In this document: positions 1 to 64,000 of the stretch, one piece after another
Layout: each line of letters starts with the position of its first letter
Position numbering within the stretch: position 1 is the stretch's first letter
From: Pseudomonas sivasensis
GTDB lineage: Bacteria > Pseudomonadota > Gammaproteobacteria > Pseudomonadales > Pseudomonadaceae
Assembly: GCF_013778505.1 (NCBI RefSeq)
Contig: NZ_JAAOWU010000022.1
Span: forward strand, 1 to 64,000
DNA: 64,000 nucleotides
Direction: 5' to 3'
The notes under the pieces: generated by a model
Told to the model about the DNA's origin: nothing
The model's database searches: none
The model's input: only the letters and a program-made list of their open reading frames with translations
Program-made: the position numbers and the translations under genes

Positions 1-918
1 GGATTAAGGGGATAGGGGAGATTTTCTCATGGCGCAACCTCCTTTATTGATGGAGTCGCCATGCATCGCTCCTAAACGAAAGAAGTGGCGACCGTACGCG
101 GGTTGCCAGACCAATAATCAACGAGCCCGGCGAATCCGAAAATGCCCCACGCACAGCGGCCACAAGGCGTATTTTCCAACACCTCCATTGCGTGGAAAGG
201 TCTACCGGCCAGCCCTTTCTTCCCTTAGACAGTCACCCGGTGGTGATTCGGCCCCAGTCCATAGGCAGCGCGTAAATATTGTCAGGGGGCATCACTTGTT
301 GGCTCGGTTGACGGAAGTGACATCACGGATGGTTCGTCCGCCTATGTCCGAAACGGCCGCGATTCAATAAGTCGGAGTCGGAGGCAACCGACGGGTGAGA
401 TTTAGACCGGGATCCATTAAGAAGGCCGCGCAGCCCTCACTCTCATACCAACTGCAAGGCGTTTGTCCGGTTAGGTATGGATGATGAGCGAACCGGTCGC
501 TTTCTATTTACTCGGGGGTACAAAACGACGGCATGTTGACTGACGTTCTTATCCGTCAGGTCGCCGGGGATGTCTTCCGAGGCTTCGAGCCACAACGCCG
601 GGACCACGTCACCGTTGGTGCTTCATACGAAATCATATTCACGGGTCCAATCGAAGGTGATTTGGGGGGCTGGCACCGTTTTGTATGGGCCAAAGAGCCA
701 GTTCAGAGAGAACGTTGCTTTGGGACGGGTATGGCACCGTCTGATAGGCGTAAAAGATCTACGGGTTTGTGGAATTGTTGTGGAGGGTTAACGGGGGAAA
801 GGCGTAGCTGTGTTCACCGGTACCCGTATGGATCGAATGATCTGTGGGAAATTGAACGCTGCAGCTTGCGGAGTGGGTATTGGGTGGGTGTCGCAAGTGC
901 TGTAATGCTTGAACTCAG
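1..918. other. Stretch with no recognised gene left of the island
   Basis: Open frames here (the longest about 143 codons, at 533-964) have no recognisable domain, no good ribosome binding site and run through the att repeat, so I do not call a gene. There is no second copy of the ssrA 3' end in this stretch. By the geometry of the insertion it should be the chromosome that originally followed ssrA, or the edge of an older decayed element. Confidence 0.5.
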
Positions 919-975
919 TGGATTTCAGGCACAAAAAAAGACGTCCGTGGACGTCTTTAGATGATGAAGTGGTGG
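919..975. repeat. Distal att site: 57-bp copy of the ssrA 3' end and terminator
   Basis: A perfect 57-bp direct repeat of 12655-12711. It contains the last six bases of ssrA (TGGTGG on the plus strand, that is CCACCA of the RNA) and the ssrA terminator palindrome around GACGTCCGTGGACGTC. Beyond base 975 the similarity to the T-arm of ssrA continues imperfectly. This marks the far end of the integrative element; the intact ssrA is at the other end. Confidence 0.9.
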
Positions 976-1043
976 GCCGGGGTAATTTGAAACGGTAATT
1001 TATCCTATTGATTATTATCGTTAATATTAGTTTTGTATTTTGA

Positions 1044-1065
1044 TTGGAATACCAATTGGAATACC
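1044..1065 (+). repeat. Left GGAATACC repeats, probable integrase arm sites
   Basis: Two tandem copies of TTGGAATACC in a very AT-rich stretch about 70 bp inside the left att repeat. The same octamer occurs three times next to the right att site (12543-12592). Paired arm-type sites near both ends are typical of tyrosine-integrase elements. The binding role is inferred; the repeats are seen directly. Confidence 0.6.
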
Positions 1066-1210
1066 TCACGAAATAGCATTCCATTGACCCTCGCTTGTAT
1101 TCGATCTGAAAACCTTGCTTCGCATCCATGATAAGCAGTGATCTTCTTACAGCGGTCGGGACAACAGGTAGCAATCGATCCGAGTCGGAAGGTGGCGACA
1201 GGCAGAAACC

Positions 1211-1396
1211 GGCCGATTCTGTTGAAAAAGTCGGCCATGGTTTGCGCATCAGAAAAGTACGCGTCCGAGATTGAAATCTTTACTTTTGGCAGGGGCTTCC
1301 GGATTCGGACTTCACGTAGCCGCGTGCAAAAAAGGCGTTTTCACCAGTCAATGATCAGGCAGTTTGGGCAGACCGACTTTTCCAACAGAATCGGCC
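1211..1396. mobile_element. 186-bp inverted-repeat relic (MITE-like or IS remnant)
   Basis: A 24-bp segment at 1211-1234 (GGCCGATTCTGTTG, then AAAAAGTCGG) recurs inverted at 1373-1396 with one mismatch. The 138 bp between have no convincing reading frame. Segments like TTCTGTTGAAAAAGTC are common near the ends of insertion sequences in pseudomonads, from memory. No transposase and no clear target duplication are visible, so this is either a miniature element or debris of an IS. Confidence 0.45.
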
Positions 1397-1609
1397 AAAA
1401 GCTGTCAGTCAGAGGTGCAAGATTTGGGTTCTAGCCCACCTATTTTTTGACAGGCAAGCCACCGTTAGCTGCGCGGGTTTGTGTCAGCCAAAAAAACTTG
1501 GACGGAGCGACATCATATTGCTATCTTTCGTCAAGATTTAAGTTCAGAGTAAAAACGTAATGTTGGAATTGGTCTCATCGGCAGAACACGTCAGCATGCA
1601 ATTAGCTCT
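1397..1609 (+). other. Upstream region of the HXS operon
   Basis: About 210 bp between the inverted-repeat relic and hxsD, AT-rich and without a supported gene. The operon promoter should lie here, because there is no coding gene on this strand further left. I see no -35/-10 pair good enough to name. Confidence 0.4.
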
Positions 1610-1933
1610 TTGGAATGGAGCCAATGTATAAAGCAAATCAATGGAATGTTGCCCGTGACGAATATCAATCTCATCTATCCTGAGTCATCTCCGGCCAAGC
1701 TTTGGGTAGATATCAACCGCCCTTTATCGCTTGCTCTTCAAGCTGAATTGATTCATAGAGGGTACGAGTTGCGGCAGGTGGACGCGGGCCTTCAGGCGCT
1801 TTGTTCAGAAAAATCGAACATTCCTACGTTCAATGAGCTTTTGACGCAACTGTTGGATGACGAAGTTACTCGTAGGAAAATTCCACTAAATACATTAGTG
1901 CGGCTGGATATGTTTATGGAGGCCTCTGAATGA
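1610..1933 (+). CDS. hxsD: His-Xaa-Ser system protein HxsD
   Basis: A 107-aa cytoplasmic protein, the small accessory member of the HXS locus. The family is described by a signature LLNDYxLRE near its C-terminus (family knowledge from memory); the matching stretch here is LLDDEVTRR at residues 81-89, a partial match. It sits first in the operon and its TGA overlaps the ATG of hxsB (ATGA). The start is uncertain: TTG at 1610 gives 107 aa, and the first in-frame ATG at 1646 gives 95 aa; neither has a strong Shine-Dalgarno. Its role is unknown; it may be a recognition or chaperone component for the radical-SAM enzymes. Assignment rests mainly on context with hxsB, hxsC and hxsA, which are much clearer. 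Confidence 0.75.
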   Translation: MEWSQCIKQINGMLPVTNINLIYPESSPAKLWVDINRPLSLALQAELIHRGYELRQVDAGLQALCSEKSNIPTFNELLTQLLDDEVTRRKIPLNTLVRLDMFMEASE

Positions 1934-3375
1934 ACGCTAACTTCGTTGTGGGAAGCCTGCTGCCATTCGGTTTTCATCGGCTCGACGATCAGTCCGTTGT
2001 AGCCGTTAGTGCTGCAGGTGACCATGCCTTTTTGACGCAACAGGAATTGTCGGCTCTAGTCCAAGCACCTGAAAAATTAGAGTTCAAAAAGCGCGCGGAA
2101 CTACAATCTAAGTATTTTTTGACCGGAAAAAGTTCTTTCGGAACTCTAGAGCTATTACGATCACGAATAGCGGCCCGGAAAGAAACTGTATTGGCAGGTC
2201 AGTCTTTGCACATAATTGTGCCTACCCTTCAATGCGAACATTCTTGTCAATACTGCCAAGTCAGCAGACGTCTTGAAGATGTGGGTCATTCAATGACCCC
2301 AATTCAGATTGATGCTGCTTGCGCGACTATTTTTCAAAGTCAGGCCAATGCTCTGACAATTGAGTTTCAAGGTGGCGACCCGCTGCTCCGTTTCGATCTT
2401 ATTCAACGAGCAATTGATCTTATTCAAAAGATGAATCTGGAACACAAGCGCCGTATTCGTTTCGTGGTTGCATCAACGTTGCACCAATTAACCTCTGGAA
2501 TGTGTGAGTACTTTAGAAATAATCAGGTCTACCTCTCAACGAGCCTTGACGGCCCGGCGACGTTGCACAATAAAAACCGCCCATTACCATCGCGTGATTC
2601 GCATGCCCGGACTTTGGCAGGAATCGAACTGGCACGGCGTATCATGGGGCCACACGCGGTTGCAGCATTGATGACCACAACTAAAGCCTCTCTTGCGTAC
2701 CCTGAGGCCATTGTGGATGAGTATGTAAAAAATGGATTCACCGAAATTTTCATACGACCGTTAAGCTTGTATGGATTTGCCAAACGCAACATCAAGCATT
2801 TGGGATACACCCTTCCAGAGTTCACAAACTTCTATCAGAAAGCTTTGCATCGTGTCTTAGAATGGAACGCCAGAGGTACTGAGTTGCGTGAAGGTACCGC
2901 CGCACTAATTTTTAACAAACTTTTATCACCCTTCGATGCGGGTTACGTCGATTTGCAAAGCCCGACAGGGTCTGGCCTTGCTGTTCTGGTCTACAACTAC
3001 GATGGTTATGTCTATCCAAGCGACGAGGCACGGATGCTCGCCGAAACGGGAGATTGTTCTTTGCGTTTAGGTTCTATTGGTGAGTCCCTTGCACAGTTAA
3101 TGACTTCTCCTGTCATGAGGCAGCTGATAGAAACAAGTATTTCTACTCAAGCAGTGGGCTGTGAAATTTGCGCGTTCAATAGTTTTTGCGGGCCTGATCC
3201 AGTGGGGGCGCAAGCTGAGTTTGGTGACATGAGGACTGTTGCTTTGCTTACTGAACACTGCAAACGATATAAATGGCTCTTCGAATACTTTTTTCGTAAG
3301 TTACGAACTGCCGACGACGATTTTCTCGATATTGCCTATCGCTGGGCTCACCCCGCTGGATATTCTGATGCGTAA
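1930..3375 (+). CDS. hxsB: His-Xaa-Ser system radical SAM maturase HxsB
   Basis: 481-aa radical-SAM peptide maturase. The [4Fe-4S]-SAM motif CEHSCQYC is at Cys102, Cys106 and Cys109, followed by a radical-SAM barrel with EFQGGDP as the GGEP-type SAM-binding segment. The C-terminal region has a SPASM-like cysteine cluster (Cys411, Cys414, Cys420, Cys444) for auxiliary Fe-S clusters, as in enzymes that crosslink ribosomal peptides. Start ATG 1930 overlaps the hxsD stop by 4 nt. The next gene hxsC starts inside its last codons. Expected substrate is HxsA, encoded two genes downstream. The chemistry (crosslink, cyclophane or other) cannot be read from the sequence. Confidence 0.9.
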   Translation: MNANFVVGSLLPFGFHRLDDQSVVAVSAAGDHAFLTQQELSALVQAPEKLEFKKRAELQSKYFLTGKSSFGTLELLRSRIAARKETVLAGQSLHIIVPTLQCEHSCQYCQVSRRLEDVGHSMTPIQIDAACATIFQSQANALTIEFQGGDPLLRFDLIQRAIDLIQKMNLEHKRRIRFVVASTLHQLTSGMCEYFRNNQVYLSTSLDGPATLHNKNRPLPSRDSHARTLAGIELARRIMGPHAVAALMTTTKASLAYPEAIVDEYVKNGFTEIFIRPLSLYGFAKRNIKHLGYTLPEFTNFYQKALHRVLEWNARGTELREGTAALIFNKLLSPFDAGYVDLQSPTGSGLAVLVYNYDGYVYPSDEARMLAETGDCSLRLGSIGESLAQLMTSPVMRQLIETSISTQAVGCEICAFNSFCGPDPVGAQAEFGDMRTVALLTEHCKRYKWLFEYFFRKLRTADDDFLDIAYRWAHPAGYSDA

Positions 3376-4549
3376 GGTCCGTGTACGAACGCATGGCGTT
3401 GGATATCGAACAGTAGCTAGAGTCATTTCGCTCGAGAATTTGAGCGCGCAGTGGCGACCCGAATTGAGATTTTTAGTGAGGGCCGCAGATGCGGAGGGGA
3501 TCACCAAAGTTGCGCAACTGCGTAGTGCTGGGCTAACCAACCTAATTTTACTGACACCTAATCTCCATGCCGCAGGCCAATGGCAGGCAGAGACTGTGGT
3601 TGAAACCGGCGGCATTCTGATGGACGAAGACGTAGTAGCCGTCGCCGACCACATGAATCACGCGCATGTCCTATTTCGGTATACAGACCAGCACCACACT
3701 GTTTTCCTCACCAATCGGTGCAATAGCTATTGCCTAATGTGCTCGCAGCCCCCGACAAAACATGACGATAGCTGGTTGGTGAACGAGGCGGTAGAAGTCG
3801 CCAATCATATAGCTAGCTCTCCGCATACATTGGGATTTTCCGGAGGAGAGCCTTTGTTGCTGGGTGAGCATCTGCGTCTAGTGCTTGATACCTTTGCTCA
3901 TCAACATCCTAGCACTCGGTACGACGTGTTGAGCAACGGCAGGCTGTTAGCTGATCCGATCTATGCTGAGCACATGTTAAAGGGGTTGAGTGAGCGCGTG
4001 ACATGGATGGTGCCGCTCTATGGGCATGCTGACTTTCTACATGACTTTGTCGTGCAGAGTCCGGGGGCATTTGAGGAGACACTGGCTGGTCTATTGAATC
4101 TTCGTCGATTTGGGCAAGCCGTTCAGTTGAGAATTGTGCTGATTCGCCCTGTTTTGGAAAACCTTGCAGCGCTTTGCGAATTCATTGGTCGTAATTTGCC
4201 TTTCGTCCGTGAGGTCGCATTAATGGCATGTGAACCCATTGGCTTTGCTTTGGCAAACCCTGAACTGACCGACATTGACCTTCGAGACTGGAGCACGGAG
4301 CTCAGTCACGGCTTCAGGACACTGAAGCGAGCGAAGGTACCTGCCATTTTGATGAATGCCCCACTCTGCGCTCTGCCACAAACTCTGTGGCCGTATGCAC
4401 ACAAAAGCATCTCCGATTGGAAACGTACGTTTGCTGAGGACTGTGCTACGTGCAGAGTGAAAACAGAGTGTGCAGGCCTTTTCTCATGGCATCACCCAGG
4501 TAAACATTCGATGAAAATCCAAAAAATTGAAGGGATTATCAATGTCTAA
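3368..4549 (+). CDS. hxsC: His-Xaa-Ser system radical SAM protein HxsC
   Basis: 393-aa second radical-SAM enzyme of the pair. The cluster motif CNSYCLMC is at Cys118, Cys122 and Cys125, then GFSGGEPLLL as SAM-binding loop. A C-terminal Cys-x2-Cys-x5-Cys cluster (359, 362, 368) suggests an auxiliary cluster. The first about 110 residues before the motif are an N-terminal extension. I chose ATG 3368, which overlaps the hxsB stop by 8 nt (ATGCGTAA); an open frame extends back to 3239 inside hxsB but would give an improbable 130-nt overlap. Its own stop overlaps the start of hxsA in exactly the same 8-nt fashion. Two different radical-SAM enzymes acting on one precursor is the defining feature of HXS loci. 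Confidence 0.88.
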   Translation: MRKVRVRTHGVGYRTVARVISLENLSAQWRPELRFLVRAADAEGITKVAQLRSAGLTNLILLTPNLHAAGQWQAETVVETGGILMDEDVVAVADHMNHAHVLFRYTDQHHTVFLTNRCNSYCLMCSQPPTKHDDSWLVNEAVEVANHIASSPHTLGFSGGEPLLLGEHLRLVLDTFAHQHPSTRYDVLSNGRLLADPIYAEHMLKGLSERVTWMVPLYGHADFLHDFVVQSPGAFEETLAGLLNLRRFGQAVQLRIVLIRPVLENLAALCEFIGRNLPFVREVALMACEPIGFALANPELTDIDLRDWSTELSHGFRTLKRAKVPAILMNAPLCALPQTLWPYAHKSISDWKRTFAEDCATCRVKTECAGLFSWHHPGKHSMKIQKIEGIINV

Positions 4550-5171
4550 ATTCATCACGTCGCTGTCAGCATTCATTGCCGGAACTTCTTTGGTGAACAC
4601 GGATGTGCAAGCCCTGGAGCAGGGGCTGAAGAACCCTTTCGGCAGCAGACTCGATCCGGTCAGCTTGCGTCCGCTTAACATGCCCGGCGATAACCTATAC
4701 GCAGCCCATCGATCCCACTCGTCACATTCCTCGCATTCATCTCACAGTTCAGGAAGCGGTTCCTACTCTGCTCCAAGCCGGACTTACACGGCTCCAAGTA
4801 AGACTTATTCCCCCCCTAGTCCTGCCTATTCAGCACCAAAAACACCTTACTCGAGCAACTTTGGAACGAGCGGTTCGAACAGTCTTGGTGGTTCCACCGG
4901 TAGCCGCAATCCTGTAGACGCAGGAAGGCCTTCGACAGTCAGCCCCATCAGCTCAGATTTCGATCCTAATAATAAAAAACTCATGGAGCTAATTCGGCGC
5001 GTACAGATGGGTTTGATTATCAAAGGTTATGAACCTGGCACCATAGACGGCGTGATGGGCGAGCAAACTCGTTTGGCACTGAAATTATTCCAGTCTCATA
5101 ACAGCTTGCCTGCAGATGGCATGATGGGTACGCAAACACTGAACGCCTTAGGCGTGATTGTTCCCAAATGA
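4542..5171 (+). CDS. hxsA: His-Xaa-Ser repeat protein HxsA, substrate of the system
   Basis: 209-aa secreted-type protein. An N-terminal hydrophobic segment (residues 4-18) with VQA at 22-24 looks like a signal peptide. Residues 56-70 are five consecutive His-Xaa-Ser triplets (HRS then HSS four times), the proposed modification site. Residues 75-103 hold five tyrosines spaced exactly seven apart (75, 82, 89, 96, 103) in a Ser/Ala/Pro-rich linker. Residues 147-203 are a peptidoglycan-binding type 1 domain (motifs GYEPGTIDGVMGEQT and LPADGMMG). ATG 4542 is preceded by GAAGGGA at good spacing and overlaps the hxsC stop by 8 nt. Inference: a modified repeat displayed on, or bound to, the cell wall. 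Confidence 0.9.
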   Translation: MSKFITSLSAFIAGTSLVNTDVQALEQGLKNPFGSRLDPVSLRPLNMPGDNLYAAHRSHSSHSSHSSHSSGSGSYSAPSRTYTAPSKTYSPPSPAYSAPKTPYSSNFGTSGSNSLGGSTGSRNPVDAGRPSTVSPISSDFDPNNKKLMELIRRVQMGLIIKGYEPGTIDGVMGEQTRLALKLFQSHNSLPADGMMGTQTLNALGVIVPK

Positions 5172-5563
5172 ATCATAAGGTCTATAGATATATTCGATTT
5201 TGGGCTCCCGTGATATCCGTGATCGGACTGGGCTTCATTGTCTTCCATGATTATGTTCGACCGCTTATTGCCGAATATAGTCACGGTGATGAGTACAAGC
5301 GACTCGCTTTAGAGTGCGACCTGGCAATGCATGAGGAAGCTGCGCTACGGGGATTGATCGGAAATGATCCACAGTCCGAACGTCTCAGGTTAAGTGCAGA
5401 CGTTGGGATGATGGTCTGTCACGACTACGACATACTTCGTAAACAGCTATTAATTCAGGGTCTATCAGAAGACCAACTGGCGATGTTAGGCCTGGAGGTA
5501 CTTGAAGTAGAACAAATCACGGTACAGCAGATGGTCGATGCTCATCGCATGGATAGATTTTAA
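5168..5563 (+). CDS. HXS-associated small membrane protein
   Basis: 131-aa protein with one N-terminal membrane segment (residues about 9-28) and a charged, mostly helical C-terminal part expected outside the inner membrane. It contains two cysteines in the soluble part (LECDL, MVCHDY). HXS loci often carry an uncharacterised protein at this position (TIGR03982-type, from memory), and the context fits. ATG 5168 overlaps the hxsA stop (ATGA). It could tether or present HxsA or the MauG-like protein at the membrane, but no function is known. It is not a recognisable enzyme. Confidence 0.75.
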   Translation: MNHKVYRYIRFWAPVISVIGLGFIVFHDYVRPLIAEYSHGDEYKRLALECDLAMHEEAALRGLIGNDPQSERLRLSADVGMMVCHDYDILRKQLLIQGLSEDQLAMLGLEVLEVEQITVQQMVDAHRMDRF

Positions 5564-5564
5564 T

Positions 5565-6929
5565 ATGAGGAAGTCGATTCTTACGTATTTTATTTTCCTC
5601 TCCTGGATTAGCCATCTGCAGGCGTCGCAACTTAACCATGAAGATCAACTTCTGAGGAAAGTGCTCACTGCCTATCGTGTTGAGCCCATGACTACCAGGC
5701 CGTTGTTCATGGGGCCGAAGGAAAAGTTAGGGCAGATGCTGTTTTTTGATCCCGTCATGGGGGGGCCAAACAACACGACTTGCGCGACTTGTCACGTCCG
5801 TAGCAAAGGCAGTGTTGACGGGTTGCCTATGGCTGTGGGTATCGGCTCAAGCGGAGTGGGAGAGCAAAGGCTTCAATCTCCAGAAGCTTTTGTCATACCC
5901 AGAAATGTGCTCCCGTTTTTTAATCGTGGAGAAAGCGATTTTACCGCTCTATTTTGGGATGGACGAGTACAGTTGGGTGAAAATGGGAATTTTGAATCGC
6001 CTATGGGTAATAAACTGCCAAAGGGATTCGAAAATCTACTTGCCGTCGCAGCAAGCTTTCCCCAAGTTGAACCTGATGAGATGCTGGGCCGATCTGTACG
6101 CCGCGGAGGTGAGAACCAAGCCACCTACCATGCGGATCTAGTCGATATGACAGTCGACCCTGACAACTTTCAAGAGCGGACATTGAATGTTTATAGTAAT
6201 TTGGTTAAACGTTTGTTAGGCACTTCGGCCGCCTCGACCCCTATGCAATCAGAATATAGAAAACTCTTCCAATCAGCTTATCCGGCTACAAGCGAGTTTG
6301 ATATTACTCATATTGGCAATGCCTTGGCAGCTTACATTTCCTTGGCGTTTCAGCTTAAGCCAGCAGCTTGGGATAGCTATGTAAGAGGAGAAATCTCCGC
6401 TTTATCCCAGCAGCAAAAAAAAGGAGCGATGATTTTCTTCGGGAAAGGGCGCTGTGCGGTTTGTCATACAGGTGAGGAGTTCTCGGATTTTAAATATCAC
6501 GGACTTGCCGTGCCGCAACTCGACGTTGGCAAACACGGAGGTTATTTAGATTATGGAAGGGCAAAAGCGACGGGGTTGGCCATAGATCGCTTTCAATTTC
6601 GCACTCCACCGCTACGTAATGTTACGCGCACTGGGCCATGGGGGCACAACGGTGTATTCACATCCTTGGAAGAAGTCATTAGTCATCACTTCAACCCCAT
6701 TCCATTAATGTTTGCCGCGCAGAAAGGCCGACCTCGCGAAGCGGAACTCGCGGGGCGGCTGCTGAGGTACCGCTCCCCCATCCTTGCCGAGATCTACCCG
6801 ATGGCGCCAAACGACGTGGGGGCAGTCGTCGCGTTTCTAGAGGCACTGCAATCAGATCCTATTTTGTCAACTGATGAAGCTCTGCCTAAATCAGTCCCCT
6901 CAGGGATGAATCAGTTCATTGTTGAATGA
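5565..6929 (+). CDS. MauG-like di-heme c-type cytochrome of the HXS system
   Basis: 454-aa periplasmic di-heme protein of the cytochrome c peroxidase/MauG superfamily. Signal peptide at residues 1-20 (LTYFIFLSWISHLQA). Heme motifs are CATCH at 73-77 and CAVCH at 297-301; the stretch FRTPPLRNVTRTGPWGHNG is typical of the C-terminal half of this family. MauG itself oxidises tryptophans of a precursor protein to make a quinone cofactor, so a post-translational oxidase acting on HxsA after export is a reasonable inference. ATG 5565 was chosen over an in-frame ATG at 5538, because only the former puts the signal peptide at the N-terminus; it lies one base after the preceding stop. Confidence 0.85.
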   Translation: MRKSILTYFIFLSWISHLQASQLNHEDQLLRKVLTAYRVEPMTTRPLFMGPKEKLGQMLFFDPVMGGPNNTTCATCHVRSKGSVDGLPMAVGIGSSGVGEQRLQSPEAFVIPRNVLPFFNRGESDFTALFWDGRVQLGENGNFESPMGNKLPKGFENLLAVAASFPQVEPDEMLGRSVRRGGENQATYHADLVDMTVDPDNFQERTLNVYSNLVKRLLGTSAASTPMQSEYRKLFQSAYPATSEFDITHIGNALAAYISLAFQLKPAAWDSYVRGEISALSQQQKKGAMIFFGKGRCAVCHTGEEFSDFKYHGLAVPQLDVGKHGGYLDYGRAKATGLAIDRFQFRTPPLRNVTRTGPWGHNGVFTSLEEVISHHFNPIPLMFAAQKGRPREAELAGRLLRYRSPILAEIYPMAPNDVGAVVAFLEALQSDPILSTDEALPKSVPSGMNQFIVE

Positions 6930-7072
6930 ATCGCACTGCGCAGAACCGAAAACGTCATCGTCCAGGGGACTTTCAGGAAGCGTTTGAGGCCGGTTTTCTG
7001 CTGCGTTTGCAGCAGACGCTGCTCAACCTTCGTGAAGCTGCTGTATCCCGATCAACAAGTTTCGATGCTTGA
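6926..7072 (+). CDS. 48-aa ORF coupled to the MauG-like gene, unknown function
   Basis: ATG at 6926 overlaps the MauG-like stop in an ATGA arrangement, the same coupling seen for the other HXS genes. The product starts MNRTAQNRKRHRPGDFQEAF: residues 3-12 are strongly basic and residues about 14-40 form a predicted amphipathic helix (EAFEAGFLLRLQQTLLNLRE). There is no signal peptide and no cysteine. A strong hairpin follows 20 bp after the stop. I do not recognise the family. It may be a regulator or accessory peptide, or a chance frame; the coupling and the terminator position argue for a real gene. Confidence 0.5.
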   Translation: MNRTAQNRKRHRPGDFQEAFEAGFLLRLQQTLLNLREAAVSRSTSFDA

Positions 7073-7091
7073 GACTTTGCTTTTCCCGCCA

Positions 7092-7135
7092 AACCCTCTG
7101 ATCAAGCGATCTTTGATCGCGCCGATCGGAGGGTT
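7092..7135 (+). terminator. Nested hairpin closing the HXS operon
   Basis: AACCCTCTGATC at 7092-7103 pairs with GATCGGAGGGTT at 7124-7135 (one G-U pair). The loop contains a second hairpin, GCGATC-ttt-GATCGC. GCTTTTTG follows about 6 nt later. Position 20 bp after the last coupled ORF suggests the end of the operon transcript. Confidence 0.65.
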
Positions 7136-7356
7136 CACTCGCTTTTTGTCGAAGGCACTTCGTTCCATCCTTCCATTTCAAATTTGATTAGCGTCACTCC
7201 TCTTTTACCCATCAGTAATTGCCCTCAATCTCTGTCAAGTGCAACGCAGTTTCAGCATTAGAACCGAGCTTGTCGTAGAACTATGTCTAGAGATGTGGCG
7301 ACTCCGGCGACAGCGGCGACAACCCATGCAGCACGGGGCCTGGAGCGTGGCGACAA

Positions 7357-7377
7357 AAGTGGCGACAGTCGCCACTT
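7357..7377. repeat. Perfect palindrome containing the dispersed GTCGCC motif
   Basis: AAGTGGCGAC and GTCGCCACTT flank a single central A. The right 16 bp (7362-7377, GCGACAGTCGCCACTT) recur exactly at 11210-11225 and with one change at 9593-9608. The T-run that follows could let it act as a terminator, but the recurrence suggests a protein-binding site. Confidence 0.6.
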
Positions 7378-7664
7378 TTTGCACGCTTTGGCCGTGACGC
7401 TTGACCGTCTTTTCGAGTGGGTATAAAAATTGGTGCACGGACCGCTGTTGTTGACAGCACCAGCCCAGGTAGCCAGAACCTTTAAGGCTACGCCACTTGC
7501 GTGGTGGTTCTCCCGAAGTGCGATTAGCGTCCGGCGGCTCGCACGGTCACTCCCCAAGAGTGATGGATGCCCACTCGACTGATCTGCCCTCTGCGGCAGA
7601 CGATGAACCTTCCTCGCTGCGCTGCAGCAACCTCACCTTTCGGCACACTTCGTTGCGCCAGACT

Positions 7665-7699
7665 GCGCCCGTCTCTTTCTGCTGGAAAGAGACGGGCGC
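7665..7699. repeat. 15-bp perfect hairpin
   Basis: GCGCCCGTCTCTTTC at 7665-7679 and its exact complement at 7685-7699 with loop TGCTG. No T-run follows on either strand, so it does not look like a normal terminator. It lies about 430 bp before the yfjI-like gene. Confidence 0.65.
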
Positions 7700-8124
7700 T
7701 CGTACCACTGCTGCAAACCACGCCGTACAAGGCATTGCCGCAACTCTCCTCGTGACAATCGGCCTGACAAATCTGATTCGTCGCCATCCGCATCGATACA
7801 GGCACCGGTGCCGCAGCCTTTGGAAGGGCTGCACCTGACTGACAGTCAGGCATGCCCCAGGTGTCCATGTCGTTGCCTTCTCCTGCTCAGGATCTCCAGG
7901 TGCCGAACTCGTCAGTGTCGGCACAGCCTCCACCCGCCCGCATCTTCGGATGCGACTAAGGAGGCCAGATTCATGGGTTCATGCCCTCGCTCCCGGTCGT
8001 AAGGAGCCGTGTGTTCCGCGTCAGTGAACACCTCACAGGCCGCAGGGGCCTTGATCCCTGATAACACTCAACAGCCGTGGCGGGACTACGTGAGGACAAC
8101 CAGCAATTACCGAGGAGAGGGCCC

Positions 8125-9517
8125 ATGCAGCAGTTAGATCCGAAGCTTGAACTACCACGACCGCCTCGACCGCTGATTGAGTCAAACCCCGTGGCCGAGC
8201 CTTATCCGGTCCAGGCACTGGGTGGAATTTTTGGGCCTGCGGTTGAGCGCATGGCCGAGGTCATCGGCGTGCCCCAGGCACTGGCCGCACAATCGGTCTT
8301 GGCTGCCTCGGCGCTAGCCACTCAAGGTCATGCGGGCTTGCAACTCGATGGACGAAATTACCCCCTGTCGCTGTTCCTGATTACAGTGGCCGCGTCAGGT
8401 GATCGCAAGACCGCGGCAGATCGTTTTGCATTGCTGCCAGCACGGCAATGGGAGCGTGAGCAGTGGCAGCGCTACCGTGAACAACTCGCCCGGTACCGTG
8501 TCGCGCAGCGGCAGGCGCAGCGTATCAACCCTGGCTATCCCGACCCCACAAACGGCGTACCGCTTGAAGCGGAGCCCTCTGCACCTAGGCTGATCACCAC
8601 GGATCCGACTATCGAGGCCCTGATCAAGGGACTCTGCCATGACTTGCCGAGCATGGGCCTGTTCTGTGACGAGGGGGGACAATTCCTCGGTAGCAGCACC
8701 ATGAGTCGAGATAACCGTTTGAAAGCGGTTACGACCTTGTCGTCACTCTGGGACGGCAGTCCGATAGATCGCGCGCGGTCCATGGTGGGTGAAAGCTTGC
8801 GAGCTTACGATCGACGCTTAAGCCTGCACCTGATGCTGCAACCGTATCTAGCCATGCAGTTACTCAGTGACCCGTTGCTGCTGGGGCAAGGCATTCTCGG
8901 TCGCTGCCTCATGACCTGGCCCACCAGCCTGGCCGGACAACGCAGTTACCAGGCTGTCGACTTGTCCAAAGACCCCGCCCTAAAGCGATATCACCACCGT
9001 CTTTCGGCCCTGTTTCATCAGCCTTGGTCGCTTTCCGCTGACGGTGCCTTGCGGCTGTCACCGCTGAGCCTCAGTCCACTGGCTCGTCGTCGCTGGATTG
9101 ATCTGCATGATGCCATCGAGGCCCAGTTGGGTGAGTTTGGCGAGTTGGCCAGCGTACGGCCTAGCGGATCGAAGGCCGCCGACGACCTGCTGCGCGTCGC
9201 CGGCAATCTGGCAGTCGTGGAGGAGAGCAGCGTCGTGGAGGTCGATCATATCCAACGGGCCTCGGCCTTAGTCGGCTATTACCTCTCCGAGATCCAGCGC
9301 CTGACCGAACAGGAACCGGTGTGCCGGGTAAAAGAGGAGGCAGACCGGCTGCTGCGCTGGCTGCAGGTCAAAGATTGGAAGCGCTTCAGTATTCGGGAGC
9401 TGAATCGCAATGGTCCCCGATTTGCCCGTAAGAGCAGTCGTCATGCCGCCAAGCTGTTGGTCGAGTTGATTGATCATCAGTGGCTGAGCACCGACGGTTG
9501 TACCTTCGAGGTGCGCC

Positions 9518-9531
<14 letters not shown>
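8125..9531 (+). CDS. YfjI/DUF3987-type protein of the island
   Basis: 468-aa protein resembling the YfjI (DUF3987) family of mobile-element proteins, which are related to primase/helicase ATPase modules. A degenerate P-loop SGDRKT is at residues 91-96 after the hydrophobic strand LSLFLITVAA, and an acidic segment FCDEGGQFLG is a Walker-B-like candidate. The C-terminal about 70 residues look like a winged-helix (FSIRELNR...ARKSSRHAAKLLVELIDHQWL). ATG 8125 is preceded by GAGGAGAGG; the longer frame from GTG 8077 has no such site. Followed by an overlapping small gene. Likely involved in replication or maintenance of the element; not demonstrated. Confidence 0.75.
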
Positions 9532-9863
<332 letters not shown>

Positions 9864-9880
<17 letters not shown>

Positions 9881-10844
9881 GCGAGCGGGACGTAATTTTG
9901 GCTTCGGTCGCCAGCTCAGCTATGCCGGACCGCAAGCACTGAGAGATCTGTTTGGCGACGGCCATTTTGCTACCGTCAAAGCCCATAGCGATCGCTGGCA
10001 GGCATTCGTGCGTTGGTGTCGATCCGAGGAAGGGCCAAGGCTCAATGACGCGCGACAGATCGACCGCGAGATCCTTATGCGGTACGCCTTCCATTTGCGC
10101 GAGCAGGTTGATCAGGGCAACGTCGGCATCGCCACCGCACAGAACCGCCTGTCCAGCGTGAACCGAACGATGGCCGCGCTGCGCGGTGATCAGTACGTCA
10201 AAATCCCCAGTCCGAGCAAGGCGCTTGGCTTGCAGCGCTCAGGTGTGCGTAGTGAGGCCCCGCAAGGCCAAGACCGTGTCCAGGTCGAGTTGATCACACA
10301 GGCGTTGTCAGAGCGAGGCCAGCAATCGAGGGTGAGTGCCATTGTGCTCCTTGCTCGGGAGACCGGCATGCGCCTGCGTGAAGCGATCTTGGCGGACTTG
10401 CCCCGGCTGCAACGTGAGGCTCGGCTACTGGGCAAGATCAATATCCAGGACGGCACCAAAGGCGGTCGATCAGGCGCATCTGCACCGCGTTGGATTGCGG
10501 TCACGGATCAAGTTCGTGGCGCCCTCGACAGGGCCAGCGAGGCTTCACCCAAGGGCAGTCGGAATCTGTTAACACCTGATGAAAGCTACAAAGATTTCTT
10601 ACAGACAATCGTGCGACCGGCACGGGACATCCTGCATGAGCATGGATTGAAAGGCTTTCATGAACTGCGGGCGGCTTACGCCTGTGAGCGCTATGAGCAA
10701 CTGACCGGCTTCTCCGCGCCCATCAATGGCGGTCGTGGTCATCGAGACGATCGAGCACTCGATCAGCGTGCACGCCAGCAGATCAGCCACGAGTTGGGGC
10801 ATAACCGCATCGACGTGGTGAGTGCCTACATCGGAGGTCGTTGA
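9864..10844 (+). CDS. Integrase-domain protein (tyrosine recombinase fold)
   Basis: 326-aa protein with a full tyrosine-recombinase catalytic set: Arg170 (ETGMRLRE), Lys199 (DGTKGG), His266 and Arg269 (FHELRAAYA), His313 (ELGHNR) and Tyr322 near the C-terminus (VSAYIGGR). The N-terminal about 120 residues are a SAM-like DNA-binding domain. It is unlike the P4-type integrase at the island end and lies in an operon with the yfjI-like gene, not beside an att site. Such internal integrase-like genes are common in Pseudomonas islands, from memory. ATG 9864 gives a 17-nt overlap with the preceding gene; longer frames start deeper inside it. It may resolve multimers or act on another site. Confidence 0.75.
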
Positions 10845-11113
10845 TGAAGTCCGAGTTCGATATGGCGTTGTTTCTGAGTCCCGTGCTCAAAGGTGCGCAT
10901 GCCACGCGGCAGCGGCATATCAGGCAGGCAGAAAGGATGCACAAGGCGATTCGTGAGCGCTGGAGTTGTGCGACCCCCTGGTCCTGGAAGGAAAAGCACA
11001 CCAGATGGTTTTTAGAGCACTATCTGCGTTGCTCAGCACCAGCGACCGTCTATTACTATGAGTTAACAGTAGGGCTGATCCGCCGCAGAAAGGCGCAACT
11101 CGTGGTTGTCTGA
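10844..11113 (+). CDS. 89-aa island protein, unknown
   Basis: ATG 10844 overlaps the stop of the integrase-like gene (TGATG). The product is basic and aromatic-rich (RHIRQAERMHKAIRERW, WSWKEKHTRWFLEHYL), with a central region that resembles a helical DNA-binding or recombinase-accessory fold, but no family is recognised. It ends the yfjI-like operon, 19 bp before a perfect inverted repeat. Possibly an accessory factor of the preceding recombinase. Confidence 0.6.
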   Translation: MKSEFDMALFLSPVLKGAHATRQRHIRQAERMHKAIRERWSCATPWSWKEKHTRWFLEHYLRCSAPATVYYYELTVGLIRRRKAQLVVV

Positions 11114-11131
11114 TAGACGCTTTTAAGCGTG

Positions 11132-11176
11132 AGCCCCTGAGTATGGGAATGCGGAGCCTTCCCATACTCAGGGGCT
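11132..11176. terminator. 18-bp perfect inverted repeat between convergent genes
   Basis: AGCCCCTGAGTATGGGAA (11132-11149) and its exact complement (11159-11176), loop of 9 nt. It sits between the 89-aa gene and the convergent integrase. No long T-run follows, so it may be a bidirectional hairpin terminator or a binding site. Confidence 0.6.
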
Positions 11177-11209
11177 TGGCCGAAGAAGCGCAGGCATGCG
11201 GCAGATTTA

Positions 11210-11225
11210 GCGACAGTCGCCACTT
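11210..11225 (+). repeat. Third copy of the dispersed GCGAC-W-GTCGCCACTT motif
   Basis: GCGACAGTCGCCACTT, identical to 7362-7377, located downstream of the integrase stop. Further TCGCC hexamers follow to about 11260. Confidence 0.6.
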
Positions 11226-11261
11226 CAGTCGCCCTGCTGCACGACACGGATTGTCGCCGGC

Positions 11262-12518
11262 TCAGCGTATCGGCACGACGTTACGGTCCCTGGTTTGATT
11301 GATGGCGGATGCCGACAGGCTGCCGGTGGCTGCCTTCTGGATATGTTCACTCCACCAGGCCATCATCGGACGCCGGCGTTCGATGTAATCCGCCCGGTTG
11401 TAGGCGCTTCGAACTTCGTCTTTATCGACATGCGCCAGCGCGACTTCGATCAGCTCCGGATCCCATCCATGTTCGTTCAGGATTGTGCTGGCCATGGAGC
11501 GCATTCCGTGGCTGACCAAGCGGTCCTGAAAACCCATTCGTTTCAACGCCATGTTGGCTGTTTGGCTATTCGCGTGGGTGCGCGGGTTTCTATCTGACGG
11601 GAACACATATTCCCTGTGGGCGCTATGGGGCTTAAGCGTCTCCAATAACGAGAGTGCATGTTCGGTCAGCGGGATTGTGTGCGGACGACGCTTTTTCATT
11701 CGCTCCGGAGGGATGGTCCAGAGGCGTTTGTCGAAGTCGATATCTGCCCATCGGGTGGTCGCCGCTTCGGAGGGGCGGGTCATGGTGTGCAGCTGCCATT
11801 CGATCAGGCAGCGGGTCGTCCGCTTGATGCTGGCGTTCGCGATTTCCATCATGAGCTCGGGAAGCTCATCAGCTGGTAGCGCGGCCATGTTCTCTTTTTT
11901 GGGTTTCTTGAAGACCGCTCGAATGCCGCTGAGAGGGTTGGCAAAGATCATTCCGGAATTGACCCCGTAGGTCATGATCTCGTTAAGGCGCTGGCTTACC
12001 CGCTTCACGGTCTCGAGGCTACCTTTGGCCTCAATCGGCCGAAGGAGCTTGATGACCATCGGGGCATTCACTTCTGATAGCGGCGTTGATTTCATGCTCG
12101 GAAATACATGCAGCGTGAGTGAGCGCCAGATGTCTTCGGCATACGCCGGGGTGACGGAATCCTTCTTCAATTCGAACCACGCGGTGGCTACGTTCTCGAA
12201 CGTATGTTCCGTTTCCGCTCGTTTGGCTTCCTGCAGTTCATTACGCTGAGCTTTGGGGTCGATGCCCTGTGCAAGCAGCTCTCTAGCCTCAACGGTTTTC
12301 TTTCTGGCTTGCGCAAGAGAAACCTCGGGATAAGAGCCGAGTGCCATGTTGATTCGATTCTTGGTGACGGGATGCCGGTAGTTGAAATTCCACTGCATCG
12401 AGCGATTGACTCTGACACGGAGCTGAAGCCCGTCGCCATCGGTGAGGACGTAATCCTTGTCTCTCGGTTTGATCGCCTTGAGCTGGCGGTCGGAGAGGCG
12501 GGTGGTTTGAGCGCACAT
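11262..12518 (-). CDS. P4-type tyrosine integrase of the ssrA island
   Basis: 418-aa site-specific recombinase. Residues 1-100 are the DUF4102-type arm-binding N-terminus (LTDGDGLQLRV...YRHPVTKNRINMALGSYPEVSLAQAR), then a core-binding domain, then the catalytic domain with Arg248 (MTRPSEA), Lys275/276 (MKKRRPH), His337 and Arg340 (SHGMRSMAST), His363 (ALAHVDKD) and Tyr373 (SAYNRADY). The gene reads away from ssrA, with its start about 190 bp from the intact ssrA 3' end, the usual layout for elements using tRNA or tmRNA attB sites. It should catalyse insertion and, with an excisionase, excision. I see no clear AlpA-like excisionase gene in the island. The whole catalytic set is intact, so the element may still be mobile. 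Confidence 0.92.
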   Translation of the reverse strand: MCAQTTRLSDRQLKAIKPRDKDYVLTDGDGLQLRVRVNRSMQWNFNYRHPVTKNRINMALGSYPEVSLAQARKKTVEARELLAQGIDPKAQRNELQEAKRAETEHTFENVATAWFELKKDSVTPAYAEDIWRSLTLHVFPSMKSTPLSEVNAPMVIKLLRPIEAKGSLETVKRVSQRLNEIMTYGVNSGMIFANPLSGIRAVFKKPKKENMAALPADELPELMMEIANASIKRTTRCLIEWQLHTMTRPSEAATTRWADIDFDKRLWTIPPERMKKRRPHTIPLTEHALSLLETLKPHSAHREYVFPSDRNPRTHANSQTANMALKRMGFQDRLVSHGMRSMASTILNEHGWDPELIEVALAHVDKDEVRSAYNRADYIERRRPMMAWWSEHIQKAATGSLSASAINQTRDRNVVPIR

Positions 12519-12542
12519 GAGAAGTACTCCATGACACTTTTT

Positions 12543-12592
12543 GGTATTCCCAAGATTAGCCCTGGGTAGCCGGGAATACCATTGGGAATACC
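12543..12592. repeat. Right GGAATACC repeats, probable integrase arm sites
   Basis: GGTATTCCC at 12543-12551 (inverted) and GGGAATACC at 12572-12580 and 12584-12592. They lie between the integrase start and the att repeat, so they could also serve autoregulation of the integrase promoter. Matching repeats occur at the left end (1044-1065). Confidence 0.6.
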
Positions 12593-12654
12593 AAATCGCC
12601 TGGAACTCTAAAAACCTCGAAAGCCCCCAATAGCCCTGAAACCCCCGTATTCAC

Positions 12655-12711
12655 TGGATTTCAGGCACAAAAAAAGACGTCCGTGGACGTCTTTAGATGA
12701 TGAAGTGGTGG
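12655..12711. repeat. Proximal att site at the 3' end of ssrA
   Basis: The 57-bp partner of 919-975. It covers the terminal CCACCA of ssrA and the ssrA terminator. Because the island end reconstitutes exactly the ssrA 3' end, tmRNA function is preserved after insertion. Confidence 0.9.
12673..12694 (-). terminator. ssrA terminator, duplicated with the att site
   Basis: AAAGACGTCC (12673-12682) pairs with GGACGTCTTT (12685-12694); reading on the minus strand the stem is followed by a run of Ts (12675-12669). The same terminator is present in the distal copy at 919-975. Confidence 0.8.
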
Positions 12712-13102
12712 AGCCGGGGGGATTTGAACCCCCGTCCGCCAGTACTCCGCTGTCGGTACTACATGCTTAGCCGTGTCTATTAAGTTAACCCTCAGCGACC
12801 CGACTGGCAGGGTGCTTTGGGCGAGTTGTGTAAGTTTTAGCCGCTTCGTCCACAACGTACTGCACGGCGATTCTGTTCTATATGACAATCACTTTGGGTT
12901 TACAGACATCCCCTGGTGATTGCTGGACCCGAAGGTACCAGAAGCTCAGGTCTAAGGCTGCTTACGCAGCGATAGCGAATTCCTGGCCGTAGTTTTCGTC
13001 ATTGGCAACTATAAGTAGTTGCAACAGTGGATTTACGAGTTCTGTTACCAACTCGGCATGCACCTAAAGTTTCGCGACCGGCGTCGAATCCTAAACGGCC
13101 CC
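12706..13102 (-). ncRNA. ssrA: tmRNA (ssrA)
   Basis: 397-nt tmRNA. The 5' end GGGGCCGTTTAGGATTCGAC and the 3' end with T-arm GGGTTCAAATCCCCC and encoded CCACCA form the tRNA-Ala-like acceptor domain. The tag reading frame (12962-13006, minus) encodes ANDENYGQEFAIAA and a TAA stop, giving the C-terminal AA recognised by ClpXP. It works with SmpB, encoded about 6.2 kb further on, to rescue stalled ribosomes. The integrative element uses its 3' end as attB. 5' and 3' ends are given as the mature RNA by analogy with known tmRNAs. Confidence 0.95.
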
Positions 13103-13107
13103 GTGCT

Positions 13108-13137
13108 TGTAACTCGTTGTTTCATAGTGAGTGACAA
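13108..13137 (-). promoter_or_regulatory. Probable ssrA promoter
   Basis: On the minus strand TTGTCA (complement of 13132-13137) and GTTACA (complement of 13108-13113) are 18 bp apart, and the RNA 5' end lies 6 nt downstream. The -10 is weak. Confidence 0.45.
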
Positions 13138-13167
13138 GCCTGTGCAGTGTACGCCATACGGTCACCG

Positions 13168-13191
13168 AAGGCCAACCCGAAGGTTGGCCTT
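13168..13191 (-). terminator. Hairpin terminator after the 93-aa gene
   Basis: AAGGCCAACC, loop CGAA, GGTTGGCCTT. It lies just beyond the stop of the small periplasmic protein gene and before the ssrA promoter. Confidence 0.7.
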
Positions 13192-13196
13192 ACTGC

Positions 13197-13478
13197 TTAC
13201 TTGCCGCCTTTGTTGCTGTTTTGCAGGTCTTGCAGGGTTTTGTTGGTGACTTCGATGCACTGCTTATCATCGCCAGACGCGTGAAATGCCTTGGCTTGGG
13301 AGACAACCGTGTCTATTTCCCCACTCTTGCCGGTGGTGTCGGTGGCGAGTGTCGCTTTGGCGTTGTTAATTTTGTCTATATTGATCTGGCACAGGTCTTT
13401 TTCACTGTCGGCCGCGAAGACCGGGGACGCCAGCATCGCAGCGGTAACGAACAAGCCAGCAAGAGCGGAACGCTTCAT
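13197..13478 (-). CDS. Small periplasmic protein, unknown
   Basis: 93-aa protein with a clear signal peptide (MKRSALAGLFVTAAMLASPVFAA, cleavage after about residue 22) and a mature part of about 70 residues with two cysteines (Cys30, Cys74) that could form one disulfide. The start at 13478 has AGGAG at good spacing; longer frames upstream lack the signal peptide at the N-terminus. Small secreted proteins of this type are widespread in pseudomonads, function unknown. Single-gene unit with its own terminator. Confidence 0.75.
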   Translation of the reverse strand: MKRSALAGLFVTAAMLASPVFAADSEKDLCQINIDKINNAKATLATDTTGKSGEIDTVVSQAKAFHASGDDKQCIEVTNKTLQDLQNSNKGGK

Positions 13479-13614
13479 AGGGTATCTCCTTGCGCAAAGG
13501 GCTCGACGCTGCTGGCCTTCAAGCGCTGCCAGCGACATCACTGATTGGCCTCGTTCGTCGAGGCCTATTCAAGTGACTACGCTGGCGTGCAGGGGTTCTG
13601 TTTTTTTTGCAGGA

Positions 13615-16425
13615 TTATTGGGCGCGGGCCTGGGTGACGCGGTCCACGAGGTACACCAGCCCGTGATAATCAATGCCGCCATGCTGGCTCAAGCCGATTT
13701 CGCAGGTGCGGCTGGTGGAGATGCCTTCGCTGCAATATTGCACGGCATCCTTGAGGGTGCGCAGTGAGTGGGCATTGAGTTCTGGCGTGGTGAAGCCTTT
13801 GTCGCCGGCAAACCCGCAGCAGTGGATGCCTTCTGGAATCACGACGGTTTTGGCGCAGCGACGGGCTAGGTCGATCAGCGCCTGGCTTTCTCCCAGGTGT
13901 TGGGTACTGCAGGTGACGTGTACGGCGATCGGTGCTTCCTGCGGCATGAAATCAAGGCGGTCCATCAGGTGCGTGCGGATAAAGCGTACTGGGTCGTAGA
14001 GGTCCAGGCGGGTTTCGCCCAGGTCTTGCACCAGACGTAGGGTGCACGGGCTGGTGTCGCAATAGATCGGATCGAGGCCGCCGCGGCTGGCATGGAGCAG
14101 GGCGCCGATCAACTCCTGGCGCTTGTGCTCTGCCTGTTCGGCATAGCCTTTGGAAGCGAACGGCTGGCCGCAGCACAGGCTGTCTTGGTTGTCGGGAAAG
14201 ACGACCTGGTAGCCAGCCTTTTCCAGCAGGCCCCGGGTTTTGTCGTACAGCGACATCTGCTCTTTATCGCCGGACGCGGGGCCCATGGCGCGTGAGACGC
14301 ACGCCGCCAGGTAGACCACTCGAGGCCGCTCATCCGTCACAGCCGGGCTGAAACGAATCGCCTTTTCCGGCCGTGGCATAGCGCTGCTCCACTGCGGAAT
14401 TTGTCCCTTGGACAGCTTGGTCACGGTGGCAGACAGCTTCGCCAGGCGAGGAGCGCCGAGCAGCATGCGAGCACCATTGGCGACATGCAGGGTAAAGCGC
14501 GCACCTTGCAGTGCGGTGGCGAAATGGGTGGCGAGCCATTCGGCTGTTTTCGTACGGTCGGCGTCACGACTGCGCAGCTTTTTCACCAAGTCGCCGGTAT
14601 TGATTCCCACAGGGCAGCGCTGGGCGCATAGCCCGGTGGCTGCGCAGGTGTCGATGCCTTGGTAGTGGTAGGCGGCTTCCAGTTCGGTGGTGTCGACGCC
14701 GGCGCGTTTCTTCGCCTGAATGTCGCGCCAGATCACGATGCGCTGGCGTGGGCTCAACGTCAGGCCTTTTGAGGGGCACACAGGCTCGCAGAAGCCGCAC
14801 TCGATGCACTTATCCACAAGCTCGTCGGCTGCAGGCAGTGGTTTGAGGTGCTTGAGGTGAATCTGCGGGTCGTTGCTGAGCACTACGTCGGGGTTGAGAA
14901 TGCCGTTGGGGTCGAGCAGGCGCTTGAGCTGCCACATCAGTTGGTAGGCATCGCTGCCCCATTCCAACTCGACGAATGGCGCCATATTGCGTCCGGTACC
15001 ATGCTCGGCTTTCAGTGAGCCGCCGAACTCGACGGCCACCAGTTGCGCCACGTCATCCATGAACGCTTGGTAGCGTGTGACTTCTTCGGCGCTGTTGAAG
15101 CCTTGGGTGAACACAAAGTGCAGATTGCCTTCCAGGGCGTGTCCGAAAAGGATGGCTTCGTCGTAGTGATGTTTGTCGAACAGTTCGATCAGACGGTTTA
15201 CGCCGATGGCGAGTTGCTCGACGGGAAAGGTTACGTCTTCGATGATCACCGTGGTGCCGGTTTTGCGCACAGCGCCGACGGCAGGAAAGGTGTCCTTGCG
15301 AATCGCCCAGAGTCGGGCGTTTTCTACAGGGTCTTCGGTGAAATCGACCTGTTTCTCGACGGGGAAAACGGCCAGGGACGCCATGATCAGCGCCATTTGC
15401 TCATGCAGCAAAGAAGGTGATGCCGCTCGGGATTCGATGAGCAGCGCGCAGGCATTTTCCGACAGGTGTTGTACGAAGGCGGGCATGCCGGGTTTGTTCT
15501 GGACCGAACGCATGCTGCGTCGATCCAGCAGCTCTACGGCTGAGACCGGCTGGGTTTTCAACGCGGTTACTGCGTTGCAGCACGTCTCCACATTGGGGAA
15601 CACAATCAATGCCGAGGCTTTGTTGGGATGATCGATCACGGTGTCGTAGGTCACTGCGCTTATAAAGCCCAGCGTCCCCTCGGAGCCGACCAGCAGATGG
15701 CTAAGAATATCCAGTGGTTCATCGAAATCCACCAGGGCATTGAGTGACAGTCCTGTGGTGTTTTTCAGACGATATTTGTGGCGGATTTTCGCGGCGAGTT
15801 CGGCGTTTGCCCGCGTCTCGCGACCCAGTGTCGCCAGGCGTTCAAGCAGCGCGCCGTGCCGCTCACGAAAGGCGCTGACGCTGGCCGCATCTTCGGTGTC
15901 CAGGCAACTGCCGTCGGCCAGCACCAGACGAATGCCAGCCAAGGTGTGATAGGTATTTTGCGCGGTGCCGCAGCACATGCCGCTGGCATTGTTGGCGACG
16001 ATTCCGCCGATCTTGCAGGCATTGATCGATGCGGGATCCGGGCCGATCTTGCGCCCGAACGGCGCCAGCCAGGCGTTGGCCTGGGCACCGATTACGCCGG
16101 GTTGCAGGCGGATCTGAGTCCCGTGCCCGCGAATCTCGCGGCCGTTCCAATTGTCTCCCAGCACGATCAGTACGGAGTCGCTGATCGCTTGACCGGACAA
16201 ACTGGTGCCGGCCGCGCGGAAGGTCACTGGCACGCGCTCACGCTGGGCCAGTTGCAGCAGAGCTACCACTTCACCTTCCGACTCCACGCGGATCACTAGT
16301 TGTGGGACCAATCTGTAAAAACTGGCGTCGGTGCCGAATGCGAGGGTGGAAAGTGGATCGTCGAAACGCCGATCTTTTGGGATCAGCTGTGCGACGTCAG
16401 CTAAGAAAGCGGCAGGCAGACTCAT
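13615..16425 (-). CDS. FAD/Fe-S D-lactate dehydrogenase (Dld-II type)
   Basis: 936-aa fusion of an FAD-linked oxidase and a GlpC-like iron-sulfur module. The N-terminal half has the FAD-binding type 4 domain (FRAAGTSLSGQAISDSVLI, IVANNASGMCCG) and the FAD-oxidase C-terminal domain. The second half has 2x[4Fe-4S] ferredoxin motifs (CIECGFCEPVC and CAATGLCAQRC) and two CCG domains (CCGQPFASKG, CCGFAGDKGF). Family members oxidise D-lactate to pyruvate and pass electrons to the quinone pool. ATG 16425 has GGAGG upstream. It lies 106 bp after lldP on the same strand. In other pseudomonads lldD (L-lactate dehydrogenase) sits between these two genes; here it is missing. Confidence 0.85.
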   Translation of the reverse strand: MSLPAAFLADVAQLIPKDRRFDDPLSTLAFGTDASFYRLVPQLVIRVESEGEVVALLQLAQRERVPVTFRAAGTSLSGQAISDSVLIVLGDNWNGREIRGHGTQIRLQPGVIGAQANAWLAPFGRKIGPDPASINACKIGGIVANNASGMCCGTAQNTYHTLAGIRLVLADGSCLDTEDAASVSAFRERHGALLERLATLGRETRANAELAAKIRHKYRLKNTTGLSLNALVDFDEPLDILSHLLVGSEGTLGFISAVTYDTVIDHPNKASALIVFPNVETCCNAVTALKTQPVSAVELLDRRSMRSVQNKPGMPAFVQHLSENACALLIESRAASPSLLHEQMALIMASLAVFPVEKQVDFTEDPVENARLWAIRKDTFPAVGAVRKTGTTVIIEDVTFPVEQLAIGVNRLIELFDKHHYDEAILFGHALEGNLHFVFTQGFNSAEEVTRYQAFMDDVAQLVAVEFGGSLKAEHGTGRNMAPFVELEWGSDAYQLMWQLKRLLDPNGILNPDVVLSNDPQIHLKHLKPLPAADELVDKCIECGFCEPVCPSKGLTLSPRQRIVIWRDIQAKKRAGVDTTELEAAYHYQGIDTCAATGLCAQRCPVGINTGDLVKKLRSRDADRTKTAEWLATHFATALQGARFTLHVANGARMLLGAPRLAKLSATVTKLSKGQIPQWSSAMPRPEKAIRFSPAVTDERPRVVYLAACVSRAMGPASGDKEQMSLYDKTRGLLEKAGYQVVFPDNQDSLCCGQPFASKGYAEQAEHKRQELIGALLHASRGGLDPIYCDTSPCTLRLVQDLGETRLDLYDPVRFIRTHLMDRLDFMPQEAPIAVHVTCSTQHLGESQALIDLARRCAKTVVIPEGIHCCGFAGDKGFTTPELNAHSLRTLKDAVQYCSEGISTSRTCEIGLSQHGGIDYHGLVYLVDRVTQARAQ

Positions 16426-16531
16426 GGGGCCTCCAGGAACAGCACCCCCAGGGCGCCGTATTGACACGAATGCGCAATGCCGACGCCGAGGTTACCGCCC
16501 GGCGTCGGCTATTACCCTATTGCTTGTGGCT

Positions 16532-18226
16532 TTAGTGCACCAGCATGCCGGTAAACCAGTAGGCCTGAGCCAGCGTGATCAGCCCGACGATTGTGGCGAA
16601 GAAGAGGCTGTGCTTGAGGGTGAAGCGGAACAGATCGGATTCCTTGCCCACCAGGCCGGTTGCGGCGCAGGCCACTGCGATCGATTGCGGCGAGATCATT
16701 TTGCCGGTGACGCCGCCGCTGGTGTTCGCGGCTACCAATAGGGTGTCGTTGACGCCGATCTGGTGCGCTGTAGTGGCTTGCAGCGAGCTGAACAGGGCGT
16801 TGGACGAAGTGTCGGAGCCCGTCAGGAAAACGCCCAGCCAGCCAAGGAACGGCGAGAAGAACGGGAAGGCTGCACCGGTACCAGCCAATACCAGCGCCAT
16901 GGTCGACGACATGCCGGAGTAGTTGGTGACGAAGGCAAAGGCCAACACCATGCCGATCGACAAGATTGGCCAGCGCAGTTCGTAGAACGTCTCTTTTAAA
17001 GTGGTAAGACCAATCTTGATGTTGATCTTCAGTACTAGCATCGAAATCAGTGCGGAGAAGAAAATCGCGGTACCAGTGGCTGAAATTGGGTCCAGCTTGA
17101 ATACCGCTGGAATGGCAGTCGGGTTGGTCACGATGGGTGCGACCTTGACCACCAGTTGGTCCAGGTGTGGGATCGCGAAGTTGAATACCCAGCTGTACAT
17201 AGAGCCGCCGGCGGCGAACATCGCCTTGAACGGTTTGAGCGTCCAGATAGTGACCAGCACGGTGAGGATCAGGAATGGCGACCAAGCCTTGAAGATCTGC
17301 CCCAGGCTATAAGGCGAGGCGACGGTGCTGCGTGGCAAGCCGAAGCCGCCAACACTGGCGGTAATGGCTACGCCGGAGGTTGCGCCCGCAATCTGCGCGC
17401 CTGCGGTGCGCTTGGGTTGCCAGACTTTCAGGAACAGGGTCAGGGAAATCAGGCTGGCCAAAGCCGAGGTGATGTCCGGCAGTTCCGGGCCGATGAAGTT
17501 GGACGTGAAGTATTGAGTGATGGCAAAGCTCAAGCCAGCGACCAGCGCAGCCGGCCAGGTTTCGCGCACACCGCGCAGGCCATCCATCATAAATACCAGC
17601 CAGAACGGCACGAACAGCGACAACAGGGGCAGCTGGCGTCCGGTCATGGCGCCGATCTTGAAGGCATCGATACCGGTCACTTGCCCGGCAACGATGATCG
17701 GAATCCCCAGGGCGCCAAAGGCAACGGGCGCGGTGTTGGCAATCAGGCACAAGCCGGCTGCGTACAGCGGGTTGAACCCCAGGCCTACCAGCAATGCGGC
17801 GGTAATTGCCACGGGGGCACCGAAACCGGCAGCGCCTTCCAGGAACGCGCCAAAGCAGAAACCGATCAGCAGCACCTGTAAGCGTTGGTCATCGGTGATC
17901 GACAGCACCGAGCTGCGGATGATCTCGAACTGGCCACTCTTGACCGTTAGTTTGTAGAGAAACACCGCCGCGACAATGATCCAGGCAATAGGCCAAAGAC
18001 CGTAGGCGAAGCCGTAGCCAGCAGCGGCCAGCGCCATATCTACTGGCATCTGGAAGGCAAAGATTGCCACCAGTATCGACAGCGCCAACGTGATGCTGCC
18101 GGCCACGTGGCCTTTGAGGCGAAACACGGCCAGGGCCAGGAAGAAAAATACGATCGGAATAACGGCGGCCAATGCGGACAGGCCGAGGCTGCCGAGCGGG
18201 CTGTAAAGCTGTTGCCAGGTTTGCAT
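16532..18226 (-). CDS. lldP: L-lactate permease
   Basis: 564-aa inner-membrane transporter of the LctP family, with about 14 hydrophobic segments and family motifs such as [26 protein letters not shown] and [14 protein letters not shown]. It imports L- and D-lactate (and glycolate in E. coli) with protons. First gene of the lactate operon, transcribed divergently from lldR; the intergenic space has a FadR-type palindrome. Length is normal. Confidence 0.93.
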
Positions 18227-18278
18227 ATGGGGTGGCCCCTAATTGTTGTTGGTCAGGCACTTTTTAGTCGATCTGGAT

Positions 18279-18295
18279 AATTGGTATTACCAATT
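18279..18295. promoter_or_regulatory. LldR operator, perfect palindrome
   Basis: AATTGGTATTACCAATT is a perfect 17-bp palindrome matching the TNGTNNNACNA consensus of FadR-subfamily GntR regulators. It is 53 bp upstream of the lldP start and 192 bp upstream of lldR, so it most directly controls lldP. Repressor release by lactate is inferred from family knowledge. Confidence 0.75.
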
Positions 18296-18487
18296 TACAA
18301 TCGCTGGAGGGTAGGTTAAAAGCCTTCAGGGGATGTGTCAATTTGCCGCTCGCGAAACTTTGGTCGTAGGTCATTGGGTAAGACCATCTGATCGGTTGAA
18401 TCGAAGCTGTTCTGATAGGTGCTGGAAGGGCGGCGATAGGCCAGAATAGAGGGCCCGGCGAGTGGTCGGGATGGTGGAGAGTGAGTT

Positions 18488-19255
18488 ATGGGGTTTGATC
18501 AGGTGCGTCAGCGCCGTTTGTCTGACGATATTGTCGAGCAGCTTGAGGGGATGATCCTTGAGGGCACGCTGAAGTCGGGTGAGCGCTTGCCGGCTGAGCG
18601 CGCTTTGGCTGAGCGGTTTGGCGTGTCGCGTCCGTCGCTGCGGGAGGCCATTCAGAAACTGGCGGCCAAGGGGTTGTTGGTGAGTCGGCAGGGCGGAGGC
18701 AATTATGTTGCCGAGTCACTGGGCTCGACGTTCAGTGATCCGTTGCTACACCTGTTGGAAAACAACCCCGAGGCGCAGCGTGACCTGCTGGAGTTCCGCC
18801 AGACCCTCGAAGCATCCTGTGCTTATTACGCTGCGTTGCGTGCCACCGAGGTCGATCGCGAGCGGCTGACCGCTGCATTCGAGGCGCTGCAGGATTGCTA
18901 TGGCCGCGTTGATGAAGTGAGTCGGGTCGAGGAGGGTGCTGCGGATGCAAGATTTCATCTGGCCATTGCGGAGGCCAGTCATAACGCCGTGTTGCTGCAC
19001 ACCATTCGCGGCCTGTTCGACCTGCTCAAGCGTAACGTGGTGACCAATATTGGCGGCATGTATCAGCAGCGTACGGAAACTCGCGACATGCTGATCAGTC
19101 AGCATCGGGAGTTGTACCTGGCAATTATTGAGGGGCGGGCAGAGCAGGCGCGAGAAGTCTCAACGCGTCATTTGGAATACGTGCAGGAAGTGTTGGCGGA
19201 AGTGCGTCAGGAGGTTCAGCGCGTGGCGCGAGCGGAGCGTCGTAAAGGGATGTAG
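18488..19255 (+). CDS. lldR: GntR-family lactate regulator LldR
   Basis: 255-aa regulator. Residues 8-75 are a GntR winged helix (ERLPAERALAERFGVSRPSLREAIQKLAAKGLLVSRQGGGNYV); the rest is a FadR-type all-helical ligand domain with metal-binding residues (Asp/His in ARFHLAIAEASHN and near QHRELYLAI). It represses the divergent lldP operon and is expected to respond to lactate. ATG 18488 is preceded by GGAGAGTGAG. The next gene, smpB, is convergent. Confidence 0.9.
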   Translation: MGFDQVRQRRLSDDIVEQLEGMILEGTLKSGERLPAERALAERFGVSRPSLREAIQKLAAKGLLVSRQGGGNYVAESLGSTFSDPLLHLLENNPEAQRDLLEFRQTLEASCAYYAALRATEVDRERLTAAFEALQDCYGRVDEVSRVEEGAADARFHLAIAEASHNAVLLHTIRGLFDLLKRNVVTNIGGMYQQRTETRDMLISQHRELYLAIIEGRAEQAREVSTRHLEYVQEVLAEVRQEVQRVARAERRKGM

Positions 19256-19292
19256 CCGGGGGATTTATTCCGAGGCTACATCGTCACAAGGG

Positions 19293-19775
19293 TTACTCTT
19301 CCTTGCCCTTGTTGCGCACAGCGCGATGCAGTTCCCGGTTGGAATCGCGTTCGCGCTCGGTATCACGCTTGTCGTATTCCTTCTTGCCCTTGCCCAGTGC
19401 GATCTCGCACTTGACCAGATGCTTGCTCCAGTACCAGGACAGGCAGATGCAGGCGTAGCCTTTCTGCTGCACGGCAGCGGCGAGCTTTTCCAGTTCGCGT
19501 GCGTTGAGCAATAGTTTGCGCGTGCGCACCGGGTCGGCAATTACGTGGGTGCTCGCAGTGGTCAGCGGGGTGATATGACTGCCCAGCAGCCATGCCTCGC
19601 CATCCTTGAGCAATACGTAGCTGTCGACCAGTTGCAGCTTGCTGGCACGCAGACTTTTTACTTCCCAGCCGGCCAGGACCAGACCAGCCTCGAACCGATG
19701 TTCGATGAAGTAATCGTGTCGCGCCTTTTTATTTTGCGCGATGGTCCCTGTGGGGTGTTTCTTTTGTTTAGCCAT
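19293..19775 (-). CDS. smpB: SsrA-binding protein SmpB
   Basis: 160-aa RNA-binding protein that carries tmRNA to stalled ribosomes. Starts [20 protein letters not shown], with the OB-fold core ([19 protein letters not shown]) and the basic C-terminal tail ([20 protein letters not shown]) that enters the mRNA channel. ATG 19775 was chosen because upstream in-frame codons lack family sequence. It diverges from ratA. Its RNA partner ssrA is about 6 kb away; island insertion did not separate them. Confidence 0.95.
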
Positions 19776-19943
19776 AGGGGCGGCATTATAGGGAGTTGCG
19801 AGCGTGTCGGCTACGGTCAACCTACGTGCTTGAGCGTGTTGGTCGAATCCCGGACAATGCTGGCAGTTCTTTGGTTTTTTTCTCTCGCGGAACGAGCTGT
19901 TCTTTCGCGATGTTTGCCGCTCAGCTGTGGAAATAACGCGCAC

Positions 19944-20378
19944 ATGACGACGCATATTCAACGTTCGGCCCTGCTGCCCTATCCGGCGCAGGCGCTCTAT
20001 GACCTGGTCAACGACGTGGCGCGTTACCCGGAATTCCTGCCTTGGTGTTCAACGGCTGAGGTGCTTGAAAGCACTGATGAGCACATGGTCGCCAGTGTCG
20101 GTGTGGCGAAAGGTGGGTTGGGCCAGCACTTTGTCACGCGCAATGTGTTGGTGCCGGGCAAGTCCATTGAAATGAATCTGCAGGAAGGCCCCTTTACCCA
20201 GTTACACGGTATCTGGGTATTCAAGGCGCTGACCGACAAGGCCTGCAAGATCAGCTTGGACCTGTCGTTTGATTACGCTGGCCCGCTTGTGCGGGCGACA
20301 TTGGGGCCATTGTTCAATCAGGCGGCCAATACGCTGGTAGATGCGTTCTGTCAGCGGGCCAAGCAACTGCATGGTTGA
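19944..20378 (+). CDS. ratA: RatA/COQ10-type START-domain protein
   Basis: 144-aa START/polyketide-cyclase-fold protein ([29 protein letters not shown]). In E. coli RatA was reported to bind 50S subunits; relatives act in ubiquinone handling, so the role in pseudomonads is open. ATG 19944. It overlaps ratB by 8 nt and is divergent from smpB, a conserved neighbourhood. Confidence 0.88.
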
Positions 20379-20673
20379 GATTGAGGTGGTATACGCTGCC
20401 CTAGATCAGCAGGTCTTGCTGGCGGTAACGGTGGCTTCGGGTACCAGTCTGCGAGGGGCGGTGCAGGCGTCAGGAATTGCAGTGCGGTTTCCCGAGTTGG
20501 ATCTGGCTGATTGTCCTTTGGGGATATTCGGTAAGGTTGTCGCCGACGCTGAAGCGCGCGTTGTGCAATCGGGTGATCGCATTGAGATCTATCGCCCTTT
20601 GCTCGTCGACCCTAAAGAGGTGCGAAGGCTGCGTGCCGCCAAGGCGGCGTTGATCAAGCAGCAGAACTCATAA
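20371..20673 (+). CDS. ratB: RnfH-family ubiquitin-like protein (RatB)
   Basis: 100-aa beta-grasp (ubiquitin-like) protein of the RnfH family, starting [19 protein letters not shown]; the segment GDRIEIYRPLLVDPKEVRRLRA is diagnostic. Function unknown; it is always beside ratA. The start lies within the last codons of ratA (8-nt overlap). A strong shared terminator follows. Confidence 0.88.
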   Translation: MVEIEVVYAALDQQVLLAVTVASGTSLRGAVQASGIAVRFPELDLADCPLGIFGKVVADAEARVVQSGDRIEIYRPLLVDPKEVRRLRAAKAALIKQQNS

Positions 20674-20694
20674 GATTGCTAATCATCAGGCAAC

Positions 20695-20721
20695 AAAAAG
20701 CCCGGCGTGCCGGGCTTTTTT
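20695..20721. terminator. Bidirectional terminator between ratB and bamE
   Basis: AAAAAGCCCGGC, loop GT, GCCGGGCTTTTT with T-runs on both strands, between convergent genes. Confidence 0.9.
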
Positions 20722-20736
20722 GTAGGTGCCGCAATG

Positions 20737-21264
20737 TTACTGCGGGCTGGTGTCCAGCGGCTGAGGCGTCGGTACCGGAACGGTTTCCACTCCGTCGACG
20801 TCCTTCTGGATCTTGTCGAGCAACGAGCCTGGCTTCGCTGGCACTTCGGATTTCGGCTTCTCGCTTTCCTGCGCAGGTGCAGTCACGTTGGTGCCGTTGT
20901 CTTTACCTAGCAGGGCTTCATCTCGGCTTACGCCAGGCATGAAGTCACCCGACAGGCTGACAAGCTGGTCATTGCCATTGAAAATGACGCTGACACGTTC
21001 CTGTTGGCGTTCACCGCCACCAGGCTGCAGGCTGTAGAGATAATCCCAGCGATCGGCGTGGAAAGTGTCGGTCAGCAGGGGGTTGCCCATAATAAACCGT
21101 ACTTGCCGTCGGGTCATTCCCGGGCGTAACTGGTCTATCATGTCCTGCGTGACGACATTGCCCTGCTGGATGTCGATTTTGTAAACCCCGGGGAATGAAC
21201 AACCGGCGAGTGCGAGCAGTCCCACAAAGGTGAAACTGGTTAGCAAGAGCTTGGTGTTTTGCAT
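20737..21264 (-). CDS. bamE: Outer-membrane assembly lipoprotein BamE
   Basis: 175-aa lipoprotein of the BAM complex (formerly SmpA/OmlA). Lipobox LALAGC places the lipidated cysteine at residue 22. The BamE domain is residues about 30-110 ([42 protein letters not shown]). A Pro/Glu-rich tail longer than in E. coli follows (residues 125-175). It is divergent from fur with about 100 bp between, as in other pseudomonads. Confidence 0.94.
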
Positions 21265-21362
21265 CGGTGGGCGACTTCCACTATCTTGGCTGGGACAACG
21301 TAAACGCCGATCATACCCGTATTAAGAGAAGCTGCGAAGCAGCATCCGCGAGAAAGCTAACC

Positions 21363-21767
21363 ATGGTTGAAAATAGCGAACTACGCAAAGCCGGTCTTAA
21401 AGTGACTCTGCCACGAGTCAAGATTCTACAAATGCTCGATTCTGCTGAGCAGCGCCACATGAGTGCCGAGGATGTTTACAAGGCGCTGATGGAGTCTAAC
21501 GAGGACGTCGGCCTGGCCACGGTTTACCGTGTACTGACCCAGTTTGAAGCCGCAGGGCTGGTGGTTCGTCATAATTTCGACGGCGGTCATGCAGTGTTCG
21601 AATTGGCCGACGGTGGTCATCATGACCATATGGTTGACCTAGATACCAATGAGGTTATCGAGTTCACTAGCCCAGAGATCGAAGCGCTGCAGCATAAGAT
21701 TGCTGAGGAGCATGGCTTCGATTTGGTTGACCACAATCTCGTGTTGTACATCCGTAAGAAAAAGTAA
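21363..21767 (+). CDS. fur: Ferric uptake regulator Fur
   Basis: 134-aa iron-responsive repressor, the usual pseudomonad length. N-terminal winged helix (LKVTLPRVKILQMLD...DVGLATVYRVLTQFEAAGLV) and C-terminal metal/dimer domain with the His cluster GGHHDHMVDLD and HGFDLVDHNLVLYIRKKK. The position after HHDHMV that is Cys in the P. aeruginosa protein, as I recall it, is Asp here, so this Fur has no cysteine at all; pseudomonad Fur does not need the CxxC zinc site. ATG 21363. Confidence 0.97.
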   Translation: MVENSELRKAGLKVTLPRVKILQMLDSAEQRHMSAEDVYKALMESNEDVGLATVYRVLTQFEAAGLVVRHNFDGGHAVFELADGGHHDHMVDLDTNEVIEFTSPEIEALQHKIAEEHGFDLVDHNLVLYIRKKK

Positions 21768-21799
21768 AAATCGATGCAGATTCGCTCTGCAAAACGATT

Positions 21800-21823
21800 G
21801 AAGGCGACCCTAGGGTCGCCTTC
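21800..21823. terminator. Palindromic terminator between fur and recN
   Basis: A 24-bp perfect palindrome (GAAGGCGACC, CTAG centre, GGTCGCCTTC) between the convergent genes; TGCTTTCT follows. Confidence 0.75.
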
Positions 21824-21851
21824 GTGCTTTCTACATAAGGAAAAGTCTTGG

Positions 21852-23525
21852 TCAGGCCTTGGTGGTTACGACCATCTTCTTAGCGTGTGCTAAAGACTCT
21901 TTAGTCAGGTCGATACCCCCGAGCATTCGGGCCACTTCTTCAACGCGTTCCGACTTGCTCAGCTTAGATACTGCCGTGTGTGTCGCATCGCTTCCTCTTA
22001 CCTTGTGCACAAATAAGTGTTGATGCCCCTGGGCTGCTACTTGTGGCAAGTGAGTGACCGTCAGTACCTGCCCTCGATCTCCCAGGCGACGCAGCAACTG
22101 GCCAACAATCTCCGCGGTAGGGCCGCCGATGCCTACGTCAACCTCATCGAACACGAGCGTAGGTACCCGGGATGTTTGCGCAGTAATCACCTGGATCGCC
22201 AGGCTGATACGCGACAGCTCGCCACCGGACGCCACTTTTGCAAGCGCCTTGAGCGGCTGCCCTGGGTTGGCGCTGACCAATAGCTCAACCTGCTCCAGGC
22301 CGTGTGGCTGCAACTCAGTAGTGGTGTTGGCGCGCAATTCAATGGTGAAGCGCCCGCCCGGCATCCCCAGGCGCTGGATTTCCTGCTCAACGGCATCTGC
22401 CAGACTGCTGGCGGCCTGTTGGCGCAGCTCGCTCAGTTCGCGGGCCTTTTCCTGGTAATGGCGGGCAAAAGAGCCGAGCTCTTCGCCTAGTCGCTCGATG
22501 GATTCGTCATTCGCGTTCAGCGTCTCGATTTCATCCAGCAGCTTTTGCTGCATGGTTGCTACTTCAGTGGGTTGGATTCGATGTTTGCGCGCCAGGGTGT
22601 AGATGGTGTCAAGACGCTCTTCTATTTCCTGCAGGCGCGCCGGGTCGGCGTCGAAATGATCCAGGAAGCGGTTGAGCTCGCCTACTGCTTCTTCTACTTG
22701 GATTTGCGCACTGGTCAGTAGGGTTGTGGCTTCACTTAATGAGCCCGAAGCGCTGTTAACGCTGGACAATCTGTTTAGGCTCGCCGTGAGCGCATTGAGC
22801 ACGTTGCCGGAGTCGCTCTCACTGCACTGCTCAACCACTTGGCGGCAGATACCCAGCAGGGTTTCGGCGTTGGTGAGGTTCTTGTGTTCCTGCTCCAGTT
22901 GTTCGAGCTCAGTTTCTCCAAGACCCAGGCTTTCCAGTTCTTCAAGTTGATAGCTGAGCAGTTGGTGGCGAGCGCGCTGCTCGTCGCCGGAGTTCGACAG
23001 TCGCTCCAGCTCCTGGCGAGTCTGGCGCCAGCGCTGGGCAGCCAGTTGTACTTGCCGGGCAAGGTCGGTGGCGCCGGCGTATTCGTCGAGCAGGCGGCGG
23101 TGGGTATCGGTTTTGAGCAGGGACTGGTGCTCATGCTGGCTATGAATGTCTATCAGCAGTTCACCCAGGGCTTTCAAGTCGCCGAGGGGGCAGGGCGTTC
23201 CATTGATATAGCCGCGCGAGCGTCCTTCGGCAGTGATGACGCGGCGCAGGATACATGGGCCGTCATTATTGAGGTCGCGCTCGGCTAGCCAGACTTCGGC
23301 TTCGGGGATATCGGCGAGGTCGAAGGTGGCCAGGATGTCGGCCTTGTCCGCCCCTGGGCGCACTACGCCACTATCGGCTCGGTCGCCCAGGGTCAGGCCC
23401 AATGCGTCGAGCATGATCGATTTGCCGGCGCCGGTTTCGCCTGTGATTACGCTCATCCCGCGATCCAGTTCGAGATCCAGATGTTCAACGATGGCGTAGT
23501 TATGTACGGACAGGTGCACGAGCAT
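21852..23525 (-). CDS. recN: DNA repair protein RecN
   Basis: 557-aa SMC-like ATPase for double-strand break repair. Walker A GETGAGKSIML near the N-terminus, long central coiled coil (residues about 160-370), signature region GGELSRISLA, Walker B PTLVFDEVDVGIGG and the late HLPQVAAQ loop. Full length. It diverges from the grpE-dnaK-dnaJ operon, with the sigma-32 promoter of grpE in the intergenic region. I see no convincing LexA box there, but did not check it exhaustively. Confidence 0.95.
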   Translation of the reverse strand: MLVHLSVHNYAIVEHLDLELDRGMSVITGETGAGKSIMLDALGLTLGDRADSGVVRPGADKADILATFDLADIPEAEVWLAERDLNNDGPCILRRVITAEGRSRGYINGTPCPLGDLKALGELLIDIHSQHEHQSLLKTDTHRRLLDEYAGATDLARQVQLAAQRWRQTRQELERLSNSGDEQRARHQLLSYQLEELESLGLGETELEQLEQEHKNLTNAETLLGICRQVVEQCSESDSGNVLNALTASLNRLSSVNSASGSLSEATTLLTSAQIQVEEAVGELNRFLDHFDADPARLQEIEERLDTIYTLARKHRIQPTEVATMQQKLLDEIETLNANDESIERLGEELGSFARHYQEKARELSELRQQAASSLADAVEQEIQRLGMPGGRFTIELRANTTTELQPHGLEQVELLVSANPGQPLKALAKVASGGELSRISLAIQVITAQTSRVPTLVFDEVDVGIGGPTAEIVGQLLRRLGDRGQVLTVTHLPQVAAQGHQHLFVHKVRGSDATHTAVSKLSKSERVEEVARMLGGIDLTKESLAHAKKMVVTTKA

Positions 23526-23698
23526 GAAGGCCGCTCCCAGGCTTTAGGTCTGGTTATTTATACAGTGTTTTGTTTGGGGCTGACAATCCTGATGCTTAGC
23601 TCGATTTGCTCGGTCGAGCAGGTTTTTTAGCGCAAAGAAGAATGGTGGTGCGGGAATTGATCTGTGGCAGGCGAAAGACTTTTGGTAACGCCTGCGCC

Positions 23699-23726
23699 CT
23701 TGAACCTGGAAATTGTGGCCCCATAT
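23699..23726 (+). promoter_or_regulatory. Sigma-32 heat-shock promoter of grpE
   Basis: CTTGAAC at 23699-23705, 13 bp, CCCCATAT at 23719-23726. Both hexamers fit the RpoH consensus (CTTGAAA, CCCCATnT). It is about 54 bp upstream of the grpE start. Confidence 0.85.
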
Positions 23727-23779
23727 ACCGGAACAGAAGCGCGAGTTGAGTTCGCGCATGATTTTGAAAGGAGAAATCT

Positions 23780-24340
23780 ATGGCTGACGAACAGACGCAG
23801 GATACGCAAACTCCAGACGCCAATTCGGCTGCCGGTGATGAACTGGCAACTCGTGTGCAAGTGCTCGAAGAGCAGTTGGCCGCTGCGCAGGATCAGTCGT
23901 TGCGTGTCGCCGCCGATCTGCAGAACGTCCGCCGCCGTGCCGAGCAGGATGTAGAAAAGGCTCACAAATTCGCGCTGGAAAAATTCGCCAATGACTTGCT
24001 GCCGATCATCGACAGCCTGGAGCGTGGTCTTGAATTGTCTAATCCGGATGACGAAAACATCCGCCCGATGCGCGAAGGTATTGAGCTGACCTTGAAAATG
24101 TTTCAGGACACTCTGAAGCGTTATCAGCTTGAAGCCATCGATCCGCAAGGCGGCGAACCGTTCAATGCTGAGCATCACCAGGCTATGGCCATGCAGGAAA
24201 GCCATGATCTGGAACCTAATAGTGTGTTGAAAGTGTTCCAGAAGGGTTATCAGCTCAACGGCCGTCTGCTGCGTCCGGCAATGGTAGTGGTGAGCAAGGC
24301 TCCTGCACCGGTTGCACCTTCTATTGATGAGCAGGCTTGA
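23780..24340 (+). CDS. grpE: Nucleotide exchange factor GrpE
   Basis: 186-aa co-chaperone that releases ADP from DnaK. N-terminal long coiled helix (residues about 25-90: [33 protein letters not shown]), then the four-helix/beta-wing head with [10 protein letters not shown] and [30 protein letters not shown] 23780 with AAAGGAGAA upstream. First gene of the grpE-dnaK-dnaJ cluster. Confidence 0.96.
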
Positions 24341-24442
24341 AATCCGCCGCAAGGCCCCCATCTATAAGTCAAGCGTTTAAGTGCTACCGCAGTTAGCCAC
24401 CACTGCTGCGGCAACCAAATTCAAGTTTCGGGAGAGTAAATC

Positions 24443-26359
<1,917 letters not shown>

Positions 26360-26677
26360 GTTGGTCGCCCGGTTGACCGCTATCAAGCGGTGACTGGTAG
26401 GATGTCGCCGCGCGGGAGCTTGCTCCCGCGTTGGCGTGTCTGGGGTATGTGAATTTTTACAGCATGCGACAACGCTCGGATGCTGGCGGTGTGATCGGGA
26501 ATGCTCCTGCTTTCCGATCAATAAATACCGCTTTTTTGGCCGGGTCCCTGGCTAAAAAGTAGTAATGACCAGGATCGTTGAATTGACGTGAGTTGGGTCC
26601 GGGCCTGTATTGGGGCTCAACGAGTTTAGTCGGGCTCAGGAGGGTCTGGCTGAACGTCCTTAAGAGTGCAAAGACTT
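26360..26677 (+). other. dnaK-dnaJ intergenic region with several hairpins
   Basis: 318 bp without a gene. It has a perfect hairpin at 26411-26430 (CGCGGGAGC-tt-GCTCCCGCG), resembling pseudomonad REP cores; a hairpin at 26492-26520 closed by TGATCGG and CCGATCA; and an imperfect one at 26531-26559 beginning CTTTTTTGGCC. These could lower dnaJ expression relative to dnaK through RNA processing or partial termination. Confidence 0.55.
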
Positions 26678-28619
<1,942 letters not shown>

Positions 28620-28628
28620 TCAGTAGCT

Positions 28629-28666
28629 AAAACGGGGTCTCAGGATTATCCTAAGGCCCCGTTTTT
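28629..28666 (+). terminator. dapB terminator
   Basis: AAAACGGGG and CCCCGTTTTT close a stem whose interior (about 19 nt) can pair partly; T-run at the end. It lies 10 bp after the dapB stop. Confidence 0.8.
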
Positions 28667-28759
28667 ACCCGCTAAGCGACTTCCTGTCGCATTCTCCTGC
28701 CTTTAAGGCTCATTAGCGGTGGACCAAAAAAGCCTTTTTCTGTAAGCTACAGCTTTAGT

Positions 28760-28882
28760 GTGTCCACTAAAAGCGCGCAGAATAATTCAGTGAAGAAGCG
28801 GGGTGACGTGTCCATACGTCACTCCGCTTTTTTACAACCTGCGATCGCCCTTTCAGGCTTTATTTACGGGAGGTCTTCTTGA
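28760..28882 (+). CDS. Candidate 40-codon leader ORF of carA
   Basis: An open frame from GTG 28760 to TGA 28880-28882. Its stop overlaps the TTG start of carA (TTGA). The intrinsic terminator at 28796-28833 is inside it, so ribosomes in the leader would open the hairpin. No good Shine-Dalgarno precedes the GTG, and other GTG codons are possible starts. The arrangement suggests attenuation or translational coupling; it may also be chance. Confidence 0.35.
28796..28833 (+). terminator. Terminator/attenuator in the carA leader
   Basis: A 14-bp stem (28796-28809 with 28816-28829, one G-U), loop GTCCAT, then TTTTTT. It is 46 bp upstream of carA and separate from the dapB terminator, so it can only act on transcripts that start upstream of carA or read through from dapB. 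Confidence 0.75.
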
Positions 28883-30015
28883 CTAAGCCAGCCATACTCG
28901 CCCTTGCTGATGGCAGCATTTTTCGCGGCGAAGCCATTGGAGCCGACGGTCAAACCGTTGGAGAGGTGGTGTTTAACACCGCCATGACCGGCTATCAGGA
29001 AATCCTTACCGATCCTTCCTACGCCCAGCAAATCGTTACCCTGACCTATCCGCACATCGGCAATACCGGTACCACACCGGAAGACGTCGAGTCTGATCGT
29101 GTATGGTCGGCCGGCCTGGTCATTCGTGACCTGCCACTGGTTGCGAGCAACTGGCGTAACACGATGTCGCTGTCGGATTACCTGAAAGCCAATAACGTCG
29201 TGGCGATCGCCGGTATCGATACGCGTCGCCTCACACGCATCCTGCGTGAAAAAGGCTCGCAGAATGGCTGCATCATGGTCGGTGACAATATTTCCGAAGA
29301 AGCGGCGATTGCCGCGGCGCAAGGCTTCCCAGGCCTGAAAGGCATGGACCTGGCGAAAGTCGTCAGCACCAAGGAGCAGTACGAGTGGCGCTCTACGGTC
29401 TGGGACTTGAAGACCGATAGCCACGAGACCATCGACGCGGCTGACCTGCCTTATCACGTGGTCGCTTACGACTACGGCGTTAAATACAACATCCTGCGCA
29501 TGCTGGTTGAGCGCGGTTGCCGCGTGACCGTTGTTCCTGCGCAAACCCCGGCCAGCGATGTTCTGGCCCTGCAACCGGACGGTGTGTTCCTGTCCAACGG
29601 CCCGGGTGACCCGGAGCCTTGCGACTATGCCATCCAGGCCATCAAGGAAGTGCTGGAAACCGAGATTCCGGTATTCGGTATCTGCCTGGGCCACCAGCTG
29701 TTGGCGTTGGCCTCCGGTGCCAAGACTCTGAAAATGGGTCATGGCCATCACGGTGCCAACCACCCTGTGCAGGACTTGGATACAGGCGTTGTGATGATCA
29801 CCAGTCAGAACCACGGGTTTGCGGTGGATGAAGCGACCTTGCCGGGCAACGTCCGGGCAATTCACAAGTCGCTGTTCGACGGTTCCCTTCAAGGCATCGA
29901 ACGCACCGACAAAAGCGCGTTCAGCTTCCAGGGCCATCCTGAAGCCAGCCCGGGCCCGAACGACGTAGCGCCGCTGTTCGACCGTTTCATTAATGAGATG
30001 GCCAAGCGACGCTGA
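28879..30015 (+). CDS. carA: Carbamoyl-phosphate synthase small subunit
   Basis: 378-aa glutaminase subunit. It hydrolyses glutamine and channels ammonia to CarB for arginine and pyrimidine synthesis. The C-terminal class I amidotransferase domain has nucleophile Cys in [10 protein letters not shown] and the His-Glu pair in [11 protein letters not shown]. Start is TTG 28879, with GGGAGGT at good spacing and no nearby ATG before family sequence [12 protein letters not shown]. Confidence 0.95.
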
Positions 30016-30120
30016 CTGAGCGGCCTGCGGGCGGCCCCGAAACCCGGTGGCCCCCGCAGGTTCTTCAAAGATTGTTCAAGACGGCTTGCCGATTGACCTG
30101 CGGATTTGAGTGACAAACCC

Positions 30121-33100
30121 ATGCCAAAACGTACAGACATAAAAAGCATCCTGATTCTCGGCGCTGGCCCGATCGTAATCGGCCAGGCTTGCGAATTCGA
30201 CTACTCCGGCGCCCAGGCTTGCAAGGCCCTGCGCGAAGAGGGCTACCGCGTCATCCTGGTGAACTCCAACCCGGCCACGATCATGACCGACCCGGACATG
30301 GCTGACGCCACCTACATCGAGCCGATCAAATGGCAAACCGTTGCCAAGATCATCGAGAAGGAGCGTCCGGACGCCCTGTTGCCAACCATGGGTGGCCAGA
30401 CCGCTCTGAACTGTGCCCTGGACCTGGAGCGCGAAGGCGTCCTGGAAAAATTCGGCGTAGAGATGATCGGCGCCAATGCCGACACCATCGACAAGGCTGA
30501 AGACCGTTCGCGTTTCGACAAGGCCATGAAATCCATCGGCCTGGCGTGCCCGCGTTCCGGCATCGCCCACAGTATGGAAGAGGCCTATGCGGTCCTGGAA
30601 ACCCTCGGTTTCCCGTGCATCATTCGTCCGTCCTTTACCATGGGCGGCACCGGTGGCGGCATCGCCTACAACCGTGAAGAGTTCGAAGAAATCTGCGCCC
30701 GTGGTCTGGACCTGTCTCCGACCAAAGAGCTGCTGATCGACGAGTCCCTGATCGGCTGGAAAGAATATGAGATGGAGGTTGTCCGCGATAAGAAGGACAA
30801 CTGCATCATCGTCTGCTCCATCGAAAACTTCGATCCGATGGGCGTGCACACCGGTGACTCGATCACTGTTGCTCCTGCACAAACCCTGACGGACAAGGAA
30901 TATCAGATCCTGCGTAATGCCTCCCTGGCGGTATTGCGTGAGATCGGTGTGGAAACCGGCGGTTCCAACGTCCAGTTCGGCATCTGCCCGGACACCGGTC
31001 GTATGGTCGTGATCGAGATGAACCCGCGTGTTTCCCGTTCGTCGGCCCTTGCCTCTAAAGCTACCGGCTTCCCGATTGCGAAGGTCGCGGCCAAGCTGGC
31101 TGTGGGTTACACCCTGGACGAGTTGTCGAACGACATCACCGGCGGCAAGACCCCTGCGTCCTTTGAACCGTCCATCGACTACGTAGTGACCAAGCTTCCA
31201 CGTTTTGCCTTTGAGAAATTCGCCAAGGCTGACGCGCGTCTGACCACTCAGATGAAGTCGGTCGGCGAAGTTATGGCCATCGGCCGTACGTTCCAGGAGT
31301 CCTTGCAGAAAGCTCTGCGTGGTCTGGAAGTGGGGGTTTGCGGCCTCGACGAGAAGCTCGACCTGAGCAACCCGGAAAGCATGAGCGTGCTCAAGCGTGA
31401 GCTGACTGTGCCGGGCGCCGAGCGTATCTGGTACGTCGCTGACGCCTTCCGTGCCGGTATGACTGTCGAAGACATCTTCGGCATGAACATGATCGACCCA
31501 TGGTTCTTGGTACAGATCGAAGATCTGATCAAGGAAGAAGAGAAGGTCAAGACCCTGGGGCTGGCTAGCATCGACCGCGACATGATGTTCCGCCTCAAGC
31601 GCAAAGGCTTCTCCGATCAACGCCTGGCCAAACTGCTGGGTGTGACCGAGAAGAACCTGCGCACGCATCGCCATAAGTTGGACATCTTCCCGGTCTACAA
31701 GCGCGTTGATACCTGTGCGGCCGAGTTCTCCACCGATACCGCGTACCTTTACTCCACCTACGAGGAAGAGTGCGAGGCTGCGCCGTCGGGTCGTGACAAG
31801 ATCATGATCCTGGGCGGTGGTCCTAACCGTATCGGCCAAGGCATCGAGTTCGACTACTGCTGTGTGCACGCCGCGCTCGCTCTGCGCGCCGACGGGTACG
31901 AGACCATCATGGTCAACTGCAACCCGGAAACTGTTTCCACCGACTACGACACCTCTGATCGCCTGTACTTCGAGCCAGTGACACTGGAAGACGTGCTGGA
32001 AATCGTGCGCGTTGAGAAGCCGAAAGGCGTGATCGTGCAGTATGGCGGCCAAACCCCGCTTAAACTGGCGCGTGCGCTTGAGGCTGCTGGAGTGCCGATT
32101 ATCGGTACCAGCCCGGACGCTATCGACCGCGCTGAAGATCGTGAACGCTTCCAGCAAATGGTTGAGCGCCTTAACCTGCGTCAGCCGCCAAACGCTACCG
32201 TTCGCAGCGAAGATGAAGCCATCCGTGCAGCCAGCAAGATCGGCTATCCGCTGGTGGTGCGTCCTTCCTATGTGCTGGGCGGTCGGGCGATGGAAATCGT
32301 CTACGAAGAGGACGAGCTCAAGCGTTACTTGCGTGATGCGGTGAAAGTGTCCAATGACAGCCCGGTGCTGCTGGACCACTTCCTCAACTGCGCCATCGAA
32401 ATGGACGTCGATGCGGTTTGTGACGGCACCGACGTGGTGATCGGCGCGATCATGCAGCACATCGAGCAGGCAGGCGTTCACTCCGGTGACTCCGCATGCT
32501 CGCTGCCGCCATATTCGTTGCCGCTGCACATCCAAGATGAGATGCGCGAGCAGGTCAAAAAAATGGCCCTTGAGTTGGGTGTTGTCGGCCTGATGAACGT
32601 TCAGTTGGCGCTGCAAGGCGAAGACATCTACGTCATTGAGGTTAACCCACGTGCTTCGCGTACCGTACCGTTTGTATCCAAGTGCATCGGTGTGTCCCTG
32701 GCCATGATCGCTGCCCGTGTGATGGCTGGTAAGACCCTGAAGGAAATCGGCTTCACCAAGGAAATCATTCCGAACTTCTACAGCGTGAAAGAGGCGGTGT
32801 TCCCATTCGCCAAATTCCCTGGTGTGGACCCAATCCTGGGCCCAGAGATGAAGTCCACCGGTGAAGTGATGGGCGTGGGCGATACCTTCGGTGAAGCATT
32901 TGCCAAAGCTCAGATGGGCGCCAGCGAAGTGCTACCGACCGGCGGAACTGCGTTTATCAGTGTGCGTGATGACGACAAACCACTAGTTGCGGGCGTTGCC
33001 CGTGATCTGATCAGCTTGGGCTTTGAAGTAGTTGCCACAGCAGGTACCGCCAAGCTGATCGAAGCGGCAGGCCTGAAGGTGCGACGCGTAAACAAGGTGA

Positions 33101-33342
33101 CGGAAGGCCGTCCGCACGTGGTCGACATGATCAAGAATGACGAAGTTACTCTGATCATCAACACCACCGAAGGTCGTCAGTCGATCGCGGATTCCTACTC
33201 TATTCGCCGTAATGCCTTGCAGCACAAGATCTACTGCACCACCACCATTGCTGCTGGCGAAGCTATCTGTGAAGCGCTCAAGTTCGGTCCAGAAAAGACC
33301 GTGCGCCGCTTGCAGGATCTACACGCAGGATTGAAGGCATGA
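30121..33342 (+). CDS. carB: Carbamoyl-phosphate synthase large subunit
   Basis: 1073-aa synthetase with two homologous ATP-grasp halves ([21 protein letters not shown] and [19 protein letters not shown] open them) and a C-terminal MGS-like allosteric domain (residues about 935-1073), where UMP and ornithine act in enterobacteria. ATG 30121 gives the standard start [11 protein letters not shown]. The stop overlaps the greA start (ATGA). Confidence 0.97.
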
Positions 33343-33815
33343 TCAAATACCCAATGACCGTCCAGGGCGCAAAGGCCCTGGAAGAGGAGCACGCCCATCT
33401 GACCAAGGTCGTACGTCCTAAGTTGAGCCAGGACATCGGTACGGCCCGCGAGCTGGGTGACTTGAAGGAAAACGCTGAATACCACGCTGCTCGCGAGCAG
33501 CAAGGTATGGTCGAGGCGCGGATCCGTGACATCGAAGGGCGCATGCAGAATGCGGTCATCATCGATGTCACGACCATTCCGAAAACCGGCAAGGTGATTT
33601 TCGGCACGACCGTGGAAATCGCTAACGTCGAGACGGACGAAAGCGTGGTCTATCACATCGTTGGCGAAGACGAAGCTGACTTCAAACTCGGCAAGATCTC
33701 TGTCGGTTCGCCGCTCGCCCGCGCCTTGATTGCCAAGGAAGAGGGTGATGTGGTCGCTGTAAAAACACCTGGTGGCGTGATCGAGTACGAGATTGTTGAA
33801 GTTCGTCACGTCTGA
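33339..33815 (+). CDS. greA: Transcription elongation factor GreA
   Basis: 158-aa factor that stimulates transcript cleavage in backtracked RNA polymerase. The N-terminal coiled coil has the acidic tip ([20 protein letters not shown]); the C-terminal FKBP-like domain has FGTTVEI and [17 protein letters not shown]. Translationally coupled to carB by ATGA. Confidence 0.96.
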
Positions 33816-33820
33816 AAGGC

Positions 33821-33843
33821 GGCGCCCGCTTCGTGCGGGCGCC
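33821..33843 (+). terminator. Hairpin between greA and the 134-aa gene
   Basis: GGCGCCCGC, loop TTCGT, GCGGGCGCC. There is no T-run, and the stem ends at the base before the proposed ATG 33844, so it could affect translation of the next gene more than transcription. Confidence 0.5.
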
Positions 33844-34248
33844 ATGCTTTGGCAGCTCTCCCAGATGCTTTGGGTGGGTGGCCTGTGGTTGCTGCACATT
33901 GGTGTACTCCCGGTGCTGGGCCTTATTGGCCTGGCTCCGCTGTTGATCGATGAGATCGATGGATTGCTGAGCGCGTTGCTGGTGGGGTTTGCAGCGGCGT
34001 GCGTGACCCTTCAGGCATTGGTGCTGGTCAAGGCTGAGGGTTTTGTGAGTTTGTGGCGGGATATTCGCGGCCAACTGCTGTTGATGGCGCTGTATGCGTG
34101 TGCAATGTATTGCATCGTGCATGTTTGGCTGCCGGAAGCGTTGCGCTGGCAGCTATTCAGCTATCTTGTGCTAGGGTTTTCCGGCTTGGTGTTGGTAGTA
34201 CAGCCCGCGCCAGGATGGAGTGGCAGGGCGCGCAAAGCACGCCCGTGA
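33844..34248 (+). CDS. Predicted four-pass inner-membrane protein
   Basis: 134-aa hydrophobic protein with four membrane segments (about residues 5-28, 36-60, 72-92, 97-116) and a short basic C-terminus. It resembles DUF4149-type proteins found between greA and yhbY in pseudomonads. Function unknown. ATG 33844 abuts a hairpin and has no Shine-Dalgarno; ATG 33865 (Met8) is an alternative, and the frame is also open back to 33793 inside greA. Convergent with yhbY. Confidence 0.7.
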   Translation: MLWQLSQMLWVGGLWLLHIGVLPVLGLIGLAPLLIDEIDGLLSALLVGFAAACVTLQALVLVKAEGFVSLWRDIRGQLLLMALYACAMYCIVHVWLPEALRWQLFSYLVLGFSGLVLVVQPAPGWSGRARKARP

Positions 34249-34256
34249 CCCTTGTG

Positions 34257-34565
34257 TCATTTGAAGCGATGAACGTTCGACAGTTGCTTGTTGACGCTGA
34301 AGTTCTTGCGATACAGCAGCGCCATCTTGCCGATGACCTGAACCAGGTCCGCTTTGCCAACCTTGCACAGTTCTGCAATGGCGGCCAGGCGCGCTTCGCG
34401 GTCAAGGATGTTGACCTTAATCTTGATCAGTTCGTGATCGCCCAATGCGCGTTCAAGTTCGGCTAACACACCCTCAGTCAAACCGTTGTCTGCCACAATC
34501 AGAACTGGTTTCAGATGGTGGCCAATGGATTTGTACTGTTTCTTCTGCTCTTGAGTGAGCGGCAT
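34257..34565 (-). CDS. yhbY: Ribosome-associated CRM-domain protein YhbY
   Basis: 102-aa protein, a single CRM RNA-binding domain (MPLTQEQKKQYKSIGHHLKPVLIVADNGLTEGV) ending in the conserved KADLVQVIGKMALLYRK. It binds pre-50S particles in E. coli. Divergent from rlmE, a conserved arrangement. Confidence 0.93.
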   Translation of the reverse strand: MPLTQEQKKQYKSIGHHLKPVLIVADNGLTEGVLAELERALGDHELIKIKVNILDREARLAAIAELCKVGKADLVQVIGKMALLYRKNFSVNKQLSNVHRFK

Positions 34566-34670
34566 AATCTGACCCCTGCGTCTGATCTTGTAAAAAGCGG
34601 CGGCCAGTTTACCCGAGCGAGTCCGGGACCGCCCAGTTAATCACGACCCGTTTTATTTTCGAGGTGGCCC

Positions 34671-35321
34671 GTGGCCCGTTCCAAAACTAGCCTTAAGTGG
34701 CTGCAAGAGCATTTCAACGATCCTTACGTCAAAAAGGCGCAGAAGGACGGCTACCGTTCGCGGGCCAGTTACAAGCTCCTGGAGATCCAAGACAAGGACA
34801 AATTGATTCGTCCGGGCATGAGCGTGATTGATCTTGGCGCGGCGCCGGGTGGCTGGTCTCAAGTGACCAGTCGTCTGATTGGTGGCCAGGGAAGATTGAT
34901 CGCGTCCGACATCCTTGAGATGGACAGCATCCCGGATGTGACCTTTGTGCACGGCGACTTCACCCAGGACTCGGTATTGGCCGAGATTCTGGAGGCCGTG
35001 GGAAATTCGCAGGTAGACCTTGTGATTTCCGACATGGCCCCCAATATGAGTGGATTACCGGCCGTCGATATGCCGCGGGCCATGTTCCTCTGTGAATTGG
35101 CACTGGATTTGGCGGGCCGGGTGTTGCGTCCGGGCGGTGATTTCCTTGTGAAAGTCTTCCAGGGCGAAGGTTTTGACGAGTATCACAAGAACATTCGCAA
35201 GCTGTTCGACAAGGTGCAGACGCGAAAGCCGGACTCTTCCCGGGACCGGTCTCGCGAGCAATACCTGCTGTGCCGCGGGTTCCGCGAGGTTGAAGGCGCG
35301 GCGAGTGAAGAGCGTTTTTGA
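34671..35321 (+). CDS. rlmE: 23S rRNA (uridine-2'-O-) methyltransferase RlmE
   Basis: 216-aa FtsJ/RrmJ-family enzyme that methylates U2552 of 23S rRNA. SAM motif [14 protein letters not shown] and the catalytic K-D-K-E series (Lys in RASYKLLE, Asp in [10 protein letters not shown], Lys in [11 protein letters not shown]). Start is GTG 34671 with GAGG upstream. The C-terminus ([11 protein letters not shown]) runs about 10 residues past the conserved SREQYLL region. ftsH follows after about 190 bp. Confidence 0.95.
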
Positions 35322-35512
35322 TTTATTCGAGGAGGGCGATAGGTTTTTTTATGTCGCTTTCGTCACGAAGCTTTACGAATATTATGTAGTCAAAGTTTCA
35401 CAAAGGGTTACAGACGGCGCCTGCCAGAGTTGTAGGTAATGTAGTAAGTTAGGCCGGTGAATATCATGCGAAGCGCGCGCCAGTAGCGGAGCTTGCTTCA
35501 GAGGGTAGTTAA

Positions 35513-37432
35513 TTGAACGATATGGCAAAGAATCTGATCCTGTGGTTGATCATCGCGGCTGTCCTCGTGACGGTGATGAACAACTTCTCCAGTCCTAACG
35601 AGCCGCAGACCCTCAACTATTCCGACTTCATCCAGCAAGTTAAGGATGGCAAGGTCGAGCGCGTAGCGGTTGATGGCTACGTGATCACCGGCAAACGCAA
35701 CGATGGCGATAGCTTTAAGACCATTCGTCCGGCAATCCAGGACAACGGTCTGATCGGTGACCTGGTGGATAACCACGTGGTTGTCGAAGGCAAGCAGCCT
35801 GAGCAGCAGAGCATTTGGACTCAACTCCTGGTGGCAAGCTTCCCGATCCTGGTGATCATTGCCGTGTTCATGTTCTTCATGCGCCAGATGCAGGGCGGTG
35901 CGGGGGGCAAGGGCGGGCCGATGAGCTTCGGCAAGAGCAAGGCGCGCCTGCTCTCTGAGGATCAGGTGAAGACCACCCTGGCTGACGTAGCAGGTTGCGA
36001 TGAGGCGAAGGAAGAAGTCGGCGAGTTGGTGGAGTTCTTGCGCGATCCAGGCAAATTTCAGCGCCTGGGTGGTCGTATTCCTCGCGGCGTGCTGATGGTC
36101 GGCCCTCCAGGTACCGGTAAAACCTTGCTGGCCAAGGCGATTGCTGGCGAAGCCAAGGTGCCGTTCTTCACGATTTCCGGTTCTGACTTCGTTGAAATGT
36201 TCGTTGGTGTCGGCGCCAGCCGCGTTCGCGATATGTTTGAACAGGCCAAGAAGCACGCGCCATGCATCATCTTTATCGATGAAATCGACGCCGTTGGTCG
36301 CCATCGTGGGGCCGGCATGGGTGGTGGCCACGATGAGCGTGAGCAGACTCTCAACCAGCTGCTGGTCGAGATGGATGGTTTTGAGATGAATGACGGCATC
36401 ATCGTGATAGCCGCAACCAACCGTCCAGACGTGCTTGACCCTGCACTGCTTCGTCCGGGCCGCTTCGACCGTCAGGTTGTGGTTGGTCTGCCGGACATTC
36501 GTGGTCGTGAACAGATTCTGAAAGTGCACATGCGCAAAGTCCCAATGGGTGACGACGTAGCTCCGGCTGTGATTGCCCGTGGTACTCCAGGCTTCTCCGG
36601 TGCTGACTTGGCCAACCTGGTGAACGAGGCTTCGCTGTTTGCAGCCCGTACCGGCAAGCGCATTGTTGAAATGAAAGAGTTCGAACTGGCGAAAGATAAG
36701 ATCATGATGGGCGCTGAGCGCAAATCCATGGTCATGTCCGAAAAAGAGAAGCAGAACACTGCTTATCACGAAGCGGGTCACGCCATTGTGGGGCGTGTCG
36801 TGCCTGAGCATGATCCAGTCTACAAAGTGTCGATCATTCCTCGTGGTCGCGCCTTGGGTGTCACCATGTTCCTGCCGGAAGAGGATCGTTACAGTCTCTC
36901 CAAGCGTGCGTTGATCAGTCAGATCTGCTCTCTGTACGGCGGTCGAATCGCTGAAGAGATGACATTGGGCTTCGACGGCGTGACCACTGGGGCTTCCAAC
37001 GACATCATGCGCGCCAGTCAGATTGCGCGAAACATGGTGACCAAGTGGGGTTTGTCGGAAAAGCTCGGTCCTTTGATGTACGCCGAGGAAGAAGGTGAAG
37101 TATTCCTGGGTCGTGGCGGCGGTGGTCAAAACGCCAGTTTCTCCGGTGAGACAGCCAAGCTGATTGACTCCGAGGTGCGCAGTATCATTGACCAGTGCTA
37201 TGGCACGGCCAAACAAATCCTGACCGATAATCGCGACAAGCTCGATGCAATGGCTGATGCATTGATGAAGTACGAGACCATCGATGCAGACCAGATCGAC
37301 GACATTATGGCCGGTCGTGCACCTCGTGAGCCTCGTGATTGGGAAGGTGGTTCGGGTACTTCGGGCACCCCGCCTGTGGTTCAGAACGAGCGCCCTGAAA
37401 CCCCAATCGGTGGCCCGGCAGCTGACCACTAA
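35513..37432 (+). CDS. ftsH: ATP-dependent zinc metalloprotease FtsH
   Basis: 639-aa membrane AAA protease. Two membrane segments (about residues 7-25 and 105-124) flank a periplasmic domain; Walker A GPPGTGKT, Walker [12 protein letters not shown], second region of homology, and zinc site HEAGH in the C-terminal half. It degrades heat-shock sigma factor, LpxC and damaged membrane proteins. TTG 35513 is preferred over ATG 35522: GAGGG at 35501-35505 is 7 nt from the TTG but 16 from the ATG. Confidence 0.95.
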
Positions 37433-37440
37433 GGTTTGAA

Positions 37441-38292
37441 ATGACTTTTGCTTCGTCCTCCCCCCGGTTGCCTTGCGGCAACCGGGTTCTTGATTTGGCC
37501 CATACACATGTTATGGGCATTCTTAATGTAACCCCTGACTCCTTTTCCGATGGTGGCCGCTTCAGCCAACTTGATGCTGCACTGCGTCACGCAGAAGCCA
37601 TGGTGGCGGCCGGCGCGACCTTGATTGATGTCGGTGGTGAATCAACTCGGCCTGGTGCTCGCGTTGTTTCTCCTCTGGAAGAGTTGGAGCGCGTGGCGCC
37701 GATTGTCGAGCGCATCGCTCGAGAGTTGGATGTGATTATTTCGGTTGATACTTCCACCCCGGCCGTGATGCGTGAGACTGCGCGATTAGGTGCCGGCTTG
37801 ATCAACGATGTGCGGTCCCTGCAGCGCGACGGCGCTCTGGATGCAGCTGCGGCTACCGGTTTGCCGGTGTGTTTGATGCATATGCTGGGTGAGCCCGGCA
37901 ATATGCAGGACAGTCCGCACTATGATGACCTGGTTGGTGAGGTGAGTGGTTTTCTCTCAGAACGCGTTGCCCAATGCGCTGCGGTAGGTATTGCGCCTGA
38001 AAGGATCATCCTTGATCCGGGGTTTGGTTTCGCCAAGACCCTGCAACACAATTTAAGTTTGTTCAAACACATGGAGTCCTTGCATGCCCTTGGTCGGCCC
38101 CTGTTGGTCGGTGTATCGCGCAAAAGCATGATAGGGCTGGCATTGAGCCGTCCGGTGGGTGAGCGGTTGTATGGTGGCCTCGCACTGGCGGCACTTGCAG
38201 TGACCAAAGGCGCACGCATCTTGCGTGTGCATGACGTTGCAGAAACCGTGGATGTGGTGCGCATGATTGCCGCTGTAGAATCTGCCGAATAA
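37441..38292 (+). CDS. folP: Dihydropteroate synthase
   Basis: 283-aa folate-synthesis enzyme joining 6-hydroxymethyl-dihydropterin diphosphate and p-aminobenzoate; the target of sulfonamides. Signature [17 protein letters not shown] and [10 protein letters not shown], then IDVGG and [11 protein letters not shown]. Located 8 bp after ftsH and 16 bp before glmM, a widely conserved trio. Confidence 0.95.
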
Positions 38293-38308
38293 GAATGATG
38301 GAGCACTT

Positions 38309-39646
38309 ATGACAAAAAAATACTTTGGCACCGACGGGATCCGTGGTCGGGTCGGCGAGTTTCCGATTACTCCAGATTTCATGCTCAAGCTGGGTTGGGC
38401 GGCAGGCATGGCGTTCCGCAGCATGGGCGCATGCCGCATCCTGGTGGGCAAGGACACCCGGATTTCCGGGTACATGTTTGAGTCTGCGCTAGAGGCTGGC
38501 TTGTCCGCCGCAGGTGCTGATGTGATGTTGCTGGGCCCGATGCCGACTCCGGCGATCGCTTACCTGACGCGTACGTTTCACGCTGAAGCAGGTATTGTGA
38601 TCAGCGCCTCGCACAACCCTCATGACGACAATGGCATCAAGTTTTTCTCGGGGCAGGGCACCAAATTGCCGGACGAGATTGAGTTGATGATCGAAGAGCT
38701 GTTGGATGCGCCGATGACCGTGGTCGAGTCCAGCAAGCTGGGCAAGGTGTCGCGGATCAATGACGCATCCGGTCGTTATATCGAGTTCTGCAAGAGCAGT
38801 GTGCCAACCAGTACCAACTTTGCCGGCCTGAAGGTTGTCGTCGACTGCGCCCATGGTGCGACCTACAAAGTCGCGCCAAGCGTATTTAAGGAGCTGGGCG
38901 CAGACGTGACTGTGCTGTCGGCTCAGCCCAACGGACTGAACATCAACGAGAACTGCGGCTCGACCCATATGGAGCAGCTGCAAGCTGCTGTCCTGGCCGA
39001 GCATGCCGACCTCGGTATTGCCTTCGACGGTGACGGCGACCGCGTGCTGATGGTTGACCACACGGGTGCCGTGGTCGATGGCGATGATCTGTTGTTTATC
39101 ATTGCCCGCGACCTGCATGAGCGCAACAAGCTGCAAGGCGGTGTCGTCGGTACGCTGATGAGCAATCTTGGGCTTGAGCTTGCGTTGGCAGACCTGGGTA
39201 TTCCTTTTGTTCGCGCCAATGTCGGTGACCGATATGTGATCGCCGAGCTGCTGGAGCGTAACTGGCAGGTAGGTGGTGAGAACTCCGGGCACGTGGTGTG
39301 CTTCCAGCACACCACCACCGGTGACGCGATTATTGCTGCGTTGCAGGTGCTATTGGCTTTGCGTCGCCGCGAAGAGAGCCTGGCTCAGGCTCGTCAGGCT
39401 TTGCGCAAATGCCCGCAAGTATTGCTTAACGTGCGTTTCGCAGGTGGAGAAAACCCGATCGACCACCCTGCTGTCAAAGAGGCTTGCGAGCGCGCGACCC
39501 TGGCAATGGCTGGTCGTGGACGGGTATTGCTACGCAAGTCCGGCACAGAGCCTTTGGTGCGCGTTATGGTCGAAGGTGACGATGAAATACAGGTTCGCGG
39601 CCACGCCGAAGACCTGGCAAAACTGGTAACTGAAGTTTGCGCCTGA
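38309..39646 (+). CDS. glmM: Phosphoglucosamine mutase
   Basis: 445-aa alpha-D-phosphohexomutase converting glucosamine-6-P to glucosamine-1-P for UDP-GlcNAc. Active-site serine in [16 protein letters not shown], metal loop DGDGDRVL, sugar loop GGENSGHV and phosphate loop [12 protein letters not shown] are all present. ATG 38309 with GGAGC upstream. Confidence 0.96.
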
Positions 39647-39712
39647 ATTCGGCTTGCCAGTGATGATGTGGTTGGGTAACATCTGCGCCCACTTTGACCG
39701 ACGAGGTACAGC

Positions 39713-40468
39713 ATGCGTCGCACTATGGTAGCTGGTAACTGGAAGATGCACGGTACCCGCGCCAGTGTCGCTGAGCTGATCAATGGCCTTCGTCACTTGG
39801 CCTTGCCTAGCGGTGTTGACATCGCGGTGTTCCCGCCTTGCTTGCATATCACCCAAGTGGTTGATGGCTTGAAAGGTAAGTCGATTCAGGTCGGCTCGCA
39901 GAATTCTGCGGTGGAAGCCATGCAAGGTGCGTTGACCGGTGAGATTGCACCGAGTCAGCTGGTTGATGCGGGTTGTTCCTATGTGCTTGTTGGGCACTCC
40001 GAGCGCCGTCAGATGATGGGCGAGCGTGATGGAACACTCAATCGCAAGTTCGCAGCTGCACAGGCTTGTGGCTTGATTCCGGTGCTGTGTATTGGGGAGA
40101 CCCTTGAGCAGCGTGAATCTGGCAAGACTCTTGAGGTTGTCTCGCGTCAGCTTGGCAGCATTATCGAGGAGCTGGGTGTTGGTGCTTTCGCAAAGGCGGT
40201 AATTGCTTACGAGCCGGTCTGGGCCATTGGCACCGGGCTGACTGCTACACCGCAACAGGCGCAGGATGTGCACGCAGCCATCCGTGCGCAGTTAGCGGCA
40301 GAGAATTCTGAAATCGCACAAGGTGTGCGGCTTCTATACGGCGGCAGCGTGAAGGCGGCCAATGCGGTCGAACTGTTCGGCATGCCGGATATCGATGGGG
40401 GGCTCATTGGTGGAGCTTCCCTGAATGCAGATGAGTTCGGTGCGATTTGTCGCGCCGCGGGAAACTGA
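39713..40468 (+). CDS. tpiA: Triosephosphate isomerase
   Basis: 251-aa glycolytic TIM barrel. Catalytic Lys in NWKMHG, His in LVGHSERR, Glu in [11 protein letters not shown] and phosphate loop YGGSVKAAN. Start ATG 39713 is followed by [14 protein letters not shown]. It precedes secG by 4 bp. Confidence 0.97.
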
Positions 40469-40472
40469 AAAA

Positions 40473-40856
40473 ATGCTGGAAACAGTCGTAGTCGTTTTTC
40501 ATCTGTTGGCAGCCCTGGGCGTAGTTGCCCTGGTTTTGTTGCAACAGGGTAAAGGTGCGGATGCTGGTGCGTCTTTTGGTGCAGGTGCTTCAAATACTGT
40601 ATTCGGAAGCCAAGGTTCCTCTACCTTTCTTAGTAAGTTTACTGCTATACTTGCCGCCGGTTTCTTCATAACCAGCTTAGGGTTAGGTTATTTTGCTAAA
40701 GAGAAAGCTCATGTGCTGACTCAAGTAGGTTTGCCAAACCCAGCAGTGTTGGAAGTACCAAAAGCAAAACCGGCTTCTGATGATGTCCCGGTGCTTCAAG
40801 AGCAAAAGTCGGCTACTCCAGCGACTGACGTACCTCCAGCTCAAGAGCAGAAGTAA
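40473..40856 (+). CDS. secG: Preprotein translocase subunit SecG
   Basis: 127-aa inner-membrane component of SecYEG. Two membrane segments (about residues 3-20 and 52-70) around the conserved [28 protein letters not shown] loop; a Pro/Ala/Lys-rich C-terminal tail. ATG 40473; the frame is open upstream but that would overlap tpiA. Leads into two tRNA genes. Confidence 0.93.
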
Positions 40857-40878
40857 GAAGGGTTGTAAGCGCTGTATT

Positions 40879-40964
40879 GCCGAGGTGGTGGAATTGGTAG
40901 ACACGCAACCTTGAGGTGGTTGTGCCCATAGGGTGTAGGGGTTCGAGTCCCCTTCTCGGTACCA
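40879..40964 (+). tRNA. tRNA-Leu (GAG)
   Basis: 86-nt class II tRNA with long variable arm. Acceptor GCCGAGG pairs with CCTTCTCGGT region; the anticodon loop TTGAGGT between CAACC and GGTTG gives anticodon GAG; T-arm GGGGTTCGAGTCCCC; CCA is encoded. It decodes CUC and CUU. Confidence 0.95.
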
Positions 40965-40975
40965 ATTATCAGGAG

Positions 40976-40996
40976 AGCCCGCTGTTGCGGGCTTTC
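40976..40996 (+). terminator. Hairpin after tRNA-Leu
   Basis: AGCCCGC, loop TGTT, GCGGGCT followed by TTCTTGT. A weak terminator or processing signal between the two tRNA genes. Confidence 0.55.
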
Positions 40997-41060
40997 TTGT
41001 AGGTGGAAGGTTACATTGACCCTGTAAGGGATCGGTCGTATACTTCCGCCCCAGCTTTGT

Positions 41061-41137
<77 letters not shown>

Positions 41138-41147
41138 GTTTTAGCGG

Positions 41148-41169
41148 AGCCCCTTTTAAGGGGCTTTTT
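41148..41169 (+). terminator. Terminator after tRNA-fMet
   Basis: AGCCCCTT, loop TT, AAGGGGCT, then TTTT. Confidence 0.8.
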
Positions 41170-41214
41170 GTTAGCTGGACACTTTCAACGCCGCTGTTCG
41201 ACGGCGTTTCAAGG

Positions 41215-41238
41215 ATGGGCGTTTCGCCCATTTTTTTA
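41215..41238 (+). terminator. Terminator or attenuator in front of rimP
   Basis: ATGGGCG, loop TTT, CGCCCAT, then a run of seven Ts. It is 40 bp before the rimP GTG, so it lies in the leader of the rimP-nusA-infB operon or is a second terminator of the tRNA transcript. Confidence 0.7.
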
Positions 41239-41277
41239 TTTTGCACAGCATGCACATACATGCACGAGGGGGTTCAG

Positions 41278-41736
41278 GTGTCGAGCAAGCTAGAAGAGTT
41301 GCAGGCCTTGTTGGCCCCGGTGGTCGTGGCCCTAGGCTATGAATGCTGGGGTGTTGAGTTTTCGGCTCAAGGTCGCCACTCAATGTTGCGCGTTTATATC
41401 GATAAAGAGGGCGGTGTGCTGGTGGACGATTGTGCCATTGTCAGCCGTCAGATCAGCGGTGTGCTGGATGTTGAAGATCCAATTTCCGTTGAATACACCC
41501 TCGAAGTTTCCTCGCCAGGCATGGAACGCCCACTGTTCACTATTGATCAGTTTGCAAAATTTGCCGGTGAACAAGTGAAGATCAAGCTGCGATCTCCTTT
41601 TGAAGGACGACGCAACTTTCAGGGCCTTCTGCGCGGTGTAGAAGAACAGGATGTCGTGGTGCAGGTAGAAGACCATGAGTTCCTGTTGCCGATCGATATG
41701 ATCGACAAGGCCAACATTATTCCCAGTTTTGACTGA
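41278..41736 (+). CDS. rimP: Ribosome maturation factor RimP
   Basis: 152-aa factor for 30S subunit assembly. Starts [28 protein letters not shown] and ends with the Sm-like domain [25 protein letters not shown] 41278 with GAGGGGG upstream is preferred; the longer frame starting at 41215 begins in the terminator stem. First gene of the conserved nus-inf operon. Confidence 0.95.
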
Positions 41737-41783
41737 GACGCGGATCCCGCGGATCCAATGGCTTGCGAAAGGCGAGGCGTACG

Positions 41784-43265
41784 ATGAGCAAAGAAGTACT
41801 GCTGGTTGTTGAGTCGGTATCCAATGAAAAGGGCGTACCGGCAAACGTGATTTTTGAAGCGCTGGAGTTGGCTCTGGCCACTGCTACCAAAAAGCGTTTT
41901 GAAGACGAAGTTGATCTGCGTGTGGAAATTAACCGCCACACCGGTGCCTATGAGACTTTCCGTCGCTGGACGGTCGTCGAAGAAGCCGATCTTGATGATC
42001 CGGCCATCGAAACCTGGCCAAGCAAGGTTGCCGAAACGCACCCAGGTGCCCAGGTTGGTGATGTCGTCGAAGAAAAGATCGAGTCCATCGAGTTCGGCCG
42101 CATTGCTGCACAGACCGCCAAGCAGGTCATCGTGCAGAAGGTTCGTGAAGCCGAGCGCGCTCAAGTCGTTGACGCCTATCGCGAGCGGCTGGGAGAAATT
42201 ATCTCCGGCACCGTGAAAAAAGTTACCCGCGACAATGTGATCGTCGATCTGGGCAACAACGCCGAAGCGTTGCTGGCCCGCGAAGACATCATCTCTCGCG
42301 AAACCTTCCGTGTCGGCGTGCGTTTGCGTGCGCTGCTCAAGGAAATCCGCACCGAGAACCGTGGCCCTCAGTTGATCCTGTCGCGTACCGCGCCGGAAAT
42401 GCTGATCGAGCTGTTCCGTATCGAAGTGCCGGAAATCGCCGAAGGCCTGATCGAAGTCATGGCTGCGTCCCGCGACCCGGGTTCGCGCGCCAAGATCGCG
42501 GTCCGTTCCAAGGACAAACGCATCGACCCGCAAGGCGCTTGCATCGGTATGCGCGGTTCGCGCGTCCAGGCAGTGTCGGGCGAATTGGGCGGTGAGCGTG
42601 TGGACATCGTCCTGTGGGACGATAACCCGGCGCAGTTCGTGATCAACGCCATGTCGCCTGCTGAAGTGGCGGCAATTATCGTTGACGAAGATGCCCATGC
42701 AATGGACATCGCCGTTGGCGCAGACAATCTGGCTCAGGCCATTGGTCGTGGTGGTCAGAACGTGCGTCTGGCCAGCCAATTGACCGGCTGGACCCTGAAC
42801 GTGATGACCGAATCGGACATCCAGGCTAAGCAGCAAGCTGAAACCGGTGACATCCTGCGCAACTTCATTGACGAGTTGGAAGTCGACGAAGACCTGGCAC
42901 AGGTGCTGGTAGATGAAGGCTTCACCAGCCTGGAAGAGATTGCCTACGTACCGTTGGAAGAAATGCTCAACATCGACGGCTTTGACGAAGACACCGTCAA
43001 CGAGCTTCGCGCTCGGGCCAAGGATCGTTTGTTGACTAAAGCCATCGCTACTGAGGAAAAGCTGGCAGACGCCCATCCGGCCGAAGACCTACTCTCGCTT
43101 GAGGGTATGGACAAGGATTTGGCGATGGAACTGGCGGTGCGCGGCGTAATTACCCGCGAAGACCTGGCCGAGCAGTCTATTGACGATCTGCTCGACATCG
43201 ACGGCATTGACGATGATCGTGCCGGCAAGTTGATCATGGCCGCCCGAGCCCATTGGTTCGAGTAA
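41784..43265 (+). CDS. nusA: Transcription termination/antitermination factor NusA
   Basis: 493-aa factor. N-terminal RNA polymerase-binding domain, S1 domain (about 135-200: [25 protein letters not shown]), two KH domains (about 230-345), and two acidic C-terminal repeats ([21 protein letters not shown] and [21 protein letters not shown]). ATG 41784 gives the standard start [18 protein letters not shown]. Confidence 0.97.
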
Positions 43266-43292
43266 TTAGGCGCGGCCTGAGGAGAGAAGTGC

Positions 43293-45818
43293 ATGACGCA
43301 AGTCACGGTGAAACAACTGGCCGATGAGGTCAAAACACCGGTAGAGCGCCTGTTGCAGCAGATGCGTGAGGCAGGTCTGCCGCACACCGCCGCCGATGAA
43401 GGTGTGAGCGATAGTGAGAAGCAGTCTTTGCTGACTCACTTGAAGAGCAGCCACAAGGCGAAAGTGGAAGAACCGCGCAAGATTACATTGCAGCGCAAAA
43501 CCACCAGCACCCTGCGTGTTGCTGGTAGCAAGAGCATCAGCGTTGAAGTACGCAAGAAGAAAGTCTTCGTACAGCGCAGCCCGGAAGAAATTGAAGCCGA
43601 GCGCAAGCGTGAACTGGATGAACGTCGCGCAGTAGATAATGCTGCTCGTCAGAAGGCTGAAGAAGAATCCAAGCGTCGCGCCGAAGAAGAAGCGCGTCGC
43701 CAGCCTGCTGCTGCGCAAACTGCTTCGGCTGATGCGGTCGCCGCGCCTAGCGCTCCTGTGGAAGCTGTGCGTGAGGCCGCTCCGGTTGCCGCTGCACCAG
43801 CACCTGCTGCTGATGCCCGTAAGCGTGAGGAACCTCGTCGTCCGGACAAACCACGTGCCGACGATAACAATCGTCGCGGTGGTGGTGGCGATGGCGAGCG
43901 CAAAAACGCTCCGCATCGTGCTTCGGTCAAAGAGAAAGCGCCTGCTCCACGCGTTGCTCCACGTACTACCGACGAAGAGAGCGATGGCTTCCGTCGCGGT
44001 GGTCGCGGCAAGGCCAAGCTGAAGAAGCGCAACGCCCACGGTTTCCAGAGCCCAACCGGTCCTGTCGTGCGTGATGTGCAGATTGGCGAGACCATCACTG
44101 TTGGCGATCTTGCCAATCAGATGTCGGTCAAGGCTGCTGAAATCATCAAGTTCATGTTCAAACTGGGTACTCCAGCGACCATCAACCAGGTGCTTGATCA
44201 GGAAACTGCTCAACTGGTAGCCGAAGAACTGGGCCACAAAGTGACCCTGGTCAGCGACACCGCCCTGGAAGATTCCCTGGCAGAGTCCCTGAAGTTTGAA
44301 GGTGAGACGTTCTCCCGTGCGCCAGTTGTGACCGTAATGGGTCACGTTGACCATGGTAAGACTTCGCTACTCGACTACATTCGTCGTGCCAAGGTAGCTG
44401 CTGGCGAAGCCGGTGGTATCACTCAGCACATCGGTGCGTACCACGTTGAAACCGAGCGCGGCATGGTCACCTTCCTCGACACCCCAGGTCACGCCGCGTT
44501 TACCGCAATGCGTGCCCGTGGTGCCAAGGCGACTGATATCGTGATCCTGGTAGTTGCAGCGGACGACGGCGTGATGCCGCAGACCATTGAAGCTGTCCAG
44601 CACGCCAAGGCCGCTGGTGTTCCACTGGTTGTTGCTGTGAACAAGATCGATAAGCCGGGCGCCGATCTCGATCGCATCCGCAGCGAACTGTCGGTTCACG
44701 GTGTGACCTCTGAAGAGTGGGGCGGTGATACGCCATTCGTTTCGGTTTCGGCGAAAGTCGGTACTGGCGTGGACGAACTGCTCGAAGCGGTCCTGCTGCA
44801 AGCTGAAGTACTCGAACTGAAAGCAACTCCATCGGCCCCAGGTCGTGGCGTTGTGGTTGAATCGCGTCTCGACAAAGGTCGTGGCCCGGTTGCGACCGTG
44901 CTGGTTCAAGACGGTACCCTGCGCCAAGGCGATATGGTGCTGGTCGGTTCGAACTATGGCCGTGTACGTGCCATGCTCGACGAGAACGGCAAGCCAATCA
45001 AAGAAGCGGGTCCTTCCATCCCTGTCGAGATCCTCGGCCTGGATGGTACCCCGGACGCTGGCGACGAGATGAGCGTGCTGTCCGACGAGAAGAAAGCCCG
45101 TGAAGTGGCTCTGTTCCGTCAAGGCAAGTTCCGTGAAGTCAAACTGGCTCGCGCTCACGCTGGCAAGCTGGAAAACATCTTCGAGAACATGGGTCAGGCA
45201 GAGAAGAAGACGCTTAACATCGTCCTTAAATCTGACGTTCGTGGTTCTCTCGAAGCGTTGAACGGCGCCTTGAATGGCCTGGGTAACGATGAAGTGCAAG
45301 TGCGTGTTGTCGGTGGCGGTGTCGGTGGTATCACTGAATCCGACGCCAACCTGGCACTGGCTTCCAACGCTGTACTGTTCGGTTTCAACGTGCGTGCTGA
45401 TGCTGGCGCACGGAAGATCGTCGAGCAGGAAGGCCTGGACATGCGTTACTACAACGTCATCTACGACATCATCGAAGACGTCAAGAAAGCCCTTACCGGC
45501 ATGCTTGGCAGTGACGTTCGGGAGAATATCCTGGGTATCGCCGAGGTACGTGACGTGTTCCGTTCGCCGAAATTCGGCGCGATCGCCGGTTGCATGGTTG
45601 TCGAAGGCACTGTGTACCGTAACCGTCCAATCCGTGTACTGCGTGAAGACATCGTTATCTTCGAAGGCGAGCTGGAATCCCTGCGCCGCTTCAAGGATGA
45701 CGCTTCTGAAGTACGTGCCGGCATGGAATGCGGTATTGGCGTCAAGAGCTACAACGACGTCAAGGCTGGCGACAAGATCGAAGTCTACGAGAAGGTTCAG
45801 GTTGCTCGCAGCCTCTAA
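43293..45818 (+). CDS. infB: Translation initiation factor IF-2
   Basis: 841-aa GTPase that places fMet-tRNA on the 30S subunit. IF2_N modules at both ends of a long charged Ala/Arg/Glu-rich linker (residues about 90-260); G domain with [23 protein letters not shown] and [11 protein letters not shown]; domains II-IV follow, including the fMet-tRNA-binding C-terminus. A low-complexity linker is normal for the family. ATG 43293 with GGAGAG upstream. Confidence 0.97.
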
Positions 45819-45889
45819 CTCGCGCACTTCCGGAGCCACGCCGCGTGTGGGCATGCAAATGCCTCGCGCAGCGTACGGACTCTAAACGC

Positions 45890-45923
45890 AACGCCCGGTC
45901 TGGCTTTTGTCAGGCCGGGCGTT
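45890..45923 (+). terminator. Terminator-like hairpin between infB and rbfA
   Basis: A 14-bp stem with two G-U pairs (45890-45903 with 45910-45923), loop CTTTTG, then a short T stretch. It probably gives partial termination or processing within the operon. Confidence 0.65.
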
Positions 45924-45977
45924 TGCCGCTTTCAGACCCCATGGGTTTCACCGTGTGGCAGTAACAGGTAACAAGAC

Positions 45978-46373
45978 ATGGCAAAAGAATACAGCCGTAC
46001 CCAACGTATCGGCGATCAAATGCAGCGCGAGCTGGCCCAACTGATCCGTCGCGAAGTCAAAGACCCACGCGTTGGCCTGGTCACCATCACCGCTGTTGAA
46101 GTGAGCCGTGACGTGGGTCACGCCAAGATTTTCATCACCGTGATGGGCCAGGACAACAGCGAAGAAATCGCACAAAGCATCAAAGTGCTCAACTCGGCTG
46201 CCGGCTTCCTGCGCATGCAGTTGGCCCGCGAAATGAAGCTGCGCAGTGTTCCGCAGTTGCACTTCCACTACGACGAAAGCGTCGTGCGTGGCGCGCACTT
46301 GTCTGCATTGATCGAGCGCGCCGTGGCTGAAGACAGCCAGCATCCGTCCACACCTGAAGACGCCAAGGAGTAA
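45978..46373 (+). CDS. rbfA: Ribosome-binding factor A
   Basis: 131-aa KH-like protein that binds pre-30S particles and helps mature the 5' end of 16S rRNA. Family start [33 protein letters not shown] and [15 protein letters not shown]. Three bp from truB. Confidence 0.96.
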
Positions 46374-46376
46374 GCG

Positions 46377-47294
46377 GTGGCTCAGGTCAAACGTATCCGT
46401 CGCAACGTCAGCGGCATCATTCTGCTTGATAAGCCCATTGGCTTTACGTCCAATGCGGCGTTGCAGAAGGTCCGCTGGCTGCTCAATGCCGAGAAGGCCG
46501 GGCATACCGGTAGCCTCGACCCACTGGCCACCGGCGTACTGCCGCTGTGCTTTGGCGAAGCGACCAAGTTCTCGCAATACCTGCTTGATTCCGATAAGGG
46601 TTACGAAACCCTGATGCAACTGGGCAAGACCACCACCACAGCGGATGCTGAAGGTGATGTTTTACAGGTTCGCGACGTGACCGTTGGTCGTGCTGATATC
46701 GAAGCCGCTTTGCCCGCTTTTCGTGGGCAAATCAGTCAGATACCGCCGATGTACTCGGCTCTCAAGCGTGACGGGCAGCCACTTTACAAGCTGGCACGTG
46801 CCGGCGAAGTAGTGGAGCGTGAACCGCGTTCTGTTACTATTGCGCGCTTGGAATTGCTCGCTTGTGAGGGTGAAACCGCACGACTGGCCGTGGACTGCAG
46901 CAAAGGCACCTATATCCGTACCCTGGTGGAAGATATTGGTGAACAGCTCGGTTGCGGCGCGTACGTCGCAGAACTGCGACGCACTCAGGCCGGACCTTTC
47001 AGCCTGGCCCAGACGGTTACGCTGGAAGAGTTGGAAGCGGTACACGCCGAAGGCGGCAATGAAGCGGTTGATCGCTTCCTGATGCCATCGGACAGTGGTT
47101 TGCTGGATTGGCCATTGCTGCACTTCTCGGAGCACAGCGCGTTCTACTGGCTTAACGGCCAGCCGGTACGTGCCCCGGATGCCCCTAAGTTCGGCATGGT
47201 GCGAGTACAGGATCATAACGGTCGCTTTATCGGTATCGGTGAAGTGAGCGAAGACGGGCGCATCGCGCCACGTAGACTGATTCGGTCAGAATGA
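46377..47294 (+). CDS. truB: tRNA pseudouridine-55 synthase TruB
   Basis: 305-aa enzyme forming pseudouridine 55 in the tRNA T-loop. Catalytic Asp in [38 protein letters not shown] and a C-terminal PUA-like domain. Start GTG 46377 ([13 protein letters not shown]), with AAGGAG upstream. Confidence 0.96.
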
Positions 47295-47409
47295 CCGAAC
47301 GAGTGTGGCTGTTAACAGGCACGGTCAACACTCATTTTTAGATACAGGGATTTGTCCCTGGCCTGTTGAGACTGCCCTTTGGGTGGTTTCCTGAAAAAAG
47401 GATTGCCTC

Positions 47410-47679
47410 ATGGCTCTCGACGTTCAAGAAAAAGCACAAATCGTTGCTGACTATCAGCAAGCTGTTGGTGACACTGGTTCGCCAGAAGTGCAAGTTGCAC
47501 TGCTGACCCACAACATCAACAAGCTGCAAGGTCACTTCAAGGCCAACGGTAAAGATCACCACTCCCGTCGTGGTCTGATCCGCATGGTAAACCAGCGTCG
47601 TAAGCTGCTGGATTACCTGAAAGGCAAGGATCTGGGTCGTTATCAGACTCTGATCGGTCGCCTGGGTCTGCGTCGCTAA
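47410..47679 (+). CDS. rpsO: Small ribosomal subunit protein uS15
   Basis: 89-aa 30S protein with the family signature [31 protein letters not shown] precedes ATG 47410. The 115-bp leader has a small hairpin CAGGGA-TTTG-TCCCTG at 47345-47360; whether S15 feedback acts there is not shown. Confidence 0.97.
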
Positions 47680-47875
47680 TAAGCGATTGCGCTAGAGGTT
47701 GGTTGTCTGCCGTGTGTCAGTGGGATTCCCGCTGGCCCATGGTAGGCTCCCAGCCTCAAGTTTTATCTGGATACACGTTTTACCCCCTGGACAAGGGTTG
47801 GGCCGATTCCCGACATTGCCCAAGAATTTCGTAAGAAAACAAGTTCCCCAAGAGCCACAAAGAAGGTAGGACACC

Positions 47876-49981
47876 GTGAACCCGGTTATCAAAAAATTCC
47901 AGTTCGGTCAGTCGACCGTTACCCTTGAGACAGGCCGTATCGCCCGTCAAGCCTCCGGCGCAGTGCTGGTTACCGTTGATGACGACGTCACCGTGTTGGT
48001 GACCGTTGTTGGCGCCAAGACCGCTGACCCGAGCAAAGGCTTCTTCCCTCTTTCTGTTCACTACCAGGAAAAGACTTACGCTGCCGGTAAGATCCCTGGC
48101 GGTTTCTTCAAGCGTGAAGGCCGTCCTTCCGAGAAAGAAACCCTGACTTCCCGACTGATCGACCGTCCGATCCGTCCGCTGTTCCCAGAAGGCTTCATGA
48201 ACGAAGTGCAGGTTGTCTGCACCGTCGTTTCCACCAGCAAGAAAACCGATCCGGACGTCGCTGCGATGATCGGTACTTCGGCTGCCCTGGCTATCTCCGG
48301 CATTCCTTTCGATGGCCCTATCGGGGCTGCCCGCGTTGCTTTCCACGAGAGCACCGGCTACCTGCTCAACCCAACTTACGAGCAACTGAAAGCATCGAGC
48401 CTGGACATGGTCGTTGCCGGTACTTCGGAAGCCGTATTGATGGTTGAATCGGAAGCTAAAGAGCTGACCGAAGACCAGATGCTGGGTGCTGTACTGTTTG
48501 CTCACGACGAATTCCAGGTTGTGATCAACGCCGTTAAAGAACTGGCTGCTGAAGCCGCCAAGCCTACTTGGGCCTGGGCTCCGCAAGCCGAAGCTACCGA
48601 ACTGCTGGGCGCTATCCGCTCCGAGTTCGGCGCCGCCATTTCCGACGCCTACACCATCACCGTCAAGGCCGACCGTTACGCTCGCCTGGGCGAGCTGAAG
48701 GACCAGGTTGTTGCCAAGCTTTCGGGCGAAGAAGGTCAGCCATCTTCCAGCGACGTCAAAGCTGCATTTGGTGAAATCGAATACCGCACCGTTCGCGAGA
48801 ACATCGTTAACGGCAAGCCACGTATCGACGGTCGCGACACTCGCACTGTGCGCCCGCTGAATATCGAAGTTGGTGTTCTGCCGAAAACTCACGGTTCGGC
48901 ACTGTTCACCCGTGGCGAAACTCAGGCTCTGGTAGTCGCGACCCTGGGTACTGCCCGTGACGCACAACTGCTGGACACCCTGGAAGGCGAGAAAAAAGAC
49001 CCGTTCATGCTGCACTACAACTTCCCTCCGTTCTCGGTGGGCGAGTGTGGTCGTATGGGCGGCGCTGGTCGTCGCGAAATCGGTCACGGCCGTTTGGCGC
49101 GTCGTTCGGTTCAGGCCATGCTGCCTGCTGCTGACGTGTTCCCTTACACCATCCGTGTTGTGTCGGAAATCACCGAGTCCAACGGTTCCAGCTCCATGGC
49201 TTCCGTTTGTGGTGCTTCCCTGGCACTGATGGACGCTGGTGTGCCGATGAAGGCACCGGTTGCCGGTATCGCCATGGGTCTGGTTAAAGAAGGCGAGAAG
49301 TTCGCCATCCTGACCGACATCCTGGGTGACGAAGACCACTTGGGCGACATGGACTTCAAAGTAGCCGGTACCGCTAAAGGTGTTACCGCGCTGCAGATGG
49401 ACATCAAGATCAAAGGCATCACCGAAGAAATCATGGAGATCGCTCTGGGCCAAGCCCTGGAAGCGCGCCTGAACATCCTCGGCCAGATGAACCAGATCAT
49501 TGGTCAGTCTCGCACCGAGCTGTCGGAAAATGCTCCGACCATGATCGCTATGAAAATCGACACCGACAAAATCCGTGATGTTATCGGTAAAGGTGGCGCG
49601 ACCATCCGTGCGATCTGCGAAGAAACCAAGGCTTCGATCGATATCGAAGACGACGGTTCGATCAAGATCTTCGGCGAAACCAAGGAAGCGGCTGAGGCAG
49701 CACGTCAGCGCGTTCTGGGTATCACAGCTGAGGCCGAGATCGGCAAGATCTACGTCGGTAAGGTTGAGCGCATCGTCGACTTCGGCGCATTCGTCAACAT
49801 CCTGCCGGGCAAAGACGGTCTGGTTCACATCTCCATGTTGAGCGACGCTCGTGTTGAGAAAGTGACCGACATTCTGAAAGAAGGTCAGGAAGTGGAAGTG
49901 CTGGTGCTGGACGTGGACAACCGCGGCCGCATCAAGCTGTCCATCAAAGACGTAGCAGCAGCTAAGGCTTCGGGCGTTTAA
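47876..49981 (+). CDS. pnp: Polyribonucleotide nucleotidyltransferase
   Basis: 701-aa exoribonuclease. Two RNase PH domains (the second with [12 protein letters not shown] and [18 protein letters not shown]), a KH domain (about 555-610: [19 protein letters not shown]) and an S1 domain (about 620-690: [26 protein letters not shown]). Start GTG 47876, with GAAGGTAGG upstream. In enterobacteria the rpsO-pnp leader is cut by RNase III for autoregulation; the 196-bp space here could serve the same purpose. Confidence 0.97.
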
Positions 49982-50004
49982 TTACCCCTGGCTTATGCTG
50001 AAAG

Positions 50005-50030
50005 AAAGGACCCTTCGGGGTCCTTTTTTT
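50005..50030 (+). terminator. pnp terminator
   Basis: AAAGGACCC, loop TTCG, GGGTCCTTT with a run of seven Ts. Confidence 0.92.
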
Positions 50031-50082
50031 ATGGGCGAGGGAAAGTGAAGTGAAATCAGCCGTTTAGCCCTCTGCAAAAGCC

Positions 50083-50122
50083 GCAACTTGCATGCAGGCA
50101 TGATGGGCTTCATGCAAGTTGC
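50083..50122. promoter_or_regulatory. 12-bp inverted repeat upstream of the BON protein
   Basis: GCAACTTGCATG at 50083-50094 and its exact complement at 50111-50122, spacer 16 bp. It is about 155 bp upstream of the BON gene and well past the pnp terminator, so it may be an operator for a dimeric regulator. Confidence 0.45.
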
Positions 50123-50275
50123 ACGATTCCGGAAATTAGCATTATTGTTAAGTCATTGTTTTATAAGGATTTAATTTAGAGCTTCGACTTGGCACACTGC
50201 CTGCAATATCCCTGTTAACGCTGCAGCATCAAGGTTTACGTACTGCAGACTTTTAATAAAACAGGAGTTACTCGT

Positions 50276-50896
50276 ATGAAGAAGTTCGCTCTCGCTACTG
50301 CTACCGCTCTGACTCTGGCCATGGGTGCTAACGTAGCCTTTGCTCAGACTTCCCAAGCCCCTATGACGTTGGCGGCTGGCGAAGCTACCAAGGCTAAGGA
50401 AAGCGTTTCGGATACTTGGATCACCACCAAAGTTAAATCCGACCTGCTGACCGAGAAGGGCATTCCTGGTTCGGACATCAAGGTTGAAACCAACAAAGGC
50501 GTGGTTTCCCTGTCCTCGACAGTCGCTATCTCTGACGCACAGAAAGCTACTGCTGTCTCGATCACCAAAAAGATCAAAGGCGTAACCGCTGTTTCCGCTG
50601 ATGGCCTGATGGCTGGCGGTGCTACCAAAGCAGACGGTATCGATAAAACCAAAGGCGCCGCTCATGACGCCAAAGAAACCACCAGCGACACTTGGATCAC
50701 CACCAAGGTAAAAGCTGACCTGGTTACCGAGAAAGGTATTCCTGGCACCGACATCAAAGTCGAAACCAACAAAGGCGTTGTTTCCCTGTCGTCGACTGTA
50801 GCTGTTACCGACGCACAGAAAGCCACCGCCGTAGCAATCACCAAGAAAATCAAAGGCGTTAAAGCTGTATCGGCCGACGGCCTGAAAGCAGAGTAA
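50276..50896 (+). CDS. Periplasmic protein with two BON domains (OsmY-like)
   Basis: 206-aa exported protein with signal peptide MKKFALATATALTLAMGANVAFA. Two BON domains, about residues 44-110 and 140-206, nearly identical over 67 residues (both contain SDTWITTKVK...LTEKGIPG or VTEKGIPG and VETNKGVVSLSSTV). Related to OsmY, a stress-related periplasmic chaperone or membrane-binding protein. GGAG precedes ATG 50276. It lies just after pnp in other pseudomonads as well. Confidence 0.85.
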   Translation: MKKFALATATALTLAMGANVAFAQTSQAPMTLAAGEATKAKESVSDTWITTKVKSDLLTEKGIPGSDIKVETNKGVVSLSSTVAISDAQKATAVSITKKIKGVTAVSADGLMAGGATKADGIDKTKGAAHDAKETTSDTWITTKVKADLVTEKGIPGTDIKVETNKGVVSLSSTVAVTDAQKATAVAITKKIKGVKAVSADGLKAE

Positions 50897-51000
50897 CGCT
50901 CGACAGTTCGTTTGAATTAAGCGGCGGCCACGAGTGAGTTAGATATCCACTCAAATGCACCTCTAAGGTTCATGCGACTGACCATATGGATGTGGTCATT

Positions 51001-51030
51001 ACAGGCCCCGGCACTTGTGTCGGGGCCTGT
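51001..51030. terminator. Terminator between the BON gene and the DUF748 gene
   Basis: ACAGGCCCCG and CGGGGCCTGT with an interior GCAC/GTGT continuation; it lies between convergent genes. Confidence 0.75.
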
Positions 51031-51050
51031 TCTATTTCTGGTGCCGGTGG

Positions 51051-53984
51051 TTATTCAGCATCCAGATGCATAGGCGTTACAACGCGACCATCTTTCTCCG
51101 CCTGTCCCAGGTGGGCATCAATGAAGTACACGCGGTCGTCTTCCAACTGGCCCTTATCCACCAAGTAGTCTTTGATAGTGCTCGCGCGGTCCTGACCGAG
51201 TTGGCGCAGTAGCACGTCGCTGTTGCTCCAGAACTTGATCACGCCGTCACGCAGCTTGGCCGTGCGGTCATCGCGGCTCAGGTCTTTCCACTCCGCCGGT
51301 GGCTGTTGTTTCACGCGGATGCGGTAGATGCCTTCGAGCAATGGCGCTTTTTCGCTTTCCGGGACTTCCAGCAAGGACGCCTGGGCCGGAACCTTGTCGC
51401 CACGGCGCTGCAGGATTTTGTAATAGTTGTACTGGTATTCACGTTCCAGACGTTGCGCTGCGAGGAAGGGGCCATCGCTGTTGGCAGCGGCCGTGCCTTC
51501 AATTTCCAGGCGTAGGGCAGGGCGTTCCTTCAGCGCTTTAGCCAGGGTGTTTAGCGCGCTTTCGGCGTCTTTGTTCAACTCACTTGAGCCGGCAGCGAAG
51601 GACACGTTGCTCAGATCTTCCGCTCCGCCGCCGGTGACCAGCCCGCCGATGAACTTGAACGGTGCGGTCGCTGCACGCACCACCAGGTTACGCAGGGTCT
51701 GCCACACAATCGGCATCACGCTGAATTGCGGGTTATTCAGGTCACCGGTCACCGGCAGTTCGATGGAGATCTTGCCGTCAGTGTCTTTAAGCAGGGCGAT
51801 TGCCAAGCGAATCGGCAAGTCCACGGCATCGGCGCTGTCGACTTTCTCACCCAGTTGCAGTTGCTCGACCACCACTTTGTTCTCGGCCTTCAGCTGGCCC
51901 TTGGTGATCACATAGTGCAGGTCCAGGTTGAGGCGTCCCTTGCGGATACGGAAACCCGCGAACTTACCTGAGTAGGGCGTCAGGGTCGTCAGCTCGACAC
52001 GCTTGAAGCTGGTGGCGATATCCAGCGCCGCCATCGGATCGAACGGGTTCACGCTGCCTTTGATCGTCACTGGCGCGTAACGGTCCACCTTGCCCTTGAT
52101 GTCGACGCTGGCTGGTTTGGCCTGACGGCTGTCAATCGTGCCGATCTGCCCGTTGAGCTGTTGGATGGCAGTGGCGAAGTTGGGTGTCAGGCTGAAGTCG
52201 GCAAAGTTGGCCGAGCCATCGTTGATCGCAATCTGCCCGATACGAATGCCCGGGGGTTTATCTTTGCTTGCCGCAGGCTTGGGGGCCGACTTGGCGCCAC
52301 TGTCGGCCGGCTGCGGGATCAGCAGGTCATCGACGTTGGTGGTGCGGTCATCGTTGATCATGAACCGCGCATATGGTTGCAGCAGGTTGACCTTGTCGAT
52401 CGACAGGCTGTCGCCGTGCTGGTAGTTCAGGCCCTCGACGACCAGACGCTGCCATTTCAGGAAGTCACGTGTCTTGAGGGTGTCCAGGGTATGCAACTGG
52501 TCGACCTGCGCTCGGCCGGTAATCTGCAGCGCCAGGGGCTCGGTGCTCTTCAGGTTCACGTCGAGGTCACTGCCGAGCATGCCGCTACGCAGCTCCAAAC
52601 GGATAAATGGGCTGATATAGGACTGGGCAACCCGTAGGTCAATATCTTTGGTGGTGACCTTCAGCTTGGCGCTGACTGGGTTGAGGTTGACCACGCCCGT
52701 TGCCTGAATCTTGCCTTGCTTGCCCAGGCCGCTGTCGACCTTGAGGTTAAAGGGGCTCTGGTTGAGGCTGTCGAAATTCTGTACATCCACATTCAACGGG
52801 CCCAGCTCCAGCGCTACCGCAGGTTTGGCCTGACGGTCGGCCAGATGTACTTGATAGTTGCGCAGTTGCACGTCTTTGAGCAGCACTTGCCAAGGCTTGC
52901 TTGGCGCAGTCGGGGCAGGCTTTGGAGAGTCGGCTGTAGCTGGCGCAGTGGCAGGCTCCGGCGCCTTGGCTGGTTTGCTCGGTTGGCTGGCGAACAGTTT
53001 CTGCCAGTCCAATTGCCCATCGGCCTCACGAGCAGCCCAGGTCTCCAGCTTATTACTGCGGATCTTGCCGACCACCACTTGCTGCTTGGCGAGGTCCACC
53101 GTGGTCTCGCTGACGTCCAGGCGTTCCAGGCGCACCAGCGGGCGGCCATCCGGTGCCTTTAGAGCGAACGGCGCGATGCTGGCGGCGGTGTTGGTCAAGT
53201 TCAGTTCGGTTTCTTTGGCCAGGCTGAATTTGTAGTCGGTGCTGAAATTGAGCACACCGTCTTCGAGTACCAGGGGGAGCGCGTCACGCACATATGGCCA
53301 CCAGGCTTTCATCTTGCCGTCAGTGACCTTTAGCGTACCTTCGGACGTGATCGGCACCAGGCTGAAGTTGCCTTTCCAATCAATTTGACCACCTTCAGGG
53401 CCTGCCGCGACCAGAGTCATATCGGCGTTGTCTTCAGGCAAGGTGCTGAGGTTTTTCAGCTCGAAGTCGAGTTTGTTGTAGAGAAATTCGATAGGTTCGC
53501 TGGGGCGCAGATCTTGAAAGTGCACATAGCCGCCTGCCAGCTTGATGCTGTCGATACGCAGTGGGAACGGCTTGGCATTGGGGTCGGCAGGGGAGGGTTC
53601 GCTTGCAGGGAGCTTGAACAACTGCGCCAGGTTCAATTGGCCAGACTTGTCGAACAGCAGCTCCGTCTTGGGCTGATCCATTTGCACATCGGCCAAATGC
53701 AGTGCCCGGGTCCACAGGCTGTCAATCTGCAGATTGGCGTAAAGGCGCTCGAAGCCCACCTGTTCCTTGCCGGGTTCGCCAATCTTCAAGCCCCATGCGG
53801 TGACTTCCAGGCTGAAGGGATTGAGTTCAATGCGCTCAAGCCGCGCCGGCACCGTGGCGTAATGGGCCAATTGTTGGTTGGCAACGCGAAGGGCGATGCC
53901 CGGCAGAATCAAAAAGCCCAGCAAACTGTACAGGGCAAGGGCGGTCAACAAGGCGCCAGTGGCGCGAATCAATCCTTTGGGCAT
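51051..53984 (-). CDS. DUF748/AsmA-like envelope protein
   Basis: 977-aa protein anchored by one N-terminal membrane segment (residues about 8-32) with a very long periplasmic part rich in beta-strand repeats (two DUF748 regions). A Pro/Ala linker is at about residues 335-365. The C-terminal section (NVSFAAGSSELNKDAESALNTLAKALKERPALRLEIEG) resembles an OmpA-type domain. AsmA-superfamily proteins are thought to bridge the envelope and move phospholipids; that role here is inference. Single gene, convergent with the BON gene. Confidence 0.8.
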   Translation of the reverse strand: MPKGLIRATGALLTALALYSLLGFLILPGIALRVANQQLAHYATVPARLERIELNPFSLEVTAWGLKIGEPGKEQVGFERLYANLQIDSLWTRALHLADVQMDQPKTELLFDKSGQLNLAQLFKLPASEPSPADPNAKPFPLRIDSIKLAGGYVHFQDLRPSEPIEFLYNKLDFELKNLSTLPEDNADMTLVAAGPEGGQIDWKGNFSLVPITSEGTLKVTDGKMKAWWPYVRDALPLVLEDGVLNFSTDYKFSLAKETELNLTNTAASIAPFALKAPDGRPLVRLERLDVSETTVDLAKQQVVVGKIRSNKLETWAAREADGQLDWQKLFASQPSKPAKAPEPATAPATADSPKPAPTAPSKPWQVLLKDVQLRNYQVHLADRQAKPAVALELGPLNVDVQNFDSLNQSPFNLKVDSGLGKQGKIQATGVVNLNPVSAKLKVTTKDIDLRVAQSYISPFIRLELRSGMLGSDLDVNLKSTEPLALQITGRAQVDQLHTLDTLKTRDFLKWQRLVVEGLNYQHGDSLSIDKVNLLQPYARFMINDDRTTNVDDLLIPQPADSGAKSAPKPAASKDKPPGIRIGQIAINDGSANFADFSLTPNFATAIQQLNGQIGTIDSRQAKPASVDIKGKVDRYAPVTIKGSVNPFDPMAALDIATSFKRVELTTLTPYSGKFAGFRIRKGRLNLDLHYVITKGQLKAENKVVVEQLQLGEKVDSADAVDLPIRLAIALLKDTDGKISIELPVTGDLNNPQFSVMPIVWQTLRNLVVRAATAPFKFIGGLVTGGGAEDLSNVSFAAGSSELNKDAESALNTLAKALKERPALRLEIEGTAAANSDGPFLAAQRLEREYQYNYYKILQRRGDKVPAQASLLEVPESEKAPLLEGIYRIRVKQQPPAEWKDLSRDDRTAKLRDGVIKFWSNSDVLLRQLGQDRASTIKDYLVDKGQLEDDRVYFIDAHLGQAEKDGRVVTPMHLDAE

Positions 53985-54071
53985 GGGGCGGCGCCATCTA
54001 TATCGAACAGGAGTGCCTTGGAGTATGGCACGGGTTTTCGGTTCCGAAGAGCCGGGGCGTTGGGACGCTTC

Positions 54072-55088
54072 CTACAGCTGGAGTATCAGCGTTTTCAAGG
54101 GGGGCTGCTGATCCTGTGAGGGAAAATCCGCACCCGGCGTCATGATTTGCCAGTCGCGCACTGGGCGACCGGCTTTCTCCGCGCATCGCAGGACCTGCTC
54201 GCGCCAATCCTCCATGCTGACCTTTGCCAGGTTGTTGCAGCAGATCAGCACACCGTTGTCAGCAGTCGCGAGAAGTGCGGGCTTGAGCAGGCTCTGGTAG
54301 TCGCGCAACAGGTCGACGGTGCCGAACGCGCTCTTGGCCCAGGCCGGAGGATCGAGCAGCACCAAGTCATATTGACGCTGTTCAAGACGCGGGTAGCTCG
54401 GCAGTTTCTGCCCGCGCCGCTGGGTGATCGGCAGCCCGGCCAGTTGGCGAATCGCCGGAAAGAAGTCCGACTGCACGAACTCCATACTCGGCAGCTGCGG
54501 GTTGAGCTGGCCGTTTTCACGCCCGACCGCCAGGTTGCCTTCCGCGAAGTCCAAATTGCACACCTCACGCGCGCCGCCAGCGGCGGCGCTCAGGCCCACG
54601 CCGCAGGTGTAGGCAAACAGGTTCAGTACGCTTTTACCGGCGCTGTGATCTTTGACCCAGCCGCGGGTATTGCGCAGATCGAGGAACAGCAACGGATCCT
54701 GCCCGGCATGGCGCCCGCGAACACGGTAATTGAGGCCCCATTCGTGCCCGACCATGTCTTCCAGTGCTGCGGGTTCGGCTCGGTATACCGTGTCTTCGCG
54801 GTCGATCCGCGAATTGCCGCGGGAGCGGTCGTTGTACACGAGCAGCAACTCCAGGCCCAGGTACTGGTTAATCAGTTGATGCAGGTCCAGTAGGTCTGTG
54901 GTTTCCAGCGACTGGTGGAAGCTTTGCACCAGCAACTGCGGGCCATAACGGTCAATGGTCAGGCCGCCGGCGCCCTCCTGGCTGCCGTGGAACAGGCGAT
55001 AGCAATCGGTGCCCTGGGCATGCAGCTCGTTGATCAGGTCTTGGCGATGATCGAGGGCGGCGCGCAGCGCCTGATTCAAGGGAGACAT
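54072..55088 (-). CDS. RlmI-like class I SAM-dependent methyltransferase
   Basis: 338-aa enzyme of the 23S rRNA m5C methyltransferase family. N-terminal EEHHUMP-like region (YRLFHGSQEGAGGLTIDRYGPQLLVQ), SAM motif VLNLFAYTCGVGLSAAAGGA and the catalytic-type LVLLDPPAWAKSAFG. No PUA domain in front, so it is shorter than RlmI. ATG 55088 chosen: upstream frame has no family sequence. Confidence 0.8.
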   Translation of the reverse strand: MSPLNQALRAALDHRQDLINELHAQGTDCYRLFHGSQEGAGGLTIDRYGPQLLVQSFHQSLETTDLLDLHQLINQYLGLELLLVYNDRSRGNSRIDREDTVYRAEPAALEDMVGHEWGLNYRVRGRHAGQDPLLFLDLRNTRGWVKDHSAGKSVLNLFAYTCGVGLSAAAGGAREVCNLDFAEGNLAVGRENGQLNPQLPSMEFVQSDFFPAIRQLAGLPITQRRGQKLPSYPRLEQRQYDLVLLDPPAWAKSAFGTVDLLRDYQSLLKPALLATADNGVLICCNNLAKVSMEDWREQVLRCAEKAGRPVRDWQIMTPGADFPSQDQQPPLKTLILQL

Positions 55089-55143
55089 GGAGCGCGCCTG
55101 GCTGTAAATGAGGGCGCGAAGTTTAACAGCTATGGTGCCTTGC

Positions 55144-56013
55144 CTACACCAACCCCATCCGCCTGTGTGCCCGTTGCACCGAGCCATTGCGCATCGCCCA
55201 GCGCAATAACGGCGCGCTACGCTTGACCCCTGCACGGATCATCTGACGTTGCAGCGGGTTCTGATGCTGATCGAGCATGGTGCTGGCCCAGTCTGGCAGC
55301 AGATCGATCCCGGCCTGCATCATCAAGAAGCCAAACGGCTTGGCTAAAGTACTGGGCGAGGGGGCGTTCAGCAGCAGGCGCAGTACTTCGCGGCTGCGTT
55401 CGTCACACAGCAATTGCGGACGGATACGCTCCAGATAATCGGAAATTTCCTGCCGCGAGCGCGGTACATGCCGCGCCCCCAAGCGCTCCGCCACCAGGGC
55501 GATTTCGCTGTAGTAACGATCTTGATCGCGGCTAGACAGAGTCGGGTTGCGATAGCGCAAGTGAGCGGCCATAAAGTTGCTCACCTCGGCTACATGAACC
55601 CAAGTCAGTAGCTCGGGATCGCTCGCCGAATAAGGCCGTCCATCCGGCGCATGCCCGACCACCTGCAGGTGGATGGTGCGCACTTTTTCGATCAGCCAGT
55701 CGGCGTCTTTGCGCGAACCAAAGGTAGTACCTGAAATGAACTGCGAGGTACGCCGCAGGCGCCCGAGCATGTCCTGGCGAAAGTTCGAATGGTCCCAAAC
55801 GCCGGCCAGGGCCAGTGGGTGCAAGGCTTGCAGCATCAATGCGCTGATGCCGCCGATCAGCATGCTGCTGAAGTCACCATGGACTTGCCAACTGACCGAG
55901 TCTGGCCCGAACAGGCCGGGATCGCCCTTGGGGTTTTCCAGGTCCAGTTGCCCCAGTGACAAGCCGGTGAGGCTCATCAGCTGGGTTTCGATACGGCTGC
56001 GGATAAATTCCAT
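55144..56013 (-). CDS. DUF2236 (oxygenase MpaB family) protein
   Basis: 289-aa protein of the MpaB/latex-clearing-type family, which binds b-type heme. Seen: VSWQVHGDFSSMLIGGISALMLQALHPLALAGVWDHSNFR, with the conserved His in LQALHP and a second candidate His in LLTWVHVAEVSNF. Its substrate in pseudomonads is unknown. The start is 17 bp after acsA on the same strand, so it may be cotranscribed with acsA. Confidence 0.8.
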   Translation of the reverse strand: MEFIRSRIETQLMSLTGLSLGQLDLENPKGDPGLFGPDSVSWQVHGDFSSMLIGGISALMLQALHPLALAGVWDHSNFRQDMLGRLRRTSQFISGTTFGSRKDADWLIEKVRTIHLQVVGHAPDGRPYSASDPELLTWVHVAEVSNFMAAHLRYRNPTLSSRDQDRYYSEIALVAERLGARHVPRSRQEISDYLERIRPQLLCDERSREVLRLLLNAPSPSTLAKPFGFLMMQAGIDLLPDWASTMLDQHQNPLQRQMIRAGVKRSAPLLRWAMRNGSVQRAHRRMGLV

Positions 56014-56029
56014 GGCGGCTCAGGTTTTC

Positions 56030-57967
<1,938 letters not shown>

Positions 57968-58030
57968 GAGCGATCCTTATTCTTGTTTTTGCGACAAGTC
58001 ATAAAGATGCACCCTGTGTGGAGAGGGTTC

Positions 58031-58060
58031 AAGGCCAACGTCCAAAAGGACGTTGGCCTT
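58031..58060 (-). terminator. Perfect 13-bp hairpin after pgi
   Basis: AAGGCCAACGTCC, loop AAAA on the plus strand, GGACGTTGGCCTT. It lies after pgi and before acsA, both on the minus strand. The T-run is poor, so termination strength is uncertain. Confidence 0.7.
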
Positions 58061-58072
58061 GCTATACCTGCA

Positions 58073-59737
58073 TCAGCCGCGGTGACGGCCGCGGAAGTAG
58101 TTGATCAGACCCTGGGTCGAAGCGTCCTCAGCCAAGGTTTCTTCGGCGCCGGTCAGACGGTTGTAGACGCCTTTGCCGAGCTCTTTACCCAGTTCAACGC
58201 CCCATTGGTCGAACGCGTTGATGCCCCAGATCACGCTTTGTACGAACACTTTGTGCTCATACATGGCAACCAGCGCGCCGAGGCGACGCGGGCTGATGCG
58301 CTCCACCACCAGGGTGTTGCTCGGACGGTTGCCCGGGATCACCTTGTGCGGGGCCAGCTTCTGCACTTCGTCTTCCGGGATGCCCTTGTCGCGCAGCTCG
58401 GATTCAGCTTCGCTGCGGGTCTTGCCGAGCATCAGTGCCTGGCTTTGGGACAGGCAGTTGGCGTACAGCCACTGATGGTGGTCGGACACCGGGTTGAAGC
58501 TGACGATCGGCACGATGAAGTCGGCCGGGATCAGTTGGGTGCCTTGGTGCAGCAACTGGTGGTAAGCATGCTGACCGTTGCAACCGACGCCACCCCAGAT
58601 CACTGGGCCGGTGTCGGTGGACACCGGTTTGCCGTCTTGGCGCACGCTCTTGCCGTTGGATTCCATGTCCAGCTGTTGCAAGTGCTTGGTGATGTTACGC
58701 AGATAGTGGTCGTACGGCAGGATCGCATGGCTCTGCGCACCCCAGAAGTTGCCGTACCACACGCCCAGCAGGCCAAGCAGCACTGGCATGTTTTGTTCGA
58801 ATGGCGCGTTCTGGAAATGCTGGTCCATGGTATAGGCACCGGACAGCAGTTCCTTGAAGTTGGACATGCCGATGGCCAGTGCGATTGGCAAGCCGATGGC
58901 AGACCACAACGAGTAACGGCCGCCGACCCAGTCCCACATCGGGAAGATGTTTTCTTCGCGAATACCGAAGGCCACGGCTGCCGCGTTGTTGCTCGACACG
59001 GCGATGAAGTGGCGATACAGCTCAGCTTCCGAGCCACCTTGGGCCAAGTACCAGGCACGAGCGGCCTGGGCGTTTTTCAGGGTTTCTAGGGTGTTGAAGG
59101 ACTTCGACGAAACGATGAATAGCGTGGTTTCGGCGCGCAGCTTCATGGTCAGCTCGTGGAACTCGCTGCCATCGATGTTCGCCAGGTAATGGCAGCGCAC
59201 GCCTTTGTGGGCGTAGGACAACAGCGCTTCGGAGACCAGCTCCGGGCCGAGGAACGAGCCACCGATGCCGATGTTCACCACGTCGGTGATCGGCTTTTCG
59301 GTGTAGCCGCGCCACAGGCCGTCGTGGATGCGGCCGACCAGGTCGGTGATCTGGTTCAGCACCTTGTGCACGTCCGGCATGATGTTCACGCCATTGACCG
59401 ACAGCTTGTCACCCACTGGGCGGCGCAAGGCGGTGTGCAGGGCCGGGCGGCCTTCTGACGAGTTGACCGGTTCGCCAGCGTAGAGCGAGTTGATCGCGTC
59501 CTTGAGGCCGACTTCCTCCGCCAGCCCTACCAGCAGGTCGCGGGTTTCGCTGGTGATCAGGTTTTTCGAGTAATCGAGGAAAAGTCCGCAGCTGCTCAAG
59601 GTGAATTGGGAAAAACGCTGAGGATCGGCATTGAACGCTTCACGCATGCTGAAATCCTGCATGGCTTGGCGATGTTGATTGAGCGCTTGCCAGGCGGGCA
59701 GAGCGGTAACGTCATGAGGGGTGCGGTAGTACGCCAT
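58073..59737 (-). CDS. pgi: Glucose-6-phosphate isomerase
   Basis: 554-aa isomerase of glucose-6-P and fructose-6-P. Family signatures [35 protein letters not shown] and [18 protein letters not shown] 59737 gives [16 protein letters not shown] and the standard length; the frame is open about 20 codons upstream without family sequence. The 224 bp to panC probably hold its promoter; I see nothing else there. Confidence 0.96.
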
Positions 59738-59961
59738 CGCTGCGGGTTTCCTTTTATTACGGGGACTGCCTTTAGGACACTTCATAGCCCGGAACATCCA
59801 GTCTTATCTCAAGCATTGGGTTCCAGACAGCGCTAACTATAGCGCCGGGCGATTACATTAAACCTAGCGTGTCGATATGTCTTGGCTTTGTCTGCGCTGT
59901 GGCCGGTACTTTTTTATACCGGCACAGCGAGCAGGGCAACAGGCGGGGTGTTCAGCGAGGT

Positions 59962-60813
59962 TTAATTGAGGCTCAGATGCAGGTTGTCGATCAACCGAGT
60001 CGTGCCCAGGAAGGCTGCCACCAGGATCACGATGTCCTTGTCCTCAGGGGTTGCCGGGCGCAGATGCACGCCCTGGCGCACTTCGAGGTAATCCACGCGC
60101 AGCCCGGCAGCTTCGATCTGCTTGACCTGTTCGGCGCGCAGCGTGGCGAAGTTGTGGTCACCGTCCTTGATGGCTGCGGCAATCTGGCTGAGGCTGCGAT
60201 ACAGCACCGGCGCGATCCCGCGTTCCTCTTCGCTGAGAAAACCGTTGCGCGACGACAGCGCCAGGCCATCTTCGGCGCGTACGGTGGGCTCACCGATGAT
60301 CTGAATCGGCATGTTCAGGTCATGGACCATGGCGCGAATCACGGCCAGTTGCTGGTAATCCTTTTGACCGAACACGGCCATGTCCGGCTGGACCATGTTG
60401 AACAGCTTGCTGACCACGGTCGCCACGCCTTCGAAATGCCCGGGACGGCTGGCGCCGCACAAGCCTTCGGACAGTTGCGGGACGCTGACGCGGGTCTGGC
60501 CGGTCATGCCGCCGGGGTACATTTCCTCGACGGTCGGTGCGAACAGCAGGTTGCAGCCGGCTTGCAGTAGCTTTTCCTGGTCGGCGGCGAGGGTGCGGGG
60601 ATACTTGTCCAGGTCTTCACCCGCGCCAAATTGCAGCGGGTTGACGAAGATACTCGCGACGACAAAGTCCGCTTGCTGAACAGCCTTCGTCACCAGGGTT
60701 GCATGGCCGCTGTGCAGGTTGCCCATGGTAGGTACGAAGCCAATGCGTTTACCCGCCTTGCGGGCGTGGGCGACGGCGGCGCGTAGTTCGCGTACGGTTC
60801 TTACGGTGTTCAT
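59962..60813 (-). CDS. panC: Pantothenate synthetase
   Basis: 283-aa ligase joining pantoate and beta-alanine with ATP. HIGH-like motif [16 protein letters not shown] and the KMSKS-like region [15 protein letters not shown]. Its ATG overlaps the panB stop (ATGA), so the pair is translationally coupled. Confidence 0.96.
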
Positions 60814-61610
60814 GCAGAGAATCCGTGTTCGGCGCCTGGGAAGGTCACGCCTTTGACTTCGGTAACGTACGCGCTCAATGCCGCGTGGATGCTGTCCTGG
60901 CCGGTCATGAAGTTCTTCACGAACTTCGGCACGCGACCCGTGATCGACAGGCCGAGCATGTCGTGCAGCACCAGCACCTGGCCATCAGTGGCCGAGCCCG
61001 CGCCAATGCCAATCACCGGCACTTTTACGGCTTGGGTGATTTCTGCAGCGAGTTCGCTGGGCACGCACTCAAGCAGGATCATTGCAACGCCGGCCTGTTC
61101 CAGGGCGATGGCATCGGCACGCATCTGGCGTGCCTGGGCTTCGTTGCGACCTTGTACCTTGTAGCCGCCGAGAAGGTTTACCGACTGTGGCGTCAGGCCC
61201 ATATGTGCGCACACCGGCACGCCGCGTTCAGCCAGCAAGCGAATCGACTCGGCGAGCCACAGTGCGCCCTCCACTTTGACCATGTGTGCGCCGGCGCGCA
61301 TCAGTTTGCCTGCGTTGAGGAAGGTCTGCTCAGTGGTGGCGTAATCCATGAACGGCAGGTCGGCGATGATGAAGGCGCCGTCGTTACCGCGCTTGACGCT
61401 GGCAGTGTGGTAAGCCAGTTCATCGGTGGTAACGGGCAGGGTGCTGTCATTCCCTTGAAGAACCATGCCCAGGGAGTCGCCTACCAGCAACACTTCAACC
61501 CCGGCTTGGCAGCTGGCGTGGGCGAAGGTGGCGTCATAGCAGGTCAGCATGGTGATTTTTTCACCTTTGAGCTTGAGGCTCTGCAAGGTGGTCAGGGTAA
61601 TGTCTGGCAT
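60810..61610 (-). CDS. panB: 3-methyl-2-oxobutanoate hydroxymethyltransferase
   Basis: 266-aa first enzyme of the pantoate branch, transferring a hydroxymethyl group from methylene-THF to ketoisovalerate. Signatures [39 protein letters not shown] and [22 protein letters not shown]. Full length. The 245 bp upstream to folK show no gene. Confidence 0.96.
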
Positions 61611-61855
61611 GAAAAGGGTCCTCGTTCAGGCGCTTGGAAACAGCGAGTTACGCGCGTGAGTCTTCGTTTATACAGGCGCACTGTCTTGAGAGCAGTGCTT
61701 ATAAGGCCTGGATTGCGCCCTTTAGCGCCGGGTTGGCGGCAGCGGGACGCCTATAGTCGTGAGGAGGACACGGGAAGTCAATTGGATGTGTTACCGCATT
61801 GTTACGCGTGGGGTGTTACCGCTGTTACTGACGCGTTTCAGCTGTGTGAGCTGGC

Positions 61856-62335
61856 TTAAACAATGCGTTCCAGGCCGACGAATGGGCAGGCTTCGAGCAA
61901 ATCGCGCAGTGCCCTGCCATCGGGTAGCTGCAGGGCCTCAGGTGCCAATTCGGACAAGGGGTAGAGCACAAATGCGCGCAGGTGCATCTGGTAGTGCGGC
62001 ACCTTCAAACGCGGCTCGTCGATCAGGCGATCGCCAAACAGCAAGATGTCCAGGTCAAGCGTGCGCGGGCCCCACCGTTCAAGGCGTTCGCGGCCCTGGT
62101 CATTCTCGATGGCTTGCAGCGCACCCAGCAGGTCCAGGGGCGCCAGGCTGCTGTCCAGGGCGGCGACCGCATTGGTGTAGCGCGGTTGGCCCGGGAGCAG
62201 GGAGTCACTTTGATAGAAGGCAGAGACGCCGAAGACGGTGGTGTCTGGCAAACGCGCGAGCGCTTCGACAGCGCTGCGCAATTGTTGCTCCGGGGCAGCG
62301 AGGTTACTGCCCATGCCTATGTAGATACGTTCCAC
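61856..62335 (-). CDS. folK: Hydroxymethyl-dihydropterin pyrophosphokinase
   Basis: 159-aa folate enzyme (HPPK). Starts MERIYIGMGSNLAAPEQQL; signature RWGPRTLDLDILLFGD. GTG 62335 lies 4 bp after the pcnB stop; the longer frame, open inside pcnB, has no family sequence. It makes the substrate of FolP (37.4 kb). folK behind pcnB is the usual order in gammaproteobacteria. Confidence 0.95.
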   Translation of the reverse strand: MERIYIGMGSNLAAPEQQLRSAVEALARLPDTTVFGVSAFYQSDSLLPGQPRYTNAVAALDSSLAPLDLLGALQAIENDQGRERLERWGPRTLDLDILLFGDRLIDEPRLKVPHYQMHLRAFVLYPLSELAPEALQLPDGRALRDLLEACPFVGLERIV

Positions 62336-62339
62336 GTGT

Positions 62340-63740
62340 TTATTCGCCAGCGGCGCCCGAGGCATCGGCGCTGCGTTTGCGCTTGCTGCCGCTGCGACGA
62401 CGCTTTTTGGGCCCTTCGCTGGCTCCATCACCTTTGCTGCCGAGGTCGCGGATCATGTCGCGGCGCTGGCTGTCGTTGGCGTCCTGGTAGTCGGTCCACC
62501 ATTCGCCCAGGCCGTCGGTCTGCTCGCCGGCACTCTCGCGCAGCAGCAGGAAGTCATAGCCTGCACGGAAACGCGGGTTGTCCAGCAGCAGGTCGGCGCG
62601 TTTGCCGCTGCGGCGGGGCAGGCGTTCCTGCATGTCCCAGATTTCGCGGATCGGCATGGTGAAGCGCTTCGGAATAGCGATGCGCTGGCACTGTTCGGTG
62701 ATCAGTTCGTGCGCGGCTTCCTGCATTGCCGGAATCGGCGGCATGCCACGGTCCTGCAGGCGCAGTACGCGTTTTGGCAGGGCTGGCCACAACAGGGCGG
62801 CAAACAGGAACGCCGGGGTGACCGGTTTGTTCTGCTTGATGCGCAGGTCGGTGTTGATCAACGCTTCGCTGATCAGCGTGTGCGTATAGGTAGGGTTGTA
62901 CTCCAGTGCTTCGGCGCTGGCCGGGAACAGTGGGTCGAACAACTCCAAGTCCACGAGCATCTCGAAGGTGTCGGCGGCGTAGCCCGAGAGGAACAGCTTG
63001 AGCACTTCTTCGAACAGACGTGCCGAAGGGATTTCCCGCAGCATTGGTGCCAGTTCCCGAATCGGCGCGGCGGTGTGTTTTTCGATGCCGAAGTTGAGCT
63101 TGGCGGCAAAACGCACGGCCCGCAGCATGCGCACCGGGTCTTCCTGATAGCGCTGTGTTGGGTCGCCGATGAGGCGAATCAGGTTGTTGCGGATGTCGTG
63201 TACGCCGTTGGCGTAATCGAGGATGCGCTCGCTGACCGGGTCGTAATAGAGGGCATTGATGGTGAAGTCGCGGCGTTGCGCGTCTTCTTCAAGAGTGCCA
63301 TAGACGTTGTCGCGCAGAATGCGCCCGCTCTCGTTGCGGGAAGACTGATTGGTATCTTCCTCTTCATCGTTTTGCGGATGACCGGCGCGGAATGTCGCGA
63401 CTTCAATGATTTCGCGACCAAAGTGGATGTGCACCAACTTGAAACGCCGACCGATGATGCGCGCATTGCGAAACTCGGCGCGGACCTGCTCGGGCGTGGC
63501 GCTGGTGGCGACGTCGAAGTCCTTGGGCGTGATATTGAGCAGCATGTCGCGTACGCACCCACCCACCAGATAAGCCTGGTAGCCGGCGTTCTGCAAACGT
63601 TCGACGATGTTCACCGCATAACGGCTGAATTGAGCGCGCTGCAATGAATGCTGATTGCTGTTAAGCACTTCAGGCGTGCTGCGAATGTGTTGCGTACGAC
63701 GCAAGGGAGAACGGAATGACTGGAACAACTTCTTCAGCAT
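62340..63740 (-). CDS. pcnB: Poly(A) polymerase I
   Basis: 466-aa nucleotidyltransferase that adds poly(A) tails and promotes RNA decay. Class II nucleotidyltransferase head AYLVGGCVRDMLLNITPKDFDVATSATPEQV, then RRDFTINALYYDP, and a strongly basic C-terminal tail (KKRRRSGSKRKRS). ATG 63740 (MLKKLFQSFRSP) fits the family; a GTG at 63749 is also possible, and neither has a clear ribosome binding site. crcZ lies upstream on the same strand. Confidence 0.95.
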   Translation of the reverse strand: MLKKLFQSFRSPLRRTQHIRSTPEVLNSNQHSLQRAQFSRYAVNIVERLQNAGYQAYLVGGCVRDMLLNITPKDFDVATSATPEQVRAEFRNARIIGRRFKLVHIHFGREIIEVATFRAGHPQNDEEEDTNQSSRNESGRILRDNVYGTLEEDAQRRDFTINALYYDPVSERILDYANGVHDIRNNLIRLIGDPTQRYQEDPVRMLRAVRFAAKLNFGIEKHTAAPIRELAPMLREIPSARLFEEVLKLFLSGYAADTFEMLVDLELFDPLFPASAEALEYNPTYTHTLISEALINTDLRIKQNKPVTPAFLFAALLWPALPKRVLRLQDRGMPPIPAMQEAAHELITEQCQRIAIPKRFTMPIREIWDMQERLPRRSGKRADLLLDNPRFRAGYDFLLLRESAGEQTDGLGEWWTDYQDANDSQRRDMIRDLGSKGDGASEGPKKRRRSGSKRKRSADASGAAGE

Positions 63741-63889
63741 GGGATGCACTGTTTGAAGGAATGTTCGGCCATAACGAAGAATGACCGCATGATGGGTCGG
63801 GATTCTAGCATTTAGTCAGGGGATGGTGTAGGAACAAGCTACAGGCATTGCGCCGCAAGCCTTTGAGCACCAAATTCCAGAAACTACAA

Positions 63890-64000
63890 GGGGAGCCGAA
63901 GCTCCCCCAGAAGTAGTTGCGTGCTCTATTTTTATTATTGGTTGCGGGCTTCTTGTTTTTGTTGATCGCCCTCGCCACGAAGCTTCACCTTCATGACACT
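63890..64000 (-). ncRNA. crcZ: crcZ small RNA, 3' part (cut by window end)
   Basis: Reading the minus strand, the sequence contains CA-rich segments AACAAAAACAAGAAG (63949-63963) and AACCAATAATAAAAATAG (63926-63943), then a stem GGGGAGC-TTCG-GCTCCCC (63890-63907) as terminator. CrcZ is known to lie between cbrB and pcnB and to sequester Hfq/Crc through CA motifs, relieving catabolite repression; position next to pcnB fits exactly. A 21-codon frame through it is ignored. The 5' part and cbrB are outside the window. Confidence 0.75.

Follow-up and report, generated by a model that had tools for sequence, protein, structure and literature searches.

Described systems

The closest described system is hxs (HxsA, HxsB, HxsC and HxsD; NCBIfam TIGR03979, TIGR03978, TIGR03977 and TIGR03976), which reportedly comes from Haft and Basu. 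This kind of locus is already named and known, with a presumed chemical change to a His-Ser repeat of an exported protein that binds the cell wall, and the one analysed here, in a 64,000-nucleotide stretch of Pseudomonas sivasensis DNA (the window), is a further member of a rare subtype with a heme enzyme and a membrane partner. The hxs work of Haft and Basu is cited in PMC9062424; in the largely open-access literature covered, no experiment on the hxs product was found. Triceptide (three-residue cyclophane) maturases such as HaaB, YhhB and GrrM/OscB are, like HxsB, radical-SAM proteins with C-terminal cysteines, and triceptide enzymes form i/i+2 links of the types C2(His)-Cβ(Ala), C2(His)-Cβ(Arg) and C4(Phe)-Cβ(Ser) (review, PMC11002830). 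Among diheme enzymes, the near-IR signature of bis-Fe(IV) disappears in the variants Y463H of BthA and Y294H of MauG, and Y463H still reduces peroxide (PMC6405878).

Gene content of the locus

The locus was a six-gene operon of overlapping genes on the forward strand (1646–6929) in the order orfD-hxsB-hxsC-hxsA-TIGR03982 gene-MauG-like gene (Table 1); promoter-like and terminator-like sites in 1390–7250 were fewer than in shuffled sequences (3 vs 6.5 and 4 vs 6.0, respectively). TIGR03981 and TIGR03982 were both matched above cut-off next to hxsBCA. By sequence, this is the MauG-bearing subtype of hxs, carried on a tmRNA-integrated element of 11.7 kb. All six genes are under purifying selection and the locus is more than a chance arrangement, because dN/dS was 0.06–0.37 over 24 comparisons (six genes; window vs L034, L143, L154 and L155).

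Table 1. Positions in the window of the features of the hxs cassette and its element.
Feature	Position	Strand	Evidence
Displaced original end with an attachment-site copy (tmRNA 3' end plus terminator, in direct repeat)	915..991		95% identical to 12651-12728
MITE-like repeat, ~200 bp, 24-bp terminal inverted repeats, beside cassette	1198..1404		sequence
orfD, HxsD-position gene, 95 aa from ATG 1646 (107 aa from TTG 1610)	1646..1933	+	no family match; dN/dS 0.27-0.37; fold order
hxsB, radical-SAM maturase with C-terminal Cys set	1930..3375	+	TIGR03978 549.1 bits, cut-off 370; invariant Cys
hxsC, second radical-SAM maturase with C-terminal Cys set	3368..4549	+	TIGR03977 346.9 bits, cut-off 267.9; conserved Cys
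hxsA, substrate protein, 209 aa	4542..5171	+	TIGR03979 156.1 bits, cut-off 121.65
His-Xaa-Ser array, five triplets HRS HSS HSS HSS HSS	4707..4751	+	sequence
PG_binding_1 domain of HxsA	4989..5150	+	PF01471 6.1e-15
TIGR03982 protein, one N-terminal membrane-like segment (by eye)	5168..5563	+	90.1 bits, cut-off 40
MauG-like diheme protein, 454 aa, CxxCH at 5781-5795 and 6453-6467	5565..6929	+	TIGR03981 543.8 bits, cut-off 340; PF03150 2.4e-22
His375 codon at MauG Tyr294 ligand position	6687..6689	+	alignment
DUF3987 helicase/primase-like gene of element	8077..9531	+	PF13148 1.3e-70; phrog_2373 1e-41
Integrase_1 tyrosine recombinase of element	9807..10844	+	PF12835 3.1e-7; phrog_1 2.1e-8
90-aa ORF adjoining recombinase	10841..11113	+	same module in L155
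P4-type integrase	11262..12518	-	NF007246 482.4 bits, cut-off 434
Attachment site overlapping tmRNA 3' end	12651..12728		78-bp direct repeat
tmRNA gene (ssrA), integration target	12706..13102	-	ARAGORN

The preliminary description had placed here a complete hxs locus with two radical-SAM genes (CxxxCxxC plus C-terminal cysteines), a substrate with five HxS triplets and a peptidoglycan-binding domain, and a MauG-like di-heme protein, and had proposed a check with HxsA–D models. HxsA, HxsB, HxsC and the MauG-like protein exceeded their family cut-offs, the PG_binding_1 match, the maturase cysteines and the two CxxCH motifs agreed, and the locus and these parts were confirmed; completeness held for HxsA, HxsB and HxsC and is unproven for HxsD, whose place in the usual gene order is occupied here by an ORF invisible to the HxsD model. 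The right end given as 7072 was moved to 6934, where homology common to the cassettes stops, and the TIGR03982 gene, unnamed before, was added.

At the TIGR03976 cut-off no match was obtained for the orfD product or anywhere in its own genome. A profile of 101 HxsD sequences scored the orfD product at 2.0 bits (its homolog in L143 at 7.4, the others at 0.4–3.5), and when orfD was aligned to HxsD with hhalign, 2 of 30 shuffled controls were equally high (6, 1, 12 and 25 of 60 in four settings). The predicted secondary-structure order of the product was β-α-β-β-α, as in canonical HxsD, and its PDB fold matches, obtained from a weak model, were all at E 0.18 or worse. Position and fold order suggest that orfD encodes a divergent HxsD. 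The idea that HxsD is a winged-helix RiPP recognition element found no support, the canonical HxsD model (mean pLDDT 91.1) having the order β-α-β-β-α and weak matches (best E 0.056).

Integrative element and genomic surroundings

As judged from its borders, the cassette is cargo of an 11.7-kb P4-type integrative element at ssrA, as had been proposed earlier for a mobile element: 78-bp direct repeats, the tmRNA 3' end and a P4-type integrase bracket or accompany it, excision and transfer being putative. The PRK09692-type integrase, the site at the tmRNA 3' end and the direct repeats are those of P4-type elements at ssrA, from which this one differs by its DUF3987/Integrase_1 module and its hxs cargo. 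An ordinary chromosomal operon merely near an integrase is scarcely credible, nothing having been found in its favour and the reading being contradicted by the direct repeat of the tmRNA end that brackets the locus, by a copy in P. mandelii RIT-562 (L032) with a different left flank, in which homology begins at 916 and runs at 99.7% identity to 12381 (the end of the L032 sequence compared), and by other genomes in which homology starts exactly at the tmRNA end.

The MauG-like gene was present in 4 of 398 same-genus genomes and HxsB in 55, and the 5.5-kb cassette that includes the MauG-like gene sat in several distinct surroundings, one of them phage-like. In L143 the cassette was flanked by two copies of the MITE-like repeat. 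Among 36 MauG-less loci (34 labelled Pseudomonas, one Pantoea and one gamma proteobacterium), 19 had a common left-flank gene and the right flanks varied, which looks like an accessory-gene hotspot; the earlier suggestion to survey whether hxs loci always lie on islands was answered to this extent. To the right of each of these 36 loci, the nearest two ORFs reaching 150 aa were taken, except any above 1200 aa, which gave 71 neighbours. Defence models matched some of them (among the best 25 of 82 PADLOC families, mad8, AbiO and Nhi with three members each, perhaps the same three, and SIR2 and HerA with two each), and a defence association was rejected as a rule. A recurrent metal-handling gene was absent among the families listed for the 71 neighbours (best 25 of 55 Pfam and 25 of 82 PADLOC).

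The order B-C-A-03982-MauG was also found in Tritonibacter (L144) and in G920 (L157); Thioclava (L145) has it too, but its hxsB is shortened. HxsB of L144 and L157, at 27% and 30% identity to that of the window, lies on a separate branch of the HxsB tree.

Maturases and substrate

In HxsB the CxxxCxxC cysteines (C102, C106 and C109) and the C-terminal C411, C414, C420 and C444 were kept in 50 of 50 alignment rows; in HxsC (88 rows) C118, C122 and C125 were kept in 98% and C334, C359, C362 and C368 in 100%. HxsB matched the cyclophane-maker models GrrM/OscB (2.7e-18; 66.1 bits, cut-off 310), AmcB (8.9e-16; 57.8 bits, cut-off 425) and YhhB (2.8e-9; 36.4 bits, cut-off 445), all far below cut-off, and is not a member of the triceptide maturases. 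Because its best scores outside its own family were against PapB (2.1e-21) and CcpM (4.2e-20), with matches to sulfatase maturases as well, ring formation is not the sole reading.

HxsA has a signal-like N-terminus and five consecutive HxS triplets in mixed codons at aa 56–70. In 70 distinct regions (91 ORFs) Ser stood at i+2 of 390 of 390 in-register repeat His, with i+1 varying, a count partly built in, since an HxS cluster was what every ORF except one had been chosen for; for all 456 His near arrays, Ser was at +2 in 443, at +1 in 191, at +3 in 58 and at +4 in 243. The motif is triceptide-like, with an aromatic residue at i and a fixed residue at i+2 (subject to the same selection), and may work like one: fixed His(i) and Ser(i+2) with variable i+1 is the pattern that a triceptide-type enzyme would require for i/i+2 cross-links. 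The hxs substrate differs from those of triceptide systems in being a whole, probably exported, wall-binding protein. A diversifying bacteriocin is argued against by the dN/dS of hxsA (0.06–0.13). The 60 residues following the array contained 5, 5, 1, 2 and 2 Tyr in the five distinct MauG-type HxsA and on average 4.5 (0–8) in 65 others; a Tyr-rich linker was rejected as target of the diheme enzyme, since HxsA from loci lacking the gene also has Tyr repeats, whereas three of the five with it have few, and in the same comparison (5 vs 65) no HxsA residue was found that tracks with the MauG-like gene.

Diheme protein and TIGR03982 protein

C73-H77, C297-H301 and W131 (the FWDGR Trp) of the MauG-like protein were invariant in nine alignment rows, and an invariant Glu is present, which we take to be a possible acid-base residue. 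The CCP_MauG family, two CxxCH motifs and the FWDGR Trp are shared with MauG, BthA and MbnH, but scores were far under the MauG (TIGR03791; 104.5 of 443.85 bits) and MbnH (108.6 of 362.85 bits) cut-offs. The best PDB match of the C-terminal part was 3orv (3.6e-5), which has His at the ligand position, followed by the Tyr-bearing MauG chains 4l1q (8e-5) and 3l4m (8.6e-5). HMMER set His375 against His294 of 3orv; in the four Tyr294 alignments shown a gap shifts and Tyr faces Phe376, and the 14-residue spacing from the HxG motif favours His375 as the ligand position. His occupied the Tyr294 position in 8 of 8 hxs-linked MauG-like proteins compared, and the sixth ligand of the second heme is predicted, by alignment only, to be His in place of the Tyr of MauG, BthA and MbnH. 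Since His replaces this ligand, bis-Fe(IV) or MauG-type oxidation is not to be assumed, and the heme oxidation of the preliminary description lacks support in that form.

A search for a MauG reference genome at E 1e-100 gave no match in 198 genomes of family f55, which is not proof of absence. In the TIGR03982 protein two Cys were invariant among six aligned members. MauG-like or TIGR03982 matches were found in none of 77 hxs loci (L035-L111), 63 of which extend 6 kb beyond the hxsB start, which makes the pair dispensable for the core reaction; present on two branches of the HxsB tree and fused in one protein, it looks like a bolt-on pair.

Proposed mechanism and alternatives

In the likeliest reading, the HxS array of HxsA would be the cytoplasmic target of HxsB and HxsC, assisted by the HxsD-like protein: His(i) would be joined to the Ser(i+2) beta carbon, and up to five strained three-residue rings of -2 Da each would form. 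Modified HxsA would be exported and then held at the cell wall via its peptidoglycan-binding domain; on the periplasmic side the TIGR03982 protein may anchor or feed the diheme enzyme, which would act on wall-bound HxsA or on peroxide in a bis-His, peroxidase-type manner rather than by the MauG bis-Fe(IV) route. As a whole, this explanation (ring-forming hxs, wall-held HxsA and a bis-His peroxidase-type diheme partner) is offered tentatively, at somewhat less than an even chance. Its i/i+2 pattern gives a definite mass prediction for HxsA, the predicted His ligand indicates with which part of the MauG superfamily the diheme and TIGR03982 proteins should be compared, and the cassette, compact and intact, is under selection and comes from a tractable genus. 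A stronger version, in which His-Ser rings made in the cytoplasm are followed by periplasmic oxidation of the wall-bound array by a membrane-anchored bis-His diheme enzyme to give a new type of redox or metal site derived from protein, spread as a portable cassette, is quite improbable.

HxsB and HxsC might instead carry out an oxidation of the formylglycine or aminomalonate type on the Ser in every triplet, with His for recognition only; the anaerobic sulfatase maturase matches of HxsB (TIGR03942 1.5e-16; PDB 4k36-4k39 1.7e-6) and the fixed Ser at i+2 speak for this, but His is as fixed as Ser, and sulfatases have a single modification site, unlike the tandem triplets of HxsA, which leaves Ser oxidation unlikely. 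In a further reading the radical-SAM pair makes a different change (epimerisation, another C-C bond or His hydroxylation), and the array serves at the wall as a site for metal binding or redox chemistry, with the diheme protein as electron partner. This would suit a dense His array on an exported-looking wall-binding protein and a peroxidase-type partner with a predicted bis-His heme; we consider it improbable, given the 77 loci in which no heme partner was found and the lack of a recurrent metal-handling gene among the neighbour families listed.

These readings concern HxsA, whereas the MauG-like and TIGR03982 pair could leave HxsA untouched and be a peroxide-defence module merely travelling in the cassette. 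His is also found at the ligand position in relatives without adjoining hxs (24 of 27 loci L116-L142, and L146), hxsB and hxsC being matched in none of these 28 loci, most of which are about 4 kb and expose near flanks only, and the loci L035-L111 do without the pair. Over-cut-off TIGR03982 matches, however, occurred only beside hxs in samples of 295 and 279 genomes, and in the HxsB tree the pair accompanies hxs on two distinct branches, so a separate module seems rather doubtful. The two-branch distribution, together with a single ORF in L157 (5662-7332, reverse strand) that fuses TIGR03982-like and MauG-like domains, suggests that the TIGR03982 and diheme proteins form one functional unit.

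Composition of the hxs operon

The window locus is almost certainly a hxs (His-Xaa-Ser) system of known kind in a rare subtype, correctly found in the preliminary description, and its chemistry is inferred below. Six tightly spaced genes were located, successive genes overlapping by 4, 8, 8 and 4 bases and the final gene starting after a 1-base gap. Comparison with the Hxs models placed HxsB, HxsC, HxsA, TIGR03982 (absent from the preliminary description) and TIGR03981, the proposed MauG-like di-heme protein, above their curated cut-offs. Both radical-SAM proteins carried the described CxxxCxxC motif and C-terminal cysteines; triad and C-terminal set were invariant in 50 aligned rows for HxsB and retained in 98–100% of 88 rows for HxsC. 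The substrate was likewise as described, HxsA having five HxS triplets (aa 56–70, encoded by mixed codons) and a PG_binding_1 domain; its N-terminus has a hydrophobic stretch resembling a signal peptide. A search with HxsB, HxsC and the MauG-like protein found no close relatives of these three with a solved structure.

Features of the window and their coordinates
Feature	Position (nt)	Strand	Remark
hxs operon (six genes)	1646 (or TTG 1610) to 6929	+	
MITE-like repeat	1198-1404		about 200 bp, 24-bp inverted ends, adjoins the hxs cassette
DUF3987 / Integrase_1 / 90-aa ORF module	8077-11113		
Repeat over tmRNA 3' end	12651-12728		recurs at 915-991, 95% identity
tmRNA	12706-13102	-	

The HxsD position

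The locus had been called complete, which held for HxsB, HxsC and HxsA; the ORF in the HxsD position was not matched by TIGR03976. This ORF, preceding hxsB, behaves as a gene, because its dN/dS was 0.27–0.37 in four comparisons. A profile built from 101 HxsD proteins of other loci gave 2.0 bits for it and 0.4–7.4 bits for its homologs, without firm recognition. In profile–profile comparison with HxsD, 2 of 30 column-shuffled controls scored equally high; controls as high numbered 6/60 (local) and 1/60 (global) against all HxsD, and 12/60 and 25/60 against Acinetobacter HxsD. The AlphaFold model of the ORF, weak at a mean pLDDT of 62.1, has strands (E) and helices (H) at E31-35, H41-49, E53-57, E60-65, H71-87 and E99-103; that of a canonical HxsD (locus L055, pLDDT 91.1) has E5-10, H16-25, E30-36, E40-47 and H56-94. 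As the predicted order is the same except for one additional last strand, the ORF is likely a divergent HxsD. None of the models matched the upstream ORFs tested in the Tritonibacter (L144) and G920 (L157) loci.

The His-Xaa-Ser array

In 70 distinct repeat regions from 91 ORFs (window, L032–L111, L143–L150 and L157; L002–L031, L154 and L155 left out), every in-register repeat histidine had serine at +2 (390/390, partly built in by preselection of ORFs for HxS clusters), and residue +1 varied (Ser, Arg, Tyr, Ala and others). Fixed serine at +2 with variable +1 is the pattern that an i/i+2 cross-link would need. Triceptide enzymes form i/i+2 links from His and, separately, onto Ser, according to a review (PMC11002830). 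HxsB is not a member of the triceptide maturase families, scoring far below their cut-offs.

Integration at tmRNA and movement of the cassette

That the locus is cargo of a mobile element was upheld by a direct repeat of the tmRNA 3' end at both sides and a P4-type integrase; the other element genes encode DUF3987 and an Integrase_1 recombinase. P. mandelii RIT-562 is 99.7% identical to window 916-12381, where its sequence ends, with a different left flank, and P. viridiflava (L033 and L153, one record counted once) contains the element at 93.5%. Window 1-914, left of the att repeat at the contig end, had no blastn counterpart in these loci. A query of 12400-12900 matched 22 of 24 genomes (own included): the best match had its start precisely at the tmRNA end (12706) in 13, ran on through the integrase side in seven (own included) and started in between in two.

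Homology common to the window, L034, L154, L155 and L143 is confined to about 1210/1416-6934. Settings comprised a downstream HEPN AbiU2 gene and, judged by eye, efflux genes (P. mandelii 6A1, L034), HNH and DUF927 (L154), an SLFN-g3 helicase (L155), and upstream genes matching tail-fibre, endolysin and Rz-spanin families (L143, an IMG/VR contig). Such cassette-limited homology in differing contexts indicates that this 5.5-kb segment has moved from one context to another. The MITE-like repeat is present on both sides in L143, and a plasmid search with window 1-1400 gave 17 records, the best 8 of 17 all aligning at this repeat. L143:54-10599 is phage-like, with the cassette behind the endolysin and Rz-spanin genes. 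The DUF3987 module also occurs in L155, arranged differently, and its first two genes show 66% identity to a P. putida plasmid.

The diheme enzyme and its heme ligand

Among PDB sequences, MauG was the best match of the C-terminal part of the window diheme protein. Entry 3orv, which we take to be the Y294H mutant, has His at residue 294 and aligns it to His375; in four other listed alignments, with Tyr, gap placement sets Tyr opposite Phe376. Counting from the HNG motif that the proteins have in common, both Tyr and His375 fall at +14. Histidine occupied this position in 8/8 hxs-linked proteins examined and in the L157 fusion (described below), and in 24/27 relatives (L116–L142) plus L146 (25/28); exceptions were L129 (Met) and L130 (Tyr), and in L131 and L162 the motif was not found. 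Neither hxsB nor hxsC was present beside the 28 relatives in the sequenced flanks examined. Since these relatives mostly carry it, the histidine, judged from alignment, is a mark of the wider family, not of hxs. The 28 represent a broad diheme-enzyme group, mostly of family f55; the single annotated case inspected (L146, Phaeobacter) was named cytochrome c peroxidase.

According to PMC6405878, the near-IR feature is abolished by Y463H in BthA and Y294H in MauG, and BthA Y463H still reduces peroxide. Given this mutant behaviour and the histidine at the ligand position, the window protein is more plausibly a peroxidase-type enzyme with bis-His ligation.

The TIGR03982 and MauG-like pair

Tritonibacter, G920 (HxsA 86.1, below the cut-off of 121.65) and, with shortened hxsB, Thioclava (L145) share the gene order hxsB-C-A-03982-MauG with the window locus. 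In an HxsB tree (50 rows, six MauG-type) the MauG-type loci were split between two branches, two changes being required by the starred forks; the tree was built by a quick method, and the program warned that joins of long-branched rows (L144, L157, L149) may be false. Divergent beside the G920 operon, which has separate copies of both genes, a single 557-aa ORF (L157:5662-7332, minus strand) combines a TIGR03982-like domain, which scores 28.3 bits against a cut-off of 40 and by eye retains both Cys, with a MauG-like domain scoring 272.9 bits against a cut-off of 340. A plasmid search with this ORF gave one record, aligned from residue 169 onward only. Taken together, gene order, tree branches and fusion suggest that the two proteins function as a pair, which either joined hxs at least twice or was lost on many occasions. 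Family f55 (G715, G920) may, at a guess, correspond to Rhodobacteraceae, because its diheme proteins resemble those of Phaeobacter.

Distribution

HxsB (E up to 1e-60) was found in 55/398 same-genus genomes, 53 above cut-off, and TIGR03981 in 4/398, with hxsB within about 4 kb in all four. In the phylum sample TIGR03981 matched 19/398 at 1e-40, only the window's genome exceeding the cut-off; TIGR03982 was found in 1/295 in f55 and 1/279 in the phylum sample, the latter the window's own genome. At 1e-3, neither MauG-like nor TIGR03982 matches occurred in loci L035–L111 (0/77; 63 extend 6 kb beyond the hxsB start). Plasmids with hxsB at 1e-30 comprised 413 records (317 Klebsiella; 326 typed conjugative).

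In published sources, HxsB is mentioned as an annotated cluster and HxsB/HxsC as putative maturases (PMC9062424), and hxsA-D is listed among P. aeruginosa ST277 genes (PMC8446631).

At 1e-20, hxsB matched two phage records. The record of Leptospira phage LE1 (L150, 5627-8936) has the genes in the order hxsA-D-B-C; its substrate is 99 aa long and bears the array near the C-terminus, a leader–core layout. Of 36 MauG-less loci (L049, L051–L083, L085, L095), 34 bear the label Pseudomonas, one Pantoea and one gamma proteobacterium; 19 of the 36 have in their left flank a common gene resembling a LysR regulator. Their right flanks vary, and the matches listed for 71 neighbours included SLFN-g3 helicase (3), YhaV toxin (3), SIR2 (2) and HerA (2).
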